A stretch of 64,000 bases of DNA, taken from assembly GCF_000190535.1 (NCBI RefSeq), contig NC_015160.1, positions 1,550,001 through 1,614,000 on the forward strand, written 5' to 3'. The stretch's first letter is position 1, and each line of letters begins with the position of its first letter. The DNA comes from Odoribacter splanchnicus DSM 20712 (GTDB lineage Bacteria > Bacteroidota > Bacteroidia > Bacteroidales > Marinifilaceae). Below the pieces are notes generated by a model. That model was not told the origin of the DNA, did not search any database, and saw nothing but the letters and a program-made list of their open reading frames with translations. This document shows, in pieces, positions 1 through 64,000 of this stretch. The translations under genes and the position numbers were made by a program.

Positions 1-1
1 A

Positions 2-2401
2 GTCAGTAATCCTGCCGGAAAGATCGGAGCCTGGATTTCGGACCTATTGATCAACCGGTGGTTCGGTATATCTTCTTTCATTCTTTGCTATCTTTTATTA
101 TTATGCAGTTTCCGTCTGGGGAGTATCAAAGTAAAAAACTTCAGCCGCAGGTTATTCATCGGTATGTGTATTATTCTTTGGATCTCTTTATTCCTGGGTT
201 TTCTCTCGGAGAGTATTTCCAATCTTTTCGAAGTCGGCACAGGCTACCTATTCCCGGGGGGAGGCCATGGACATTTTGTCAGCGTCTGGTTGAACTCATT
301 GGTAGGACGTATCGGGACTATGCTGATTCTGATCCTCACTTTTATCGCCATTCTGTTTTTCGGATTCGAACGGACTTTCTATAAATGTGTCGATTATATC
401 AAAGAACAAATCCGCCGTCACCAGGAAAAGGCACTGGCCGCACTAGCCGAACGGGAAGCCCGTGCTGCAGCTGCCCGTGAAGAAGCACAACGGCAAGCCG
501 ACGCACAACAAGATCCCGAAGACGAAGATACAACAAGCGATTCCGACAAGGAGAACGCAGACGAAGAACAAGAGGATTTTCCCCATGACAACGACGGTAC
601 GTTCCAACCGGAGGATACCGATTTTTCCAGTCAACCGGAGCGTTTGTTAGCACCGAAAGAAACAACGGATCAAAATCCGGAAGCAATCACCTTGCAACAA
701 GGTTTCAACCGCATGTCCGCTTCTATCAACGATTTCGAATTCAGCCAGGAACTATCGGATTTATCGGATGACCGAGCAAAATCGTCTACCGATGATGAAG
801 AAGAAGGAGATACCGACTTACCGGCCGGAAACGATCAGGACATCACCTTGACCATCAGCAATAAGGATCAGGAAGAAACCGTCGATCAGAACCAGCCGAC
901 CGAAGATTACGATCCGACCCTCGACCTGTCCAATTACCAATATCCCGGTTTAGAACTCCTCGAAGAGCATTCCTCCGGTAATCCGAAAGTCACCCAGGAA
1001 GAATTGGATGCCAACAAAAACAGGATTGTAGAAACGTTGCGTAATTACAAAATCGAAATCACCAAGATCAAAGCAACCATCGGTCCGACCGTCACCTTGT
1101 ATGAGATCGTACCGGCTCCGGGTGTCAAGATTTCCAAAATCAAAAACCTTGAGGACGACATAGCGCTTAGCCTTTCTGCTTTGGGCATCCGGATCATCGC
1201 CCCTATTCCCGGAGCAGGAACGATCGGTATCGAAGTGCCGAACCAAAATCCGGAGGTAGTCTCCATGCGCGGTATCATCGCTTCCAAGAAATTCCAGGAA
1301 TCCAAATACGCTTTGCCGGTAGCTTTGGGCAGAACCATCTCTAACGAGACGTATACTTTCGATCTGACAAAGATGCCCCACCTTTTGGTTGCCGGAGCTA
1401 CCGGACAAGGTAAATCGGTCGGATTGAATGCGATCATCACTTCACTGCTTTACAAGAAACACCCGTCCCAACTGAAGTTTGTGATGGTCGATCCTAAAAA
1501 AGTAGAGCTCAGTATCTATTCTATCATAGAAAAACATTTCCTGGCCAAATTGCCGGATGAAGAAGAAGCGATCATCACCGAGACCGCTAAAGTAGTCAAT
1601 ACGCTCAACTCCCTGTGTATTGAAATGGACAGCCGTTACGACCTGCTCAAAATGGCACAGGTAAGAAACATTAAAGAATATAATGAAAAATTCATCAAAA
1701 GACAACTGAACCCCAATAATGGACATAAATACCTTCCCTATATCGTGGTGGTTGTGGATGAATTCGCCGACCTGATCATGACTGCCGGTAAGGAAGTAGA
1801 AACCCCGATCGCCCGGATCGCCCAGCTGGCACGTGCTGTAGGTATTCATATGATCATCGCTACCCAGCGGCCTTCTACGAATATCATCACCGGGGTGATC
1901 AAAGCCAACTTCCCGGCCCGAATCGCTTTTAAGGTCGCTTCCATGATCGACTCCCGGACAATCCTGGATTCACCGGGTGCCAACCAGCTGATCGGACGTG
2001 GTGATATGCTGATATCGGTAGGTAGTGAGATGACACGGGTGCAATGTGCTTTTGTGGATACTCCCGAAGTAGATGCGATCACCCACCATATTGCCAGCCA
2101 ACAGTCATATCCGAGTGCTTTTGCCCTACCGGAATATGTACCTGAAAACGAAGGGAACGGCCTCAACGACATCGACCCGGGATCACGCGATCCGTTGTTC
2201 GAAGAAGCAGCCCGGCTCGTAGTCAGCACCCAACAGGGTTCCACCTCTTCCATCCAGCGGCGGTTTTCTATCGGCTACAACCGGGCCGGCCGTATCATGG
2301 ACCAACTCGAGGCAGCCGGCATCGTCGGTCCCTTCGAAGGAAGCAAAGCCCGGCAAGTGTTGATATCCGACGAATATTCACTCGAGCAAATGCTAAAATG
2401 A
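2..2401 (+). CDS. ftsK: DNA translocase FtsK, 5'-truncated by the window edge
   Basis: FtsK is the septal, membrane-anchored ATPase that pumps chromosomal DNA and helps resolve termini at division. The reading frame is open to the left edge (visible residues begin VSNPAGKIGAWISD), so the start lies outside; a TTG at 47 is in frame but not a credible start. Visible order: last transmembrane helices of the N-terminal domain, an acidic Asp/Glu-rich linker of about 200 residues, then the motor with Walker A GATGQGKS (1394-1417) and Walker B VVVVDEFADL (near 1745-1775), and a C-terminal winged-helix gamma domain (STSSIQRRFSIGYNRAGRIM) that in the family reads KOPS DNA. It is followed 40 bp later by a co-oriented CPBP protease gene. 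Confidence 0.95.
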   Translation, partial: VSNPAGKIGAWISDLLINRWFGISSFILCYLLLLCSFRLGSIKVKNFSRRLFIGMCIILWISLFLGFLSESISNLFEVGTGYLFPGGGHGHFVSVWLNSLVGRIGTMLILILTFIAILFFGFERTFYKCVDYIKEQIRRHQEKALAALAEREARAAAAREEAQRQADAQQDPEDEDTTSDSDKENADEEQEDFPHDNDGTFQPEDTDFSSQPERLLAPKETTDQNPEAITLQQGFNRMSASINDFEFSQELSDLSDDRAKSSTDDEEEGDTDLPAGNDQDITLTISNKDQEETVDQNQPTEDYDPTLDLSNYQYPGLELLEEHSSGNPKVTQEELDANKNRIVETLRNYKIEITKIKATIGPTVTLYEIVPAPGVKISKIKNLEDDIALSLSALGIRIIAPIPGAGTIGIEVPNQNPEVVSMRGIIASKKFQESKYALPVALGRTISNETYTFDLTKMPHLLVAGATGQGKSVGLNAIITSLLYKKHPSQLKFVMVDPKKVELSIYSIIEKHFLAKLPDEEEAIITETAKVVNTLNSLCIEMDSRYDLLKMAQVRNIKEYNEKFIKRQLNPNNGHKYLPYIVVVVDEFADLIMTAGKEVETPIARIAQLARAVGIHMIIATQRPSTNIITGVIKANFPARIAFKVASMIDSRTILDSPGANQLIGRGDMLISVGSEMTRVQCAFVDTPEVDAITHHIASQQSYPSAFALPEYVPENEGNGLNDIDPGSRDPLFEEAARLVVSTQQGSTSSIQRRFSIGYNRAGRIMDQLEAAGIVGPFEGSKARQVLISDEYSLEQMLK

Positions 2402-2441
2402 GGCATTTGCTCTTCAACTTCTAATTTTTAATTTTTTACCG

Positions 2442-3359
2442 ATGTTCCTAGAAAAAGTTTACTCCGGCCGAAATCAATGGTATTTCTACATTTTTTCGTT
2501 ACTGATTATTTTCACTGCAACACAAATCGGCAGTCTTCCCCTGGTGGGATATATGATTATGGAAGACCCTTCCATCTTGCAAGGAGGGGATATATCGGCA
2601 GCCACAAGTACGAATACAGGGTTGGCTTTAACCTTACTCAGTTTTGCCGTAGGTTTCTTCACCATCTTATTTTGTGTTAAATATATCCATCATAAAAAAA
2701 CGGCAGATATCGTAACCGGCCGGCAACGGATAGATTGGGGCAGGATTTTTTTCGGTGCTGCCGTCTGGGGTATTTTATCCCTGATCACCCTGGCCCTCCC
2801 TTTCCTTTTCGGAGATACCTCCCATCTGGTATTTCAATTCGAACCGGTTCATTTCCTGATTCTGGTCGTTATCTCGCTACTCCTTTTTCCTTTTCAGACC
2901 TCTTTTGAGGAGTTGCTTTTCCGGGGATACCTCATGCAGTGGTCGGCCCTGCTCTTCAAATACCGCTGGGTAGCTGTCGTTATCACGGGTGTCCTGTTCG
3001 GCATCCTGCACGGCGCCAACCCCGAAGTCGAAGAATTCGGCATGTGGGTGGCCCTTCCCCAATACATTCTGATGGGATTGATCCTGGGCTTTGTAGCGGT
3101 GAAAGACGACGGCATGGAATTATCCCTGGGATTGCATATGGCCAATAATATTATAGCAGCCATCACCATAACCTCCGATTCTTCTACCCTGCAAACCCAC
3201 GCCCTTTTCAAAGACCTGCATCCGACAGCTTCGCATTTCGACACGCTGACGATGCTTGTCGCCGGTGTGATCTTCATCTGGATTTGCAACCGGAAATATC
3301 ACTTTTGGGGAAAGATCTGTTTATGGAAAAAGATCCAAAAGGAAAGCAACGAGATGTAA
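2442..3359 (+). CDS. CPBP family intramembrane metalloprotease
   Basis: This 305-residue polytopic membrane protein belongs to the CPBP (Abi/CAAX-type) glutamic or metallo-endopeptidases. The core signature is visible: EELLFRG near residues 155-161 (EExxxR) and a downstream FGILHG segment supplying the FxxxH His. Roughly seven to eight hydrophobic segments are evident. Substrate unknown; family members cleave prenylated or peptide substrates within the membrane, and some give bacteriocin immunity. It starts 40 bp after ftsK on the same strand and may be cotranscribed with it. The next gene has its own promoter. Family assignment is firm; the biological role is not. Confidence 0.88.
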   Translation: MFLEKVYSGRNQWYFYIFSLLIIFTATQIGSLPLVGYMIMEDPSILQGGDISAATSTNTGLALTLLSFAVGFFTILFCVKYIHHKKTADIVTGRQRIDWGRIFFGAAVWGILSLITLALPFLFGDTSHLVFQFEPVHFLILVVISLLLFPFQTSFEELLFRGYLMQWSALLFKYRWVAVVITGVLFGILHGANPEVEEFGMWVALPQYILMGLILGFVAVKDDGMELSLGLHMANNIIAAITITSDSSTLQTHALFKDLHPTASHFDTLTMLVAGVIFIWICNRKYHFWGKICLWKKIQKESNEM

Positions 3360-3426
3360 AGTGTTATTTTTTTCTTAAAACTTCGGCATTTCCGTGCTGA
3401 GACTTATTTTTAAATTTTCAATTGAT

Positions 3427-3434
3427 TACCTTTG
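3427..3434 (+). promoter_or_regulatory. Bacteroidetes -7 promoter element for the C1 peptidase gene
   Basis: TACCTTTG matches the Bacteroidetes TAnnTTTG -7 consensus and lies 51 bp before the ATG at 3485. The upstream -33 TTTG is not clear; only a T-rich stretch is found at the right distance. Confidence 0.55.
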
Positions 3435-3484
3435 GCAGCATCGCAAACGTTAGATTTTTTTTATATCAATAACTATTTACAAAC

Positions 3485-4678
3485 ATGAGAAAATTTACCT
3501 GTTTCACCTTGGGCTTACTGTTAGCTTGTGCAGTGACCGTGAATGCCCAGGAACAAAAGAATGATCAGGAAGGTTACAAATTTACGGATATCAAACGCCT
3601 TCCGACAACAAGTGTTAAATCGCAGGATCGTGCCGGAACCTGTTGGTCCTGGTCGACTATTTCTTTTTTGGAATCTGAAATCATGCGTATGGGCAAAGAT
3701 TCGCTCAGCCTGTCTCCGATGTATGTCGTATGGAACACCTATCATGCCAAAGGAGATAAATATGTACGGATGAACGGCCATGTAAACTTCGGACAGGGAG
3801 GCGCTTCTGCCGATGTGACCTGGGCAATCCGGAACTACGGTATTGTTCCGTTGTCTTTATACAGCGGCCTGAACTACGGCGAAGAAGTACATGTACACGG
3901 CGAATTGGATGCTATCCTGAAAGGTTATCTGGACGCTGTTGTCAGCAATCCTAACAAAAAATTAAGCACTGCGTGGTTAAGAGGTTATGACGGTATACTG
4001 AATGCTTATCTGGGCGAAAAACCGGAAAAATTCACCTGGCAAGGAAAAGAATATACTCCGATGACTTTCGCAACAGATGCCTGTGGGCTGAATATGGACG
4101 ATTATGTCAGCCTGACTTCTTTCACCCACCATCCGTTCTATACTCAATTCGCTCTGGAAGTAGAAGATAACTGGATCGGCGAAATGTCATACAATCTTCC
4201 GTTGGATGAATTGATGGATGTACTCGACAAAGCGATCGACAAAGGCTACACTTTCTCCTGGGGATCAGACGTTTCTGAAATCGGTTTCACACGCGACGGC
4301 CTGGCTGTTGTTCCGGATGTGAACATCAAAGAAATGAGCGACGCTGAAATCGCGAAATGGGTGAAAATGCCGAAAACACAACAACAAGCCGAATTGCTAA
4401 AGAAACCGGGTAAAGAAAAAGAAATTACCCAGGAACTGCGTCAGCAAGAATTCGACAATAAACTGACTACCGACGACCATGGCATGCATGTAATAGGTAA
4501 AGCTGTCGATCAAATCGGAAATAAATATTTCATCGTGAAAAACTCTTGGGGTGACTATGGTAAATACAAGGGATACCTGTATGCTTCTTATCCTTTTGTA
4601 GCTTACAAGACTACTTCAGTGATGATTCACAAAGATGCTCTTCCCAAAGACCTGAAAAAGAAATTGGGTATAAAATAG
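3485..4678 (+). CDS. Secreted C1 family cysteine peptidase (PepC/bleomycin hydrolase-like)
   Basis: A 397-residue papain-fold aminopeptidase of the C1B type. Residues 1-22 form a Sec signal peptide ending LLLACAVTVNAQ, so the enzyme is predicted to be periplasmic or exported, unlike cytosolic lactococcal PepC. The catalytic triad is visible: Cys53 in DRAGTCWSWS, His335 in DHGMHVIG, and Asn353 in VKNSWGDYG. The long insert between Cys and His is typical of C1B peptidases. The gene has its own -7 element upstream and a strong hairpin terminator downstream, so it is probably monocistronic. Fold and active site are seen directly; substrate preference is inference. Confidence 0.92.
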   Translation: MRKFTCFTLGLLLACAVTVNAQEQKNDQEGYKFTDIKRLPTTSVKSQDRAGTCWSWSTISFLESEIMRMGKDSLSLSPMYVVWNTYHAKGDKYVRMNGHVNFGQGGASADVTWAIRNYGIVPLSLYSGLNYGEEVHVHGELDAILKGYLDAVVSNPNKKLSTAWLRGYDGILNAYLGEKPEKFTWQGKEYTPMTFATDACGLNMDDYVSLTSFTHHPFYTQFALEVEDNWIGEMSYNLPLDELMDVLDKAIDKGYTFSWGSDVSEIGFTRDGLAVVPDVNIKEMSDAEIAKWVKMPKTQQQAELLKKPGKEKEITQELRQQEFDNKLTTDDHGMHVIGKAVDQIGNKYFIVKNSWGDYGKYKGYLYASYPFVAYKTTSVMIHKDALPKDLKKKLGIK

Positions 4679-4701
4679 ACATTTGTGACGTAAAAGTTTT
4701 G

Positions 4702-4741
4702 AAAGGCCAAGGAAGTTATGATAATTTCTTCGGCCTTTTCT
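4702..4741 (+). terminator. Intrinsic terminator after the C1 peptidase gene
   Basis: AAAGGCC (4702-4708) pairs with GGCCTTT (4732-4738), the stem continuing imperfectly through GGAAG/TTTCTT and followed by a T-rich run. It lies 24 bp past the stop codon. Confidence 0.75.
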
Positions 4742-4751
4742 ATTTTACGCC

Positions 4752-4782
4752 TTTGAGGTTTTCGACCTTTTAACTAACTTTG
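4752..4782 (+). promoter_or_regulatory. Bacteroidetes -33/-7 promoter of the flavoprotein gene
   Basis: TTTG at 4752-4755, exactly 19 bp, then TAACTTTG at 4775-4782: a complete match to the Bacteroidetes primary sigma factor consensus, 29 bp before the ATG at 4812. Confidence 0.8.
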
Positions 4783-4811
4783 CAAAGAATATAAGATTAA
4801 ATCAACGACAT

Positions 4812-6005
4812 ATGAATAATGCTATCAAAATCAAAGACAACATCTACTGGATCGGCGTAAATGACAGAAGAACTCATATTTTCGAAAACTACTGGCCTCT
4901 CCCTAAAGGAGTAGCCTACAATTCGTATGTGATTGCAGACGAAAAAGTAGTCGTCATAGATACCGTCGAACGCAGCCGGATGGATGATTATCTGAATAGT
5001 CTGCAAGCTGTGCTCCAAGGCCGGAAGGTTGATTATTTGATCATCAATCATATGGAACCGGACCATACGGGAGCAATCAAAAACCTGCTCTGCCATTATC
5101 CCGACCTGACGGTAGTGGGCAACTGTAAAACTTTCCCCATGCTCCAAAATTATTACGGAGTAGATTCCAACTTGCTCGAAGTAAAGGAAGGCGATTCACT
5201 GAACATCGGTAAACGTACCCTGAATTTTTATATGGTTCCGATGTTGCACTGGCCCGAAACCATGGTTACCTATCTACCGGGCGAGAATATCGTATTCAGC
5301 GGGGATGTGTTCGGAGCTTTCGGAACCCTGGACGGTGGTATTTTCGATGACCAGGTCGATCTGGATTACCTGGAAGAGGAAATCAGCCGTTATTATTCGA
5401 ATATCGTCGGGAAATACGGTATGCCGGCACAAACAGCCCTGAAGAAATTGAATACACTCACTTTCAACACGATATGTGCCACCCATGGTCCGATCTGGCG
5501 CTCACATGTGTGTGATATCATCGCTAAATATGAAAAATGGAGTAAATACGAAACCGAAGAAGGAGTGGTGATCGCTTTCAGCAGTATGTACGGTCACACG
5601 GAGCAGATGGCGGACACGATCGGACGTTTCCTCGCCGAACAAGGCGTTAAAAAGATACGGATCCACGACACTTCGAAGACACATCCTTCTTATATCATCA
5701 ACGATATTTTCCGCTACAAAGGAGTGATCCTCGGCAGTTGTGCCTATAACGGCGGTATCTTCCCAACTATGGAAACCCTGTTGTGCGAACTGGAAAATAT
5801 GGGCATTAAAAATCACCTTCTGGCCTATTTCGGTAATAAAACCTGGGGAGGCGGAGCCATCCCCCGACTGAAAGCTTTTGCAGAAAAAATGAAGTGGGAA
5901 GTGGTAGCAGAACCCAATGAAGCACTCGGAGCTATGAAATCTTCCGACATCGAGCAATGTAAAGCTATCGCCCAAGCTATGGCAGAAAAAATTAAAAAGA
6001 GTTGA
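4812..6005 (+). CDS. FprA family A-type flavoprotein (flavodiiron protein)
   Basis: A 397-residue cytosolic flavodiiron protein that reduces O2 to water and/or NO to N2O using electrons from a rubredoxin or similar donor. The N-terminal metallo-beta-lactamase domain carries all diiron ligands: H80, E82, D84 and H85 in NHMEPDHTG, H146 in LHWPET, D165 in SGDVFG and H225 in ATHGP. The C-terminal flavodoxin domain begins near residue 255 with the FMN loop SSMYGHTEQMA. No rubredoxin domain is fused. In an anaerobic gut-type bacterium this is an oxidative or nitrosative stress enzyme. It stands alone behind a consensus promoter. Confidence 0.94.
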   Translation: MNNAIKIKDNIYWIGVNDRRTHIFENYWPLPKGVAYNSYVIADEKVVVIDTVERSRMDDYLNSLQAVLQGRKVDYLIINHMEPDHTGAIKNLLCHYPDLTVVGNCKTFPMLQNYYGVDSNLLEVKEGDSLNIGKRTLNFYMVPMLHWPETMVTYLPGENIVFSGDVFGAFGTLDGGIFDDQVDLDYLEEEISRYYSNIVGKYGMPAQTALKKLNTLTFNTICATHGPIWRSHVCDIIAKYEKWSKYETEEGVVIAFSSMYGHTEQMADTIGRFLAEQGVKKIRIHDTSKTHPSYIINDIFRYKGVILGSCAYNGGIFPTMETLLCELENMGIKNHLLAYFGNKTWGGGAIPRLKAFAEKMKWEVVAEPNEALGAMKSSDIEQCKAIAQAMAEKIKKS

Positions 6006-6014
6006 TAAGTTGAT

Positions 6015-6185
6015 GAGTTAAAAGAGTTGCTAAGTTACTGAGTAACTAAGATATGAGTTGGAGAAGTTAAAAGAATTATTAAGTTGAGAAGAGTTTATAA
6101 TCCCCATACTTATTTCAATTCAGTGTAATTTTATTGAAAACTTATTTAACTCAGCAACTCTTTTAACTCAGTAACTCAGCAACTC
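6015..6185. repeat. Inverted GAGTTACT/GAGTTGCT repeat downstream of the flavoprotein gene
   Basis: The left arm (6015-6047, core GAGTTAAAAGAGTTGC) and right arm (6144-6185, core CAACTCTTTTAACTC) are near-perfect reverse complements over about 25 bp, separated by about 100 bp. Each arm is built from 8-bp units GAGTTRCT. The same unit is tandemly repeated at 34394-34455. It could fold into a large hairpin beyond the flavoprotein gene; function unknown. Confidence 0.7.
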
Positions 6186-6187
6186 TC

Positions 6188-6435
6188 CAAGAAGATTGTT
6201 ACTGTTATCCCCAATCCGAATTTTTTCTGGTCATAGATGAATGTAGCCGACGTCTTTTCACCTATTCCCAAAATCCCCCAAAACCGAAACCAGGCTCCCT
6301 TAACTAATATAACTTGTAATCCTTTTTAAAACTTTATTCATTATCTGATTTTAAGCTGTAACTAATCAGCTCGTCCTCCGTCCTACATGTGATATCTCGG
6401 TTTTTGACCGGATCAAATGGACCACCAGGTTACAA
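6188..6435. other. Intergenic stretch without a gene
   Basis: I see no coding capacity here. There is a 6-bp hairpin (CTGATT/AATCAG around 6354-6378) and a CGGT/ACCG hairpin just before the lipoprotein gene, but no good TAnnTTTG promoter match, so the start of the downstream operon transcript is undefined. Confidence 0.5.
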
Positions 6436-7503
6436 ATGAATAAAATCAAGCATATGAATAAAACTCTACTTTTCCTGCTGTTAGCAGGACTCCTGATTTC
6501 CTGTAAACCCACTCCCCCATCCGGAGATAACGGGGAGATCGTTCCCCTGACTTCGGAATGTTTGTTAAAAAACAGTGACCTATATATGAAATATCCATAT
6601 AAAATAAAAGTACAGGATTCTATAATGTGTATTTGGGACCTGCATGGAGGAGATCGGTTCTATCATCTCTATTCTTATCCTGAGCTGCAATTCATCACTT
6701 CCTTTGCCGTGAACGGCCGCGGGCCGGAAGAATATATTTCGACAGGGGGATTTTGTATGGACAAGCAACATATTTATGTTTTCGACACTAGCCGGGCCCG
6801 CCTTTCGATCTTCCGGAAAGACAGTCTGATGCAACAACGCATTTCCCCTGCCCGGATAATCGACTACCCTCAAGCCGGCATTCCGATACTGAATTTTTGC
6901 CGGACGGACCAAGGGTTTGCCTTGCTCAATTTCGACGGACCGGAACGGATTGCATTTATCGATACTTGTGGACATCTGCTGAACAAAAAATACGAGATTC
7001 CGTGGGGAAATACCGCAAAAAACAAAGCCTACCCGACGATGACAGCCTCACTATGGAACTCTTATCTCGACTATAATCCCGACAATCACCTATTAGTCCT
7101 TGTCACCCAAAACGGAGAATTACTGGAAATCCATAACCTGGCGTCGGATTCTTCCCGGTTCATTGTCGGCAAAGGAGGTGAACCTGATTTTTTGAGTGAT
7201 AAAAACGGACTCCTTGTCGGCAAAATCAAGGGTTATCAGGATGTACAAGTCGGGAAAAAAGCCATCTACACCTTATTCTCGGGCACCGATCACCAAGAAG
7301 AACTCAAAAAAATGATGAAGGGGCAGCCTACTCCTGATGGTGGCAATTTGTTTTTAGTATACGACCTCGACGGTAAGCTGATCCGGAAATTTTTGCTCGA
7401 TCACTATACCAATGGTATAGATGTCCACGAAGACAGCAATATACTTTATACCGTAAGTTCTTCTGAAGAAAATGCAATCAACAAATATCGGTTACCACTC
7501 TGA
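6436..7503 (+). CDS. BF3164-type beta-propeller lipoprotein
   Basis: A predicted lipoprotein of 355 residues with the lipobox LLISC (Cys23 from this start, Cys17 if translation begins at the ATG at 6454). The mature part looks like the BF3164/TolB-like six-bladed propeller family: short beta-rich repeats including the GRGPEEY turn that recurs in related proteins of this window (GRGPQEI in the gene at 8084). Function of the family is unknown; it is common in Bacteroidales beside NVEALR peptides and two-component genes. It begins a four-gene plus-strand run (6436-9884) facing a response regulator gene. Confidence 0.75.
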   Translation: MNKIKHMNKTLLFLLLAGLLISCKPTPPSGDNGEIVPLTSECLLKNSDLYMKYPYKIKVQDSIMCIWDLHGGDRFYHLYSYPELQFITSFAVNGRGPEEYISTGGFCMDKQHIYVFDTSRARLSIFRKDSLMQQRISPARIIDYPQAGIPILNFCRTDQGFALLNFDGPERIAFIDTCGHLLNKKYEIPWGNTAKNKAYPTMTASLWNSYLDYNPDNHLLVLVTQNGELLEIHNLASDSSRFIVGKGGEPDFLSDKNGLLVGKIKGYQDVQVGKKAIYTLFSGTDHQEELKKMMKGQPTPDGGNLFLVYDLDGKLIRKFLLDHYTNGIDVHEDSNILYTVSSSEENAINKYRLPL

Positions 7504-7523
7504 TAGCCTATTACTGAAAATCT

Positions 7524-8024
7524 ATGAAAAAAATTTTTTATTACCTTTTGCCTCTCTTCTTGTTGAGTCAGTCCGGAACAGCCCAACAAGATTCATTGAC
7601 TTTACGGATTACAGACGAAAAAGGCCAGATCATCATCGGAGCCGTAGTCCTGCAATATCCCGAATCGTATCTTCTCGGAGCCTCTAATGAAAAAGGTGAG
7701 GTAGAAATAAAGGGGCTCCATATCCCCGCTCGGCAACAACTCGTTTTTCAATGCCTGGGATATGAGATGAAAGCCCTGCCTTTTCAAGAAGTGAAACAAC
7801 ATCCGAACGTCCGGTTAAAAGAAAAAATCACCGAATTGCCCGAAGCAGTAGTCCTCGCACAACCACTGCCTCGACTTCTCGCTCTCACTCACAAACAACT
7901 TTACAAAAAATACCCGGCGAAAAAAGAATATGTCCGGTATTATGCCCCTGCCTCCTACTATAAATCGGTAGAATGTAAAGGCCATTGCGTAAATCTACGC
8001 CATGAATACGGGCTTTTCATTTGA
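7524..8024 (+). CDS. Carboxypeptidase-regulatory-like domain protein, probably 3'-truncated
   Basis: A 166-residue exported protein: signal peptide residues 1-20 (ending SQSGTAQ), then a CarboxypepD_reg-like beta sandwich (LTLRITDEKGQIIIGAVVLQ) to about residue 95. The tail after residue 110 resembles the start of the longer C-terminal region that usually follows this domain in Bacteroidetes proteins, but the frame stops at 8024 with two consecutive TGA codons. Only 59 bp separate it from the next lipoprotein gene, so most of the C-terminal domain seems deleted. Truncation is inference from usual family length. Whether the remnant is made is unknown. Confidence 0.6.
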   Translation: MKKIFYYLLPLFLLSQSGTAQQDSLTLRITDEKGQIIIGAVVLQYPESYLLGASNEKGEVEIKGLHIPARQQLVFQCLGYEMKALPFQEVKQHPNVRLKEKITELPEAVVLAQPLPRLLALTHKQLYKKYPAKKEYVRYYAPASYYKSVECKGHCVNLRHEYGLFI

Positions 8025-8083
8025 TGAAAGCCCAAACGGCCAGAACCATCCTTTTCAATCACTTTTTTAAACCCTAATCCGTC

Positions 8084-9265
8084 ATGATAAAAGTCTTTAT
8101 CTACAGCTGTCTGCTCCTCGTTTTCCTCATAAATTGTAAAAGCAACATCCCGGAAGCCCGGAATAAGACCGATTATTCACAAATTACTCATTATTCGTCA
8201 CGTTCCGCTCATCCGATATCTTCCGTCAATTTCGATACCATACGAATCGATGCCGGTAATGAAAACGAAATGACTTCCCTGCTAGGGAGTTTTCTTTTTC
8301 TGGGAGATACCCTTTGTTTTGCCGACCGGGAACAATCTACCCTATTCCTCTACGATCGGGACGGGCGTTTTTTGGGTACCCATCTATCCTACGGAAGAGG
8401 TCCGCAGGAAATACAGGGGATCTATGAGATTACCGCACTCCCACAAGGAGGTTATGCAATTATAAACGACTGGCATTTGAATATTTTCGATCAAAGTTGG
8501 GGAGGGAAACAACAGTTACGGATCGACTGGCAAAACGATAAAACCCCCGAAATCCTGCTCGCTTCTCCAGGTCCTGACGAAAGTGGAATTTACGAAATTG
8601 AACACTTTACCGGTCGATTATGCCCACTGGGAAACTATCTGGCCATCGCTATCGTTACCGACTGTATTACTTACAACGGTTTCCGTTCGAACAGCCAGGC
8701 AGCTCATTTTTATGAAAACAGTTATACCCTGGGACTCATCGATCCCCGTACCGGCAAAGTAGAACGGATGATGTGTACCCATTCTCCCATTTATAAACAG
8801 TACCGTTATATTCCTAATTTCAAGTCGATTCTATTCGATACCGATACAGAAAATACCTTATTTTATTCTTTCCAGATCGACTCCCTGATCTATCAAACGG
8901 ACTTTAAGAACAATACCCTGCAATCTTTCGGCCTAGCCGGCCATCCGATGAATACGGATTACAGAGAAACCAATACTTTCGAAGAAGCCACTAACAATTA
9001 CAAGGAAGATTATAAAAAATTCGGTTCTTACCGTTACCTGAAATACATCCCTGAAACCAAAGTCCTGTTCAGAAACTTTTATCATGGAGAACCTTCTTGC
9101 GGGGAAACCGTTCAAGCCTATAAAAATCAGACCCTGGTAGCAGAATTCAATGTACCCGACAACTTTCGGATATTCGGTTATTCAGCCCCTTATTACTATG
9201 CGTATGGCAAACCAGATCTCGACACCGAAAATATGATTATTTACAAATTCAAATTGGAAATTTAA
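8084..9265 (+). CDS. Six-bladed beta-propeller lipoprotein
   Basis: A 393-residue predicted lipoprotein with lipobox FLINC (Cys18). The body has a propeller pattern: a blade with LYDRDGRFLGTHLSYGRGPQEI (two segments: LYDRDGRFLG, then SYGRGPQEI) is typical of the Bacteroidetes 6-bladed beta-propeller/BF3164 lipoproteins. It shares the GRGP turn with the lipoprotein at 6436. No enzymatic motif is visible. It sits 59 bp after the truncated gene and 58 bp before a thioredoxin-fold lipoprotein in the same orientation. Its likely place is the periplasm or outer membrane; the role is unknown. Confidence 0.75.
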   Translation: MIKVFIYSCLLLVFLINCKSNIPEARNKTDYSQITHYSSRSAHPISSVNFDTIRIDAGNENEMTSLLGSFLFLGDTLCFADREQSTLFLYDRDGRFLGTHLSYGRGPQEIQGIYEITALPQGGYAIINDWHLNIFDQSWGGKQQLRIDWQNDKTPEILLASPGPDESGIYEIEHFTGRLCPLGNYLAIAIVTDCITYNGFRSNSQAAHFYENSYTLGLIDPRTGKVERMMCTHSPIYKQYRYIPNFKSILFDTDTENTLFYSFQIDSLIYQTDFKNNTLQSFGLAGHPMNTDYRETNTFEEATNNYKEDYKKFGSYRYLKYIPETKVLFRNFYHGEPSCGETVQAYKNQTLVAEFNVPDNFRIFGYSAPYYYAYGKPDLDTENMIIYKFKLEI

Positions 9266-9286
9266 ACACGATTGACAAAACTTTTC

Positions 9287-9294
9287 TAATTTTG
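9287..9294 (+). promoter_or_regulatory. Bacteroidetes -7 element before the thioredoxin-fold lipoprotein gene
   Basis: TAATTTTG fits TAnnTTTG and lies 30 bp before the ATG at 9324. No TTTG is found 19 bp upstream. A TTGACA at 9272-9277 is too close to serve as a partner. Confidence 0.5.
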
Positions 9295-9323
9295 CATTCA
9301 TAAATAGAAAACATCTATCGATT

Positions 9324-9884
9324 ATGGTAAAATTTTTTAGTATTTGCCTGGTGGTATTACTCCTCTGTAGTTGCCATTCACGCCGGAAAGAAATAGCTCG
9401 AATCGTTGAAGAATGGAAAAATAAAGAAGTTATTTTTCCGGATCCCTTATTGGTAAAAGTACAAGGGCGGGATACCATCCTCCCGGATTTTCAGGAACGC
9501 AAATATAAAATCCTGAATTACATCGACACCAGTGGTTGTACGGAATGCCGGATGAAACTGGCCGAATGGCAATTATTGAAACAGGAAATCGATAGTCTGG
9601 GCTACGATGTCGACATCCTATTCGTTGCCTGGGTCCACAATTACGACGAATTGGAAATCCTGCAACGTGCCAATCGTTGTCAGCTACCCTTCCTATACGA
9701 TCCGCAGGGGGATATGCAAAAAATCAACCAGTTTCCTGCCGAACCGGCTTTCCAAACTTTCCTGCTCGATTCGCTCAACCGGGTCCTGCTTATCGGTAGT
9801 CCGGTCGAAAACGATAAAATCTGGACCCTCTACCAACGTTCCCTCTCCTCTTTAAACTCCGGGATTCCAGGCCGGAATCCCTAG
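9324..9884 (+). CDS. Thioredoxin-fold lipoprotein with a CxxC motif
   Basis: A 186-residue predicted lipoprotein: lipobox LLCSC (Cys16), then a TlpA/redoxin-like fold. The candidate redox site is SGCTECRMK (Cys residues near 72 and 75), preceded by a beta strand (KILNYIDT) and followed by a helix, as in thiol-disulphide proteins. The later segment (FLYDPQGDMQKINQFP) resembles the cis-Pro region of the fold. Likely an envelope thiol reductase or a degenerate relative. It ends the plus-strand lipoprotein run, and its TAG overlaps the stop of the convergent response regulator gene within the palindrome CTAG (9881-9884). Confidence 0.7.
   Translation: MVKFFSICLVVLLLCSCHSRRKEIARIVEEWKNKEVIFPDPLLVKVQGRDTILPDFQERKYKILNYIDTSGCTECRMKLAEWQLLKQEIDSLGYDVDILFVAWVHNYDELEILQRANRCQLPFLYDPQGDMQKINQFPAEPAFQTFLLDSLNRVLLIGSPVENDKIWTLYQRSLSSLNSGIPGRNP
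9861..9881. terminator. Bidirectional hairpin between convergent genes
   Basis: GGGATTCC (9861-9868) and GGAATCCC (9874-9881) form a perfect 8-bp stem with a 5-nt loop. It lies in the last codons of the plus-strand gene and directly beyond the stop of the minus-strand response regulator. There is no long T run, so termination is inferred. Confidence 0.5.
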
Positions 9885-10552
9885 CGGGTCACTTTGAGCA
9901 TATAGCCGTTAAATTTGTCAGTGACAATGGAAGCCGAAGTCAGTGAAATTTTATGCCGTAGAATACTGATGTATTTATTCAACTGCAAATGCAATTTATA
10001 ATCATCCTTATCCCATCCTGCTTTGATCAATAATTCACGGGAAACTGTTTTCTCGCGGTTACGGCAAAGCATGGTAAAGATTTTAAATTCCAATCCCACC
10101 AATTTTTCTTTTCTTTCTCCGATCCATAATTCTCCGGAAAGCAGATCGAAAAATGATTTTTCTCCCAAGCAGATTTTATCACTGCCATTTTTACTTAGAC
10201 AATTATACACCTGTGCTGCCACAACGGCAGGCGCGCAATTTTTCACCAGATAGGTATAGGCGCCACTTTCGAGTCCACGCATCTGGTTGGCTTCATCCCC
10301 TAACGAACTGTAGATCACTATCGGTGTATAGTGGTCGGTAAGCCGGATAATTTGCAGCACCTCAAACCCATTATGACCAGGCATATCGACATCCAGCAAA
10401 ACAACATTCGGTTGCCGCTCCCGGAACAGCTTCAGTGCCTCCGTCCCATTGGTAGCTACGATTACTTCAAATCCCCTCTCTTCGAGTTGCTCCGCAACCT
10501 CCATCACAGTCAGAGGATCATCCTCTGCATATAAAACCTTCAATTTTTCCAT
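9881..10552 (-). CDS. OmpR/PhoB-type response regulator, pair 1
   Basis: A 223-residue cytosolic response regulator. The receiver domain (about 1-120) has the acidic pair E10/D11/D12, phospho-acceptor D54 in VLLDVDMPG, and the conserved Lys in YLVKN. The C-terminal winged helix (about 130-223) has the EFKIFTMLCRN and NKYISILRHKI helices of the OmpR class. Its start overlaps the 3' end of the upstream kinase gene by 13 bp, so the two are translationally coupled. It is paralogous to the regulator at 15388 (same VLDVDMPG, VKN/LKN and LQLNK motifs). It probably binds the direct-repeat operator found upstream of both kinase genes; that link is inference. Confidence 0.9.
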   Translation of the reverse strand: MEKLKVLYAEDDPLTVMEVAEQLEERGFEVIVATNGTEALKLFRERQPNVVLLDVDMPGHNGFEVLQIIRLTDHYTPIVIYSSLGDEANQMRGLESGAYTYLVKNCAPAVVAAQVYNCLSKNGSDKICLGEKSFFDLLSGELWIGERKEKLVGLEFKIFTMLCRNREKTVSRELLIKAGWDKDDYKLHLQLNKYISILRHKISLTSASIVTDKFNGYMLKVTR

Positions 10553-11886
10553 GATACCTGTGGTAAAATAATTAAAAACTTGCTACCGTTTCCTATTTCA
10601 CTCTCTATATGTATTTTCCCTCCGTAAGCACAAACCACTTTATGTACGAAGGTCAACCCCAAACCAAATCCTGTTGTTTTCGTGACTTGCTGATTTCTGA
10701 CACGATAGAATTGTTTAAAAATCTGTTTTTGATCTTTAGGTGCAATTCCCATGCCATTGTCTTCAACAACCAAAATATAATCAGTCCCCTCTTCATAGAA
10801 ATTAATTTTAACGACCGGATGAGCTCCTCCATATTTAATAGCATTGTCCACTAAATTGATAACAATATAATTGAAATATATTTTATCGAGGCAAGGGTAT
10901 CCGAGTCCTTCGGCAATGTGATACTCCACCCGGGCATGTTTTCGGATCATCGTAAACATTTCTGTGATCATCTCCAATTCCAGTTGCAGGTCGATCGGTT
11001 CGCGTTCCACCTCCAAAACCGAAGTTTTTAAAGAGGTCAGCATAGTATCGGTAATATCGGCCATCTTCATCAAACGTGCCTTTATCATCCCTAACTTTAC
11101 TTCATCTGTAGGACATAAAACAGATTCCTTCCGTTTCAACATCCCTCCTATCGCCGAAATCATCGTAGCTAAAGGCTTTTTCAGCTCATGTTCCAAATGG
11201 GCAATTCCCATGGTCTGTACCCGTACACTTCTTAGCGTCATCTTTATCGAATTCCATTGCCAGACTAAACAAATAACGAAACCAATCAGAAAAAGTAATT
11301 CAATCCATAATACTCCTTTAAGGGCTCGGAAAACGAAAGGAAGTTTGAAGGAGGCCGTGATTTGGTGTTTGTAATCGTATCCTAAATTTAGCGGAGAAGT
11401 AGTAATACTATTAGGTTCTACATTAAGCTTATCTGACAATAATAACTTATTTCCATCTAACCCCTTAATTATTAAATAAGGACTTTCAGATATACCTTTT
11501 TCTTGTAATGCTTTATGATATAAAACAGCAATCTTCTGTATATCTAAACATTTGTTCTCAAATAAACAATCATAAACAACTTGCCGGCCTAAACTAATAT
11601 ATTTCTCCATTGAATTAATTTTAAGCCTTTTTTCTGTATTATTGTATTTCCAACAAAATTCATCCTCATTAGCTAAACTATACCCTAATTTCAATTTCTT
11701 AATAGCAAAAGGAGCTTGATTATCCAAAAAAATCTGAATAATATCCTACAATACATAATCAGCAGTTTTTCGAAACTCATCGACTTTCATTTCACGCACT
11801 CTATACATCCATGCCCCTTGTCCTAATAATACACATATTAACAGTACCACAGATAAACGCCCCATTATACGTATTCTACTCTTCAT
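10540..11886 (-). pseudogene. Sensor histidine kinase, pair 1, interrupted by an in-frame TAG
   Basis: From the ATG at 11886 the frame reads MKSRIRIMGRLSV, a first transmembrane helix and VREMKVDEF, matching the start of the paralog at 16063-17388 (HVRELKVKEF). Codon 47 (11748-11746) is TAG. The frame then stays open to 10540, with a periplasmic sensor, second membrane helix (LLFLIGFVICLVW), H-box GIAHLEHELKKP, N-box NLVDNAIKYGG, G1 DNGMGIAP and G2 GFGLGLTF. All catalytic boxes are intact. Only a 395-residue product starting at the TTG at 11727 or a later ATG could form, lacking the first helix and so mis-anchored. This is either a recent nonsense mutation or a sequencing error; the full length would be 448 residues, close to the paralog's 441. 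Confidence 0.82.
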
Positions 11887-11899
11887 ACACCTAATTTAT

Positions 11900-11915
11900 A
11901 GAATATTATAGAATA
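11900..11915. promoter_or_regulatory. Direct-repeat operator, copy 1 (AGAATA-TTAT-AGAATA)
   Basis: Two AGAATA half-sites with a 10-bp repeat length, as expected for an OmpR-class dimer binding one face of DNA. The identical 16-mer occurs at 17406-17421 upstream of the second kinase gene. Here it begins 45 bp upstream of the plus-strand -7 element at 11945 and lies in the 5' leader of the kinase gene. Confidence 0.65.
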
Positions 11916-11925
11916 TATTTTTTTA

Positions 11926-11933
11926 CAAAATTA
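11926..11933 (-). promoter_or_regulatory. -7 element of kinase gene 1 (minus strand)
   Basis: Reads TAATTTTG on the minus strand, a TAnnTTTG match. It begins 19 bp from the start of the opposing plus-strand -7 element, the same geometry as at the second kinase locus (17434-17441 and 17453-17460). Confidence 0.55.
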
Positions 11934-11944
11934 AGAATCTTTCC

Positions 11945-11952
11945 TAAGTTTG
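11945..11952 (+). promoter_or_regulatory. -7 element of the NVEALR-like peptide operon
   Basis: TAAGTTTG, a TAnnTTTG match 35 bp before the ATG at 11980. The -33 position reads TTTA, a weak match, consistent with dependence on an activator bound at 11900-11915. Confidence 0.65.
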
Positions 11953-11979
11953 CCATCCGAAAACGAACAAATACTCAAA

Positions 11980-12228
11980 ATGAAGAAAAAAGTAAAATTT
12001 TTAATTGGTGGAATAGTCTTTTCTATTTCTTTATCTATCAATTTCATTATTTCCTCAAATTCTGAAGAAACTATTTTATATTTTGATAATATAGACGCGA
12101 TTGCAGAAAAAGAATCCGGAGACGATTTTACTCCTACCTGTATAAAAGCAGGTTACTTATGTACGGGCATAGACAAGAATGGTAATATGGGAACATTTGA
12201 TGGATTAAGTGCTGAAATGCATAATTAA
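11980..12228 (+). CDS. Small exported NVEALR-like peptide precursor
   Basis: An 82-residue precursor starting at the ATG at 11980 (a TTG at 11950 lies inside the promoter and is not used here). Residues 1-25 form a basic then hydrophobic N-terminal segment (MKKKVKFLIGGIVFSISLS). After it comes NIDAIAEKE (37-45), resembling the NVEALA/NIEALA motif of the Bacteroidales NVEALR family, followed by two cysteines (C54, C61 in CIKAGYLC). Family function is unknown; such peptides commonly neighbour BF3164 lipoproteins. The gene ends 7 bp before the lipoprotein start, so the two are probably coupled. Transcription is divergent from kinase 1 across a shared operator. Confidence 0.72.
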   Translation: MKKKVKFLIGGIVFSISLSINFIISSNSEETILYFDNIDAIAEKESGDDFTPTCIKAGYLCTGIDKNGNMGTFDGLSAEMHN

Positions 12229-12235
12229 AATTAGT

Positions 12236-13306
12236 ATGAAAAAATTACACTATATCATCATCTCTGCCCTCCTGGTTGGAGGTTGTCAATCTGATCCGAG
12301 ATTAGAGAGTGAAGCTTCGCCGTTGGTACGGACGAAAGTTTCAGAGCTTTATTACGCTCAATCGGATAATATCGATTTAGAGGCATTAAACATTGTATCC
12401 CCTTCTAAATTTGTAAAGAAAGGAAACTTATATGCCATCCTGACCCCGAACAGTGCTTATCGTTTTGCCATATACGACAGTGAAAGCGGCAACGTCACCC
12501 GTTTAGTACCGGCAGGAAAAAACGAAGGTGAAGGGATGTACTATATTAGCATGAATCTACAAGGCGATATCGTTTCAGCCTTTGATTTCGGTTCCGGGCG
12601 ATTGGTTGAAATCGACCTAAACGAATATGCCACGCCAGGTTACCGACCTGTTTTCACCAGTCTTGCAGAAGATGGAAAGACTCCATTCGGAGCAATCCGA
12701 CTCGATGAAAGAATTTTATCCACAGGTCTCTACACTGCAGGGCGTTATTGTATTAGTCAGGCCACAGGGTACAACTCCTATAGCGTAAGTTATCCAACCT
12801 GTGCCGACCCCACTCTAACCGACACGTTAAAAAGTATTTTCTATGCCAGTAATATTTTGGCTCTGAATCCTATGCATTCCAAAGTCGCCTGTGCTAATAT
12901 GCAATCCGGTTGTCTGGATATCTGTGAAATTCATGATAACGAACTGAGTCGTATCAATGAAGTCCATATGACTACCCCAAGAGTTAAATTCAACAGACAT
13001 CGTCCGAAAGGTCGTGGCCTGACTCATCCGGTGACTTATTCCCGAAATAACCTGTTCGGATTCTGCGATTTGGCGGTATCGGAGAATTATATTTTCGCTC
13101 TGTATTCAGGAAGAACCCTGAAAGATTATAATCTGGATGTGGACAAAGGAAAAACAATCGTAGTATTCGATTGGAATGGTTCACATGTCCGGACTTATCA
13201 ATTACAGAATGCTTGTTCAGCAATCAGCTATGATGCAGCGGACAATACAATTTATGCGCTGTCACAAGAAGGCAACAAACCTCAAATCATTACGCTGAAT
13301 TTATAG
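12236..13306 (+). CDS. BF3164-type beta-propeller lipoprotein, partner of the peptide
   Basis: A 356-residue lipoprotein from the ATG at 12236 (MKKLHYIIISALLVGGC; lipobox LVGGC, Cys17). A possible earlier start at 12209 would overlap the peptide gene and spoil the signal peptide. The mature protein has the repeating beta pattern of BF3164/TolB-like propellers (for example KTIVVFDWNGSHVRTYQL near the C-terminus). No catalytic motif is seen. It lies 7 bp after the peptide gene in one operon and is followed at 13344 by a nested stem-loop and T run. A frameshifted copy of part of this gene lies at 13467-13650. Confidence 0.8.
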   Translation: MKKLHYIIISALLVGGCQSDPRLESEASPLVRTKVSELYYAQSDNIDLEALNIVSPSKFVKKGNLYAILTPNSAYRFAIYDSESGNVTRLVPAGKNEGEGMYYISMNLQGDIVSAFDFGSGRLVEIDLNEYATPGYRPVFTSLAEDGKTPFGAIRLDERILSTGLYTAGRYCISQATGYNSYSVSYPTCADPTLTDTLKSIFYASNILALNPMHSKVACANMQSGCLDICEIHDNELSRINEVHMTTPRVKFNRHRPKGRGLTHPVTYSRNNLFGFCDLAVSENYIFALYSGRTLKDYNLDVDKGKTIVVFDWNGSHVRTYQLQNACSAISYDAADNTIYALSQEGNKPQIITLNL

Positions 13307-13343
13307 ATTCAAGCAGGGGATATTCTACCCGACGACGAGTATT

Positions 13344-13411
13344 GGAGAGAGCAAGTTGAGCAGTTAACTATTTTTTCCTAAGGGCTGCGTTTCTCGTTCC
13401 TCTCCTTTTTT
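13344..13411 (+). terminator. Nested stem-loop, copy A, ending the peptide/lipoprotein operon
   Basis: Outer stem GGAGAG (13344-13349)/CTCTCC (13400-13405), inner stem GCAG (13360-13363)/CTGC (13385-13388), loop with TTTCCTAAGGG, a GTTC box at 13396-13399 directly before the closing strand, then six T. The architecture is shared with copies B, C and D. It works as an intrinsic terminator at minimum. Confidence 0.65.
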
Positions 13412-13466
13412 ATTTCTTCAGGCGAAAGTTATAATTGCCAATTATTTTTATAAATGGTATAGTCCG

Positions 13467-13650
13467 CAGGTCCCTCACGAAGGATTTTATTGCATTAGCC
13501 AGATCACAAAACACAACTTCTATAGTCCGAGTCATTCCACCTGTACCGACTCCACTATAACCGACACGCTAAAAAGTGTTTTATACCAGTAACATTTTGG
13601 CTCTGATCTCTACGTATTCAAGAGTGGTCTGTACCAGATACCACTGTTTA
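13467..13650 (+). pseudogene. Decayed fragment of a BF3164-type lipoprotein gene
   Basis: This stretch is visibly similar to about 12720-12910 inside the intact lipoprotein gene: for example CCGACTCCACTATAACCGAC here versus CCGACCCCACTCTAACCGAC there, and the shared TAACATTTTGGCTCTGA-like segment. Small deletions shift the frame, and neither start nor end of the gene is present. It indicates a past duplication of the peptide/lipoprotein unit followed by loss. Confidence 0.75.
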
Positions 13651-13679
13651 CCAACAAGTTAATGATCATTTTTTAGAAT

Positions 13680-13734
13680 GGTATATTAAAGAATATAGAC
13701 TGTTTTTTAGTTAAAAAGATCTTTTCTACATTTA
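13680..13734 (+). promoter_or_regulatory. Operator copy B and promoter
   Basis: GGTATATTAAAGAATA (13680-13695) aligns with the kinase operators. The -7-like element TACATTTA (13727-13734, last base differing from TAnnTTTG) begins 47 bp after the operator start, the same distance as at two other loci. It would direct transcription into the RNA at 13741. Confidence 0.55.
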
Positions 13735-13740
13735 CAGTGT

Positions 13741-13904
13741 AGAAACAAATAAACAACAGATGAAGAAGAAGTAAACCGTAGCTTATCACTTTAGTTATAT
13801 AAAGTCAGCCGGTTAAAACTAAATACAACGCAAAGGAGAGAGCATAGTAAAAGTGGAAAAAAACATTTCCCAAGCCCACTTTTCTTGTTCCTCTCCTTTT
13901 TTAG
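13741..13904 (+). ncRNA. Candidate small RNA B (or remnant peptide-unit transcript)
   Basis: The predicted transcript begins after the -7 at 13727 and ends at a T run near 13902. It holds a four-codon ORF (ATG at 13760, MKKK then stop) placed as the peptide start is in the intact unit. A 7-bp hairpin (TTTAGTT/AACTAAA) follows, then the nested stem-loop: outer AAAGGAGAG (13832-13840)/CTCTCCTTT (13891-13899), inner AAAAGTGG (13849-13856)/CCACTTTT (13876-13883), loop TTTCCCAAG (13866-13874), and GTTC at 13887-13890. It may be a functional RNA or a deletion derivative of the peptide operon that kept promoter and terminator. Confidence 0.5.
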
Positions 13905-13974
13905 TTCCTTCTTATCAAAATGTTTTAGCAACAAACAACTCACAATAAATAGATTATCGATTATTTTAATTTTT

Positions 13975-14029
13975 GGTATATTAAAGAACATAGACCATTC
14001 TTTAGAAAAAATAATCTTTTCTAAGTTTG
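13975..14029 (+). promoter_or_regulatory. Operator copy C and promoter
   Basis: GGTATATTAAAGAACA (13975-13990) differs from copy B at one base. TAAGTTTG (14022-14029), a consensus -7, begins 47 bp after the operator start. The flanks of B and C (about 100 bp) align well, showing a tandem duplication. Confidence 0.6.
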
Positions 14030-14035
14030 TCATGT

Positions 14036-14212
14036 AAAGACAAAAACAAATAATGAAGCATAGATGATAAATGATGGGGAGAATATCAGGTAGGTGATAA
14101 AACCCTAAGATTAAATAGTTGACACACAGCAACTATTTGGTGGAGAGTGAACCGAAGTTAGATAGAAATCCCAAGTCAATCTTTCTGAAGTTCCTCTTCA
14201 TTTGTTTTTAGA
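14036..14212 (+). ncRNA. Candidate small RNA C
   Basis: The predicted transcript follows the -7 at 14022. A four-codon ORF (ATG at 14053, MKHR then stop) sits at the peptide-start position. Then come a perfect 9-bp hairpin AAATAGTTG (14113-14121)/CAACTATTT (14130-14138) and the nested stem-loop: outer GGAGAG (14142-14147)/CTCTTC (14194-14199, one G-U pair), inner AGAT (14160-14163)/ATCT (14179-14182), loop ATCCCAAG (14168-14175), GTTC at 14190-14193, and a T-rich end. It could also be a leader of the O-antigen-ligase-like gene starting at 14279. Confidence 0.5.
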
Positions 14213-14263
14213 TAACAGAAAGCGATTTTTTAAATTGCAATGGAGTCGGCAAAGTATTAACTC

Positions 14264-14271
14264 TAGTTTTG
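14264..14271 (+). promoter_or_regulatory. Possible -7 element very close to the O-antigen-ligase-like start
   Basis: TAGTTTTG matches TAnnTTTG but lies only 8 bp before the GTG at 14279. If used, the mRNA would be leaderless or the real start would be downstream. Confidence 0.35.
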
Positions 14272-14278
14272 CAATCAA

Positions 14279-15412
14279 GTGATTAACAAAAATTTGGGAC
14301 CAGTACGGCAGCTGGTGTTTTATTTTCATCTCCAAGATTTATGGGGTATTTTGTTTATGGGAAATGCTTTTCTCAACAGTGAGTCTTCTCATTTTTCAGA
14401 TATACAGGCATTTAATCTCATTCTGTTGGGAATTCTTTATCTTACGGTAAGGATATTGTCAGGACTTTCCCAATATATTCAGCTAACGGTAGTCTTAGGG
14501 TTACTTTTCTATTTCTTAGGTGAAGCAATAGCAGGTTTCGGTCAGATCCACGATTTCGTAGCTCCCCGCCATCTTATAGCTCAGATGAGCGGCAGTTTCC
14601 AAAATTCTGAAAGCTATGACGGTCTTTTGGCTTGTCTGCTCCCGTTATCTCTTTCCCTGGCTCTCCGGGCGAACGATGCTCCGAGTAAAAGGTATCTCGT
14701 TGTACCTGTGTTATCGGGATTCTGTACATTTCTGGTGCTCACTCTAATTCCAGCCAGCATGAATCCTTGTTGCTGGTTTATTGCAGGAATAGGATGTTAT
14801 GTTGTAGTTCTCTACCATTTCCGGACTTTCCGTAGCTATAAGTTATTATTACGTTGGTATCCGAAGAGGGTTATTTTCTTTACCCTACTCCTTTTTGTCC
14901 TCCTATTTAAGATCGGAGACTCGATGTACACCTCGATGAAAAATCCGGAAGCAGATTGTACTTTTTTATGGGAACAAAGCGTCGGACTTATCCGTCGATC
15001 TCCGGATCAGGGATATGGCTTAGGAAGTTTCAGCCAACTGGTATCCACTCCTCATCTTTCTGAAAAAGGTTCTATTTCGCCCGATTCTCCTGAAATATGG
15101 GCTATCGACAACCATACTTCCTACTGTTTTAACGAATATTTACGGATCACGGTAGAAAACGGAATACCAGGTCTCCTCTGGTTTCTCTTATTCCTGATCA
15201 CGGCTTTTTACAATGCCCTTCGCTGCGGACAAATCGGTCTTAGCGGTTGTCTGTTAGCTTTCGGTATATTTGCTTATTTTTCGAACATTTTCGATATTAT
15301 TCCTTTGAGTATAATCTTGACAATTATACCGGCACTCTGCGGTAGAAGGCTACCGTTCCTGCAACCTCATTGCAGGAAACGTCCCGCTTATTGTTCGATT
15401 TTAAGCCAATAA
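14279..15412 (+). CDS. O-antigen-ligase/Wzy-like polytopic membrane protein
   Basis: A 377-residue protein with about ten hydrophobic helices. The large loop between helices near residues 225-290 ends in a segment (NHTSYCFNEYLRITVENGIPGLLWFLL) whose YLRITVENGIPGLL part is the typical Wzy_C motif of O-antigen ligase and polymerase families; the loop also has a GYGLGSF turn. The start is GTG at 14279; no ATG lies before about 14342. Members of this superfamily transfer glycans to lipid A or to proteins in the inner membrane. Small versions occur next to NVEALR/BF3164 loci, so a role in modifying the exported peptide or lipoprotein is possible but unproven. The 3' end overlaps the convergent regulator gene by 25 bp. 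Confidence 0.75.
   Translation: MINKNLGPVRQLVFYFHLQDLWGILFMGNAFLNSESSHFSDIQAFNLILLGILYLTVRILSGLSQYIQLTVVLGLLFYFLGEAIAGFGQIHDFVAPRHLIAQMSGSFQNSESYDGLLACLLPLSLSLALRANDAPSKRYLVVPVLSGFCTFLVLTLIPASMNPCCWFIAGIGCYVVVLYHFRTFRSYKLLLRWYPKRVIFFTLLLFVLLFKIGDSMYTSMKNPEADCTFLWEQSVGLIRRSPDQGYGLGSFSQLVSTPHLSEKGSISPDSPEIWAIDNHTSYCFNEYLRITVENGIPGLLWFLLFLITAFYNALRCGQIGLSGCLLAFGIFAYFSNIFDIIPLSIILTIIPALCGRRLPFLQPHCRKRPAYCSILSQ
15356..15378. terminator. Hairpin just beyond response regulator 2
   Basis: TTCCTGCAA (15356-15364) and TTGCAGGAA (15370-15378) form a perfect 9-bp stem with a 5-nt loop. It lies within the 3' end of the plus-strand gene and 10 bp beyond the minus-strand stop, mirroring the hairpin at 9861-9881 between the first regulator and its convergent neighbour. 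Confidence 0.5.
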
Positions 15413-16053
15413 CCCAGGGGCTTTTCGGTAAGGATATATACCGAATGATCACCTTTCAGCAATTTTCGTAAACGGCTGACCATTTTGTTGAGTTGCAGAC
15501 TGCAGTTAGGGGCCTGACTATTCCAACCTGCTTTCAGTAAATCTTCGCGAGCAACCAGGGTATTGCGGTTTTTACATAGGATGGAAAATATCTTATTCTC
15601 CAACATGGTGAGGTGATAGACAACATCCGACACCCTCAGGTTACAAGCCGAAAAATCATATTCGACCTGTTTACTCAAACGGATCACTTCCTCCCCACTT
15701 CGGGCAATGCATCGCTGGATTTGGGCTAACAGCAGCGTCGGACTATAATTTTTCAGTAAGTAAACGTTAGCGCCCCATTCCAAACCTTTGATCTGTTTTT
15801 CTTCATCAATCAGGCAACTATAAATAATGACAGGTGTTTGACTATCCTGAAGCCGTATAAACTGCAAGACCTCGAGTCCGTCTTTTCCAGGCATATCCAC
15901 ATCAAGAACGATCAGATCGGGTTTACAGGCAATAAATTTTTCCAGGGCTTCATTGCCATCGTAGGCGACAATAACTTCATAACCATTATTCTCCAGTTTT
16001 TCCTGAACTTCCATGACTGTCATAGAATCATCTTCTGCATACAAAATTGTCAT
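15388..16053 (-). CDS. OmpR/PhoB-type response regulator, pair 2
   Basis: A 221-residue response regulator with receiver domain (acidic E7/D8/D9, phospho-acceptor D51 in VLDVDMPG, Lys in LLKNY) and a C-terminal winged helix (MLENKIFSILCKN, LQLNKMVSRLRKLL). It is a clear paralog of the regulator at 9881. It lies 9 bp downstream of its kinase gene in one operon. Its 3' end overlaps the O-antigen-ligase-like gene by 25 bp in antisense. It and the first regulator may recognise the same operator, because the same 16-mer lies upstream of both kinase genes. Confidence 0.92.
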   Translation of the reverse strand: MTILYAEDDSMTVMEVQEKLENNGYEVIVAYDGNEALEKFIACKPDLIVLDVDMPGKDGLEVLQFIRLQDSQTPVIIYSCLIDEEKQIKGLEWGANVYLLKNYSPTLLLAQIQRCIARSGEEVIRLSKQVEYDFSACNLRVSDVVYHLTMLENKIFSILCKNRNTLVAREDLLKAGWNSQAPNCSLQLNKMVSRLRKLLKGDHSVYILTEKPLGYWLKIEQ

Positions 16054-16062
16054 TTTCCGTTT

Positions 16063-17388
16063 TTATTGTGGTAATACGACGATAAAGCTGCTGCCTACTC
16101 CAACTTTGCTTTCCACCTGAATATCTCCCCCATAGGTATCCACCACCTTCCGGACAAAGGTCAATCCTAAGCCAAAGCCCGTCGTTCTACGCACGCACCT
16201 AGTATTCATCCGATAAAATGCCCGGAAAATACGCTTCTGTTCTCGTTTTGGAATGCCGATCCCATTATCTCTGACAGCGATTACAAAATTATCATTTTCT
16301 TTCCAACAATCAATGGTTACACAAGGATGATCACCACTATATTTTATAGCATTATCTACAAGGTTGACCACCATATAAAAGAAATAGACCTGATCCAGAC
16401 AGGCCGAAGCAGCCTCGGGAGTGATATGAAAACTCACTTTGGCATAGGGTTTGAGTATCTCGAAAAGTTCGAGTACCATGTCCATTTCTTGTCTGACATT
16501 CAAATCGGCACACTTGAATTGGGGCATGGAATTACCACAAATCATGAGTAAAGTATCTGTCATATCAGCCATTTTGATCAATCTTACCCGCATCATTTTC
16601 AATTTCAGCTGCTCCCGTGCGGTCAGGATATCTTTGTTACTTTCCATCAGATCCTCTACTGCATTCAATAAAATCGCTATCGGTTTTTTCAGCTCATGTT
16701 CTAGATGAGCAGCCCCCATCATCTTTACTTCCGAAGTTTTCCAAAAAGTGTGAATGTAATGCCATTGCCACAATAAACTCAATATAAAACCGAGTAAAAA
16801 AATAACTTCCACCAGCAAGATACCCATAAAAGCGTTGAATACAAAAGGGAGTTCGAAGGAAGCGATCAGGTGATGCTGAAATCCGCATCCCAAATTTGCC
16901 GGCACTGCCTGAATTAACTTATCGGAGCCGGAAACTTTCCCGCAAGTGAGTAAGATATGACCTGTATTCCGGTCTGAGATGGCCCAACAAACCAACGGAG
17001 GCATAGAACGTTCGGTCAAGGCATTCCGCAATAAAGAATCGAGTCGTCTCACATCGAGCTCCCGATTCTCGTACAAATCATCATATACCAAGTGGATTTT
17101 ATCCTCAGAAAACACATAGAAATGATTTACCGGAAAACATTTTTCATCTTTATTTTCTCTTAATCTCCCATTACGGAAAGAAGAATCTCTACCATAAGCC
17201 AAATACTTAAGCCCCTCGTCTGCAATATATTCCTCCGCCACTTCCGAAAGAAGATAACCTGCCCGCATTTTGAATTCTTTAACTTTCAATTCACGCACAT
17301 GATAGATCCAGACTCCTTGTCCTAAGAGAAACAAGAATAACATAAGGAGCGTTAATACATTGATAATCTTTATATTATTATTCACCAC
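16063..17388 (-). CDS. Sensor histidine kinase, pair 2 (intact paralog)
   Basis: A 441-residue inner-membrane kinase, GTG start (17388 or the adjacent GTG at 17385; the ATG at 17390 is in another frame and stops at once). First membrane helix near 10-30, a periplasmic sensor of about 150 residues, second helix near 185-208 (LLVEVIFLLGFILSLLW), then H-box GAAHLEHELKKPI, N-box NLVDNAIKYSG, G1 DNGIGIPK and G2 GFGLGLTF. All catalytic boxes are present. The ligand is unknown; the nearby exported peptide is an attractive but unproven candidate. It is transcribed divergently from a promoter that has the same operator as kinase 1. Confidence 0.92.
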   Translation of the reverse strand: MVNNNIKIINVLTLLMLFLFLLGQGVWIYHVRELKVKEFKMRAGYLLSEVAEEYIADEGLKYLAYGRDSSFRNGRLRENKDEKCFPVNHFYVFSEDKIHLVYDDLYENRELDVRRLDSLLRNALTERSMPPLVCWAISDRNTGHILLTCGKVSGSDKLIQAVPANLGCGFQHHLIASFELPFVFNAFMGILLVEVIFLLGFILSLLWQWHYIHTFWKTSEVKMMGAAHLEHELKKPIAILLNAVEDLMESNKDILTAREQLKLKMMRVRLIKMADMTDTLLMICGNSMPQFKCADLNVRQEMDMVLELFEILKPYAKVSFHITPEAASACLDQVYFFYMVVNLVDNAIKYSGDHPCVTIDCWKENDNFVIAVRDNGIGIPKREQKRIFRAFYRMNTRCVRRTTGFGLGLTFVRKVVDTYGGDIQVESKVGVGSSFIVVLPQ

Positions 17389-17405
17389 ATAAAAGTTTTG
17401 TAAAA

Positions 17406-17460
17406 AGAATATTATAGAATACTTGTTTTAGCACAAAAATATAAATCTTTTATAATTTTG
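17406..17460. promoter_or_regulatory. Operator copy 2 with divergent promoters
   Basis: The 16-mer AGAATATTATAGAATA (17406-17421) is identical to 11900-11915. The minus-strand -7 of kinase 2 reads TATTTTTG (17434-17441); the plus-strand -7 is TAATTTTG (17453-17460), beginning 47 bp after the operator start. The -7 starts are 19 bp apart, as at kinase 1. Confidence 0.65.
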
Positions 17461-17466
17461 CTTTTG

Positions 17467-17544
17467 AAAAAACAAAAAACAATATTCAAAAAAGAGAAAA
17501 AACTGACATTTATAAATAATGATATAATTATATCAGTTTTCTTA
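17467..17544 (+). ncRNA. Candidate short transcript from the operator-2 promoter
   Basis: Downstream of the -7 at 17453 there is no peptide ORF where kinase locus 1 has one. About 75 bp on, AAAACTGA (17499-17506) pairs with TCAGTTTT (17533-17540), followed by a T-rich stretch that resembles a terminator. The result would be a short regulated RNA, or the remains of a lost peptide gene. Confidence 0.4.
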
Positions 17545-17711
17545 TTTCAGTAAAGAAATTAATTAATTTAAAAATAATATATAAAAAATAAATACAAACA
17601 AGTAATATTTACGTGCCTACAGTTCATAAACCGACTTAACCTATTAGAAAAAGAAAAACAACATCAGAATATTTTGTAGAATTACCCATATTTCAAAATA
17701 TAATGAGGTAT
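17545..17711. other. AT-rich intergenic stretch
   Basis: No coding capacity or clear structure is seen. A TATAAT at 17699-17704 precedes the structured region that follows, but the spacing to any -35 or -33 element is poor. Confidence 0.4.
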
Positions 17712-17850
17712 TGAAATAGCCAGACCGGCAAGAACAAACGCTATATTTGAGTTACCTAGGATTGCCGACCTCACTATAAAGACGTTGCAAAGCGTTCTTG
17801 TTTATTCCGTAACGAAAAAAGCAAGCATTATCGCTCTTGCCCGGTCTGAG
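17712..17850 (+). ncRNA. Long hairpin-forming region, possibly a structured (6S-like) RNA
   Basis: CAGACCG-GCAAGA (17721-17733) pairs with TCTTGC-C-CGGTCTG (17835-17848), one bulged base. Inside, AACGCT (17737-17742) pairs with AGCGTT (17791-17796). A local hairpin GCAAG (17821-17825)/CTTGC (17836-17840) competes with the closing stem. A long rod with a large internal bubble and an alternative 3' hairpin recalls 6S RNA, but I recognise no conserved sequence; strand and identity are inference. Confidence 0.4.
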
Positions 17851-17897
17851 CTAATTTGAAAGTTTTATATAATGAATCAAGCAATAGAAAGCATAAC

Positions 17898-17993
17898 TAG
17901 ATGATCACTGCCGACTCATCTACATGGGAGGAAAAGAAACCAAGGAAAGTATTCCCAAGTTAATCCTTACAGGTTCTACCTCCCTTTCTTTTT
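17898..17993 (+). ncRNA. Nested stem-loop RNA element, copy D
   Basis: Hairpin TAGATGA (17898-17904)/TCATCTA (17916-17922), then outer stem GGGAGG (17926-17931)/CCTCCC (17979-17984), inner stem AAGGA (17942-17946)/TCCTT (17964-17968), loop TTCCCAAG (17952-17959), GTTC at 17973-17976 and a T-rich end. Both stems differ in sequence from copies A-C yet remain paired. The 250 bp from here to the signal peptidase start hold no recognisable gene. Confidence 0.5.
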
Positions 17994-18243
17994 GTCACTA
18001 TTTCAACATATTCTTCACTTCTCCCTTCTGACATACACAGGCATACCGACCAGTTCTTTTTCATATTTTTCCTTTAAACTCTCTTCAAATTTAAACATTT
18101 TTTGCAAGCGGTCCCCTCAGGCTGTAACTCACGGGGAAGGGAGAAAGCGGGCTATTGTTAAAAAAATAGTGGAAAGTGATATATTCTTAAAATTATCGTT
18201 AACTTCAACCGTTCAATAAAACGGTGTTTCCGATCAGATTATA

Positions 18244-19122
18244 ATGAAAAAAATTATCAAAAATATACTTCAATATATTGCAGTCATCGTTATTTCGTTA
18301 GTGATAGCAATCTTGTTACGACTGTTTGTCGTCGATTTTTATTCCATCCCCAGCGACTCCATGCAACCGACGATAGAACCGGGAGATTTTATTATGGTAA
18401 ATAAATTGAGTTTCGGTGCGCGGATGTATAAAAATTTCGATTTTCTGAAAGACCGAACAGAACCGGAAACTTACCGGATCAAAGGCTTCTCGAAAATTCA
18501 TAATGGGGATGTGCTGGTTTTTAATTTTCCCTATTCAGGAGGATGGGACAGGATCAGTATGCACCTTTCCCGTTTCTATGTCAAACGCTGCATCGGTATA
18601 CCGGGCGATAGTCTGCAAATCAAAGGGGGATTTTATGAAATCAACGGTAGGCGGGGAATAGGCAATCTGAACGATCAGGAGATGCTTTCCAATTATCGGG
18701 GTGAATATCCGCAGGGAATATACAACACTTATCCATTCGACTACCGGCTAGGCTGGAACTTTATAAATTTCGGTCCCCTTTATCTGCCCCGTAAAGGGGA
18801 TACCTTACCGATCGATACTTCAGCTGTCCAGATCTATTATAAAATGATTAAATACGAAAGTGGGCTGAACTTGCAAGAGCGAGAAGGTCAGGTGTGGTGT
18901 GGCGATTCACTGGTCGAGCGTTATACTTTCCGTACCAACTGGTATTTTATGGGCGGTGACAATATGTGGAATTCTCAGGATTCGCGCTATCTGGGGCCTA
19001 TCCCCGAAGAATTTATCATCGGTAAAGCGACCTTGATTCTGACAGCCAAAGATCCCGAAACGAAAGCCTATCGCTGGAGGCGTTTTTTTACCCGGATCAG
19101 GAAAGAGGTAAAGAACAGATAG
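18244..19122 (+). CDS. lepB: Signal peptidase I
   Basis: A 292-residue inner-membrane serine protease (S26A) that cleaves Sec and Tat signal peptides on the periplasmic face. One N-terminal membrane helix (about 9-30), catalytic Ser39 in IPSDSMQPTI, catalytic Lys114 in FYVKRCIGIPGD, and the C-terminal box GGDNMWNSQDSRYLGPI. The insert between the Lys and the GDN box is long, as in other Bacteroidetes enzymes. It follows the structured RNA region and ends in a strong hairpin terminator. Its place beside an exported-peptide locus is suggestive, but it could simply be a housekeeping gene. Confidence 0.93.
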   Translation: MKKIIKNILQYIAVIVISLVIAILLRLFVVDFYSIPSDSMQPTIEPGDFIMVNKLSFGARMYKNFDFLKDRTEPETYRIKGFSKIHNGDVLVFNFPYSGGWDRISMHLSRFYVKRCIGIPGDSLQIKGGFYEINGRRGIGNLNDQEMLSNYRGEYPQGIYNTYPFDYRLGWNFINFGPLYLPRKGDTLPIDTSAVQIYYKMIKYESGLNLQEREGQVWCGDSLVERYTFRTNWYFMGGDNMWNSQDSRYLGPIPEEFIIGKATLILTAKDPETKAYRWRRFFTRIRKEVKNR

Positions 19123-19165
19123 GAGCTGACCACAAAAGCTAAAACTTTTGGACCAGCTCCTTCTC
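19121..19165. terminator. Bidirectional terminator between lepB and the NfnAB-like gene
   Basis: GGAGCTG (19122-19128) pairs with CAGCTCC (19154-19160), with an inner CAAAAG/CTTTTG stem and a T-rich 3' side. It separates two convergent genes. Confidence 0.75.
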
Positions 19166-19177
19166 TATAAAGACCGA

Positions 19178-21460
19178 TTACGATCTTAGCTGAGCATCCA
19201 TATGAGCAGCTGCCCGGCGTCCGTCTCCCATAGCGAGGATCACCGTAGCTCCTCCCCGGACAATATCCCCACCGGCATAAAACTCCGGCAGATTCGACTG
19301 CATGGTAGCATCATTCACGACAATCGTACCTTTCTTAGAAACTTCCAGTCCGGCCACCGAACGGGGAACGATCGGATTAGGCGAAACTCCGACAGCTACC
19401 ACTACCACATCGGCATCGATCAGGTATTCGCTCCCTTCAACCGGCACAGGACGACGACGTCCGCTGGCATCGGGTTCACCAAGTTCCATTTTCTGAACCC
19501 TGACTTGTTTTACTCTTCCCTTTTCATCAGCGATATATTCTACCGGATTGGTCAAAGTGATAAATTCGCATCCTTCTTCCTTGGCATGTTTCACCTCTTC
19601 GAGACGTGCAGGCATTTCTTCTTCACTGCGCCGGTAAACAATCATCGCTCTCTCGGCTCCCAAACGTTTAGCGGTACGAACAGAGTCCATCGCTGTATTT
19701 CCACCACCGACTACGACTACATTTTTTCCCCGGTAGACCGGCGTATCCGAAAACTCGTTATCAGCCCCCATCAAATTCACCCGGGTCAGGTATTCGTTAG
19801 AGGAAAGCACCCCATTCGCATTCTCTCCCGGAATATTCATAAAATTAGGTAAGCCTGCACCGGAAGCGACATAAAATCCTTTGAAACCCTCCTTTTTCAG
19901 GTCTTCGATACTTTCGGTCATCCCAACGATAAAGTTAGTTACAAACTTCACACCCATTTTTTTCAGGTTACCGATTTCCACATCTACGATATGATTCGGC
20001 AGACGGAATTCAGGAATACCGTATTTCAATACCCCTCCAATCTCGTGGAGCGCTTCGAAAACCGTAACCTCATAGCCTCTCTTCACCATATCTCCGGCAA
20101 ATGAAAGTCCCGAGGGTCCTGAACCGATCACTGCTATTTTTATTCCGTTGGGAGCAGCCACTTCGGGTATCGCCATCTGACCGGATTCGCGTTCGAAATC
20201 AGCTGCAAAACGTTCCAGATAACCGATAGCTACCGGTGCTTTTTTCATTTTTTGCAGATAGAAACATTTCGATTCACATTGTTTTTCCTGTGGACATACC
20301 CGTCCGCACACTGCCGGCAGAGCACTGGTCTTTTTCAATACGGCAGCAGCTTCAAGAATCTCTCCACGCTCGATATTTTTAATAAATCCTGGAATATCGA
20401 TCCCAACAGGACAGCCTTCCATACAGGTCGGATTAGCACAATCCTGACAACGCCGGGCTTCCCGCATAGCCATTTCTTTCGTCAGCCCGGTATTCACTTC
20501 CAGGCGCTGGCTAGAGATCCGTTCCTGAGGAGTACGTTCGGGCATTTTCACCCTTTCGATCATCGTACGCTCTTTCGCTTTCACAGTTTCGCGCAGTGCT
20601 TTCCGCCAATCGGCATTCCGATCGCTCAGAGCACATTCGCCATGATGTACGAATTCCTCCATTTTTTCGGTTTCCGCCCCTTTAAAACCTCCCAAGCGAG
20701 ACAACATCTCATTGAAATCAATCTGATGGGCATCGAATTCAGGGCCGTCGACACAAGTAAATCTGGTCTTTCCACCGACAGTAACCCGGCAGGCACCACA
20801 CATACCGGTACCGTCCACCATGATAGCATTCAAGCTGGCAATGGTCGGGATTTCATATTTTTTAGTGAGTAAAGCACAAAACTTCATCATGATAGCCGGT
20901 CCGATAGTTACACACAGATCCACTTTTTCACGGCCGATCACTTCTTCCATCCCCACGGTTACAACTCCTTGTTTACCATAACTTCCGTCATCGGTCATGA
21001 TGATCACTTCATCGGAAGCTTTGCGCACTTCATCTTCCAGAATAATCAGTTCTTTAGTACGAGCAGCCAAAATACTCACTACCCGGTTACCGGCAGCCTT
21101 AAAGGCCCGTATAATCGGCAACAGAGGAGCCACACCGACACCACCTCCACAAGCCAACACGGTTCCCACTTTCTCTATATGAGTCGCTTTGCCCAATGGT
21201 CCTACCAAATCCGTTATATATTCTCCTTCTTCGAGATTACATAATTTGGTAGAAGAAACTCCCATTTTCTGGATCACAAGCGTAATCGTACCTTTCACCG
21301 GATCAGCGTCCGAAATCGTTAACGGCATCCGTTCGCCTTTTTCACCTACCCGTACAATCACAAAATTACCCGGTTTCCTGGATTTAGCTATTAAAGGAGC
21401 CTCGACGACCATTTGCACCACCTTCTCAGAGAAGTACGTTTTTTTCAGAATCTTATTCAT
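19178..21460 (-). CDS. NfnAB-like fused flavoprotein (DHODH-type FNR domain plus GltD-like subunit)
   Basis: A 760-residue fusion of two units usually separate. Residues 1-280: FNR-type FAD/NAD(P)H domain with a 2Fe-2S site in GTGMCGACRVTVGG plus the later TCVDGPEF. Residues 310-760: GltD/NfnB-like part with iron-sulphur ligands in CQDCANPTCMEGCPVGIDIP and CGRVCPQEKQCESKC, an FAD Rossmann motif GSGPSGLSFAGD, and an NADPH motif GGGNTAMDSVRTAK. By family, it would couple NADH, NADPH and ferredoxin pools by electron bifurcation, or act as glutamate synthase small subunit. No glutamate synthase large subunit is adjacent, which favours the Nfn role. Promoter at 21532-21561. Confidence 0.88.
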   Translation of the reverse strand: MNKILKKTYFSEKVVQMVVEAPLIAKSRKPGNFVIVRVGEKGERMPLTISDADPVKGTITLVIQKMGVSSTKLCNLEEGEYITDLVGPLGKATHIEKVGTVLACGGGVGVAPLLPIIRAFKAAGNRVVSILAARTKELIILEDEVRKASDEVIIMTDDGSYGKQGVVTVGMEEVIGREKVDLCVTIGPAIMMKFCALLTKKYEIPTIASLNAIMVDGTGMCGACRVTVGGKTRFTCVDGPEFDAHQIDFNEMLSRLGGFKGAETEKMEEFVHHGECALSDRNADWRKALRETVKAKERTMIERVKMPERTPQERISSQRLEVNTGLTKEMAMREARRCQDCANPTCMEGCPVGIDIPGFIKNIERGEILEAAAVLKKTSALPAVCGRVCPQEKQCESKCFYLQKMKKAPVAIGYLERFAADFERESGQMAIPEVAAPNGIKIAVIGSGPSGLSFAGDMVKRGYEVTVFEALHEIGGVLKYGIPEFRLPNHIVDVEIGNLKKMGVKFVTNFIVGMTESIEDLKKEGFKGFYVASGAGLPNFMNIPGENANGVLSSNEYLTRVNLMGADNEFSDTPVYRGKNVVVVGGGNTAMDSVRTAKRLGAERAMIVYRRSEEEMPARLEEVKHAKEEGCEFITLTNPVEYIADEKGRVKQVRVQKMELGEPDASGRRRPVPVEGSEYLIDADVVVVAVGVSPNPIVPRSVAGLEVSKKGTIVVNDATMQSNLPEFYAGGDIVRGGATVILAMGDGRRAAAHMDAQLRS

Positions 21461-21531
21461 TTTTTATACGTTTATAGTTCTTTGTTATATGGGCCGTATG
21501 GAATATTTTTCAATTCCACCTTTTGGTGATA

Positions 21532-21561
21532 CAAAATTAGTGGCTATTTTCTCACAAACAA
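21532..21561 (-). promoter_or_regulatory. Bacteroidetes promoter of the NfnAB-like gene
   Basis: On the minus strand TTG (21561-21559), 19 bp, then TAATTTTG (21539-21532): good match to the -33/-7 consensus, about 70 bp before the ATG. Confidence 0.7.
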
Positions 21562-21591
21562 CCCTTTAACAGAAAATTAAACAAAAAGTTC

Positions 21592-21599
21592 TATATTTG
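21592..21599 (+). promoter_or_regulatory. -7 element for the SUI1-type gene
   Basis: TATATTTG fits TAnnTTTG and lies 80 bp before the ATG at 21679. No clear -33 element is visible. Confidence 0.5.
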
Positions 21600-21678
21600 T
21601 ATTTCTATTAAGAGATGGGAGAGAAGTGAAGATGAAAGATTAGGGATGTATCATCTCAGGAATTTAAGATATTAGTTT

Positions 21679-22011
21679 ATGAAAGCAGATAAAAAGAACC
21701 GAATCCATGTAGTTTATTCCACTGATCCGAACTATAATTACGAATACAATAACGAGACAGAAGACGAGACATTACCCCCGGAAAAACAAAATCTGAGAGT
21801 AATGCTCGACTCCAAACAACGTAAAGGGAAAACGGTCACCTTAGTACAGGGCTTTGTAGGCAGGGAAGACGATCTGAAAGAACTGGCCAAACTGCTAAAA
21901 AACAAATGCGGAGTCGGCGGATCGGTAAAAGACGGAGAGATCATCATTCAGGGAGAAGTGAAAGAAAAAGTCCTGAATATCCTCCGGGAAAATAAATACC
22001 GGGCCAAATAA
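21679..22011 (+). CDS. SUI1/YciH-type translation initiation factor homolog
   Basis: A 110-residue cytosolic protein with an acidic N-terminal part and a C-terminal SUI1 (eIF1-like) domain from about residue 38: GKTVTLVQGFVG, the hallmark KCGVGGSVKDGEIIIQG, and a final helix. Length matches E. coli YciH. Members are thought to affect start-codon selection; the bacterial role is not well defined. It has its own -7 element and stands alone between two minus-strand transcription units. Confidence 0.92.
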   Translation: MKADKKNRIHVVYSTDPNYNYEYNNETEDETLPPEKQNLRVMLDSKQRKGKTVTLVQGFVGREDDLKELAKLLKNKCGVGGSVKDGEIIIQGEVKEKVLNILRENKYRAK

Positions 22012-22124
22012 AGGTTGCTCCATTACGTTCCAGCGATTTTATCAATTCAATTTTCCTCTGAAAGACGATATTATCTTCTTTCAGAGGAGTTTGTCAAGTC
22101 ACTTCAGCCTTCTCCTTTCTGTTT

Positions 22125-22165
22125 CAGCCCTTAGCCTATAGCCTCCCGGCCTTTTACCTCTTATT
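22125..22165. repeat. Intergenic purine/pyrimidine repeat (TAGCCTATAGCC type), copy 1
   Basis: Degenerate repeats of CCTTTAGC/CCTATAGC run directly up to the stop codon of the minus-strand permease gene. Similar tracts lie at 40620-40718, 45112-45175 and 50637-50706. Confidence 0.5.
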
Positions 22166-24551
22166 CATCCCTCAGTGCCTCCACCGGATTCACCCGGATG
22201 ATCGCGCGTATTTTCCAGGCAATGGTCAAAGCCACCACCGTTACCATCACAAAGACTATAAAAATCCAAAAGGCCGGACCGTGACCGAAATGCAGGGTAA
22301 ACCCCTGAAGCCACAAATGCATGATCCAGTTCAGAAAAGGGAAAGTAAGCACCATCGCCGCCACTAATAACCTCAGGTATAACCGGGCAAAGAGACGTAC
22401 TATCACATAAGCCGATGCTCCGTTGATTTTACGGATAGCGATTTCCTTTCGTCGCCTTTCGGTATCGATACTGATCGCCGAATAAATCCCCAGAACAGTA
22501 ATCGACAGACACACCAGCGTGAAAAACAGCAACATCGATTTCATCTGTTCCTGGGAGTGATTTTCTTTCTGCACCAATTCTTCCAGTGTAAAAATCCGGT
22601 TGTCCAGACTTTCCGGCACTTCTTCGGCCAGCATACGTTGCACCGTCTCCATGACCTTCGCTTTGGAGCCGGGAAGTACTTTAAGATAACACCACCTGGG
22701 ATGTTCACTCAACATCCATAAACGTGCCCACGTATGACTTTCTGCATAAATCTGAGGAATAGCTTCCACCACCCCACAGATATTTATTTTTTTCCCATCG
22801 ATATCTTCAAATCCATCGGTGATGACCTTTCCTCCGTATATGCCGTCGATAATCCGGTCAGCCACCCTTTGCCCCGGATACTTAAACATTTCGCCGGCAA
22901 GTACGGGAATATGAAAGAAAGAAGCAAAATTCGGTCCGGTCCGCACCTCACAGAATTCCCGGTACTGCCCTTCCCCCAGCCGAACCGTCGTCGTCGAAAA
23001 GTATCCGCCGAACAAATCCTTATCCATCGGCAAGACATCGGTGACACCGGCAATCTCTCCGAAACGGGCGATATAAGCCGTTTCCAATCCCTGCAACTGC
23101 GGATAGGTGAGATTAACTTCGAGGATATGCTCCCTCTCCTGTTTATCGAGAAAAGGAAAAATATTCTTCATATTCATTTCCGATTGTAAATAAACGGCCA
23201 GTCCGCCGGTAAAAAACAGGAAACAAATCACCAATTGCATACCCAACATCCAATTCCGTAATCTGTTTTTTCTTATTTTCAGGGAGGTTCCTATACCGGT
23301 CTGTATGCTCTGACGATTCAGCCGATGGGAAATCCCCCAGCAAACTCCCAGAAACAGGACGACACAGCCCCCCAGATATTGTAACAAATGGCGGTACAGC
23401 ATAGCCGGCTCAAAAACGATCACCTGCCTCGTCAGACTAAAATCCAACCTATCGTATAGTAATTCGAGCAAACAAGCCACGATAATCCCGACAGCCATAA
23501 GCATGATCATCGTTTCGGCAAACAACAACCCCAATACCTGTCGACAGCTACTCCCGATAGCCCGGCGGATATTGTATTCCTTTTGTCGATTCAGAAAATT
23601 ACCGCTGATGAAAATAAAAAAATTCAGTACCGCCACCAACAGGATCAATAATCCGATGCATAAATACCCATAGCCGAGATCATGATAATATTCCGTACTG
23701 TTCTTTCCGGGTGACAATAACTGCGGTCTTCCTTCCATTCCCGAGACAAAAACCTTATTTTTTTCGGGATCGATCCTTTGATTCACCGTTTCTTTTTTCA
23801 CTCCGGGATATAGCAAAGCAAACGTCGTACATCCGGTTCCCTCTCCCGGTACATACCCGGCAAATCGGCCCTGCTGATCGTTAATCAACAGGGCATCAAT
23901 CCGATTCAGGAGACTATAACTGGCATTCACCGGCAAATCCTCCATCACTCCCGACACCACATAATCGATAGCGGCCAATTCTTCCGGAGTATAATTTCTT
24001 TCGGACCTTCTTGTCAATTTATTCGGATGGAATACCTTACCGACCGGATTTTGTTTTCCAAAAATCCGACGTGCAGCAGACCGGCTCAATACTACAGCAT
24101 TCTTTTGCCGGAACAACTGCCTCCAATTTCCTTCGGTCAGTTGCACCGAGAAAACCTTCTGAAAGTTGCTGTCGACCTCGATCGTATAAAGCATACAGAC
24201 CAAAGGTTTTTTCTCTCCGCGTTCGAAGGTTACATTCATTTGTCCCCCATAGGATACTGCCGTACAACACTCGATCTGTCCCGGAAAAGCCGTTTCCATA
24301 TCCCCGGCCAAAGTCGGCGGTGTCCCGGCAAAATAATCCTGCAACTCCCCGCCTTCTCCTACCTTGATCTGTATCTCCGCCATCCGGTCATAGTTAGGGA
24401 AGACCTTATCTATCGAAAAGAACAAACGGGCACAAAAATTACACAATACAAAACAGAGTAATCCCATCGCCAGACCGACTACCGCAATTCCGGCCGATAC
24501 TTTATATTTACAGATATTGCGCCAGGCAACAATCAAAATGTGTCGAATCAT
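22161..24551 (-). CDS. ABC transporter permease, FtsX/MacB type (second of two)
   Basis: A 796-residue inner-membrane protein with the duplicated FtsX/MacB_PCD plan: N-terminal helix after the amphipathic start (RHILIVAWRNICKYK), periplasmic domain, three-helix FtsX block near residues 290-420, a fifth helix near 445, second periplasmic domain and a C-terminal three-helix block ending RVNPVEALRDE. Such large permeases in Bacteroidetes work with a LolD/MacB-type ATPase in mechanotransmission or peptide/lipoprotein export. No ATPase gene is present in this cluster. It follows a paralogous permease 31 bp upstream in the TolC-HlyD-permease operon driven from the sigma-54 promoter near 29925. Confidence 0.88.
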   Translation of the reverse strand: MIRHILIVAWRNICKYKVSAGIAVVGLAMGLLCFVLCNFCARLFFSIDKVFPNYDRMAEIQIKVGEGGELQDYFAGTPPTLAGDMETAFPGQIECCTAVSYGGQMNVTFERGEKKPLVCMLYTIEVDSNFQKVFSVQLTEGNWRQLFRQKNAVVLSRSAARRIFGKQNPVGKVFHPNKLTRRSERNYTPEELAAIDYVVSGVMEDLPVNASYSLLNRIDALLINDQQGRFAGYVPGEGTGCTTFALLYPGVKKETVNQRIDPEKNKVFVSGMEGRPQLLSPGKNSTEYYHDLGYGYLCIGLLILLVAVLNFFIFISGNFLNRQKEYNIRRAIGSSCRQVLGLLFAETMIMLMAVGIIVACLLELLYDRLDFSLTRQVIVFEPAMLYRHLLQYLGGCVVLFLGVCWGISHRLNRQSIQTGIGTSLKIRKNRLRNWMLGMQLVICFLFFTGGLAVYLQSEMNMKNIFPFLDKQEREHILEVNLTYPQLQGLETAYIARFGEIAGVTDVLPMDKDLFGGYFSTTTVRLGEGQYREFCEVRTGPNFASFFHIPVLAGEMFKYPGQRVADRIIDGIYGGKVITDGFEDIDGKKINICGVVEAIPQIYAESHTWARLWMLSEHPRWCYLKVLPGSKAKVMETVQRMLAEEVPESLDNRIFTLEELVQKENHSQEQMKSMLLFFTLVCLSITVLGIYSAISIDTERRRKEIAIRKINGASAYVIVRLFARLYLRLLVAAMVLTFPFLNWIMHLWLQGFTLHFGHGPAFWIFIVFVMVTVVALTIAWKIRAIIRVNPVEALRDE

Positions 24552-24582
24552 AATTTCATACCAATCACAAAAAATAATATCT

Positions 24583-26994
24583 TCAATCGTTTTTCAATAC
24601 CTCGGTCGGATTCACCCGGATGATTTTCAGCAATTGAGACCCGATTGTCAACAGCATAATGATCATCATCAGAATAAAAATCGCAGCAAACACATCCGGT
24701 CTCAACGTGATCCGGTGGCTATATTCTTCCAGCCACCGGTGCATCGTCCCGTATATCAGCGGAAAAGCGATACAGGCGGCAAAGATCAAGAGTTTCAGAT
24801 AATGCAGACAAAAGATTCCGGCAATATCCGTCAAAGTAGCTCCGTTGATTTTACGGATAGCCATCTCCCGGCTTCGTTTTTCCACGGCCAGCATCATTGC
24901 CGAATACACACCCAAAGCACTGATCAGTATACAAAAAACAGCCAGCCAAAAGATCATACTGCCGAGTTCGATCACCTTACTTAAATAACCTTCCATATCT
25001 ACCCAAAGATTTTCAATATATAGAGGGGTAAACGAACTCAACTGAGCTTGCACTTTATCTTTCAATGGCTGTATCCCTTGCTGAACATATCCCGGCCTGA
25101 ATTTCACATAAAGCGTTTCGTTGATATAACCTTCCGGGAAAGGCAGATAAATTCCCGGTATGATCCGGGGTTCGTTTCCTACGGGTAAAAGATTCTCCAT
25201 GATACCGATAATCCGGTAAGTAATCACTCCCATCATCCCATCGATAGTCACAGACTTTCCGATCGGATTTTCACCCAGCCAATCGGCAAATGCCCGGTTA
25301 ACGACCATCACATAAGGTTCACCGGTCTTGAAAAAACGCCCTTCCTCCATTTTCGCATGGATAAAATCGGTATAGTTCGGGTCGACACAATTATAGTTCA
25401 ACGTCACTTCTTTCTCTTCCTCCACACCTTCTATCCGATAGCCTTTGGGATACATCATCCAGGGAGCGAGTAATCCGGTACCACTCCGGCACCATTCTTC
25501 GGCATAGGGATTCGCCGCCAGCATATCGCGCATTTGTTTCCGGATCGGCTCGAGACTCTCACCATTCAGATTAAAGGCATAAATACGCTCCATCTCCGCC
25601 CGGGTCATCCCCCCGGCCATCTGGCTTTCCAAGGCTTTTTGCTGATTCTGCATAAACCAGGAGAGACCGATCAGGAACATACAAATGACCAGCTGGATTC
25701 CCAATAGCACTGTCTGCATACGGGCACGGTAAGCAATCCCTCCTCCTTGTAAATTACGTAACATAGTCGCTTGCCGTACCTGCCGGATAATTCCGTATCC
25801 GACAACCAACATCAACAGCCACACTCCGATCAGGTATTCGGCTAAATCACCTCCCATTTTAATCACCCAACTCCCACCCTCGGAAAAATTCATATAATAG
25901 GTCCATTCCCCGGCAAAATACATCGAAATCAGTTCCAGCATGGCCGCCGCTATCACTCCGGTGATGAGCAAAGTCAGGGTTATTTCGACCATAAACAGCT
26001 GAAGCAGCCTCCCTGATGTCGCTCCGTGGAGTTCCCGGATACCCAGTTCTTTCCTGCGGTTGAACATCCTGCCGGCCGTAAACAACAGGAAATTGAACAG
26101 CGCTGTCAGCAAGACCAGCAACCCGATCCCGGAAAATATCAATCCCGCCTTACTCAATAGAGGCTTCCCGGTCAGTTTCTTATAGTCTTTGTAAGGATAA
26201 ACTTTCACAGTCAAAGGTGTATTTCCCCTCCACTCCGGATGTTTCTCCATATAAACACCGATTTTACGGTTCAGCAATTCATAGGAAGTCCCCTCCCGCA
26301 AGCGATAGTATACGAAAACATAATCCCTGTATCGGGCCTGACGCAATACATCGGAATTCAGGACCACCCCGTCCCCATACTGAAAATCCGTACGATGCGG
26401 AAAATTTTCCATCATCGCCGCCACGGTCCAGGAACGCTCAGTATTCTTAAAATCATTTACTTCTGTAAAACTCTTTCCGACCGCTTCCGAAGTACCGAAA
26501 ATTTTATCGGCCCCTTCGGATGTCAGTATCAAAACATCGGGTTGCTTTTTCAATTTCTCCCCATTCCCCGCCGTCAGCCGAAAATCATAAAAATCGAAAA
26601 AAGAACTATCCGTCAGCACAAAGAAAGCCTTCGCAGCTGTCTGTTTCCCATTTTCCTGCCCGACGACACATAATTTATCGCTGACCCCGGACATACCGAC
26701 ATAATATACCGATTTTTCAATCTCAGGAAACTCCTGTTTCAACTGTTCAGCCAGATCCAGGCTGACCAACTCGTCGACCTCCCCATTTTCCCGGATAGTG
26801 ACCAATTTATAAGTCTCCCCGTAATGGGGTAACTGTTTATTCCAGGCCAACTCTTTCCTCAACATATAATTACATACCGTAAAGCAGGATAATCCTCCGG
26901 CTAACCCGAGTACACAAATCACCGATTGTAACTTGTACTTCAATAAATTCCGGTATGCCATTTTCAGTCCATGACAACTCATCTCTTTATTCAA
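24583..26994 (-). CDS. ABC transporter permease, FtsX/MacB type (first of two)
   Basis: An 803-residue paralog of the next gene with the same plan: start LKMAYRNLLKYKLQ, two periplasmic domains, two FtsX blocks and the C-terminal sequence RVNPTEVLKND. It contains the KINGATLTDI segment typical of FtsX cores. It lies 128 bp after the HlyD-type adaptor, a larger gap than elsewhere in the operon; that gap may hold the remains of another permease. The substrate is unknown; adaptor and TolC partners imply export across both membranes. Regulation is expected through the divergent NtrC-type activator. Confidence 0.88.
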   Translation of the reverse strand: MNKEMSCHGLKMAYRNLLKYKLQSVICVLGLAGGLSCFTVCNYMLRKELAWNKQLPHYGETYKLVTIRENGEVDELVSLDLAEQLKQEFPEIEKSVYYVGMSGVSDKLCVVGQENGKQTAAKAFFVLTDSSFFDFYDFRLTAGNGEKLKKQPDVLILTSEGADKIFGTSEAVGKSFTEVNDFKNTERSWTVAAMMENFPHRTDFQYGDGVVLNSDVLRQARYRDYVFVYYRLREGTSYELLNRKIGVYMEKHPEWRGNTPLTVKVYPYKDYKKLTGKPLLSKAGLIFSGIGLLVLLTALFNFLLFTAGRMFNRRKELGIRELHGATSGRLLQLFMVEITLTLLITGVIAAAMLELISMYFAGEWTYYMNFSEGGSWVIKMGGDLAEYLIGVWLLMLVVGYGIIRQVRQATMLRNLQGGGIAYRARMQTVLLGIQLVICMFLIGLSWFMQNQQKALESQMAGGMTRAEMERIYAFNLNGESLEPIRKQMRDMLAANPYAEEWCRSGTGLLAPWMMYPKGYRIEGVEEEKEVTLNYNCVDPNYTDFIHAKMEEGRFFKTGEPYVMVVNRAFADWLGENPIGKSVTIDGMMGVITYRIIGIMENLLPVGNEPRIIPGIYLPFPEGYINETLYVKFRPGYVQQGIQPLKDKVQAQLSSFTPLYIENLWVDMEGYLSKVIELGSMIFWLAVFCILISALGVYSAMMLAVEKRSREMAIRKINGATLTDIAGIFCLHYLKLLIFAACIAFPLIYGTMHRWLEEYSHRITLRPDVFAAIFILMMIIMLLTIGSQLLKIIRVNPTEVLKND

Positions 26995-27017
26995 TTTTCT
27001 GTAATTTCTACTTTCCT

Positions 27018-27121
27018 TCTTTCAGGGCCCTTGCAGGATCGCTACCGACAGCCCTGTCCATTTGCAGAGCCACCGCCAGACGATCTACAAATCCTGTCTC
27101 AACATGCCTGCCTGCTCTTTT
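27018..27121 (-). pseudogene. Possible 3' remnant of a further permease gene
   Basis: In one minus-strand frame the gap between adaptor and permease reads an open segment ending SDPARALKEGK then stop. This resembles the conserved permease C-terminus seen downstream (RVNPVEALRDE). No start codon context or upstream part of a gene exists. Low confidence; it could be chance. Confidence 0.25.
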
Positions 27122-27122
27122 A

Positions 27123-28373
27123 TCATTTGAGAATCAATTCTTCGGCATCTCCAAAAGTATCGTAACCCGAGGTGATCACCCGATCCCCTGCTTTCAATCC
27201 TTCGATAATCTCATATTGACGCGGATTCTGCCGGCCTACCGTAATGGGTACTTTCACCGCTCTGTTACCGGATTCGTCCAATTTGTAGATCCATTGTCCT
27301 CCCGTATACTGGAAGAAATTGCCTTTCGGAATAACGACGGCATCTTCGGGCTGTCCCAGTTCGACCTGTACCCGGTAGCTTTTCCCGATGCGTACATTAT
27401 CGGGCATCTTTTCACAAAATACCAAATCGACATCAAAGGTACGATCCTTCACCTCAGGAACCACCCGGGTAATTTTCAGCGGATATTTTTCATCCTGATA
27501 ATTGACGGTGGCGGGTAGTCCGGTAGTAATCCGGTCGATGTAATATTCGCTTAGAGAAGTGTGGATTTTAAACTGGTCGAGCACTTTGATCTCGGCAATG
27601 CTTTCATTCGGGCCTACCTGTTGTCCCGGGGTCACTTTGACAAAGCTCAGTTGTCCCTTCACGGGAGCTCTGACCACCAATTTATCCAGACGTTCACAGG
27701 CCCGGGCAAATTTTTTCTTTTCGCGTTCGAGATCGCCTTGCATCAATTCTTTCCGGATCACCGTCACGGTAGAATCGTGCTGTAATCCCTCGAGTTGTAA
27801 AGCCGTACTTTTCTTTTTATATTCGTACTCATCCCGGGCAACTTCGAGCTGCGCCTTGCTTTTCACTCCCATCTTATATTCTTCCTGATCCAAAACATAG
27901 CTTTTTTCGAGGCGCTCCAATTCATAAGCGGCCTGTAATACCTGTTGTTTCAAATTCAGGCTTTTTTGTTCCATCTCGATCGCTTTCTCGCGGAATGCAG
28001 TAATTTGTTTATCCAAATCATCCCTTTGGTCGTCGATAGAACGGATCAGTTCCGGATTGGTCAGTATCAGGATAGTATCTCCTTTTTCCAGCATCACCCC
28101 TTCTTCGCCGATGATCTTATCGACACTTCCCCCTTCACGGGTATTTACTTTCAACGTCAGGATCGGTTGTACAATCCCTTCGGCATCCACATACTCCAGG
28201 AATTTATCTTGTCTCACCGTTTCGACCGACAGTTTATCGGCCTCTGTACGAAGCTTGCGTCCTCCCATCGAATTTACGACCACGTAAATCAAAAAGGCGA
28301 GAAAAACGACACCGGCAATCAGATAGTTCCGATAGCGGATGATAAAAGGTTTTTTTTCAAGAATCCGGTCCAT
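27123..28373 (-). CDS. HlyD/MacA-type periplasmic adaptor protein
   Basis: A 416-residue membrane-fusion protein linking an inner-membrane exporter to TolC. N-terminal membrane helix (about 15-34), first half of the biotinyl-lipoyl domain near 60-105, a long alpha-helical hairpin (about 110-215, heptad-rich, EKAIEMEQKSLNLKQQV), second lipoyl half (VRAPVKGQLSFVKV), beta-barrel, and membrane-proximal domain ending GDRVITSGYD. The helical hairpin is long, consistent with a MacA-type partner. It starts 5 bp after the tolC-like gene's stop, so the two are cotranscribed. Confidence 0.9.
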   Translation of the reverse strand: MDRILEKKPFIIRYRNYLIAGVVFLAFLIYVVVNSMGGRKLRTEADKLSVETVRQDKFLEYVDAEGIVQPILTLKVNTREGGSVDKIIGEEGVMLEKGDTILILTNPELIRSIDDQRDDLDKQITAFREKAIEMEQKSLNLKQQVLQAAYELERLEKSYVLDQEEYKMGVKSKAQLEVARDEYEYKKKSTALQLEGLQHDSTVTVIRKELMQGDLEREKKKFARACERLDKLVVRAPVKGQLSFVKVTPGQQVGPNESIAEIKVLDQFKIHTSLSEYYIDRITTGLPATVNYQDEKYPLKITRVVPEVKDRTFDVDLVFCEKMPDNVRIGKSYRVQVELGQPEDAVVIPKGNFFQYTGGQWIYKLDESGNRAVKVPITVGRQNPRQYEIIEGLKAGDRVITSGYDTFGDAEELILK

Positions 28374-28378
28374 ACTAT

Positions 28379-29893
28379 TTAATTTTCAAGTTTTTTATAA
28401 TCTACACTGATCTCCGAATGGCGGGCAAAGTCATAGAGCGTCATACTCCGGAGCATATAATACAAATTCCAGTAATTACTCAAAGCATAAAGGAAATTAC
28501 GGCTGGCACTGTCTTTCTCGGTGACCGATGCATTCAAGTCGAGAATAGTGGATTTTCCCAGTAAGTACAGTTTACGGGCCACCTCATGACGGCGGCGGGC
28601 TGTCTGGTCGGTTTTCATAGCAATCTGTACCCGTTCGGCCTGCAAGTTGAATTGTAATACCAATTTACGGACATTCATTTCCAGGTTGTTCCGTTGTTGT
28701 TCCACCTGTATTTTCACCAATTCTTCCCTGGATTTCGCCACTTTCACCCGTCCGCGTCCACGGCCCCAGTCGAGGATCGGTAAGGAAATCCCGACACGAA
28801 CCTGTTGCTGATCGTTGGGATTTGTATAGGCCTGGTTAAAAGTGGTCCCCGTCTGTGACAATCCGCACTGCACATACAGATCGGCCTTCAATCCGGCATT
28901 CGCCCTGGCCTGTGCCACACCACTCTTACTTTCTAATAATTGCCGTTCGAGATCATCTATATCGGGACTATTACGGTTGAATAATTCGTAGGCTTGCTCC
29001 GGATTCACCCGGATCCGGGGAACTTCGACATTTACCCGGACTTTCAGAATAACATTTTTATCCAGACCCAAATACACACACAAAGCCTGACGGCAGTTGT
29101 CCATTTCAATGGAAGCATCCATCACGTTGGTCGATTCGTTCAACCGATTGATTTCCAACTGTAAAAGTTCGTTTTCTGTGATCCGTCCGATCTCATACCT
29201 GCCTTTACCGAATTTATACAGAGTATCCGCATTATTGTAATTGAACCGGGCCATATCGTAATTACTCTGAGCCTGTGCCAAAGCGAAAAATTTATTCACC
29301 GTTTCAGCAGATACCAGCTCGAGCGATTCCACATAGGCCTTTTTCGCCTCCCGATAACGTACCGGTTCGATCCGGCGGTCCCATCTCAGGCTATTGTATC
29401 CGAACAAGGATTGGCTATAACCGATAATAATCGGGGAAGAACGGAAGGATACCGAATTGGAATCGAATAATTTCATCCGTTGTAACGAACTCTGTACAAA
29501 AAAACTACCTCCGGTCAGGGAGACATTTTGGGAAATCGACAATTCACCGTCTACCGTCAACATATTCTGACTGACGTATTTCTCCGAACCATCCCCCAAG
29601 GTGACTTTACTAATCGTTCGTGTCAGATCGGGATTAGACGAAAGCGTCAATGAAGGCAGATAATTCGCCCGAAAAGAACGATAACTCCAATAAGCCGAAC
29701 GGAAAGTGTGACGGGCAGATACTGCCGAGGGTGAATTTGTACGGGCCATGTCGACAGCCTCCTGCAAAGTCAATTCGATCACCTGACCGCTATCCCGGGC
29801 TACTTTAACCGCAAGATCGCCCCTATTCTGGGCCGAAAGCCCGGTAGCTACCAGTAATGACCATCCTGTGATATAGCATAATTTCAGGTTCAT
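28379..29893 (-). CDS. TolC family outer membrane efflux protein
   Basis: A 504-residue outer-membrane channel. The ATG at 29893 gives a clean signal peptide (NLKLCYITGWSLLVATGLSAQ); the frame is open upstream, but an earlier start would overlap the sigma-54 promoter. Two outer-membrane efflux repeats are visible: LQEAVDMARTNSPSAV near residue 45 and the second around residues 270-320, plus long coiled-coil helices. It is the first gene of the TolC-adaptor-permease operon and lies 26 bp from a sigma-54 -12/-24 promoter. Confidence 0.9.
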   Translation of the reverse strand: MNLKLCYITGWSLLVATGLSAQNRGDLAVKVARDSGQVIELTLQEAVDMARTNSPSAVSARHTFRSAYWSYRSFRANYLPSLTLSSNPDLTRTISKVTLGDGSEKYVSQNMLTVDGELSISQNVSLTGGSFFVQSSLQRMKLFDSNSVSFRSSPIIIGYSQSLFGYNSLRWDRRIEPVRYREAKKAYVESLELVSAETVNKFFALAQAQSNYDMARFNYNNADTLYKFGKGRYEIGRITENELLQLEINRLNESTNVMDASIEMDNCRQALCVYLGLDKNVILKVRVNVEVPRIRVNPEQAYELFNRNSPDIDDLERQLLESKSGVAQARANAGLKADLYVQCGLSQTGTTFNQAYTNPNDQQQVRVGISLPILDWGRGRGRVKVAKSREELVKIQVEQQRNNLEMNVRKLVLQFNLQAERVQIAMKTDQTARRRHEVARKLYLLGKSTILDLNASVTEKDSASRNFLYALSNYWNLYYMLRSMTLYDFARHSEISVDYKKLEN

Positions 29894-29918
29894 AGGTTTC
29901 TTTTTACAAATCAGGGAG

Positions 29919-29933
29919 GCAAACAACGTGCCA
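29919..29933 (-). promoter_or_regulatory. Sigma-54 (-24/-12) promoter of the export operon
   Basis: On the minus strand TGGCACGTTGTTTGC matches TGGCACRnnnnTTGC with the exact GG-to-GC spacing. It would start transcription about 14 bp before the tolC-like ATG. The divergent gene encodes a sigma-54 activator. Confidence 0.82.
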
Positions 29934-29987
29934 CAATCAAAATAATATAATAATCAATAACTTACAAAACAAAAGCGATAAAATAGA

Positions 29988-30024
29988 TGTGCATATCCGC
30001 ACAAAAAATGTTCGAATCCGCACA
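29988..30024. promoter_or_regulatory. Two tandem palindromic enhancer sites for the NtrC-type activator
   Basis: TGTGCATATCCGCACA (29988-30003) and TGTTCGAATCCGCACA (30009-30024) share TGTKC-N6-GCACA and begin 21 bp apart, two helical turns. They lie 55 bp upstream of the -24 box and abut the -33 region of the activator's own promoter, so autoregulation is likely. Confidence 0.72.
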
Positions 30025-30046
30025 TACAAGCTGTAAATATTATTCC

Positions 30047-30054
30047 TACATTTG
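30047..30054 (+). promoter_or_regulatory. -7 element of the NtrC-type activator gene
   Basis: TACATTTG fits TAnnTTTG, 39 bp before the ATG at 30093. The second enhancer palindrome ends 23 bp upstream, where the -33 region should be. Confidence 0.6.
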
Positions 30055-30092
30055 TTTGAAATGAATAACAACACCTGTTCAATCCTAAAACC

Positions 30093-31451
30093 ATGGATGG
30101 AAAAATTCTGATTGTAGACGATAATGAAGATGTGCTTTTTGCTTTGAATCTATTATTAGAGCCTTATGTGGAAAAAATAAAGGTCACCACTTCTCCTGCG
30201 CGTATAGAATATTTTATGGACAATTTCAACCCGGACATTATCTTACTGGACATGAATTTCAGCCGGGATGCCAGCAGTGGACAAGAAGGCTTTCTATGGC
30301 TGGAAAAAATTTTACAAAAAGACCCGCAAGCCGTCGTGTTGTTTATCACCGCATACGCCGACACCGAGAAAGCCGTGAAAGCTATTCGTGCCGGCGCGAT
30401 CGATTTTATTCCTAAACCCTGGGAAACCGAAAAACTGCTGGCCACCATTTCCTCGGCTATCCGTCTCCGCCAAACCCGGACCGAAGTAGTGGCTTTGAAA
30501 GAGCAGCTGACAGCCCTTTCCGCTCCGGACGAAGGAGTAGAAATCATCGGTGAATCGCCGGCCATACTGGAAGTAATTCACACCATCAAAAAGATCTCGG
30601 GTACCGACGCCAACATTCTTCTATTGGGTGAAAACGGTACGGGGAAAGACCTGATAGCCAGAGCCATTTACCAAAACTCTCCCCGCAACGGAGCTCCTTT
30701 TGTCCCGATCGACCTGGGGGCAATCCCGGAAACCTTATTCGAAAGCGAGCTTTTCGGTTACGAAAAAGGAGCTTTCACCGATGCCCGGAAAGACAAAGCA
30801 GGACGTATGGAAACCGCCTCGGGGGGAACCCTGTTTCTGGACGAAATCGGAAATCTCTCGCTTCCCATGCAAGCCCGGCTATTGACAGCGATCGAGAAAC
30901 GTCAAATCACCCGTTTAGGTTCTACTCAGCCTAAAAACATCGATATCCGTTTGATCTGTGCCACCAATGCCGATATCCACAATATGGTCACTACAGGAAA
31001 ATTCCGCCAGGACCTTCTTTACCGCATCAATACCATCGAAATCCCGATTCCTCCCCTCCGGGAACGGGGAAAGGATATTTTACTCCTGGCCCGGCATTTT
31101 CTCAACCGCTATTGCTATAAATACAAAAAAGAAATCACAGGCTTTACACGAGACACCCAACAAAAATTGCTCCAATACAATTGGCCGGGCAATGTAAGGG
31201 AATTACAGCATGCTGTCGAACGGGCCGTTATCCTGGCCCCGGGCAAGCTGTTAGAACCGGACAATTTTATGTTACGTCCCCCATATAGTAGTACTACCGG
31301 TGACCTGGAAACCTTAAACCTGATGGAATTGGAACAAAAAGCGATAGAGAAAGCGATGAAAAAATGTGAAGGTAATATCAGCCGGGCTGCCGAAATGCTG
31401 GGCATCACCCGTTTTGCCCTTTACCGTAAACTGGAAAAATACGAAATCTGA
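30093..31451 (+). CDS. Sigma-54-dependent response regulator (NtrC family)
   Basis: A 452-residue activator: receiver domain (1-120) with D8/D9/D11 region VDDNEDV and phospho-acceptor in LLDMNFSRD; AAA+ domain (about 150-390) with Walker A GENGTGKD, sigma-54 contact loop GAFTDA (the usual GAFTGA with Asp at position 5), Walker B GTLFLDEIG and sensor II region NWPGNVRELQHA; and a Fis-type HTH at the C-terminus (RAAEMLGITRFALYRKL). Its stop overlaps the kinase ATG by one base (TGATG). It presumably turns on the divergent TolC/adaptor/permease operon from the sigma-54 promoter at 29919-29933. Confidence 0.94.
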   Translation: MDGKILIVDDNEDVLFALNLLLEPYVEKIKVTTSPARIEYFMDNFNPDIILLDMNFSRDASSGQEGFLWLEKILQKDPQAVVLFITAYADTEKAVKAIRAGAIDFIPKPWETEKLLATISSAIRLRQTRTEVVALKEQLTALSAPDEGVEIIGESPAILEVIHTIKKISGTDANILLLGENGTGKDLIARAIYQNSPRNGAPFVPIDLGAIPETLFESELFGYEKGAFTDARKDKAGRMETASGGTLFLDEIGNLSLPMQARLLTAIEKRQITRLGSTQPKNIDIRLICATNADIHNMVTTGKFRQDLLYRINTIEIPIPPLRERGKDILLLARHFLNRYCYKYKKEITGFTRDTQQKLLQYNWPGNVRELQHAVERAVILAPGKLLEPDNFMLRPPYSSTTGDLETLNLMELEQKAIEKAMKKCEGNISRAAEMLGITRFALYRKLEKYEI

Positions 31452-32773
31452 TGAAATCTTTCCAAAACTCCCGTCTGATCTTACTCTTACAAAGCGGATC
31501 GTTGGTCTTCCTTTCTGTTTTGTTGGGAATCCTATTGATGAAATCGCTTTGGTTTTGTTCGCTCTTTACTTTTTTCGTCATTCTCCTGTTTATCCTCCAT
31601 ATCGACAAGCAGCAACAAAAGTTGACCGAAATGGTCATGCGGCTCATTACGGCTATCCGTTTTTCAGATTTTTCGTTATCTTTCCGTCCGGGGAGTAAAA
31701 AACAGGCAGACCCTCGGTTAACGCAGGCGATGGAACAAGCTTTAAAGCAATTCCGGGAAAAAATGTACACCCTCGAAGAACAACACCTATATTATAATAC
31801 CTTGTTGAGTACCATCGATTCGGGCATATTGGTCCTCAACCGGAACGGAACCATCGAATGGTATAATAAAACCGTGCTTCGGGAATTCGGCCTGACCAGC
31901 CTTCGCCAACTTTCAGAACTGGCAGCGATTACCCCTGACTTACCCGACCTATTGCTGCGGCTTATCCCCGGAGAAACTCATATTCTGCGTCTGGAACAAT
32001 CCGGGCGTGTCCGTGAAATCGCTCTGAATCCGGTCATTTTCAGAATACAGGGCAAAGAATTATTATTGATCAGCCTGAAAAACATTCATTCGGTACTGGA
32101 AAACAATGAAATCGAAGCCTGGCAAAAACTGATCCGGGTGCTGACCCATGAAATCATGAACTCCCTGGCCCCCATCATTTCTCTATCCGAAACCCTGACG
32201 GAACGGGTTGCCCGGACAACGACCGAAGATGCGACCTCACCGGTCATGCTCCAGGCTTTAGAAGCGATCCACCGGCGTAGTAAAGGATTACTCGAATTTG
32301 TACAAAATTACCGGAAACTTACCCGTATCCCGGCTCCCGAATTAGTCCCGCTCTCGCTGGAAGAATTATTCACCGGTCTTCGGAAACTCCATGCGACCTC
32401 TGTTATTCCCTGTGAATTTATTTGTCACGATCCCCGTCTGCAAATCCAAGCCGACCGTACCCAGATCGAACAGGTACTCCTCAATCTCATCCGAAATGCC
32501 GAAGAAGCCTGCCGGGATATACCGGCTCCCCTGATCCGCATCACCACCCAATCCGACACCACTCAGATCACCATCCACGTCGAGGACAACGGACCGGGCA
32601 TCGTCCCTGAAGCTTTGGATAAAATCTTCGTTCCTTTTTTCACAACCAAATCCGGAGGCTCGGGTATCGGTCTCAGCCTGTGTAAACAAATCATGACCCT
32701 CCATAAAGGCAATATCACCGTCAAATCACAAACCGGTGCAGGAAGTGTTTTCACCCTTTCTTTCCGAAGATAA
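31451..32773 (+). CDS. NtrY-like sensor histidine kinase
   Basis: A 440-residue membrane kinase: two helices (about 10-50) with almost no periplasmic loop, suggesting it senses within the membrane or through a cytosolic PAS-like domain (about 105-200, LLSTIDSGILVLNRNGTIEW). H-box VLTHEIMNSLAPIISL, N-box NLIRNAEEAC, G1 DNGPGIVPEAL, F and G2 boxes FFTTKSGGSGIGLSL. It is translationally coupled to the NtrC-type regulator. An envelope-stress or substrate signal for the adjacent exporter is likely, by context only. It converges on dacB, 26 bp away, without an obvious terminator. Confidence 0.93.
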   Translation: MKSFQNSRLILLLQSGSLVFLSVLLGILLMKSLWFCSLFTFFVILLFILHIDKQQQKLTEMVMRLITAIRFSDFSLSFRPGSKKQADPRLTQAMEQALKQFREKMYTLEEQHLYYNTLLSTIDSGILVLNRNGTIEWYNKTVLREFGLTSLRQLSELAAITPDLPDLLLRLIPGETHILRLEQSGRVREIALNPVIFRIQGKELLLISLKNIHSVLENNEIEAWQKLIRVLTHEIMNSLAPIISLSETLTERVARTTTEDATSPVMLQALEAIHRRSKGLLEFVQNYRKLTRIPAPELVPLSLEELFTGLRKLHATSVIPCEFICHDPRLQIQADRTQIEQVLLNLIRNAEEACRDIPAPLIRITTQSDTTQITIHVEDNGPGIVPEALDKIFVPFFTTKSGGSGIGLSLCKQIMTLHKGNITVKSQTGAGSVFTLSFRR

Positions 32774-32799
32774 ACAAATCACGGGAGGGGATCGGAATA

Positions 32800-34182
32800 T
32801 CAATAGCTCAGCAGACTTTGCAAGAATTTTCCGACCGCTTTTTGTAATTGTGAAGCAGTACAGGTATAATGGTTGATGAGAACGGTAAAGGCCATTCGTT
32901 CATTCCCCGTAGTAGTCAGGTAACCTGCCAGACAACGTACCCCGGACATCGACCCGGTTTTAGCCTGCATCCGTCCTTTCAATGCTGTCGCTCCGATACA
33001 ATAACCACTTAAACCACCGTCTTTTCCTGCCACCGGCAATGAACGGCCCAATGTCTCCCCTACCACTTTGTCTGCATAAACCAACAGGTCGGTAAAAACA
33101 GAAGCCGGCACAGCATCCATCGGCGACAACCCACAGGCATCTTTTAAGATCATTCCTTCCGCCGGTATCCCAGCCTCTTTGAGTAACATTCCGACCTTTT
33201 CCGGCCAATCCGCCGGAGCTACCAGGCACCCTAAGGCTTCGGCAAACAAATTGACACTGGCTTTGTTGGTATGGAATACGATTTCCCCCAATTCAGGAGA
33301 AGTCAGGGTCAACCATTCCGTACGGGGTTGTTCTTCGATTTTTTTCTTCGCAACGGTAATTCCTCTGGCTTTCAGTATATCGGTCAATTCGGCTACAAAT
33401 ACTTCAGCCGGACGATGTATCGCACCTTTCACTTTAAAGAGCGTCCGGTTTTGTGGAAGAGTCCCCCGAATACATAAAACTTCACTATAGGGTCCTCCGA
33501 ACACCCAGGCATCATCCCGGTTTCCGACAGCAGCCGTTACCTCATTCACTATTTTCACTCCCGGCAAAGCAGGGACAATCTCTTTTAACTTAGCCGGAGT
33601 GCCTGCGACTCCTGTCTGAAAATGATAAAAACAGGTATTATCCCGGTAATTGAAGGGCAGATACAAAGCTGCATAGTAATTCGAAACATCTTCCCAAGTC
33701 CACGATCCCGGAATATTCACTCCCGGTAATGCTCCCTCGACCCGGATACTTCCGTCTATTCGTTGTATTCCTGCTTTTTCCAACGCAGTGACGATCGGAC
33801 TCAAAAGAGAATGATTGGGGAAATAACGGGACTCGAGCGTCGGATCACCCGCTGCCACAAGAATCAAATCTCCGGTTAAAGTACCATCTTGTATCTTTCC
33901 GGTATATCCGACCCGGGTTTTAAAACGAAAATCTTTCCCTCTTTCCTGTAAAGCAAATACAGTAGGCAGTAATTTCGTCACGGAGGCCGGAGTCAAAGCC
34001 ATTCCTGCCTGATGAGTCAATACCGTCGTTCCATCTCCGACTTTTTTCACCGATATACCGATAGCAGCGTGATTCAATCCCGGCGTTTCCAGTAATTGCT
34101 TTAAAGCCACCTCCGGCTGTCCTTGCACGCCCCACCCCCAAAGACAAAAACAAAATACAACTCCCCAATATCTCATCATCAA
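32800..34182 (-). CDS. dacB: D-alanyl-D-alanine carboxypeptidase/endopeptidase (PBP4 type)
   Basis: A 460-residue S13-family penicillin-binding protein acting in the periplasm on peptidoglycan peptides and cross-links. A signal peptide (about 1-21, ending GWGVQGQ) precedes the domain. Active-site motifs: SxxK in PASVTKLL (near residue 70), SxN in KASVNLFAEAL, and KTG in QAKTGSMSG. Length and insert between SxxK and SxN fit DacB. Its ATG overlaps the xseB stop (TGATGA). A D-Ala-D-Ala carboxypeptidase in an operon with exonuclease VII is a frequent Bacteroidetes arrangement only in part; the pairing may be incidental. Confidence 0.92.
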   Translation of the reverse strand: MMMRYWGVVFCFCLWGWGVQGQPEVALKQLLETPGLNHAAIGISVKKVGDGTTVLTHQAGMALTPASVTKLLPTVFALQERGKDFRFKTRVGYTGKIQDGTLTGDLILVAAGDPTLESRYFPNHSLLSPIVTALEKAGIQRIDGSIRVEGALPGVNIPGSWTWEDVSNYYAALYLPFNYRDNTCFYHFQTGVAGTPAKLKEIVPALPGVKIVNEVTAAVGNRDDAWVFGGPYSEVLCIRGTLPQNRTLFKVKGAIHRPAEVFVAELTDILKARGITVAKKKIEEQPRTEWLTLTSPELGEIVFHTNKASVNLFAEALGCLVAPADWPEKVGMLLKEAGIPAEGMILKDACGLSPMDAVPASVFTDLLVYADKVVGETLGRSLPVAGKDGGLSGYCIGATALKGRMQAKTGSMSGVRCLAGYLTTTGNERMAFTVLINHYTCTASQLQKAVGKFLQSLLSY

Positions 34183-34379
34183 TCTTCTATCGTCTTCAAA
34201 ATCTTCTCTACCTCTTCCTCGGTCTCGTGCAGTTTGGATTTACAAAAAGCAATCAATTCCGATACCCGCTTTACCTTGCCGCTCAATTCATCGACATCCA
34301 GTTGATTATTTTCCAGTTTAGTCACGATATCCTCGATTTCGGCCATAGCCTCTTTATAGGTTAATTTATTTTCTTCCAT
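34179..34379 (-). CDS. xseB: Exodeoxyribonuclease VII small subunit
   Basis: A 66-residue, mostly helical protein with the XseB signature: TYKEAMAEIEDIVTKLENNQ followed by DVDELSGKVKRVSELIAFCKSKL. It binds the long C-terminal helices of XseA to form the exonuclease VII holoenzyme, which degrades single-stranded DNA. It lies 53 bp after xseA, the gap being filled by the GAGTTACT repeat, and overlaps dacB by 4 bp. Confidence 0.93.
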   Translation of the reverse strand: MEENKLTYKEAMAEIEDIVTKLENNQLDVDELSGKVKRVSELIAFCKSKLHETEEEVEKILKTIED

Positions 34380-34393
34380 AGGGTTATAAAAGT

Positions 34394-34455
34394 TTTTGAG
34401 TTGCTGAGTTACTGAGTTACTGAGTTGCTGAGTTACTGAGTTGCTGAGTTGTTAA
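34394..34455. repeat. Tandem 8-bp GAGTTRCT repeat between xseA and xseB
   Basis: About seven consecutive units of GAGTTACT or GAGTTGCT. The tract runs into the last codons of xseA on the minus strand (residues NNSATQ and the stop), so it supplies the gene's 3' end. The same unit builds the inverted repeat at 6015-6185. Confidence 0.8.
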
Positions 34456-35815
34456 GGATTTGACATTGGATTTTACCATGAGCTAATTCGGTTTCCACGA
34501 TCTCTCCGGCTTGTAAAACCGCAGCTTTTCTGACTGCTTTTCCATTCAAACGGGTGATCGAATAACCTCTTTCCAGCACATTTTTAGGATCTACGTATTT
34601 GATCGTCGTTGCAGCCAATTCCAGACGACGGTGTTGATCTGCAAATATCCGACCGGTTTGTTGTTGTAAGGCCTTTCCGAAATTTTCCAGGCGATTTCGC
34701 TGACGATCGGCCAAGACATCTATCCGGCCGGTTATTTTCATTTTCAAACGATCGAAATATACCTGCCGGTTCCGGATATAATTTTCAGAAGCATGGTCCA
34801 AACGTTGGGACAGCAATTTCAGGTTTGTTCGATTCCCTGTCAACACCACTTGCACCGAACGTTTAAAATCGGATATCCTTACCACCTGTCTGTTTTGTTC
34901 GTTGTGGAGCAATTCCTGCACTCCTACGATAAAATCATTTTTCCAGGTCTCCAACTGCCCATCCTGCTCCCGGAAAGTCCCGATCAAAAAAGCGGCAGCA
35001 GCCGTAGGAGTCTTCACCCGCATATGTGCAACACGGTCGACGATTGTTTCGTCTCTCTCGTGACCGATTCCGGCAATCACAGGCAAGGGAAACTGCGCAA
35101 TATTAGCAGCCATCTCATAAGAATCGAAACAACCCAGATCGGTCTGCGAACCACCTCCCCGGATAATGACCACCACATCGAATACCGATTCATATTCATA
35201 AATCCGTTCCAAAGCGGCAATCACCGAATCGGTCGTTTTATCCCCCTGCATAATCGCCGGAAAGAGTTTGACCTGAAAACGATACCCGTACGGATTGGTC
35301 TGCAGCTGATTCATAAAATCTCCCAATCCTGCAGCCGTAGGTGAAGAAATGACTGCGATCGTTTTAGGCAATACCGGGAATTCCAGTTCCCGGTTCATAT
35401 CGATTACCCCATCGGCCTCGAGCTGAGCCAGGATTTCTCTCTTTTTCCGTTCCAGATCCCCGATGGTATAAGTCGGGTCGATATCCCGGATATTCAACGA
35501 ATAACCGTATAATTCATGAAAAACGACCTCGACATTCAACAGGACTTTCATCCCTTTCTCCAACTGCCGTCCGGTTGTCGTCTCGAAATAAGGACGCAAC
35601 GTACGAAAGGTAAACGCCCAGATCGTCCCCCGGGCAGTGGCTACAATACTGTCTTCCTGTTCCCTCTTGTCCGCCAATTGCAAATAACAATGACCGGAAC
35701 GATTCAGCTGTACCTCTGTAATCTCGGCCGTAATCCAAACCGAATCGGCAAAGCTAGCCTTCAAAGTCTGCTTGATCCGGTTGTTCAATTCATATAGACT
35801 GATCGCCTCCATCAT
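34433..35815 (-). CDS. xseA: Exodeoxyribonuclease VII large subunit
   Basis: A 460-residue cytosolic nuclease subunit. N-terminal OB fold (about 1-105, SVWITAEITEVQLNRSGHCYLQL), catalytic domain (about 120-330) with the conserved SPTAAGLGDF, VIIRGGGSQTDL and PVIAGIGHERDETI segments, and a C-terminal coiled coil for XseB. The final residues are encoded by the intergenic 8-bp repeat and may be a recent addition. It overlaps the upstream MORN-repeat gene by 4 bp and is cotranscribed with xseB and dacB. Confidence 0.94.
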   Translation of the reverse strand: MMEAISLYELNNRIKQTLKASFADSVWITAEITEVQLNRSGHCYLQLADKREQEDSIVATARGTIWAFTFRTLRPYFETTTGRQLEKGMKVLLNVEVVFHELYGYSLNIRDIDPTYTIGDLERKKREILAQLEADGVIDMNRELEFPVLPKTIAVISSPTAAGLGDFMNQLQTNPYGYRFQVKLFPAIMQGDKTTDSVIAALERIYEYESVFDVVVIIRGGGSQTDLGCFDSYEMAANIAQFPLPVIAGIGHERDETIVDRVAHMRVKTPTAAAAFLIGTFREQDGQLETWKNDFIVGVQELLHNEQNRQVVRISDFKRSVQVVLTGNRTNLKLLSQRLDHASENYIRNRQVYFDRLKMKITGRIDVLADRQRNRLENFGKALQQQTGRIFADQHRRLELAATTIKYVDPKNVLERGYSITRLNGKAVRKAAVLQAGEIVETELAHGKIQCQILNNSATQ

Positions 35816-36591
35816 TCCATCCCGGTTAATTTCATATACCCCTCCGGATCATCGGCAAAAACAGCCGGATCGGGAATCTTTTTTACCGTCGACAACAAAA
35901 CATCCAACTGCCGGCTTTCTTCCAGCTCATCTTCCTCTGCCGTATCCGAAATACCGGCGCGGTAGTTTTTACGTTTTACCTCTACCCCCGAATCATCGAA
36001 AAATACCCAGGTTCCCTCTTTCCGGTCATTCCGGTACCGGCCTTCCGAACGTAATATCCCCTGATAACTATAAGTCTTCACTTCCCCATCCAATTTTCCG
36101 GCTTTCAAACCGGCGATCATCCGCAACTGTCCGTTATCATAATACAATTTCCACTCCCCTTCCGGTTTACCGTTCACCCAACCTTTTTCCTCAGCGGGAT
36201 TACCCGTACTGAAAAAACGGACCGTCTTCCCATTCAATACCTGATCACGATATTCCTCCTTCATCAAAAGACAATCGTTCTTAAAATATTCCCAGATCCC
36301 CTGCTTCTTCCGGCCGACATATTTTCCCCGCATGCTACAATCGCTTTTCCGGCTGTACAACACAGCCTCGACCGTATCCCCGCGATACACCATCCGCGCC
36401 TGCAACTTACCGTCAGGATAATACCGTTTCATTTCTCCGGCAGGCTTTCCTGCTCTGAAATACCCTTCATAACGTAATGTCCCGTCAGGATAAGTCCCTT
36501 TACGCCACTCAGCCTCCTGTCCCCGGCCCTCCGGCATCCCCAGGAGCAAACATCCCCAAAACAAGACAGCAAGCACAACGTTCGTCTCCAT
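35812..36591 (-). CDS. Exported MORN/YwqK-repeat protein
   Basis: A 259-residue protein with a signal peptide (about 1-24) and at least seven MORN-like repeats of the form Y.DG.L...G.Y..GK..G.W..Y, for example YPDGTLRYEGYFRAGKPAGE and YYDNGQLRMIAGLKAGKLDG. Databases often call this class 'YwqK family antitoxin', but there is no toxin gene here and nothing supports that role. The acidic C-terminus (EEDELEESRQ) is non-repetitive. It is the first gene of the xseA-xseB-dacB transcription unit and overlaps xseA by 4 bp. Confidence 0.8.
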   Translation of the reverse strand: METNVVLAVLFWGCLLLGMPEGRGQEAEWRKGTYPDGTLRYEGYFRAGKPAGEMKRYYPDGKLQARMVYRGDTVEAVLYSRKSDCSMRGKYVGRKKQGIWEYFKNDCLLMKEEYRDQVLNGKTVRFFSTGNPAEEKGWVNGKPEGEWKLYYDNGQLRMIAGLKAGKLDGEVKTYSYQGILRSEGRYRNDRKEGTWVFFDDSGVEVKRKNYRAGISDTAEEDELEESRQLDVLLSTVKKIPDPAVFADDPEGYMKLTGME

Positions 36592-36666
36592 ATTCTAAAA
36601 TATAATCAGTTCTTAAAGTTGCTCTTTTGTCATTTAAAGTTTATGTACTTTATAAACTATTCAATC

Positions 36667-37281
36667 CTACAATTTTACGGTACGGTTCAATTCATCGATA
36701 TAATCCAGCACCTCTTCCCGTCCCAATCGCTTTTCAGAAGAAGTCATAAAAGCCATAGGTGTCGTCTCCCAGGTTTCCAGCATCACCTTATGATAGTCGT
36801 CGATACATTTCAAGCGTTGTGTGGCAGAGAGTTTATCCGCTTTCGTGAAAATCATCACAAAGGGAACCCCATTCTCACCCAGCCATTCCATAAATTCCAA
36901 ATCGATTTTCTGCGGTTCCAGTCTACTGTCTATCAAGACAAAAAGGCAGACCAAATTCTCCCGTTTGAGAATATAATCCCGAATCATTTTTTCAAATTGC
37001 CGGCGGGCGGTTTCGGAAGTACGGGCATATCCATATCCGGGCAAATCCACCATATACCACATATCGTTGATCAGAAAGTGATTGATCAATTGGGTCTTCC
37101 CGGGCCGTGCAGCCGTCTTAGCCAATTTTTTATTGTTCGTCAGCATATTGATCAACGATGATTTTCCGACATTCGACCGCCCGATAAAAGCATATTCATG
37201 CCGGTCCGGCTTCGGACATTTCTCCACTGTTGCATTACTGACGACAAATTCTGCTTTTACTATATCCATATTCCATTCCAT
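36667..37281 (-). CDS. engB: Ribosome biogenesis GTP-binding protein YsxC/EngB
   Basis: A 204-residue GTPase needed for large ribosomal subunit assembly. G1 GRSNVGKSS (near residues 34-42), G2 region ARPGKTQ, G3 DLPGYGYA, G4 TKADK, and G5 region MTSSEKRLG. Length is typical. The start may be the ATG at 37281 or the later one five codons in (37269). It has its own -7 element at 37296-37303. Confidence 0.95.
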
Positions 37282-37295
37282 TTGGGATTATTTTA

Positions 37296-37303
37296 CAAAG
37301 ATA
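37296..37303 (-). promoter_or_regulatory. -7 element of engB
   Basis: Reads TATCTTTG on the minus strand, a TAnnTTTG match 15 bp before the ATG at 37281; no TTTG is seen at -33. Confidence 0.5.
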
Positions 37304-37356
37304 AAATATAAAACGGAGAATGAGAAAAACAGGAAACAAAACAAGAAAAATCAGAA

Positions 37357-38646
37357 TCACCTAATTAGTTCTTCAGGGATTTCTTTGTCTCCTCTGCGGG
37401 ATTTCACCCCCAATTCTTTTAGTTTCAGGGTTTGGGAGATCAGGTTTCCGTTACCTTCTTTTAAGCGGTTTAATGCTTGCCTGTAACTTTCTTCTGTACG
37501 CCGGATGTTGTCGCCGATAGCGGTCAGGCTTTCCAGAAAAGCCACACATTTATCGTAGAGCTTAGCTCCCCGTTCAGCGATTTCCTGAGCATGGCGGTTT
37601 TGGTATTCCCGGCTCCATAAATCGGCAGTGAGTTTCAAAGATACGATCAGATTGGAAGGACTCAACAACAATACCCTTTTCCGATAAGCTTCATGCCAAA
37701 GGGTAGGTTCCGATTGCATAGCCAACACATAAGAAGATTCGTTGGGAATAAACAACATCACAAAATCCAGGGCACCGTCACACCAATCGCAATAATTCCT
37801 GGCAGACAATTCGTCTATGTGTTTCCTTACCGACAACAAATGGGCCTTCAAGGCAACTTCCCGTTCCGTTTCGGTCTCTGCATTACAATAATCGACGTAG
37901 GCGGTCAACGAAACTTTAGAATCGATAATCACCTTCCGGTTATCAGGATACACCACAATCACATCCGGCCGCATCGTGTTCCCGTTCTCCGTCCGGATCA
38001 CCCTATCGCTTTCATCTTTCAACGTTTCCTGAATGAAATACTCCCTTCCTTTCGTCAATCCCGAATTTTCAAGAATTCGTTCGAGAATCATTTCCCCCCA
38101 ATCACCCTGAGTTTTCGTATTTCCTTTCAAAGCATTGGTTAAATTGACGGCATCCTCCCGGATCCGATTATTCAGCTGCACCAATTCTGCGATCTTTCGT
38201 TCCAGTACGGTCCGCTCGACCGTTTCTTTCGAATAGCTTTCTTCCACTTTTTTACGGAACTCCTGAATATCTTTATTCAAAGGGCTCAGTATACGCTCTA
38301 TATTTTCCCGGTTCGCTTCCGTAAAACGCCGGGATTTATCCTCCAGGATATCGTTTGCCAGATTTTGAAACTGTTCTTTCTGTAAAGCCGCTATTTGCAA
38401 AATCTCCTCTTTTTGCCCCCTCCATTTTTCTTCCGTCTGCCGCAAATTCTCCTTCAACCGTTCATTATCGCGGATCAAGGCCATTTTTTCTTCCTGCCAT
38501 CGTTGTTCCTTCTCTTCCCATGCTTTCGCTTTTTCCTGCAATATCCGAAGATTGACCTCCATTCCTTTTCTCCCGATACGGGTCGAAAGATAAGTCAGTA
38601 AACCACCTATTCCGGCTCCTGTCAAAAAATATAGTAATACTTCCAT
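37357..38646 (-). CDS. rmuC: DNA recombination protein RmuC
   Basis: A 429-residue protein anchored by an N-terminal membrane helix (residues 1-20, MEVLLYFLTGAGIGGLLTYL), then a long coiled coil (about 28-175) and the RmuC nuclease-like domain with KNTKTQGDWGEMILERIL, RPDVIVVYPDNRKVIIDSKVS and LLLSPSNLIVSLK. RmuC limits DNA inversions in E. coli and resembles restriction endonuclease folds. It sits between engB and the DEAD-box helicase gene, all on the minus strand. Confidence 0.93.
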   Translation of the reverse strand: MEVLLYFLTGAGIGGLLTYLSTRIGRKGMEVNLRILQEKAKAWEEKEQRWQEEKMALIRDNERLKENLRQTEEKWRGQKEEILQIAALQKEQFQNLANDILEDKSRRFTEANRENIERILSPLNKDIQEFRKKVEESYSKETVERTVLERKIAELVQLNNRIREDAVNLTNALKGNTKTQGDWGEMILERILENSGLTKGREYFIQETLKDESDRVIRTENGNTMRPDVIVVYPDNRKVIIDSKVSLTAYVDYCNAETETEREVALKAHLLSVRKHIDELSARNYCDWCDGALDFVMLFIPNESSYVLAMQSEPTLWHEAYRKRVLLLSPSNLIVSLKLTADLWSREYQNRHAQEIAERGAKLYDKCVAFLESLTAIGDNIRRTEESYRQALNRLKEGNGNLISQTLKLKELGVKSRRGDKEIPEELIR

Positions 38647-38743
38647 TGAAAAACAGCTTCATTATAAAAATAAAACAGACTCAACCGTTATCACCGTTTC
38701 ATCTGTTTTATCTTTTGTTCTATTTCATCCGTCGTTTATCGTC

Positions 38744-40528
38744 TTATCTTTTCTTGCGGGAACGACCTCCGCTTTCGATACCTTTTTTCTTTTCTCCGAA
38801 GCGTCCACGGCTACTTCCGTCACTCCGGCGGTTTGCCGAACGCCATTTATTGTTGGCAGTAGAACTCCGGCGTTCTCCGCCCCGGTCCGAACGGTTATAA
38901 CGATCCTTTACCTCGGAAAGCGTAAAGGGCAGACCGTTGAAACTGACATTCCGGAAACAAGACATAAACCCGTTGATTCCACGCACATCGACTTCAAATT
39001 TCGTATTATTACCGAAAATGCGGATACTCCCGATTTCCAATCCTTTCCGCGGGGCATTCTCATTGATAATAGTCATCAGATCACGTGGAGTGAACCCGTC
39101 CTCTTTACCGACATTCACAGAGAAAGTCGTAAAAGTCACACTCTCTTCATTTTTCCGTTCTCCACGCCGTTTTTCTCTCCGTCCTCCATCGTGCCGCTCT
39201 TCATCCGAAAGATTCAAATCGGCAACCGAAGCATATTTTTTCAGTAATTTTCCGAATTCATAGGACATCATCTTCTGGATCAACTCTTCTTTAGACAACT
39301 CCTCGAATTTCTCGAACAACTCGTGCCGGTATTTATCCAGAGTCTCTTTCGGTTCTGTCATCAGGATCTTGTCGGCATAATACGACAGCTGAGCCCGACA
39401 CACTTCTTCACCTCCGGGCACTTCCTTATACTGGAATTTTTTCTTCAGGATATTCTCGATCCGGCGCAATTTTCCTTTTTCTTTCGAATTGATAATAGCC
39501 ACCGAAATCCCCTCACGTCCGGCCCGGCCGGTGCGACCGCTACGATGGGTGTAACTTTCCACATCTTCGGGCAAATTATAATTGATTACATGAGTCAGAT
39601 TGTCCACATCCAATCCCCGGGCAGCCACATCGGTAGCCACCAGCACTTTCAGCCGTTTAGCCCGGAAACGGTCCATCACATCATCCCGTTGTGCCTGACT
39701 CAAGTCACCGTGCAGGGCATCACAATCGATCCCGTCTTTCTGTAACTTCCGGGCAATTTCCCGGGCATCCATTTTCGTCCGGGTGAAAATAATCGCATAC
39801 ATATCCGGAGCGCAGTCGATCACCCGATGAAGAGTCTCATAACAATCCCTGGCCAGCACCTGATAATATTCGTGCGTCACTGTATCTGCACCCTGATTTT
39901 TCTTTCCGGTAGAAATTTCCTGAGGATTACGGAGATAATTCTTAGCGATACGTTCCACCTCACGAGGCATAGTCGCTGAAAACAGATAGGTATTTCTTTC
40001 TGCAGGAGTTTCATCCAAAATAAAATTCAGATCCTCCTTAAAACCCATATTCAACATCTCGTCGGCTTCATCGAGTACGACTGCCCGAACCTGTTCGATT
40101 TTCACCGCTTCCCGCTTGATTAAATCACAGAGACGGCCCGGAGTAGCCACCAATACGTGTACACCCCTATCCAATTCCCTGATTTGCTTGCGGATATCCG
40201 CCCCCCCATATACACATGCCACCCGGATATCACTCCGGTATTTCGCATAATTCTGCAAGTCCTTACCGATCTGCATACACAACTCGCGGGTAGGACTCAG
40301 AATCAGCACCTGAATTGCATTCAATGAAGTGTCCAGCTTTTGCAATAAGGGCAAACCGAAAGCCGCTGTTTTACCGGTCCCGGTCTGAGCCAAGGCCACC
40401 AAATCATTTTCTTCCCCTAAAATCACGGGAATTACTTTTTCCTGTACAGGACTAGGAACCTCGAACCCTAAATCTTCAATTCCTTTTAGAATTTCTCCTT
40501 CTAAACCTAATTCTTTAAATTTTTCCAT
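38744..40528 (-). CDS. DEAD-box RNA helicase with DbpA-type RNA-binding domain
   Basis: A 594-residue helicase starting at the ATG at 40528 (MEKFKELGLEGEI); an extension to 40582 would encode an unrelated leader. Q motif GFEVPSPVQEKVIP, motif I AQTGTGKT, Ia PTREL, II VLDEADEMLNMGF, III SAT, VI HRSGRTGRAG. The C-terminal part has a DbpA/CsdA RNA-binding fold (FGNNTKFEVDVRGINGF) and a basic Arg/Gly/Ser-rich tail (GGERRSSTANN and later RKKR). Such proteins act in ribosome assembly and cold adaptation. It lies downstream of ftsZ2 behind a repeat-rich gap. Confidence 0.92.
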   Translation of the reverse strand: MEKFKELGLEGEILKGIEDLGFEVPSPVQEKVIPVILGEENDLVALAQTGTGKTAAFGLPLLQKLDTSLNAIQVLILSPTRELCMQIGKDLQNYAKYRSDIRVACVYGGADIRKQIRELDRGVHVLVATPGRLCDLIKREAVKIEQVRAVVLDEADEMLNMGFKEDLNFILDETPAERNTYLFSATMPREVERIAKNYLRNPQEISTGKKNQGADTVTHEYYQVLARDCYETLHRVIDCAPDMYAIIFTRTKMDAREIARKLQKDGIDCDALHGDLSQAQRDDVMDRFRAKRLKVLVATDVAARGLDVDNLTHVINYNLPEDVESYTHRSGRTGRAGREGISVAIINSKEKGKLRRIENILKKKFQYKEVPGGEEVCRAQLSYYADKILMTEPKETLDKYRHELFEKFEELSKEELIQKMMSYEFGKLLKKYASVADLNLSDEERHDGGRREKRRGERKNEESVTFTTFSVNVGKEDGFTPRDLMTIINENAPRKGLEIGSIRIFGNNTKFEVDVRGINGFMSCFRNVSFNGLPFTLSEVKDRYNRSDRGGERRSSTANNKWRSANRRSDGSSRGRFGEKKKGIESGGRSRKKR

Positions 40529-40619
40529 TCTTTTTTTTAATGCAGCATCTTGCTGCGTTACTTGGCAACTCCATTGTTGCACTTTCTCCTCTTCCCCATT
40601 TCTCTCTTCCTCCCCCTAT

Positions 40620-40718
40620 CTTTCCCCCCTTTTACTTTTTACCTTTTACCTTTTACTTTTTGTGCCTCTCCCGTCTTTAGCTTTTAGCCTTTAGCTTTCT
40701 AGCCTTTAGCTTTTAGCC
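40620..40718. repeat. Intergenic repeat tract (ACCTTTT and TTTAGCC units), copy 2
   Basis: The left part repeats ACCTTTTACTTTTT-like units; the right part repeats TAGCTTTTAGCCTT-like units. The tract begins directly at the ftsZ2 stop codon on the minus strand. I see no gene in 40529-40718. Confidence 0.6.
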
Positions 40719-41855
40719 TCAACTCACCCTCAAGTCCCTCCGTTCGAATGCAGGTACCGTCTCTAATTCCCTCACCTGTTCTTCGGTCAATCCGGGTTTC
40801 ACCCGTACTTCTTCCTCTTTCAGGCATTCCGGTTGTTTAGCATATCCGGCACAAGTATTCTCTTCTCCGAACAACTCGATATCTCCGGTAGGGAAACCGG
40901 TAGCAATGATCGTCACAGAGACGGCATCCCCCAAATCGGGATCGGTACCCACACCCCAGATCACAGCGGCATTATTTCCCACTTTACGAATAATATGGGA
41001 AGTAATCTGAGACATTTCGTCCATGGTAATCTCATCTGTTCCGGAAGTAATATTCAGTAAAATATCTTTCGCTCCTAAAATATCGTTATTATTCAGCAGC
41101 GGACTTTCCAAAGCCTCTGTGATTGCCCGGATCGCCCGGTCCTCACCGCTAGCCTGGGCAGCTCCCATAATAGCCACCCCACTATCCGTCATCACCGTCC
41201 TGACATCGGCAAAATCGACATTGATATATCCCGGAAGGGTAATAATCTCAGCAATACCTTTAGCAGCGATATTCAGTACATCGTTGGCTTTTGCAAAAGC
41301 TTGCGATATAGTTTGCGATCCATAGATCGATTTGATTTTTTCATTATCGATAACGATCAGACAATCCACATGATCTTTTAAGCGACGCAATCCGTCACGG
41401 GCCTGATCCAAACGTTTCGGACCTTCGAAACGCGCCGGCACCGAAACGATCCCAACCGTCAGAATCCCCATGTCCTTAGACAACTTGGCAATCACCGGGG
41501 CAGCCCCCGTACCGGTACCTCCTCCCATAGCAGCCGTGATAAAGGCCATCCGGGTATCCTTCTTCAGAATAGCTTCTATATCGGCCAGACTCTCCTGAGC
41601 CGACTTCTCTCCCATGGCAGGATTATTACCTGCTCCATGTCCTGCGGTCAACTCTTTCCCCAACTGAATTTTACAAGGAATCGGACTGTTGCGGAGCGCC
41701 TGATAATCTGTATTACAAATGACAAAATCGACATCACAGATCCCTTTCTCGTACATATATTCCACAGCATTTCCACCTCCGCCACCGACACCGATCACCT
41801 TGATAATGGTAGGCGTTTTCTCGTTCAGATTAAAATTTATAAATCCGTCGACCAT
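40719..41855 (-). CDS. ftsZ: Second cell division GTPase FtsZ (FtsZ2)
   Basis: A 378-residue FtsZ paralog directly downstream of the first ftsZ. The GTP-binding signature GGGTGTGAAP is intact, as is the T7 loop NVDFADVRTVM that completes the neighbour's active site, so GTPase activity is expected. The linker is short and ends ETVPAFERRDLRVS, close to the classical C-terminal peptide (PAFLRRQ) that binds FtsA and other partners. The first FtsZ ends in a different tail. Two adjacent, apparently functional FtsZ genes are unusual. The gap to ftsZ is 20 bp, so both are on one mRNA. Confidence 0.93.
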   Translation of the reverse strand: MVDGFINFNLNEKTPTIIKVIGVGGGGGNAVEYMYEKGICDVDFVICNTDYQALRNSPIPCKIQLGKELTAGHGAGNNPAMGEKSAQESLADIEAILKKDTRMAFITAAMGGGTGTGAAPVIAKLSKDMGILTVGIVSVPARFEGPKRLDQARDGLRRLKDHVDCLIVIDNEKIKSIYGSQTISQAFAKANDVLNIAAKGIAEIITLPGYINVDFADVRTVMTDSGVAIMGAAQASGEDRAIRAITEALESPLLNNNDILGAKDILLNITSGTDEITMDEMSQITSHIIRKVGNNAAVIWGVGTDPDLGDAVSVTIIATGFPTGDIELFGEENTCAGYAKQPECLKEEEVRVKPGLTEEQVRELETVPAFERRDLRVS

Positions 41856-41875
41856 GGTATTATTCGTTTATTTGT

Positions 41876-43171
41876 TTATTCTTCATCACTAAAAAGCGTA
41901 CCGATCTTTCGTTTGAGCCATCCGTTCGTATCGGGCACTTCATTGACTCCCCGCTGGCTCCGCTCAAAACGGTCTACCCGTCGGTTAGATTCCCGTTTCT
42001 GTTTTCTCGCCCGTTCTTCTTCCTGTTTCTGACGGCGCAAACGGGCTTCTTCCTCCAGTTCGGCCGGATTCATAACCTTCATCTCCAGATCGTCGGGCAA
42101 GGGCTCCACCTTAAAATAGGGCTTTTTAGCCGATGTCGTAGTTGCCGTTTCTATTTTCTGCTCTGTTGCAGCAGTAGCTCTTCCCCGGTTATTGTTAAAT
42201 CCGGTAGCGATCACCGCTACCCGCAGTTTATCCCCCAAGGTCTCGTCTTTACCGGTCCCCCAAATCACATTCACATTTCTTCCTACTTTCTCCCGCAACG
42301 AATCGGTGATCAGACTGATTTCATCCATCGTGACTTCCTTTTCGCCGTAAAGCATATTCAACAGAATATTAGAAGCTCCCCGAATATCGTTACTGTTCAA
42401 CAAAGGCGATATCAAAGCATTCGTCAAGGCTTCCATCGCCCGGCCTTCTCCTTCCGCTTCAGCCGCTCCCATCAAAGCCACCCCGCTATCCCGCATCACG
42501 CTCTCGACATCGGCAAAATCGACATTGACATATCCTTTTACGGTAATGATTTCGGCAATACTCTTCGCCGCAATCGTCAGGACGTTATCGGCCATAGCAA
42601 AAGCATCGGACAACTTCAGGTCTCCGTATATCTCCCGCAACCGTTCATTGGCAATAATCAGCAAAGCATCTACATACTCTTCCAGTTCATCGATACCGGT
42701 CATCGCCTGTTCGATCTTGCGTTTGCCTTCGAAGCTGAAAGGCACGGTCACGATACCGATGGTCAGAATACCCAATTCCTTCGCCTGCCGGGCAATTTCA
42801 GGAGCGGCTCCGGTACCCGTCCCTCCCCCCATTCCGGCAGTAATAAACACCATCCGGGTATTATGTTCGAGAATCGTTTTGATAAAATCCATACTCTCGA
42901 TAGCGGACAGACGTCCTCTTTCGGGCTGGCAACCAGCCCCGCGTCCTTCTGTCAGCTCCTTCCCCAACTGGATCCGGTTTTTTACCCGGCTCTGGCGCAA
43001 AGCTTGTATATCCGTATTACAAACGACAAATTCAACCCCATGAATTCCCTGCCGGAACATATGGTTTACGGCATTACTTCCACCTCCGCCGACACCGATC
43101 ACCTTAATGATCGATTCTTCTTGAGTTGCATCAGGTAATTTCAATGAAATCAGGTCGTCTTCAATTTCCAT
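41876..43171 (-). CDS. ftsZ: Cell division protein FtsZ (first copy)
   Basis: A 431-residue tubulin-like GTPase that forms the Z ring. GTP site GMGGGTGTGAAP (near residues 112-123), T7 loop NVDFADVESVM, and a N-terminal core starting at IIKVIGVGGGGSNAV. The C-terminal linker (about 330-410) is highly charged with an Arg/Lys/Glu-rich stretch, and the terminal peptide is NGWLKRKIGTLFSDEE, unlike the PAFERR tail of the downstream copy. It lies 33 bp after ftsA in the canonical dcw position. Confidence 0.95.
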   Translation of the reverse strand: MEIEDDLISLKLPDATQEESIIKVIGVGGGGSNAVNHMFRQGIHGVEFVVCNTDIQALRQSRVKNRIQLGKELTEGRGAGCQPERGRLSAIESMDFIKTILEHNTRMVFITAGMGGGTGTGAAPEIARQAKELGILTIGIVTVPFSFEGKRKIEQAMTGIDELEEYVDALLIIANERLREIYGDLKLSDAFAMADNVLTIAAKSIAEIITVKGYVNVDFADVESVMRDSGVALMGAAEAEGEGRAMEALTNALISPLLNSNDIRGASNILLNMLYGEKEVTMDEISLITDSLREKVGRNVNVIWGTGKDETLGDKLRVAVIATGFNNNRGRATAATEQKIETATTTSAKKPYFKVEPLPDDLEMKVMNPAELEEEARLRRQKQEEERARKQKRESNRRVDRFERSQRGVNEVPDTNGWLKRKIGTLFSDEE

Positions 43172-43204
43172 AACTTGAAAAATAAAAGTTAAACATTCCG
43201 GAGC

Positions 43205-44374
43205 CTAAATACCGAAGATCTTACCGATTCTTCTGACAATCTTTTCTCCGATACCATTAGGGGTCTCCTTCGGTTCTTGCCGGGCACAAAGCAACAGTCC
43301 CAGAGCCACCAGATACTCAGGTGTCCGCAACACTTCTTCCCGGGGGGCCTGAATCCGACGTGCCGCAGCACTTTCTACAGGATGTCCGGACATCCGCCGC
43401 AACAATTCATCTACATCCTGCAACCGACTGCCTCCTCCTGTCAACAATACCGGATCTTCGACATCATCGAATCCCCATTGCTGCAACTGGAAAATCACAC
43501 CCTCCAGCAATTCTTCGCACCGACTTTGTATAACCGTAGCCAAATCCCGGCTTTCCAACGTTAAGCGGGTATCCGGTATCGGCAATTTTTTATTTTTACA
43601 GATCGACCTTAAGGCCTGTCCGTATTCGTGTTTCAACTTACGGGCTTGTCCGAAACTCAAGGCAAAAGCAGCCATCGTATCGGTATCTATCGTCCGTACC
43701 CCGATCGGCAAATGCGCTTCATATTCCAACATTCCATCACGGAAAAGGACGACGTTCACTCCCATCGCTCCCAGATCCACCAAAGCAAAGTCACGTTCAG
43801 CCCGTTCTACATCCAGTGCTTCAGCATAAGCACGAACCGCCGGATAAAACTCTATCTCCTGAATCCCGCTTCCCTCGAACAGTCCCTGAATATCGGCCAA
43901 ATAATCATAATCGGCCAGATATACCTGATAGGTCACCTCCAGATTCCGTCCGCTTCTACCCAGCGGATCGGCGATCATTTCCCCGCGGTCGATCGCATAA
44001 CCTACCGGCAGGATATCCACCACTTCATCCTGTCCTCCGCCATAAGCGTCTATGCAACGTTGTTCTGCCCGGAATAAATCACTTTGTTCAACGACTTTCT
44101 TTTGTATAGGTACGACTATTCTTCGTTCGACGATCCGCAAAACAGCTCCCGACAAGGCCACATTCATCACCTCGATTTCCCGGTCTTTCATCAGCTCCGA
44201 CATCAGGCTACGAATACACATTCTCACCTTCTCCTTATCCTTGATTACGCCATGTTCGATGCCTTGTGAGGCCATAATCTTTATTCCTTTCAAATGGCAA
44301 ACGCTCCCTTCTCCCGAAGCCAGCGCCATAACCATTTTTTCAGATCCCATATCCAAAGATGCAGTCCAACCCAT
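43205..44374 (-). CDS. ftsA: Cell division protein FtsA
   Basis: A 389-residue actin-like membrane tether for FtsZ. ATPase-fold motifs: phosphate-1 SLDMGSEKM, phosphate-2 ALVDLGAMGVNV, adenosine LLTGGGSRL. The 1C domain between them is present. A short C-terminal amphipathic helix (GEKIVRRIGKIFGI) serves as membrane-targeting sequence. It is shorter than most FtsA proteins (usually 400 or more) but nothing essential seems missing. It lies between ftsQ and ftsZ. Confidence 0.94.
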   Translation of the reverse strand: MGWTASLDMGSEKMVMALASGEGSVCHLKGIKIMASQGIEHGVIKDKEKVRMCIRSLMSELMKDREIEVMNVALSGAVLRIVERRIVVPIQKKVVEQSDLFRAEQRCIDAYGGGQDEVVDILPVGYAIDRGEMIADPLGRSGRNLEVTYQVYLADYDYLADIQGLFEGSGIQEIEFYPAVRAYAEALDVERAERDFALVDLGAMGVNVVLFRDGMLEYEAHLPIGVRTIDTDTMAAFALSFGQARKLKHEYGQALRSICKNKKLPIPDTRLTLESRDLATVIQSRCEELLEGVIFQLQQWGFDDVEDPVLLTGGGSRLQDVDELLRRMSGHPVESAAARRIQAPREEVLRTPEYLVALGLLLCARQEPKETPNGIGEKIVRRIGKIFGI

Positions 44375-44385
44375 AATCTGCTATA

Positions 44386-45111
44386 TTATCTTTTAACACA
44401 TACTATCTGATTCTTAAACTTCAGATTTATTTCTTTATATACGTTCCATCCCTTTAAAACTATACCTTCCCGAAGGAAAAGACGTAAATTTTCCAATTTC
44501 TCGTTCATATCGTCCAAAGTCCCTAATACAATCCTGAAATTCCCGACTTTCGGGATCAGTACAACTTCATTTCCTTTTTCGACAACGATCTGTTCCACCA
44601 AAGCATCCCAGAACTCATCATTCCGTAAAGTCATTATAAAAGGGTATAAACCATTACAAGCAAACTTTCTGGATATATTTCCGGTAGCCACGACTACGCG
44701 CGACGTATATTTCCGGGACAACGGCATGATTTTACCATCTTCATCCACATAATAACCTTCACCTGACATAATTCTCAGTACAGGCTTTCGTTGTGTGATT
44801 TCTACATGAAAATAACCGTCCAAAGTGTAGTAAACCTGAGCCGACTTAATCACCGAATTTCTGACCAGAATATGCTCCAAACTGTCTTTATCGACACTGA
44901 CTATATTGCATCCCTCGATATCACCATATCCGCGTTTAATAATCCCCAACACTTCCGTCTCGTCGATAAACGCATTTTCTTCGGTACCGTCAACGACAAC
45001 CTGCAAACCCTCACATTTTACCTCCCTCAATTTTGCCGATGCAAAGGTAAACACAATTATCAGGTATACAAACAAACTGACAGATAATATGTAAGGCAAT
45101 GTTTTTTTCAT
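44386..45111 (-). CDS. ftsQ: Cell division protein FtsQ
   Basis: A 241-residue bitopic membrane protein: helix at about 7-25 (LPYILSVSLFVYLIIVFTFA), a POTRA-like domain (about 40-105, ETEVLGIIKRGYGDIEG) and a beta-rich C-terminal domain. Identity rests mainly on position between murC and ftsA and on topology, as FtsQ sequences diverge. It would bridge FtsB/FtsL and the septal synthase. Confidence 0.88.
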   Translation of the reverse strand: MKKTLPYILSVSLFVYLIIVFTFASAKLREVKCEGLQVVVDGTEENAFIDETEVLGIIKRGYGDIEGCNIVSVDKDSLEHILVRNSVIKSAQVYYTLDGYFHVEITQRKPVLRIMSGEGYYVDEDGKIMPLSRKYTSRVVVATGNISRKFACNGLYPFIMTLRNDEFWDALVEQIVVEKGNEVVLIPKVGNFRIVLGTLDDMNEKLENLRLFLREGIVLKGWNVYKEINLKFKNQIVCVKR

Positions 45112-45175
45112 TCTTCCCGCCTTTATAGCTTATAGCATATAGCCTTTAACTTTTTACTTTCTACCTTTTTACCTT
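45112..45175. repeat. Intergenic repeat tract, copy 3 (ftsQ-murC)
   Basis: Units such as TATAGCTTATAGCATATAGCC followed by TTTACTTTCTACCTTTTT-like units. The tract overlaps the last codons of murC on the minus strand (KVKR and stop). Confidence 0.55.
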
Positions 45176-46534
45176 CTCCCCAATCTCTCCCACCAACCGA
45201 TCGATATCCCCTGCTCCCATCGTCACCAGTATACCTCCCTGAAAATCAGGTATAATATGTTGTAACAGTTCCTCTTTTGTCACAATATTACCCGGAACAG
45301 TAAGCCTTTTCCGGATCACTTCCGCAGTAATTCCCGGAATAGGTCGTTCCCTGGCCGGATAAATCTCCAGTAAAACCACCCGGTCGGCCAAACTCAGGCT
45401 CCGGGCGAAATCCTCCTGAAAATCCCGGGTCCGGGTATATAAATGAGGCTGAAAAACCACCGTCACCGGCCGATCGGGCCACATTTCCCGGACAGAACGC
45501 AGCGTAGCCTCGATCTCCCGCGGATGATGAGCGTAATCGTCGATATAAATGGTCTTTTCAGTATACACTTGTATATTAAAACGCCGGGCTACTCCCTTAA
45601 AGTCAGGCAGTGCCCTGCGGATTTCCTCAGGCTGTACTCCGGCTTCCAAAGCCAACGTGATGGCTGCCGTTGCATTTTCAACATTCAACCGCCCCGGTAT
45701 TCCCAGTATCAATCCTTCGATATCTACCCCACGCCCATGATAATCGAATACATAACGTCCCTGTTCGATCCTCAACCCATCGGCATAACAATCGGCTTTC
45801 ACCTCTACGCCGTAATAACCGGTTACCTGCGTCTGCTTCAACTGCAATCCTTTTTTCAGAAACAGTCTCCCGCCCTGTGGGTTCACTTGTCCGGCAAATG
45901 CTTCGAAAGCCTCCAACAGATTGGCTTTATTCTCATAGATATCCAAATGATCTTCATCCATTGCCGTGATTACCGCTATTTCCGGACTCAGATGTAAAAA
46001 CGAACGGTCGAATTCATCTGCTTCGATAACGATATACGAAGAATTACGATCCAGCAATAGATTAGTTCCAAAATTCGCCGCTATTCCGCCCAAAAAAGCA
46101 TTACATCCTACGGTTGAATTTTTTAACAAAAAGGCAGTCAGCGTAGATACCGTCGTTTTCCCATGTGTACCGGCTACACAGATCGCCTTTCCTTTCCGGG
46201 AAATCATACCCAGGACCTCCGCCCGTTTATGCAAATCGAAACCCGCCCCTACGAAATAAGCCCGTTGCCGGTTATCCCCGGGTATCGCCGGAGTATATAC
46301 CACCAACGTCGTCGTTTTATCCCGGAATTCAGCCGGAATCTCTTCCTCTTCATCGATATAATTAATCCGGATTTCTTCTTCAGCCTGCATTTTTTGAGTC
46401 AATGCCGAAAGAGTCCGGTCATAACCGGCCACTTTGTACCCTTTAGCCTTAAAATAACGGGCCAAAGCACTCATACCTATTCCTCCGATACCCAGGAAAT
46501 AAACGTTTTTTATCGTCTGTTCTAACTCAACCAT
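45161..46534 (-). CDS. murC: UDP-N-acetylmuramate--L-alanine ligase
   Basis: A 457-residue cytosolic Mur ligase adding L-Ala to UDP-MurNAc. The ATG at 46534 (MVELEQTIKNV) is preferred over the GTG at 46549. N-terminal nucleotide motif LGIGGIGMSALARYF, ATP loop GTHGKTTVS, central DEFDRSF and the C-terminal domain motif YAHHPREIEATL. It lies 15 bp after murG, in the order expected for Bacteroidetes. Confidence 0.95.
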   Translation of the reverse strand: MVELEQTIKNVYFLGIGGIGMSALARYFKAKGYKVAGYDRTLSALTQKMQAEEEIRINYIDEEEEIPAEFRDKTTTLVVYTPAIPGDNRQRAYFVGAGFDLHKRAEVLGMISRKGKAICVAGTHGKTTVSTLTAFLLKNSTVGCNAFLGGIAANFGTNLLLDRNSSYIVIEADEFDRSFLHLSPEIAVITAMDEDHLDIYENKANLLEAFEAFAGQVNPQGGRLFLKKGLQLKQTQVTGYYGVEVKADCYADGLRIEQGRYVFDYHGRGVDIEGLILGIPGRLNVENATAAITLALEAGVQPEEIRRALPDFKGVARRFNIQVYTEKTIYIDDYAHHPREIEATLRSVREMWPDRPVTVVFQPHLYTRTRDFQEDFARSLSLADRVVLLEIYPARERPIPGITAEVIRKRLTVPGNIVTKEELLQHIIPDFQGGILVTMGAGDIDRLVGEIGEKVKR

Positions 46535-46549
46535 ACTATTTTCAAACAC

Positions 46550-47647
46550 TTAGCCGATCACCTTCAATATTTCTCTCGCAATCTGCTCATCCGAATCCCG
46601 GATAGCCAATTTCGCTATATGCTTTTCCAGCTCTTTCCGTTGTTTTTCATCCGATAGCAAACCGGTGAGCACCTGTTCCAACCGTTCTTCAGCTTCCGTA
46701 TCCCTGATCATGACAGCAGCCCCTTTATCGACCAGCGCCATAGCATTCTTTGTCTGATGATCTTCTGCCACATTAGGCGAAGGAATCAATACCGCCGCTT
46801 TTTCCAATAAGCAAAGTTCGGATATTGTCCCTGCTCCGGCACGGGCAACGACAATATCCGCAGCAGCATAAGCCAAATCCATCCGCTTCAGGAAAGCCAG
46901 TAATTTTACATTTTCCGGTAATTTACCGTCCAGCTGTTTTTTCAGATCCTCATAATAATAACTACCACACTGCCACAATACCTGTACCTCTTGCCACTGC
47001 CCTATATCCTTTAAACAACGCATCACCGCTTTATTCAATGTGCCGGCACCCAAGCTTCCTCCGGTCACCAATATCGTCTTCTTCGAGGCATCCAGTCCAT
47101 AGAATTCTATTCCTTCAGCCCTGATTTCCCGGGCCTGTAACAGATCTTTCCGCACCGGGTTACCGGTAAAGATAATTTTCTTTTTTTCAAAAAAACGCTC
47201 CATCCCTTCATAAGCCACACAAATCTTACAAGCTTTTTTCGCCAGTAGTTTATTCGTCACCCCTGCATAGGAATTCTGTTCCTGCAAAATCAAAGGAATA
47301 CCTGCTTCTGCAGCTACCCGTCCGATCGGCCCACTGGCATATCCACCGACTCCCACCACAGCATCGGGTTTAAACTCCCGGATAATCTTTCTGGCTTTAC
47401 GCAGACTCTTCCAAAGATTATACAATACTTTCACATTTTCCAGAGTCAGTTTACGTTTTAGTCCCCTCACCGGTAATCCTTCGATGCGATAACCCGCTTC
47501 AGGCACTTTTTCCATCTCCATCTTCCCCTCGGCCCCGACAAACAAAATCTCGATATCCGGTTGCAACCGCTTCAATGCATTCGCAATCGACAACGCCGGA
47601 AAGATATGTCCTCCGGTACCTCCTCCGCTAACAATCACTCTTTTCAT
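46550..47647 (-). CDS. murG: UDP-GlcNAc--lipid I N-acetylglucosaminyltransferase
   Basis: A 365-residue GT28 enzyme that makes lipid II at the inner face of the membrane. N-terminal glycine-rich loop SGGGTGGHIFPA, second G loop VGGYASGP, third GGSLGAGTLNKA, and donor-binding ARAGAGTISEL. Length is typical. It is followed closely by murC and preceded by ftsW. Confidence 0.95.
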   Translation of the reverse strand: MKRVIVSGGGTGGHIFPALSIANALKRLQPDIEILFVGAEGKMEMEKVPEAGYRIEGLPVRGLKRKLTLENVKVLYNLWKSLRKARKIIREFKPDAVVGVGGYASGPIGRVAAEAGIPLILQEQNSYAGVTNKLLAKKACKICVAYEGMERFFEKKKIIFTGNPVRKDLLQAREIRAEGIEFYGLDASKKTILVTGGSLGAGTLNKAVMRCLKDIGQWQEVQVLWQCGSYYYEDLKKQLDGKLPENVKLLAFLKRMDLAYAAADIVVARAGAGTISELCLLEKAAVLIPSPNVAEDHQTKNAMALVDKGAAVMIRDTEAEERLEQVLTGLLSDEKQRKELEKHIAKLAIRDSDEQIAREILKVIG

Positions 47648-47715
47648 ATCACAAAAGTATTAATCTATCTTCAAATCAAAAATCCGTATATAACTTAAAT
47701 TTATAAACTTCCAAT

Positions 47716-49197
47716 TTATCTTCCCCTTCGCTTCAGCTCATTCAATACTTCCCGGCCTTCACTTTCCAGCTCGTCCCTGATCTCTCCGATTCCTTCCTCA
47801 CCGAGAATATCGAAATCCCGATCTTCGTCGTACTCTGCCGGTTTTCTCCCCCGCCGTCTTCCTGTCGGAGGCGTTACGGTCCGGGGTTGCATCTCCGGCA
47901 ATTCCCCATCTTCCACTTCATCGACCAGCACTTCCTCGGGTTCGTATTCTTCCCGTCTGTTCTTCCGCCCCTGTTTTTCACTTTTCATCTTCAGCCGTTC
48001 GCTCTCTTCCTTTTCACCCTCCGGTGAAAAGGTATGGGCAATACTGAGAATCACACCGAAAGCTGCACTGGTAAACAAAAGCGACGTACCTCCCATACTC
48101 ACCAAAGGCAAGGTCTGTCCGGTCACCGGTAATAACCCCACACAGACTCCCATATTGATCATTGCCTGTAAAACGATCGTCAACCCTAAACCGACAACCA
48201 GCAAAGCCGGAAAAATATCCGGCATACCCCGATCATTCAACACTTCCTTCCTCATGCTCTTTCGCCCGATCACTCCTACCCGGAACAAAATCACCGCATA
48301 CAGCAACATGATGAAAGCACCGCCTCCCAATCCGTATTCTTCAATCACAATAGCATAAATAAAATCGGAATAAGGGTGAGGCAAAAAATTACGCTGCGTA
48401 CTGTTACCGGGTCCGCTCCCCATCAATCCCCCCTTAGCCACCGCAATACGAGCCTGTACCGACTGATAGGAATAACCGTCTCCATCCTCTCCGCCTTTGG
48501 CAAAATCTGTAATACGGTTAACCATCGTACCGATCCGTCCCCATTCTTTCACCTGAGGCACATAAATTCCCAGAATCAACACCAAAGCAATCGCCGCCAA
48601 AGCGGTTCCCAAGGTCATCGCCAACAACCGCCAGCGCATCCGGGCTATCATAAACAGGATAAAACATACTGCCCCGATCAAAGCCGAGGTAGAGAAATTA
48701 TCCATAAAAATCAACAAAATCACCGGTCCCACAAAAAGCAGAAACTTCTGTAAAACACTATCGTCACAATGCGTGTCGGTCTGAGCCTCGGACAAAATCC
48801 GGGCTGTAAACATCATGATAGCGATTTTCGCCAGCTCGGAAGGCTGAAAAGTAAGACCGATCAAAGGCAAACGGATCCATCGCCCGGCTCCGTTGATATT
48901 CGTACCCCCAAAGGCTGCACAAACCAATAAAATCATAGATACGAACAACAACACTCCGGCATATTTATAAAAATACCGGTAATGAATCGACTGTACGATA
49001 AACATCACTCCAAAACAGCCTCCGATCAAAAATAATTGCTTGATCAGATAGAAAAACGTATTCCCCGCCTTCTCGTTATAAGCCAGACGTCCTGTAGAGG
49101 AATACACCACCATGACAGAAGCGATCATCAGCATGATAACGATATACCAGAGAATCTTATCTCCCTTAAATGCTATTTTTTCTTTCCAGTCGTTCAT
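47716..49197 (-). CDS. ftsW: Septal peptidoglycan polymerase FtsW with an extended cytosolic tail
   Basis: A 493-residue SEDS polytopic protein with about ten helices through residue 385. SEDS motifs are visible: GAGRWIRLPLIGLTFQPSELAK near residues 105-127 (split: GAGRWIRLP, then FQPSELAK), GLMGSGPGNST and MGVCVGLLPVTGQTLPLVSMGG (split likewise). After the last helix is an unusual cytosolic tail of about 100 residues, charged and low in complexity (EEYEPEEVLVDEVEDGE, GRRRGRKPAEYDEDRD). Polymerises glycan strands with the ftsI product. Flanked by murD and murG. Confidence 0.94.
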   Translation of the reverse strand: MNDWKEKIAFKGDKILWYIVIMLMIASVMVVYSSTGRLAYNEKAGNTFFYLIKQLFLIGGCFGVMFIVQSIHYRYFYKYAGVLLFVSMILLVCAAFGGTNINGAGRWIRLPLIGLTFQPSELAKIAIMMFTARILSEAQTDTHCDDSVLQKFLLFVGPVILLIFMDNFSTSALIGAVCFILFMIARMRWRLLAMTLGTALAAIALVLILGIYVPQVKEWGRIGTMVNRITDFAKGGEDGDGYSYQSVQARIAVAKGGLMGSGPGNSTQRNFLPHPYSDFIYAIVIEEYGLGGGAFIMLLYAVILFRVGVIGRKSMRKEVLNDRGMPDIFPALLVVGLGLTIVLQAMINMGVCVGLLPVTGQTLPLVSMGGTSLLFTSAAFGVILSIAHTFSPEGEKEESERLKMKSEKQGRKNRREEYEPEEVLVDEVEDGELPEMQPRTVTPPTGRRRGRKPAEYDEDRDFDILGEEGIGEIRDELESEGREVLNELKRRGR

Positions 49198-49230
49198 TTC
49201 AATCGAATCCAGATTTCAGTTCACAATTTC

Positions 49231-50589
49231 CTACAGCTCTTTTACGGCAGCTTTAAAAAGTTCGCCGCGGTTTTCGTAATTTTTAAACAGATCGAAGCTG
49301 GCACAACAGGGAGAAAGCAGAACCGTATCTCCTTCCACCGCATACTGCCGGGCAGCTGCCAGCGCATCTTTCAAACTATGTGTATCGACTACCTGACAAA
49401 TTCCGGAAAAATTATCGATCAATTTCCGGTTATCCACGCCCATACAAATCAACACTTTGACTTTTTGACGTACCAGATCGAACAAGACACTGTAATCATT
49501 TCCTTTATCCGTACCTCCGGCAATCCAAATCACCGGAGTAGTCATACTATCCAAGGCATACCAGGCAGAATCGACATTGGTGGCTTTCGAGTCGTTGATA
49601 TAAGTCACCCCCTCCACAACCCGTACGGTTTCGAGCCGATGTTCCACCTGCGGGAAGGTCCGCAATCCTTCAGCGATTTTTTCGTCCGAAACACCGACCT
49701 GCATACAAGCCAGAATCGCAGCCATCGCATTATAGACATTGTGTCTCCCCTGAATACTGATCTCCTGTTTGGCGATCCGGAACTGCCGGTTTTCCAACTG
49801 CACGACCACCTCTTCTCCTTCCATCCAGGCACCGCTTCGACATGTATTTTTCTCCCATATACTCCGGTCAGCATAAATAAATCCGGCCATCCGGGGTACA
49901 ACTCTCACCTGCCGGAGTCTATGCCCTACCGCCTCGCTATCCAAACCGTAAATAAACAAATCCTGAGGACGCATATTATTCAGTATCCGGAACTTCGAAT
50001 CGATATAATTTTCGAATTTATGGTCGTACCGATCCAAATGATCCGGGGTTATATTCGTCAGAACGGCAATATCCGCCCGGAAATCAAACATCCCGTCGAG
50101 CTGAAAACTCGAAAGCTCGACGACATACAGCGGATGTGCATCCTCTGCCACCTGTGCAGCCAGACTACGCCCCACATTTCCGGCTAATCCGGCATCGATC
50201 CCCGCTGTAGTCAAAATATGACAAGTCAGCAAGGTAGTCGTCGTTTTCCCATTGCTCCCGGTAATACACACCATTTTCGCCTCCGTATGCCTGCCGGCAA
50301 ATTCGATTTCCGAAATCACCTCGATCCCCCTTTCGCGCAGAGCTACGACCATCGGCACCGTATCGGGAATCCCAGGACTCTTTACCACCAATTCAGCAGC
50401 AAAAATCCGATCCATCGAGTGCTGCCCTTCTTCAAACGCAATCCGGTGTGTAATCAATTCGTCCCGATAAGATTCAGCCAATTTTCCCTTATCCGACAAA
50501 AATACTTCATATCCTAAATGACGGCCCAACAAGGCTGCACCGACCCCACTTTCTCCCCCTCCTAAAACCACCAATTTCATAAACTTCAA
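49231..50589 (-). CDS. murD: UDP-N-acetylmuramoylalanine--D-glutamate ligase
   Basis: A 452-residue Mur ligase. N-terminal Rossmann motif VLGGGESGVGAALLG, ATP loop GSNGKTTTT, central NITPDHLDRYDHKFENY and C-terminal YINDSKATN. The protein may start at the second Met (MKLVVLGG, 50580). It adds D-Glu to UDP-MurNAc-L-Ala. It sits between mraY and ftsW. Confidence 0.95.
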   Translation of the reverse strand: MKFMKLVVLGGGESGVGAALLGRHLGYEVFLSDKGKLAESYRDELITHRIAFEEGQHSMDRIFAAELVVKSPGIPDTVPMVVALRERGIEVISEIEFAGRHTEAKMVCITGSNGKTTTTLLTCHILTTAGIDAGLAGNVGRSLAAQVAEDAHPLYVVELSSFQLDGMFDFRADIAVLTNITPDHLDRYDHKFENYIDSKFRILNNMRPQDLFIYGLDSEAVGHRLRQVRVVPRMAGFIYADRSIWEKNTCRSGAWMEGEEVVVQLENRQFRIAKQEISIQGRHNVYNAMAAILACMQVGVSDEKIAEGLRTFPQVEHRLETVRVVEGVTYINDSKATNVDSAWYALDSMTTPVIWIAGGTDKGNDYSVLFDLVRQKVKVLICMGVDNRKLIDNFSGICQVVDTHSLKDALAAARQYAVEGDTVLLSPCCASFDLFKNYENRGELFKAAVKEL

Positions 50590-50636
50590 TTTTTATATTT
50601 ATTTTCCTCCCTTTCTTTCCCCTCCTTCTATCCCAT

Positions 50637-50706
50637 AACTTCCAGCCTTCAGCTTATAGCTTATCGCTTTTAGCCTTTTAGCCTTTCAGCCTTTTACTTT
50701 CTACCT
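50637..50706. repeat. Intergenic repeat tract, copy 4 (murD-mraY)
   Basis: Units of CAGCTTATAGCTTATCGC, TTTTAGCCTTTTAGCC and TTTACTTTCTACC type, reaching the mraY stop codon. Same class as the tracts at 22125, 40620 and 45112; all lie right at minus-strand stop codons. Confidence 0.55.
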
Positions 50707-51951
50707 TATCTTCAGCGTCACAATCGTCACCACCGCCAGAATAATACCTATAATCCAAAAGCGGGTAACAATCTTAGGTTCGGGTATACCTTTCTTTTGG
50801 AAATGATGATGTAGAGGTGCCATCAAAAAAATCCTTCTTCCTTCTCCGAATTTCCTTTTCGTATATTTAAAATAACTGACCTGCATCACGACAGACAGAT
50901 TCTCCATCAGGAAAATCCCGCACAAAGCCGGTATCAATAATTCTTTATGAATGATAATAGCGAAAACGGCAATGATCCCTCCCAATGCCAGACTTCCGGT
51001 ATCCCCCATAAACACCTGGGCCGGATAAGAGTTATACCACAAAAACCCGATCGTCGCTCCGATAAAGGCAGAACCGAATACCACCAATTCTCCGGAATGC
51101 GGAATGTACATGATATTCAGATAATCGGCATAGACCATATTCCCCGACACATAGGCCAGGATTCCCAGCGTCGCTCCGATAATCGCCGACGTTCCGGTAG
51201 CCAGACCATCCAGACCATCGGTCAGATTCGCCCCATTCGACACAGCTGTAATGATAAAAATAGTAACCAAAACAAACAACAGCCACCCCAGCTCGTCGGC
51301 ATATTTTCCCGCAAAAGAAGTAAACCAGGCATAATCGAACTCGTTATCTTTAAAAAAAGGAATAGTTGTTTTTGTCGATTTGATATCTTTCGTACGGACC
51401 TGCTGGGTACCCTCGGCAGAAAATCCTTCATCCACCGTACTGGTCACCACACCGATTTCACTCACCGCAGCCCTCTCCCGGATGACGACCTCATCATTCA
51501 TATAGAGGGTCAGTCCGACAATCAATCCGAGCCCTACTTGTCCGATCACTTTGAAACGGCCTTTCAACCCTTCCTTATGCTTCCGGAATACTTTGATATA
51601 GTCATCGGCGAAACCGATCAATCCCAACCATATTGTCGAAATAATCATCAGTTGGATATAGACATTATCCAAACGGGCGAACAAAAGTACCGGAATCAGG
51701 ATAGCCAGTAAAATAATGATCCCCCCCATCGTCGGCGTTCCTTTCTTCTCCATCTGGCCCTGCAAACCCAAATCACGGATTTCCTCCCCGATCTGCTGTC
51801 TCTGCAGCATCCGGATCACTCTTTTCCCCACCACGGTGGCAATGATCAAGGACAAAATAATAGCACAGGCCGAGCGAAAAGTGATGTATTGAAACACCCC
51901 GGCTCCCGGAAAATCAAAACTCTCTAAATATTGAAATAAATGATACAACAT
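50701..51951 (-). CDS. mraY: Phospho-N-acetylmuramoyl-pentapeptide transferase
   Basis: A 416-residue membrane enzyme making lipid I. Conserved parts: [10 protein letters not shown], the aspartate pair [18 protein letters not shown], and HHHFQKKG in the last cytosolic loop. About ten helices. A hydrophilic insert of about 55 residues (around 170-225) between helices, also known from other Bacteroidetes MraY proteins, makes it longer than E. coli MraY (360). Follows murE; murF is not in this cluster. Confidence 0.95.
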
Positions 51952-51970
51952 TACGTTTAAAAGTTAGGAA

Positions 51971-53434
51971 TTAGCGATTAGAGAGATCAAAAATCTCCCG
52001 GATAACTTCCTTATCGTCGAAGTGGTGTTTTACTCCTTTCACTTCCTGATAATTTTCATGTCCTTTACCGGCAACCAATATGATGTCTCCTTTTGAAGCC
52101 ATACCAATCGCTTTCCGGATAGCCTCTTTCCGGTCGGTAATGGCTTCTACCCGGTACTGAAATCCTTCTTTCACTCCGGTCAGCATATCACGGATGATCT
52201 GTTCGGGATCTTCACTCCGCGGATTATCGGAAGTGAGGATGACATGATCACTATAACGGCAAGCTGCATCAGCCATCTCCGGACGTTTGGTCTTATCGCG
52301 GTCGCCTCCGGCTCCCACAACGGTAATCACCTGATTATCTCTGCCCTTCAATCCGCAAATCGTCGACAATACATTCTCTACAGCATCCGGAGTATGGGCA
52401 TAATCGACCACCGCCATCACTCCTTCGGTCGAAATCAAAGTTTCGAAACGTCCGGACACCGGCACCAGCAAACTCACATATTCCAACACGTTCTCTTTCG
52501 GGAACCCCAACAAACGGGCTGCAGCATATACTGCTAACAGATTGTAAGCGTTGAAATCACCGGTAAACTTGGTCCATACCTCCTCTCCGTCGAGCCGGAG
52601 CAAGGTTCCGTCCAAATGTTTCTCGATCGCTTTAGCTGTAAAATCAGCCATCGTCCGGCAAGAATAGGTATATCGGTGTGCCCTGGTATTCTGCAACATC
52701 ACCAGGCCATTTTTATCATCTGCATTAGTCAAAGCAAAAGCATGGGCCGGTAAACGGTCGAAAAAAGCTTTCTTCGCTTCGATATAAGCCTTGAATGTTT
52801 TATGATAATCCAGATGATCGTGCGTAATATTGGAAAAAATAGCCCCGTCGAAATCCAGACCGGCAATCCTTTTCTGATGGATCGCATGCGAACTGGCTTC
52901 CATAAAACAATACCGGCATCCGGCATCTACCATCCGCCGTAATAATTCCTGGATAGACAGCGCATCCGGAGTTGTATGTGTCGCCGGAATCTTTTCCTCC
53001 CCGATATAGTTACATACCGTCGACAACAGTCCGGCCTTTTCTCCGGCCAATCGAACCAGTTCGTACAACAAGGTTGCCGTCGTCGTCTTTCCGTTTGTCC
53101 CCGTCACCCCGACCAGTTTCAGTTCCCGGGAAGGATTATCCCAGTAATTCCCGGCCATTACTCCCAAAGCCTCGGAGGTATCTGCAGTCCATATATAAGT
53201 TACCTCTTCCGGTCTGTTTTCCGGCAATTGTTCACACACTACCGCAACAGCCCCGCGGGTCAACGCTTTGTCGATAAAAGCATGTCCGTCCGCATTGACT
53301 CCTCTCTGAGCGATAAATACATCTCCCGGTTCGATTTTGCGTGAATCGAAATGGATATGTCCGATCTCCCGGTCGGTATCCCCATATACTTTTCCGACAT
53401 TTACTCCGTTTAATAATTCCTTTAATTTCTTCAT
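51971..53434 (-). CDS. murE: UDP-MurNAc-tripeptide synthetase (meso-DAP-adding)
   Basis: A 487-residue Mur ligase. ATP loop GTNGKTTTATL, carbamoyl-Lys region, DYAHTPDAVENVL and, decisive for substrate, TSDNPRSEDP. DNPR is the signature of enzymes adding meso-diaminopimelate rather than lysine, so the wall is predicted to be DAP type. Located between ftsI and mraY. Confidence 0.95.
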   Translation of the reverse strand: MKKLKELLNGVNVGKVYGDTDREIGHIHFDSRKIEPGDVFIAQRGVNADGHAFIDKALTRGAVAVVCEQLPENRPEEVTYIWTADTSEALGVMAGNYWDNPSRELKLVGVTGTNGKTTTATLLYELVRLAGEKAGLLSTVCNYIGEEKIPATHTTPDALSIQELLRRMVDAGCRYCFMEASSHAIHQKRIAGLDFDGAIFSNITHDHLDYHKTFKAYIEAKKAFFDRLPAHAFALTNADDKNGLVMLQNTRAHRYTYSCRTMADFTAKAIEKHLDGTLLRLDGEEVWTKFTGDFNAYNLLAVYAAARLLGFPKENVLEYVSLLVPVSGRFETLISTEGVMAVVDYAHTPDAVENVLSTICGLKGRDNQVITVVGAGGDRDKTKRPEMADAACRYSDHVILTSDNPRSEDPEQIIRDMLTGVKEGFQYRVEAITDRKEAIRKAIGMASKGDIILVAGKGHENYQEVKGVKHHFDDKEVIREIFDLSNR

Positions 53435-53469
53435 CTCTTTGTGCAGCCCTGGCCGCGTTATTTAATCTC

Positions 53470-55584
53470 TTATCTTAGTTCAATCCGGATATAAGACCCT
53501 TTGGGAACTTCCGCCCCGGGTTGGAGCGATTGCCGCTGTACCATTCCGGCACCGGAAAAATCGACTTTCAAACCGGAATTTTCCAATACGTACAGTGCAT
53601 CCCTCAAACCCATCCCCTTCACATTCGGCACCGATGAATAGGAAATCCGCCGGGGTTTGATCACGATATTTTCCCCTTCGTTGCTGGCCGTGACCACCCA
53701 ATCGGCACCATCCGCATCCCTCACTCCGTCTATATCCATATCCAATTCATCGAAAATAGTTCTAAAATCTTCTTTCAGGCCATTTTTACATACCGGCAAA
53801 GTTTTATCCGCTTCATATTCGGGTTTACCGTATTGTACGTATGCCATAGAGTAAACCTTATCGGCAATTTCCCGGAAAACCGGAGCCGATACAGTCGTGG
53901 CATAATAACCGTTCGTCGGATTATCGATCACGACAATACAGGAATACAAAGGCCGTTCGGCAGGGAAATATCCCACGAAGCTCGCCCGGTAACGTCCACC
54001 TCCATATCCGCTCGACCCGCTTGCCAAACGGGCTGTACCCGTTTTACCGGCGATCCGGTATTTAGGCGTATAAATATTCCGGGCCGTACCGTTTTCGACG
54101 ACTCCTTCCAACATATCTTTTACCTCGTTCAACGTCTTCCGGCTACAAATCCTTCCCCCGACTTCCTCCGGCTCGAAGGATTCCACTACCTCTCCCCGGT
54201 TCCGGATCTCTTTTACCAGGCGCGGACGCATCCGCTGACCGTCGTTGGCTATGGCATTATAAAAAGCCAGAATCTGCAGAGGAGTAACTTTTAATTCATA
54301 CCCGATACTCATCCAGGGCAAACTGATACCGCTCCAGCTTTTATCTTTGGGATATTTGATATAAGGCTCTATCTCTCCCGGCAGACAAATACCGGTTTTC
54401 TTATCCAACCCCATAGCATACCAGCGGTTTACAAATTTCTCCGGCCGGTCTTTATAATGATCATACACCAATTTCGCAATACCGTTCGACGATTTTTCCA
54501 TTATCTGTTTTACCGTCACTTTCCCTAAACCATCATGCGATTCGGTCAGATAACGGTCATAAAATTTATATCTCCCTGAAGTACCCAGGTCGATCGTATC
54601 GTAAGGAGTGACACACCCGTCCTCCAGCAAGGCGATCATAGTCGCTGCTTTGATTACAGATCCCGGTTCACCGGCACCACTGATAGCAAAATTCTGGTTT
54701 TCGATATATACCCCGTCCTTTCTGGCCAGATTGGCGATTGCTTTGATATCCCCGGTTTTCACTTCCATCAGGATAGCCGTACCGTGTGTCGCCTCGCTTT
54801 TCTCCATCTGTTTTTTCAGGGCATGCTGCACGATATCCTGATAATCCACATCTATCGTGGTCACGACATCGTGTCCATCTACCGGTTCCTTACGGGTAAT
54901 GACCATCCAGGTCCCCGACATCATCCGCTTGATCCCCTGTCCGCATTCACCCTTCAACTGGTTTTCAAAAGTAGCTTCCAGTCCTACCCGTCCTTCCCTC
55001 TCCCCGGTCTCCGATTCGTTCAGATAACCGATCGTCCGGCCGGCTAAATTCACATGGGGCTGTAATCTTTCGTCATTGACTATAGCCTGAAAACCACCTT
55101 TATTCTTTCCCAGACGGAAAATCGGGAATTGACGGATTTGTTTCAACTCCTTATGATTCACTTTACGTTTATTGATCAGCAAATAACGGTCGGGACGAGG
55201 TTTCCGATTGCGGGCACCCACCAGCTTATCTTTATAAAAAGCCTTACTTCCATCCTTAAAGAACCGGGATAAACACAAAGCCAGACTATCCACTTCAGCA
55301 TCGAACACTTTCTTATTCACTGCAATAGGATCGAAACGGAGTTCATAAAAAGGAACCGAGGTCGCCAGAATCCGACCGTCGGCTGCCCAGATATCTCCCC
55401 GGTTGGGTTCTATTTTGACAGGCTGCACCGGCACATTTGCCGACGCCATCTTCCGCCACTTTTCCCCTTCCACAGTCATCACTGCACAAGCTTTAGCCAG
55501 AATCAGACAACCGAACAGTACGATAAACACATAAACAATTATGGTTCTCCACGTTATGTCATCCTTTATTGCCATTTCGATCAC
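53470..55584 (-). CDS. ftsI: Septal penicillin-binding protein (FtsI type) with a PASTA domain
   Basis: A 704-residue class B PBP. N-terminal helix (about 15-33), dimerisation domain, transpeptidase with SxxK in PGSVIKAAT (near residue 310), SxN in KSSNGIAKL and KTG in AGKTGTARLA. A single PASTA domain closes the protein (VPNVKGMGLRDALYVLENSG). Start is GTG at 55584, giving a GTGA overlap with the ftsL stop; an ATG three codons on (55575) is the alternative. It works with FtsW. Confidence 0.95.
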   Translation of the reverse strand: MIEMAIKDDITWRTIIVYVFIVLFGCLILAKACAVMTVEGEKWRKMASANVPVQPVKIEPNRGDIWAADGRILATSVPFYELRFDPIAVNKKVFDAEVDSLALCLSRFFKDGSKAFYKDKLVGARNRKPRPDRYLLINKRKVNHKELKQIRQFPIFRLGKNKGGFQAIVNDERLQPHVNLAGRTIGYLNESETGEREGRVGLEATFENQLKGECGQGIKRMMSGTWMVITRKEPVDGHDVVTTIDVDYQDIVQHALKKQMEKSEATHGTAILMEVKTGDIKAIANLARKDGVYIENQNFAISGAGEPGSVIKAATMIALLEDGCVTPYDTIDLGTSGRYKFYDRYLTESHDGLGKVTVKQIMEKSSNGIAKLVYDHYKDRPEKFVNRWYAMGLDKKTGICLPGEIEPYIKYPKDKSWSGISLPWMSIGYELKVTPLQILAFYNAIANDGQRMRPRLVKEIRNRGEVVESFEPEEVGGRICSRKTLNEVKDMLEGVVENGTARNIYTPKYRIAGKTGTARLASGSSGYGGGRYRASFVGYFPAERPLYSCIVVIDNPTNGYYATTVSAPVFREIADKVYSMAYVQYGKPEYEADKTLPVCKNGLKEDFRTIFDELDMDIDGVRDADGADWVVTASNEGENIVIKPRRISYSSVPNVKGMGLRDALYVLENSGLKVDFSGAGMVQRQSLQPGAEVPKGSYIRIELR

Positions 55585-55961
55585 CGATACAATTTTACCG
55601 GAGGTTCTTTACTCTCCTCCAATGCTAATCCTTCATTTTTTATCCGTTTGATAATCTCCGATTGCTTGCGCATCAACATCAAATCCGCTGCTGCAGAAAT
55701 CGACTCGAAACGCAGATCGGTTACTTCCTTTTCCAGAAGAACCCTCTCCCGATGCAGCTTTTCAGTAGAATATCCATTGGATATATACCAAATCCCTAAA
55801 AAAGTAGCAAAAAGCACAAACCGGATATTCTGCCGCAGTTTTTCTGCGAGCAGACTTCCCTCCAATACACTTTTCACCGAGGACGCCGTTTTGGCCTCCT
55901 CTTGCCTCTTCTCCTCCACCGGCACATCTTCCGTTACCTTTTTTCTACTAAAAACTCCCAT
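55581..55961 (-). CDS. ftsL: FtsL-like division protein
   Basis: A 126-residue bitopic protein: charged cytosolic N-terminus (about 45 residues), one helix (RFVLFATFLGIWYISNGY) and a periplasmic coiled coil (HRERVLLEKEVTDLRFESIS). Assigned FtsL from topology and its place between rsmH and ftsI; sequence conservation is low. Confidence 0.85.
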   Translation of the reverse strand: MGVFSRKKVTEDVPVEEKRQEEAKTASSVKSVLEGSLLAEKLRQNIRFVLFATFLGIWYISNGYSTEKLHRERVLLEKEVTDLRFESISAAADLMLMRKQSEIIKRIKNEGLALEESKEPPVKLYR

Positions 55962-55979
55962 CTCTTTCCTTATTGTCTC

Positions 55980-56888
55980 TTAATCCTTCTTTCTCGCAAT
56001 CCGAAGCTTTGCACTCCTGGCCCGCGGATTACGCACGATTTCCTCTTCCGAGGGAACGATCACTTTCCGGTTGACCAATTCAAAGTTATGGTGTACATGA
56101 CCGAACACCAGATCCTTTTCCAATTTACCTTCCGCATTCCCGGCCTTCAAAAAATTCTTCACAATCCGATCTTCCAGAGAATGATAGGTAATAATCACCA
56201 ATCTGCCCCCCGGCTTCAATACCTCCATCGCCTGTTGCATCATCTCCTCCAAAGCTTCCAGCTCCCCGTTCACTTCTATCCGTAAAGCCTGATAGACTTT
56301 TGCCAGATATTTTTTTTCTTTCAACTTCGGAATACAAGGCAAAATAATCTGATAAAACGCCTCGGAAGTTTTTATTTCCTGATTTGCCCGGGCTTTCACG
56401 ATCAAATCCACCAACCTCCGGGCATTCTCCACCTCCCCGTAATTCCTGAAAATAGCGGTCAACTGTTCTGCATCGTAGGTATTCAGCACGGTAGCGGCTG
56501 TCAGCTTACTCCGTTGGTTCATCCTCATATCCAATTCCGCTTCGAACCGGAACGAAAATCCCCGGCCGGCTTCATCGAATTCATGAGAAGATACCCCCAA
56601 ATCCGCCAGAATGCCATCCGCTTCTTCATACCCATAATAGCGCATAAAATTACGCAAATATCTGAAATTATGATTCACAAAAATAAAACGATCATCTTCC
56701 GGCACATTAGCCAAAGCATCCTCATCCTGATCGAACCCCAGCAAACATCCCTCTGCATCCAATCGTTTCAATATCTCCCCGGAATGTCCCCCCCCCCCGA
56801 AGGTCAGATCCAGATACACACCTCCCTGCCGGATATCCAATCCATCGACAGACTCTTTCAGCAAAACCGGTACATGATATTCGGACAT
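55980..56888 (-). CDS. rsmH: 16S rRNA (cytosine(1402)-N(4))-methyltransferase
   Basis: A 302-residue SAM-dependent enzyme. HVPVLLKESVDGL at the N-terminus, SAM site DLTFGGGGHSGEIL, DLGVSSHEFDEAGRGFSF, and the C-terminal SLEDRIVKNF. The four glycines of the SAM loop are encoded by an uninterrupted run of 11 G (56788-56798, C on the plus strand), a slippage-prone tract. Second gene of the cluster, after mraZ. Confidence 0.95.
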   Translation of the reverse strand: MSEYHVPVLLKESVDGLDIRQGGVYLDLTFGGGGHSGEILKRLDAEGCLLGFDQDEDALANVPEDDRFIFVNHNFRYLRNFMRYYGYEEADGILADLGVSSHEFDEAGRGFSFRFEAELDMRMNQRSKLTAATVLNTYDAEQLTAIFRNYGEVENARRLVDLIVKARANQEIKTSEAFYQIILPCIPKLKEKKYLAKVYQALRIEVNGELEALEEMMQQAMEVLKPGGRLVIITYHSLEDRIVKNFLKAGNAEGKLEKDLVFGHVHHNFELVNRKVIVPSEEEIVRNPRARSAKLRIARKKD

Positions 56889-56900
56889 ATCTATCGTATA

Positions 56901-57347
56901 TTAGTTTTTAAAAATTTCTTCCGCCATCATCCCTAACTCTTCTCCACTAATCGCCACCTCCTCATACACCCTGGCATCCCACACCTGTATCATCGAATCC
57001 TGCGCAGCCAACACCATTTCCTTATCGATTCCGATCTCATCCAGCATCTTCCGGGGTAGTAAAATCCGGCCATTGGTATCCATCTCTACCTCCTGCGTTC
57101 CCCGACAAAACTCCCTAAAAAAAGCCGCATGTTTAGGATCGAACAAATTCAGACGGGCACGTACCCCTGCAATCATATTTTCCCATTCCTGCAAAGGATA
57201 CATATCGATGCACTTCCCGAAGACATTTTTCCGCAAAACAAAAAACGTCTGTTGCGAAGCCACCATCACTCTCCGGAAAGAGGCAGGCACCACAACCCGA
57301 CATTTGCTATCAGCTTTACAGGTATAATCTCCGATAAATGAAGCCAT
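56901..57347 (-). CDS. mraZ: Transcriptional regulator MraZ
   Basis: A 148-residue protein of two SpoVT/AbrB-like MraZ domains (GDYTCKADSKCRVVVPASFR and the second FCRGTQEVEMDTNGRILLP). It starts the division cluster and in other bacteria represses its own operon by binding tandem TGGGN boxes. Three such boxes lie about 95 bp upstream (57441-57465). Confidence 0.94.
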   Translation of the reverse strand: MASFIGDYTCKADSKCRVVVPASFRRVMVASQQTFFVLRKNVFGKCIDMYPLQEWENMIAGVRARLNLFDPKHAAFFREFCRGTQEVEMDTNGRILLPRKMLDEIGIDKEMVLAAQDSMIQVWDARVYEEVAISGEELGMMAEEIFKN

Positions 57348-57423
57348 CGTATTACCAATTAATTCTATAACAACTTATTACAAACATACACAGCTCCCGA
57401 AAACAAGAGGTGGATTTGTGATG

Positions 57424-57465
57424 TAAAGTTAGGAAATATTTCCCACTTTAAACCACTTTACCCCA
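57424..57465 (-). promoter_or_regulatory. MraZ operator and likely dcw promoter
   Basis: On the minus strand TGGGG-TAAAG-TGGTT-TAAAG-TGGGA: three TGGNN boxes (57465-57461, 57455-57451, 57445-57441) with 5-bp spacers, a 10-bp period exactly as described for MraZ boxes. TAACTTTA (57431-57424), one base off TAnnTTTG, lies 9 bp on, so the boxes cover the -33 region. Confidence 0.8.
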
Positions 57466-57526
57466 CTTTTTTATTAAAAATAACGTATTCCCAAGCAGGA
57501 CAAGTATATGAACGACGAAGTACCCA

Positions 57527-57572
57527 TATAATCCGCAAAACGAATTGTGCACAATTCGTTTTGCGGATTATA
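57527..57572. repeat. 46-bp perfect palindrome
   Basis: Arms 57527-57549 and 57550-57572 are exact reverse complements with no spacer, centred on GTGCAC. It lies between the mraZ operator and the integrase. It has no T tail, which argues against a simple terminator. It may be an insertion or recombination site. Confidence 0.85.
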
Positions 57573-57719
57573 GTATTTGGCAACACCCGTACCCCGATTT
57601 TTAATCAGAGAACGGCTAAGCCTTTCGAAGGCTATGCTTTCCCTAAGGTTCCTCCATATATCAGCTACTATAAAATCAATTTAAACCTATATTAAAACCA
57701 ATTTATCTAACTTTTAATA
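57573..57719. other. Intergenic stretch without a gene
   Basis: No ORF is supported. A 6-bp hairpin AGCCTT-TCG-AAGGCT lies near 57617-57632, and AT-rich sequence leads into the 11-bp repeats. Confidence 0.5.
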
Positions 57720-57763
57720 TGGATTTAATGTGAATTTAACCTGAATTTAATCTGGATTTGAAG
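57720..57763. repeat. Four 11-bp direct repeats upstream of the integrase
   Basis: TGGATTTAATG, TGAATTTAACC, TGAATTTAATC and TGGATTTGAAG follow each other without spacers (57720-57763). An 11-bp period puts each unit on nearly the same DNA face, as in arm-type sites for a recombinase or its accessory protein. Role inferred. Confidence 0.7.
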
Positions 57764-57996
57764 ATACGAATCCCAGGCGGATCACTGAAAACAAAAGAAA
57801 AATCAAGCAAATCCTTGATAATCAGACATTAGCAGGGATTTCTTTTTTCTGGCAGATAGCAGAAAATAGCCGTTTCAAGCATATTGTTGGTGTGCAAATC
57901 GTGGTACATAAATCAGGCTGAAAAAAGTCCCACGATTTAGCTTCTTTCTCACTGATTCATAGCATTTTGCATGGTCGTACTTTGGAAGAGAATACA

Positions 57997-58004
57997 TAGT
58001 TTTG
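57997..58004 (+). promoter_or_regulatory. -7 element of the integrase gene
   Basis: TAGTTTTG fits TAnnTTTG and lies 23 bp before the ATG at 58027; the -33 match is poor. Confidence 0.5.
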
Positions 58005-58026
58005 TAACTCTAAAAACGATGTAAAA

Positions 58027-59247
58027 ATGGCTAGAAAAACCTTCAATGTGCTATTCTTTATCAAGAAAGCCAGATTATTAAAGAATGGAGAAGCACCCGT
58101 GTGCATGAGAATTACTGTAAACGGCTGTATGGTAGATGTTTTAGTAAAAAGAAGCTGTCCTGTAAATCTATGGAATCAGGCAAAAGAAAACTCCAAAGGA
58201 AAAGATCGTATGTCGGTGGAACTGAACCACTACTTGGAAATCACACGCTCTCGCATACACCAAATTTATAGAGAACTGGAATCCACAGGTAAGACTATTA
58301 CAGTCGATCTTATGAGAAAGCTATATTATGGGGTGGATGAAGATAGTAAAACGCTATTGCAAGTATTCAGAGAGCATAACGAACAAAGCCGTAAGCTAAT
58401 CGGTAAGGACTTCGTTAGTAAGACCGTTCAACGGTATGAAACCACTACCCGATATTTAGAGGAATTCATAAAGAAAGAATATCAATTATCTGATATTGCC
58501 CTAAACAACTTGGAAGCCAACTTTATTTCTAAGTTCGATGCTTTTTTGAAAATTGAAAAAGGTTGTGCGCAGAATTCAGCTATCACCCGATTGAAGAACT
58601 TGAAGAAGATTATCCGTATTGCTTTGGAAAACGACTGGATAAAGAAAGATCCGTTTGCTTACTATCGCTTCAAACTGGAAGAAACCGATCCTGAGTTCCT
58701 GACGATGGACGAGATTAAAATTATTCTTGCAAAAGAATTCACGATTAAGCGAGTAGAACAGGTACGTGACGTTTTTATCTTTTGCATTTTTACTGGATTG
58801 GCGTTCAGCGATGTGAAAGATTTATCACCCGAACACTTGGTAAAAGACAACAAAGGGGAGCTTTGGATAAGAAAGAACCGCCAAAAGACAAAAATCATGT
58901 GCAACATTCCTGTGCTGCCTGTAGCAGCTTCTATACTTGATAAATATAAGGATGTGGCAGAGTGTACCGGAAAACTTTTACCTGTATTGTGTAATCAACG
59001 CATGAACAGTTATTTGAAAGAAATTGCCGATGTGTGCGGAATTCATAAAAATCTTAGCACTCATACGGCCAGACATAGCTATGCCACTTCCGTGTGCCTT
59101 GCAAATGGCGTAAGTATGGAAAATGTAGCCAAGATGTTAGGTCATGCAGATACCAGCGTGACGAAACACTACGCACGGGTACTGGATCAGAATATTCTAA
59201 AGGATATGCAGAAAGTGAATAGCTGCTTGTCGGAATTGGCTATATAA
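58027..59247 (+). CDS. Tyrosine recombinase (Bacteroidales element integrase)
   Basis: A 406-residue site-specific integrase. Arm-binding/N-terminal part (about 1-100), core-binding SAM-like domain (about 110-210) and catalytic domain. Visible residues: Lys in RKNRQKTKI, HTARHSYAT (His and second Arg), LGHADTSVTKHYAR (His and nucleophile Tyr). Where the first catalytic Arg usually stands the sequence is TGLAFSDV; IntDOT of CTnDOT is also known to lack Arg at this place. It moves the element into and out of the chromosome. A perfect 10-bp hairpin terminator follows. Confidence 0.93.
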   Translation: MARKTFNVLFFIKKARLLKNGEAPVCMRITVNGCMVDVLVKRSCPVNLWNQAKENSKGKDRMSVELNHYLEITRSRIHQIYRELESTGKTITVDLMRKLYYGVDEDSKTLLQVFREHNEQSRKLIGKDFVSKTVQRYETTTRYLEEFIKKEYQLSDIALNNLEANFISKFDAFLKIEKGCAQNSAITRLKNLKKIIRIALENDWIKKDPFAYYRFKLEETDPEFLTMDEIKIILAKEFTIKRVEQVRDVFIFCIFTGLAFSDVKDLSPEHLVKDNKGELWIRKNRQKTKIMCNIPVLPVAASILDKYKDVAECTGKLLPVLCNQRMNSYLKEIADVCGIHKNLSTHTARHSYATSVCLANGVSMENVAKMLGHADTSVTKHYARVLDQNILKDMQKVNSCLSELAI

Positions 59248-59270
59248 ATAAGGCAGTAGCCAATATAGAA

Positions 59271-59316
59271 AAAAGGATTGGGAATAATGAACTTCATTTT
59301 CTCAATCCTTTTCTTT
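59271..59316 (+). terminator. Intrinsic terminator after the integrase gene
   Basis: AAAAGGATTG (59271-59280) pairs exactly with CAATCCTTTT (59303-59312), then CTTTT. A second 8-bp hairpin, ATTGGCTA/TAGCCAAT (59235-59264), overlaps the stop codon just before it. Confidence 0.8.
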
Positions 59317-59344
59317 TAAAGTAAGTTTTCCAGAACCCAATATG

Positions 59345-59491
59345 AAGCATTGACAAAGGTAATTTCCGTATTTAGCCTGTTCAAGTCCAAGCCTTCGGTT
59401 TAGATAAAAATCTTCCTCTCATTGCATTTCGAGCGTATTTTTATCTAAAGACTTGCACAGACTAAATACTTCACTGGAAAAGTCAATGATT
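59345..59491. repeat. Nested inverted repeat, four stem segments
   Basis: From outside in: CATTGAC (59348-59354)/GTCAATG (59482-59488); TTTCC (59363-59367)/GGAAA (59476-59480); a 20-bp arm at 59368-59387 pairing at 18 of 20 positions with 59450-59469; and TTTAGATAAAAAT (59399-59411)/ATTTTTATCTAAA (59437-59449), exact. An 11-nt bulge (59388-59398) lies only on the left side, and a 25-nt loop closes it. Too elaborate for a terminator. Confidence 0.8.
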
Positions 59492-59532
59492 CAAATTAAA
59501 TTCCGAAAAACAATGTTTTTGTGAGTGGCAGA

Positions 59533-59826
59533 TTATTCTTTCCAACTTTCAAAATAATGCTTTTGGAGCAGTTTATCAATATCGCTCTGGCGATAGATGA
59601 TTTTACCTTTTATCTGGATAAAGGGGATTAGCCCTGTATCTCGCCACTCTTGCAGGGTTCGCAAACTGACATTCAGTTTCTTGGAAACTTCATTATTAGA
59701 AAGAAAGCGTTCCCCGTTCAGGTGGGGCTTGTAATGCTTAACTATAGATTCAATACCGATCAGCATCGAATCAAGCGAAGAAATAAACTCTTTAATTTGC
59801 AGGGTATCTTTATTTATTAGTTCCAT
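59533..59826 (-). CDS. Helix-turn-helix (excisionase/MerR-like) protein
   Basis: A 97-residue DNA-binding protein with an N-terminal helix region and an HTH_17-type winged helix: FLSNNEVSKKLNVSLRTLQEWRDTG (residues about 41-65) and IKGKIIYRQSDIDKLL. Such proteins act as excisionases or regulators in Bacteroidales mobile elements. Last of three minus-strand genes. Confidence 0.82.
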   Translation of the reverse strand: MELINKDTLQIKEFISSLDSMLIGIESIVKHYKPHLNGERFLSNNEVSKKLNVSLRTLQEWRDTGLIPFIQIKGKIIYRQSDIDKLLQKHYFESWKE

Positions 59827-59879
59827 GACTGAAAGATTGTTTTATTGAAATATTGATTTCAAGATTGCTATATGGCTGA

Positions 59880-60173
59880 TTAGTTGCGCAGATAGTCACC
59901 AAGTGATGAAATGCTAAGTACATCTTTTGCCGGATCATAATCTACATAGAGTCGTTTGGATGCACTGGTAATAAAATACTGGCTACCATCTTGCTGTATC
60001 TCATAAGTAGCGGGTGAAGCTTGTTTAGTGGTTTCCGATACATATATAATAGAAAGAAGGTACTCTTTATCGCTCCGATAAATGATTATCGTAGGATTCA
60101 GATTAATGCTTTCCCATGTGCCTACAATGGAAAACAGATTGAAGGACGGATAATCTTCTTTAGTTCTTTTCAT
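59880..60173 (-). CDS. DUF3876 family protein
   Basis: A 97-residue protein from the ATG at 60173 (MKRTKEDYPS); an upstream frame extension lies inside the preceding gene. The beta-rich pattern (VGTWESINLNPTIIIYRSDKEYLL, then TYEIQQDGSQYFI) fits DUF3876, found in Bacteroidales conjugative and mobilisable elements. Function unknown. Overlaps the upstream HTH gene by 14 bp. Confidence 0.75.
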   Translation of the reverse strand: MKRTKEDYPSFNLFSIVGTWESINLNPTIIIYRSDKEYLLSIIYVSETTKQASPATYEIQQDGSQYFITSASKRLYVDYDPAKDVLSISSLGDYLRN

Positions 60174-60474
60174 AAGGCGTGGTTTGTTTGGGTGACTGAT
60201 TTTGTGTTTCACTGTCCGCAATAATTCTTTCAATATCGGAAGACTTATAATAAATCTTGCTCCCTATTTGAGAATAAGCCAGTCGCCCACTACTTCGGTA
60301 ATATTGCAGCGTTCGCTTGCTCAAGCCTAACAACAGGCACACTTCCTGACTATCCAGCCAGTTTTCTACTTTTTGAGTATGACTGCTGCACAAACTCTCT
60401 ATCCGTTTGGCAAACTCCGTGAAGCTCTCGCAGACATACGAAAATGTTCTTTTTTCGATGGTTACTACTTCCAT
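60160..60474 (-). CDS. Helix-turn-helix domain protein
   Basis: A 104-residue paralog in type of the protein at 59533: N-terminal helical region, then WLDSQEVCLLLGLSKRTLQYYRSSG and IGSKIYYKSSDIERII, an HTH_17/excisionase-like winged helix. First gene of the minus-strand trio. Possible role in excision or regulation of element genes. Confidence 0.82.
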   Translation of the reverse strand: MEVVTIEKRTFSYVCESFTEFAKRIESLCSSHTQKVENWLDSQEVCLLLGLSKRTLQYYRSSGRLAYSQIGSKIYYKSSDIERIIADSETQNQSPKQTTPYEKN

Positions 60475-61004
60475 ACATTTAATTTTTAATGGTTAATAAA
60501 ACGTGTTGATTCTATTTTCATCGGCAAATGAAAGAAGAATCAAGAGCCGTTTTCTAAACTGTCCGAGAGTGGTATAAAAAGACTGTTTATGGCAAAATGA
60601 CACATGAATAATTTATTAGTCATAATACTCTTGCGGCACAACTATCAAAATGAATCCGAGTTAATTAATGGCGACAAGCTAAATAGATAAAAGGTAGAAT
60701 GACAGAAAAGAGAAGTTTTATATGATACATTTTTAGCATATTCGATTAATCATTACTAAAATGGGAATCATGAAAAGATTAAAGTAGTTTTTACACATGA
60801 TTTATAACCTGCGTATTAATAATAGCCATGGAAAGAGGTCAGAATAAGAATAACAAGAGGATACGGTAGAGGCAATACACGTACTTATGACTATGGTTTG
60901 GCGTGAAGTGGCTCTGCTGATAGTTACATACCCTTTTTTGTATCCCTACAAATAGGGATTGTTTTATAGAAAACACCCATTTGTATGGATTGTTTTATTT
61001 TTGA
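60475..61004. other. Intergenic stretch between divergent HTH and tetR genes
   Basis: No gene is supported. It holds a hairpin ATCCCTACAAATAGGGAT (60942-60959) and two copies of GGATTGTTTTAT (about 60955 and 60988). Promoters for both flanking genes should lie here or just beyond, but no good TAnnTTTG is visible. Confidence 0.5.
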
Positions 61005-61024
61005 AATACAACGTACTTTGTATT
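61005..61024. promoter_or_regulatory. Probable TetR operator
   Basis: AATACAA (61005-61011) and TTGTATT (61018-61024) form a palindrome with a 6-bp centre, 27 bp before the tetR ATG; the usual placement for autorepression. Confidence 0.6.
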
Positions 61025-61051
61025 CTAATAACAGGAACTACGTTCTGACCT

Positions 61052-61678
61052 ATGCAAACAACAAAAGAATATACACATAAATTATTGTTGGAAACAGCAA
61101 GGAGAGCCTTTTTCAAGAAGGGCTTTAAGGCTGTGTCTATGCGTGAAATATCCAAATTGTCGGGTATCGGTCTGAGCAACATCTACAATTATTATCCTTG
61201 TAAGGACGATTTGTTGGCTGACGTGTTGCATCCGCTTTTGGAGGCGATGAACAGTATGCTGGAAGATCATAATCGCCCGGAGGCCTTTTCTTTGGATGTC
61301 TTTACCTCCGAAGAATATCATCGCTCATCCATGAAGGAGGTAATGAACATCGTAAGACGGTATCGTGAAGAATTTAAGTTACTTTTTTCATCTATCCAAG
61401 ACTCTCGTTTCAATGATTATTGGGAACAATGGATTAAAAGAAGTACAGTAATGGGTATAGAATATATGGAAGGTATGAAAAAGCTCTACCCTGATCTGCA
61501 TACCGATATTTCTCTATTCTTTATGCACTTCACCTGCTCATGGTGGGTTAATATGATGAAAGAGGTGGTGCAACATGAAGAGCTTTCCAGTGAAGAAATT
61601 GAATGTTTTATTGGTGAGTATATCCGCTTTAGCACAGGAGGCTGGAAAAGGCTCATGAATGTAAAAATAGAAAGATGA
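61052..61678 (+). CDS. TetR/AcrR family regulator
   Basis: A 208-residue repressor: N-terminal HTH (about 8-55) AFFKKGFKAVSMREISKLSG with IYNYYPCKDDLLADVL, then a helical ligand-binding domain. Ligand unknown. Its stop overlaps the ATG of the following Cys-rich gene (ATGA), so it probably controls the cargo operon including itself through the palindrome at 61005. Confidence 0.9.
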   Translation: MQTTKEYTHKLLLETARRAFFKKGFKAVSMREISKLSGIGLSNIYNYYPCKDDLLADVLHPLLEAMNSMLEDHNRPEAFSLDVFTSEEYHRSSMKEVMNIVRRYREEFKLLFSSIQDSRFNDYWEQWIKRSTVMGIEYMEGMKKLYPDLHTDISLFFMHFTCSWWVNMMKEVVQHEELSSEEIECFIGEYIRFSTGGWKRLMNVKIER

Positions 61679-61932
61679 AAACAAATAGAAACATCCACAC
61701 ATCCTCCTGCCTACAATGCAACCCTTGTGGAAGCGGTTGTACAATTGTGGACAATCGGATTTCTTTCGTATTCGATTCGGAAAAGAAGCACTTTAGCCAT
61801 CTTCTGTTCGACCCGACACCCGTTGCTTGCATGGGCAGATGCGGCAGGTCTTGTCAAGCAGGATTTCGCTTGGTGCAGGAGGCTAAATACCGCACCACTT
61901 CGGTAGAACAACTAAAAACAATCAATATATGA
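61675..61932 (+). CDS. Small cysteine-rich protein of unknown function
   Basis: 85 residues with nine cysteines in two groups: SCLQCNPCGSGCT near the N-terminus and ACMGRCGRSCQAGF near residues 51-64. The spacing suggests metal or Fe-S binding. Overlaps tetR and the next ORF by 4 bp each, which supports translation as a coupled set. Not recognised as a known family. Confidence 0.6.
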   Translation: MKTNRNIHTSSCLQCNPCGSGCTIVDNRISFVFDSEKKHFSHLLFDPTPVACMGRCGRSCQAGFRLVQEAKYRTTSVEQLKTINI

Positions 61933-62132
61933 GTATCACCAACATCATCTGTAACGGCGAAATAACGCTTGTGCAAGGAGTAAACGGACTTTTCCTCTGC
62001 GAGGAATCGTGGGTAACACAAAGCAGAAAATCCGCTCTGCCCAGAGAGGCTTTGAACAAAGAGACTATTAGAATTAAAAAAGAATGCATCGATATTGAAC
62101 GTCCAGAGACTGATTTTCCAGACTTAACTTAG
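61929..62132 (+). CDS. Small hypothetical protein
   Basis: 67 residues, no signal peptide or membrane helix; overlaps the Cys-rich gene by ATGA and is followed by a strong terminator, so it likely ends the tetR transcript. Contains two cysteines (ICNGE, FLCEES). No family recognised. Confidence 0.5.
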   Translation: MSITNIICNGEITLVQGVNGLFLCEESWVTQSRKSALPREALNKETIRIKKECIDIERPETDFPDLT

Positions 62133-62182
62133 TAACAGATGTATGAAACATCCCATTTTTAATAATAATAATTCATCGTATC

Positions 62183-62220
62183 AAGCGAGTCGCCTGCAAA
62201 GAGCGACTCGCTTTGTTTTT
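62183..62220 (+). terminator. Intrinsic terminator after the tetR operon
   Basis: AAGCGAGTCGC (62183-62193) and GCGACTCGCTT (62203-62213) form a perfect 11-bp stem with a 9-nt loop, followed by TGTTTTT. Confidence 0.9.
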
Positions 62221-62276
62221 GAACAAAATAGATTTTCGTTCTCTTTTGAAGTACTAACTCCCAATCTGTCATAGCC

Positions 62277-63092
62277 ATGTCACAACAAGTATTTGTTCCA
62301 TTTCTTCTGACACTGTTTGCCGGTATATCCACCGGCATAGGCAGTGCCATTGCTTTTTTCGCCAAACGCACCAACACGTCGTTTCTTTCTCTATCGCTGG
62401 GCTTTTCGGCGGGAGTCATGATTTATGTATCGTTTGTCGAACTGTTTACCTCTTCCGTGCAAACACTTGTGGAGATGCACGGCAAATCAGAAGGAACGTT
62501 TTATGCCACGCTCTCTTTCTTCGGGGGTATCGTGTTGATATTGCTCATCGACAAGCTAATTCCTCGCTACGAGAATCCGCATGAAATGCACCGGGTGGAA
62601 GAAATGAGTGAAAAAGCGAAAATACAATTAGACGTGAAGCCCAAATTGCTACGTGTTGGCATGGTAACAGCCTTGGTGCTGGCTATCCACAATTTCCCGG
62701 AGGGTATGGTTACGTTTCTTGCTGCCCTAAAGGATGTGAACATTGCCATACCCATTGCCATCGCCATTGCCATACACAACATACCGGAGGGTATTTCGGT
62801 ATCCGTTCCTGTTTTTTACGCTACAGGCAACCGCAAGAAAGCCTTTTGGTTCTCGTTTTTGTCTGGATTGGCAGAGCCGGTGGGAGCCGTCATAGGCTAT
62901 CTCGTGCTGGCTCCGTTCCTCGACGACAATGTGTTCGGCATCATCTTCGGCATGATTGCTGGCATCATGGTATTTATCTCGCTCGATGAGCTGTTACCCG
63001 CAGCTGAAGAATACGGTAAGCACCACCATGCCATCTACGGTTTGGTGGTAGGCATGGCGGTCATGGCACTAAGCCTGCTGATGCTGGGTTAG
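62277..63092 (+). CDS. zupT: ZIP family metal transporter (ZupT type)
   Basis: A 271-residue inner-membrane importer for zinc and other divalent metals. About eight helices; metal-site signatures in helices IV and V: HNFPEGMVTF and HNIPEGISVSVP. Cytosolic loop near residues 105-125. GC-type and length match ZupT. The following ORF is His-rich, which fits a metal-handling group. Confidence 0.93.
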   Translation: MSQQVFVPFLLTLFAGISTGIGSAIAFFAKRTNTSFLSLSLGFSAGVMIYVSFVELFTSSVQTLVEMHGKSEGTFYATLSFFGGIVLILLIDKLIPRYENPHEMHRVEEMSEKAKIQLDVKPKLLRVGMVTALVLAIHNFPEGMVTFLAALKDVNIAIPIAIAIAIHNIPEGISVSVPVFYATGNRKKAFWFSFLSGLAEPVGAVIGYLVLAPFLDDNVFGIIFGMIAGIMVFISLDELLPAAEEYGKHHHAIYGLVVGMAVMALSLLMLG

Positions 63093-63138
63093 CAAGAAGA
63101 AGTAATATAGAAACAATAAATAAAAAACAGAAAAAGAT

Positions 63139-63252
63139 ATGCATACATCTCACACTTACCACTGTCATGAGCACGATGCTCACAAAGAGCATACTCACGG
63201 GCGTATATTTTTTAGGTATCGCGCACAGCAAATAATAGACATATCATATTAG
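63139..63252 (+). CDS. Histidine-rich micro-ORF
   Basis: A 37-residue ORF from the ATG at 63139: its first 20 residues contain seven His, one Cys and several acidic residues (HTSHTYHCHEHDAHKEHTHG), then a short basic tail. It lies 46 bp after zupT. It may bind zinc, or be the N-terminal remnant of a larger metal protein. No start signal beyond an A-rich leader. Confidence 0.45.
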   Translation: MHTSHTYHCHEHDAHKEHTHGRIFFRYRAQQIIDISY

Positions 63253-63282
63253 TAAGAAAAGACTTAAAAACAAAGAATAATT

Positions 63283-63936
63283 ATGAGCATAATAAAAAAC
63301 ATCTTTCAAAACTTCCGCAAACCCAAGAATAGCTTTATGGGCAGGTGCATTGTGAAAATGATGAACCAAGGGCATAACCGGATTTCTCTTTGGTGCATTG
63401 ACAACTTCGTAAAACTTTCCGGTGGCGAAACGGTGCTCGATATCGGTTGTGGCGGTGGGCAAAACGTAGCTAATTTCATCAAACGAACTCATGGATTAGT
63501 TTGCGGCATGGATTATTCACCCACGTGCGTGGACATTGCGAGTCGCAAGAACAAGGCGGCTATCAGTCAGGGACGAGCATCTATAGTAGAAGCGAATGTT
63601 TCAAACATTCCTTTTGACGATAACCGCTTCGATATTGTAACCGCTTTCGAAACTATCTACTTTTGGAATGATATAGTGGAAAACTTCAAGGAAGTATTGC
63701 GTGTATTGAAACCCGAAGGAAGGTTCTACATCTGCAACGAGGCATGCAGCGAGGAAGGCAATGAAAAGTGGGTGAGGAATATCGACCTGCGCATTTACTC
63801 ACCCATAGAAATACAAAGAATGCTGGAACAAGCGGGATTTATAAATGTGACCTACGACATCTCGCCGGAGAGCCAATCGCAACGAATATGCGTGCAAGCG
63901 ACAAAACAACCGATGATGAAACCAATAGACAGATGA
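63283..63936 (+). CDS. Class I SAM-dependent methyltransferase
   Basis: A 217-residue methyltransferase (Methyltransf_11 type). Motif I VLDIGCGGGQN near residues 51-61, acidic residue after strand 2 in GMDYSP, motif IV region NRFDIVTAFETIYFW, and post-IV VLKPEGRFYI. Substrate unknown; the position in the cargo group beside zupT does not decide it. Its stop overlaps the next start (ATGA). Confidence 0.88.
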   Translation: MSIIKNIFQNFRKPKNSFMGRCIVKMMNQGHNRISLWCIDNFVKLSGGETVLDIGCGGGQNVANFIKRTHGLVCGMDYSPTCVDIASRKNKAAISQGRASIVEANVSNIPFDDNRFDIVTAFETIYFWNDIVENFKEVLRVLKPEGRFYICNEACSEEGNEKWVRNIDLRIYSPIEIQRMLEQAGFINVTYDISPESQSQRICVQATKQPMMKPIDR

Positions 63937-64000
63937 GCATCAATAAATATACCCCGATACATCGGGTTCTGACTACCTATCCGCAGTTGATTCATCGACT
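63933..64000 (+). CDS. Partial gene at the right edge (possible DUF1858-like protein)
   Basis: Starts at the ATGA overlap with the methyltransferase and is open to the edge, 22 residues (SINKYTPIHRVLTTYPQLI). The pattern I-x-T-x-I-x-x-V-L-x-x-Y-P resembles the start of DUF1858 proteins, but too little is visible to be sure. Confidence 0.45.
   Translation, partial: MSINKYTPIHRVLTTYPQLIHR

What the first reader, a model, noticed from the sequence alone, without database searches (positions are those of the whole stretch)
13344..17993. Four-copy structured RNA element with covarying stems and a conserved loop
Copies at 13344, 13832, 14142 and 17926 share an outer stem, an inner stem, a loop close to TTCCCAAG and a GTTC box just before the closing strand, then a T run. 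Stem sequences change together: GGAGAG/CTCTCC versus GGGAGG/CCTCCC outside, and four unrelated inner stems that all pair. This points to selection on structure plus loop sequence, more than a plain terminator needs. Copies B, C and D are preceded by a separate hairpin of unrelated sequence.
Basis: partly seen in the sequence, partly recalled or inferred. Interest (0 to 1): 0.8.

Follow-up and report, generated by a model that had tools for sequence, protein, structure and literature searches.

The report
Conserved-loop RNA hairpins beside sensor-kinase operon
A gut bacterium carries four related RNA hairpins, one at the end of a membrane-protein operon and three on what look like separate small RNAs with the same kind of promoter; related species change the stems but keep the loop, so the loop probably binds something.

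Summary
In five aligned copies from three genomes of one genus, 10 of 13 base pairs changed on both sides; 0 of 500 shuffles reach this. CCCAAG is in the loop of 7 of the 8 loop-bearing copies I found; copy A has CCTAAG. "GTTC" is not a conserved box: it is the 3' arm of a second helix (GAAC/GTTC here, GAGC/GCTC in the G046 orthologue).

Copy A is the terminator of an NVEALA–TolB-like operon. C and D lie behind the promoter block of that operon, a pattern with 6 matches in the 4.39-Mb genome; B has the block with a weaker -7 box. C and D have syntenic orthologues in one sister species. Two further species carry the loop just after their TolB-like gene. Nothing reaches Rfam's gathering score, and convincing copies were found only at this locus in this genus.

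Best reading: a genus-specific small-RNA and 3'-UTR family, probably co-regulated with the adjacent two-component systems, whose terminator loop is the working part. The partner is unproven; pairing with the neighbouring histidine-kinase mRNA is a lead with mixed evidence. Mobile repeats fit poorly. Duplicated terminators remain a serious rival. No transcript has been shown.

The parts
13344..13405 (+). copy A: terminator hairpin 38 bases after the TolB-like gene; loop TTCCTAAG
   Evidence: follows the gene 12239-13306
13835..13896 (+). copy B: hairpin, loop TTTCCCAAG, T run
   Evidence: (R1 E 6.6e-4)
14142..14199 (+). copy C: hairpin, loop AATCCCAAGTCA; syntenic orthologue in G046
   Evidence: C was a training copy of R1
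17926..17984 (+). copy D: hairpin, loop TATTCCCAAGTTAA; syntenic orthologue in G046
   Evidence: D was a training copy of R1
13680..13734 (+). promoter-like block of unit B: GGTATATTAAAGAATAT ... -7 TACATTTA (weak)
13979..14029 (+). promoter-like block of unit C: TATTAAAGAACAT ... -7 TAAGTTTG
17410..17460 (+). promoter-like block of unit D, divergent from kinase 2
11904..11952 (+). same promoter block in front of the NVEALA gene
13741..13907 (+). inferred small RNA B, ~165 nt (contains ATG AAG AAG AAG TAA at 13760)
   Evidence: inference from -7 box and terminator; fold z -4.62
14036..14212 (+). inferred small RNA C, ~175 nt (ATG AAG CAT AGA TGA at 14053; hairpin with ACACACA loop before copy C)
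17467..17995 (+). inferred RNA D, up to ~525 nt (ATG ATA TAA at 17519; internal TTGCCGACCTCACTATA)
11980..12228 (+). NVEALA-type small exported protein gene
   Evidence: Pfam PF14055 E 2.2e-4, 21.3 bits, below its gathering score of 27
12239..13306 (+). TolB-like six-bladed propeller gene
   Evidence: Pfam PF15869 E 1.9e-12
13463..13632 (+). decayed copy of part of the TolB-like gene between A and B
   Evidence: two stretches at 78% identity; local alignment z 55
9881..11886 (-). response regulator 1 and histidine kinase 1 (kinase 1 has an in-frame stop near its N-terminus)
15388..17388 (-). response regulator 2 and histidine kinase 2

Best explanation
A genus-restricted family of structured RNA 3' ends. 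A two-helix intrinsic terminator presents a loop of about 9-19 nt carrying CCCAAG. It is found (i) at the 3' end of the NVEALA-TolB mRNA and (ii) at the 3' end of three short transcription units (B, C, D) that have no evident protein-coding content but carry the promoter block of that operon. Most likely the adjacent two-component response regulators switch on the operon and the small RNAs together, and the exposed pyrimidine-rich loop is the working part, acting as a base-pairing seed in the way the terminator loop of Helicobacter RepG does. Shown: structure with covariation, loop conservation, shared promoter block, synteny of two units with a sister species. Inferred: transcription, control by these regulators, and that the loop acts by base pairing.
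For: Covariation: A11 (5 of the 9 copies) has 93.8% of cells paired and 10 of 13 pairs with double-sided change, 0 of 500 shuffles reaching either; slid controls fall to 55-66%. The outer stem of 9 copies is paired in 54 of 54 cells with double changes at 5 of 6 pairs; 2 of 10000 whole-arm shuffles reach this (register set by eye). Loop: CCCAAG in 7 of 8 loop-bearing copies from 4 genomes, against changing stems. Synteny: in G046 the C orthologue lies between TolB and the O-antigen-ligase gene and the D orthologue between kinase 2 and lepB. In G044 and G043 the loop follows the TolB-like gene. Promoter block: 6 matches in the whole own genome, 0 for the reversed pattern; three are NVEALA, C and D here, one is the paralogous NVEALA operon, one precedes a lipoprotein-like gene. 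The -7 TAnnTTTG is the published sigma-AB box (PMC7366714, passages). Unit C against its G046 orthologue: 40 of 51 letters identical in the promoter block, 65 of 94 in hairpin plus element.
Against: No transcript data. Inferred RNA C as a whole is only 66% identical to its orthologue (101 of 153 letters), its 5' part 61%, so constraint on the whole RNA is not shown. The paralogous NVEALA-TolB operon of the same genome has a homologous terminator without the loop motif, the TolB terminator of G046 lacks it too, and copy A has CCTAAG. R2 does not find copy A or the G043 copy; these rest on position and inspection (13.2 bits with R1 for G043). B lacks a good -7 box. In the genus the promoter pattern has 15 matches against 6 for the reversed control. 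On A11 the number of further pair types is reached by 40 of 500 shuffles. No target was established. Only 8 genomes of the genus were held and 4 carry the loop.
Confidence: 0.5

Rival explanations
1. Duplicated terminators only. The locus arose by tandem duplication of NVEALA-TolB units, most of which decayed. B, C and D are leftover promoter-plus-terminator scraps, and the loop is shared by descent.
For: A decayed TolB piece lies between A and B. Promoter, ATG start and terminator are all operon parts. The paralogous operon terminator GGAGAGCGAAC..GTTCCTCTCT is homologous without the loop. The middle of RNA C is poorly conserved.
Against: Double-sided stem changes with the loop kept. Units C and D persist in a sister species at the same places. 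A neutral loop should drift as the inner stems did. The body of C shows no significant similarity to the operon.
Confidence: 0.25
2. Antisense feedback on the sensor kinase. The loop (CCCAAGUCAA) pairs with the codons of a conserved Leu-Gly motif in the neighbouring histidine-kinase mRNA, so the operon 3' UTR and the small RNAs dampen their own sensor.
For: The site is the best window of the kinase gene in 4 of 22 same-genome loop/kinase pairs: C and D with kinase 2 (own genome), D-orthologue with kinase 1 (G046), A2 with kinase 1 (G044). For the last two it is the best non-self hit in the 18-kb and 16-kb locus, both strands. In the own genome kinase 1 reads UUUAGGA and copy A reads UCCUAAG, a matching exchange.
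Against: The other 18 same-genome pairs have 7 to 291 better windows in the gene, and cross-genome pairs reach first place in 5 of 50. The A/kinase-1 exchange scores only -6.7 kcal/mol with 38 better windows, and G043 breaks it. Six shuffles of each locus give on average 0.7 and 1.3 equally good windows. Found post hoc; the loops are homologous, so hits are not independent.
Confidence: 0.12
3. Protein-binding element. The loop is the recognition site of an RNA-binding protein; stand-alone copies titrate it from the operon mRNA.
For: The same loop sits in the same orientation on mRNA 3' UTR and small RNAs, as expected for a shared partner. Bacteroides has a global RNA-binding protein, RbpB, that prefers single-stranded regions (PMC11697453, passages).
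Against: The protein is unidentified. The leading RbpB motif in that paper is a 41-nt FopS sequence; I did not compare it letter by letter.
Confidence: 0.2
4. Leader attenuators: C in front of the O-antigen-ligase gene and D in front of lepB act as conditional terminators of those genes.
For: Order and strand fit. In G044 the D-type RNA ends about 25 bases before the lepB start.
Against: The ligase gene has what looks like its own -7 box just before its GTG start, kept in G046 (seen by eye). A lies at a gene's 3' end. In the own genome about 260 bases separate D from lepB.
Confidence: 0.1
5. Mobile hairpin repeat (REP or MITE type).
For: Four similar hairpins in 4.6 kb.
Against: No further convincing copies in the genome; syntenic positions in other species; followed by a T run in terminator position in the four window copies.
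Confidence: 0.02

Closest known systems
RepG small RNA of Helicobacter pylori (PMC8295292, start of abstract and five passages seen)
   Same: A pyrimidine-rich intrinsic-terminator loop is the functional part; encoded beside a response-regulator gene.
   Different: No demonstrated target here. The loop is UUCCCAAG rather than a C/U run pairing a G repeat. Multi-copy, and also present on an mRNA 3' end. No homology tested or claimed.
FopS / GibS small RNAs of Bacteroides thetaiotaomicron (PMC11697453 and PMC7366714, passages seen)
   Same: FopS: multi-copy small-RNA family in Bacteroidota with sigma-AB promoters and an intrinsic terminator.
   Different: FopS are about 65-70 nt with the conserved seed in the single-stranded 5' part; here the conserved part is in the terminator loop. 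No Rfam match at gathering score.
3'-UTR-derived small RNAs
   Same: Copy A and the G044 and G043 copies sit at an mRNA 3' end.
   Different: B, C and D have their own promoter-like blocks; no processing shown.
Ordinary intrinsic terminators
   Same: Stem followed by a T run at the end of an operon.
   Different: Two helices with a long conserved loop, kept under double-sided stem changes, also on units without a coding gene.

Membership tests
Intrinsic terminator | GC-rich stem followed by a T run at a transcript end | tested here: met
   stem and T run of A-D; that transcripts end there is not shown. The tool's simple terminator scan does not list them; its loop limit is 8 bases.
Intrinsic terminator | loop sequence free to vary | tested here: not met
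   CCCAAG in 7 of 8 loop-bearing copies from 4 genomes, but absent from the paralogous operon terminator and the G046 TolB terminator
Intergenic small RNA of Bacteroidota | own promoter and terminator, no coding content | tested here: inconclusive
   block and -7 box found for C and D, weak for B; start-to-stop frames of 2-5 codons at the NVEALA start position; no transcript data
FopS/GibS | sequence/structure family membership (Rfam) | tested here: not met
   no Rfam match at gathering score in the window or in L042/L043. The FopS paper says its structure was deposited in Rfam; I did not check that it is in this release.
RepG-like action | terminator loop base-pairs with an mRNA | tested here: inconclusive
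   kinase-mRNA site in first place in 4 of 22 same-genome pairs; chance level not excluded
Mobile hairpin repeat | dispersed copies at non-orthologous places | tested here: not met

The most novel reading that the evidence does not exclude
A two-component system whose output operon carries in its own 3' UTR, and on co-regulated stand-alone small RNAs born from decayed copies of that operon, a terminator loop antisense to the coding sequence of its sensor kinases. This would be an RNA feedback and cross-talk circuit between paralogous sensors, with loop and kinase codons co-evolving (UCCUAAG with UUUAGGA, UCCCAAG with UUUGGGA).
Probability: 0.1. Interest if true: 0.75.

Novelty: new member of a known kind. 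Interest (0 to 1): 0.43.

Why it matters
As far as I recall, few small RNAs are described in Bacteroidota outside Bacteroides, and I know of no established role for NVEALA / TolB-like / kinase loci; my one full-text search for 'NVEALA' returned no paper. This locus gives a compact case in which operon decay may have left promoter-plus-terminator units that then persisted as conserved RNAs. It links a small RNA family to a specific sensor pair in an experimentally testable way.

Tried and rejected
Rfam: nothing at gathering score. With a loose threshold, L20_leader at 22.7 bits against a gathering score of 58.7, judged chance.

Alignments: A1-A3 misregister the 5' arms; A4 and A5 were built with coordinates off by one and dropped; A6 was used for R1. 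A7 and A10 contain false matches and were not used for counts.

R1 over 56 family genomes gives many hits at E 0.004-10 outside the genus. tblastn of the 30 loci L012-L041 shows operon neighbours only for L012 and L013 (own genome and G046), so the others were treated as background. R2 over 295 order genomes: 7 hits at E 0.008-0.035 outside the genus, against nominally ~15 expected at E<=0.05 per genome; none of the 7 has a neighbouring operon gene by tblastn, and three look like GA-rich repeats.

TTGCCGAC(C/T)TCACTATA in unit D with GGAGTCGGCAA upstream of the ligase gene: considered as antisense. The partner lies upstream of a putative -7 box, and the 12-mer TGRAGTCGGCAA occurs 15 times in 7 of 8 genus genomes. 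Left unexplained. My idea that it is a TolB remnant was tested and not supported: z -1.0 to 3.7, and the best local alignments of the own-genome D region above z 2 lie in its 5' part, not there.

Pairing of the loop with the start of the ligase gene (TTTGGGA near 14293) is not conserved in G046.

Recounted over letters it is 66% for the inferred RNA.
Full report
Setting. The window lies at G000:C1:1550001-1614000 of a single-contig genome of 4,392,288 bases. The length fits my recollection of Odoribacter splanchnicus; no tool names it. Around the finding lie two histidine-kinase/response-regulator pairs on the minus strand (9881-11886 and 15388-17388), an NVEALA-type small exported protein (11980-12228; Pfam match below its gathering score), a TolB-like propeller protein (12239-13306), an O-antigen-ligase-like gene (14279-15412; Wzy_C at 27.3 bits, gathering 31.7) and, recognised from its sequence without a family search, lepB (18244-19122).

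Observation. The four hairpins exist as described. Motifs alone are not rare: TTCCCAAG occurs 5 times in the window and the spaced CCCAAG/GTTC pattern 4 times, each reached by 23 of 100 shuffles. Unit C (175 nt), unit B (168 nt) and the D region (366 nt) fold better than all their shuffles (200, 200 and 100), z -3.55, -4.62 and -3.41.

Anatomy. Copy A starts 38 bases after the TolB-like stop codon and is that operon's terminator by position. Copies B and C each follow a ~90-nt block repeated at 13659-13749 and 13954-14044 (73% identity): a box GGTATATTAAAGAAyAT, about 30 bases, then a -7 element (TAAGTTTG in C, TACATTTA in B). The published Bacteroides -7 consensus is TAnnTTTG (PMC7366714, passages). 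The same block precedes the NVEALA gene (11904-11952) and unit D (17410-17460), where it is divergent from kinase 2 just as the NVEALA promoter is divergent from kinase 1. A pattern for box plus -7 has 6 matches in the whole genome and 0 for the reversed control: NVEALA, C and D here, the paralogous NVEALA operon at 640 kb, and two others, one of which precedes a gene that looks like a lipoprotein. Across the 8 genus genomes it has 15 matches in 6 genomes against 6 for the reversed control, so it is specific in the own genome and less so elsewhere. Each of B, C and D has an ATG followed by a stop within 2 to 5 codons after the block (B MKKK, C MKHR, D MI; read), which resembles the MKKK start of NVEALA. 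At the DNA level the 5' part of B aligns with the NVEALA start at z 4.1 (one of 100 shuffles or more scores as high) and that of D at z 2.8 and 3.7 with two operons; C does not (z -0.4 to 1.0). So descent from the operon is likely for the promoter and terminator and only suggested for the middle. The spacer between A and B does contain a decayed piece of the TolB-like gene (z 55).

Relatives. Blastn of 13640-14215 over 56 genomes of the family matched in 8, own included. By inspection G046 carries a whole C-like unit; G044, G043 and G048 carry the promoter block; G047 has a short match in a similar sequence; the short matches in G032 and G035 were not confirmed. R1, built from C, D and the G046 orthologue of C, found in G046 a second copy not used in training, 3.6 kb away, between kinase 2 and lepB, which is where D lies here (E 6e-4, 1.4e-5). 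It also pointed, weakly, to copies directly after the TolB-like gene in G044 (E 2.16, 0.049) and G043 (13.2 bits, E 0.47; not listed). R2, trained on five copies including the G044 one, finds nothing else convincing in the own genome, in the genus (8 genomes) or in 295 genomes drawn from the order, and it does not recover copy A or the G043 copy, which rest on position and inspection. So I count the family at this locus in 4 of 8 genomes of the genus. The TolB-like loci of G045, both of G048 and a second one of G046 appear to run on into another reading frame without such a hairpin directly after the gene (by eye). The second NVEALA-TolB operon of the own genome ends in a homologous hairpin with GAAC/GTTC but loop TTGTCTGCCAGACTCTC, and the TolB terminator of G046 lacks the motif.

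Selection. On alignment A11 (C, D, their two G046 orthologues, the G044 copy: 5 of 9; A, B, the G043 copy and the paralogue were left out because the model aligns them poorly) 93.8% of cells pair and 10 of 13 pairs show changes on both sides; 0 of 500 shuffles reach either, the covariation score is likewise unreached, but the number of further pair types is reached by 40 of 500. Sliding the partner by one to three columns drops pairing to 55-66%. This alignment was fitted to the structure, which favours it. A hand-registered count of the outer six pairs over all 9 copies gives 54 of 54 cells paired, with 2 of 10000 arm shuffles as high. The loop core CCCAAG is unchanged in 7 of the 8 loop-bearing copies (B, C, D, their G046 relatives, the G044 and G043 copies); A has CCTAAG. 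Against its G046 orthologue, unit C keeps 40 of 51 letters in the promoter block, 65 of 94 in hairpin plus element and 36 of 59 in the 5' part, 101 of 153 (66%) over the inferred RNA; TolB is 72% and the ligase 54% identical in protein. Constraint is therefore clear for promoter and element, not for the whole RNA.

Mechanism. The most economical account is a set of co-regulated RNA 3' ends with a working loop. A terminator loop used as a seed has a precedent in RepG of Helicobacter (PMC8295292, start of abstract and five passages). I looked for a partner in the loci held. In two genomes the best non-self duplex for one loop lies in the kinase-1 gene, at codons of a conserved Leu-Gly motif. Tested as a fixed site, it is the best window of its gene for 4 of 22 same-genome loop/kinase pairs; the other 18 have 7 to 291 better windows, and 5 of 50 cross-genome pairs also reach first place. 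In the own genome kinase 1 reads UUUAGGA and copy A UCCUAAG, a tempting exchange, but its duplex is weak (-6.7 kcal/mol) and G043 contradicts it. Dinucleotide-shuffled loci (6 each) give on average 0.7 and 1.3 equally good windows. I hold this as a lead only. A protein partner shared by the mRNA end and the small RNAs is about as likely; attenuation of the downstream genes is less so.

Known or new. Rfam release 15 has no match at gathering score in the window or in two sister loci. FopS and GibS differ in length or in where the conserved part lies (PMC11697453, passages). A search for 'NVEALA' in the paper library gave 0 papers. 'Odoribacter splanchnicus' with 'small RNA' gave 15 papers; none of the 10 listed is about this bacterium's small RNAs by title and start of abstract. 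I file it as a new family of a known kind: conserved small RNAs / structured 3' ends.

Noticed in passing
window 10540-11886 (-): Histidine kinase 1 has an in-frame TAG some 47 codons after its likely start (ATG near 11886), so the listed ORF starts late at 11727; the G046 orthologue has no stop there.
   Followed up: partly
window 17763 and 17909; 14243-14253; L043 15106: TGCCGAC within TTGCCGAC(C/T)TCACTATA or a close form is kept in the unit-D region of three genomes, and its near-complement GGAGTCGGCAA lies upstream of the O-antigen-ligase-like gene in two genomes. Antisense pair, DNA site or chance is undecided.
   Followed up: partly
window 14266-14279: The O-antigen-ligase-like gene has a -7-like box (TAGTTTTG) only a few bases before its GTG start, both kept in G046, suggesting a leaderless mRNA.
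   Followed up: no
window 17722-17853; L043 15060-15200: The D region contains a long-range stem (CAGACCGGCAAGA ... TCTTGCCCGGTCTG here; ATCAGACC ... GGTCTGAT followed by a T run in G044) outside the finding.
   Followed up: partly
G000:C1:2573285-2573335 (-) (locus L122): The same promoter box precedes a lipoprotein-like gene, possibly a further member of the regulon.
   Followed up: partly
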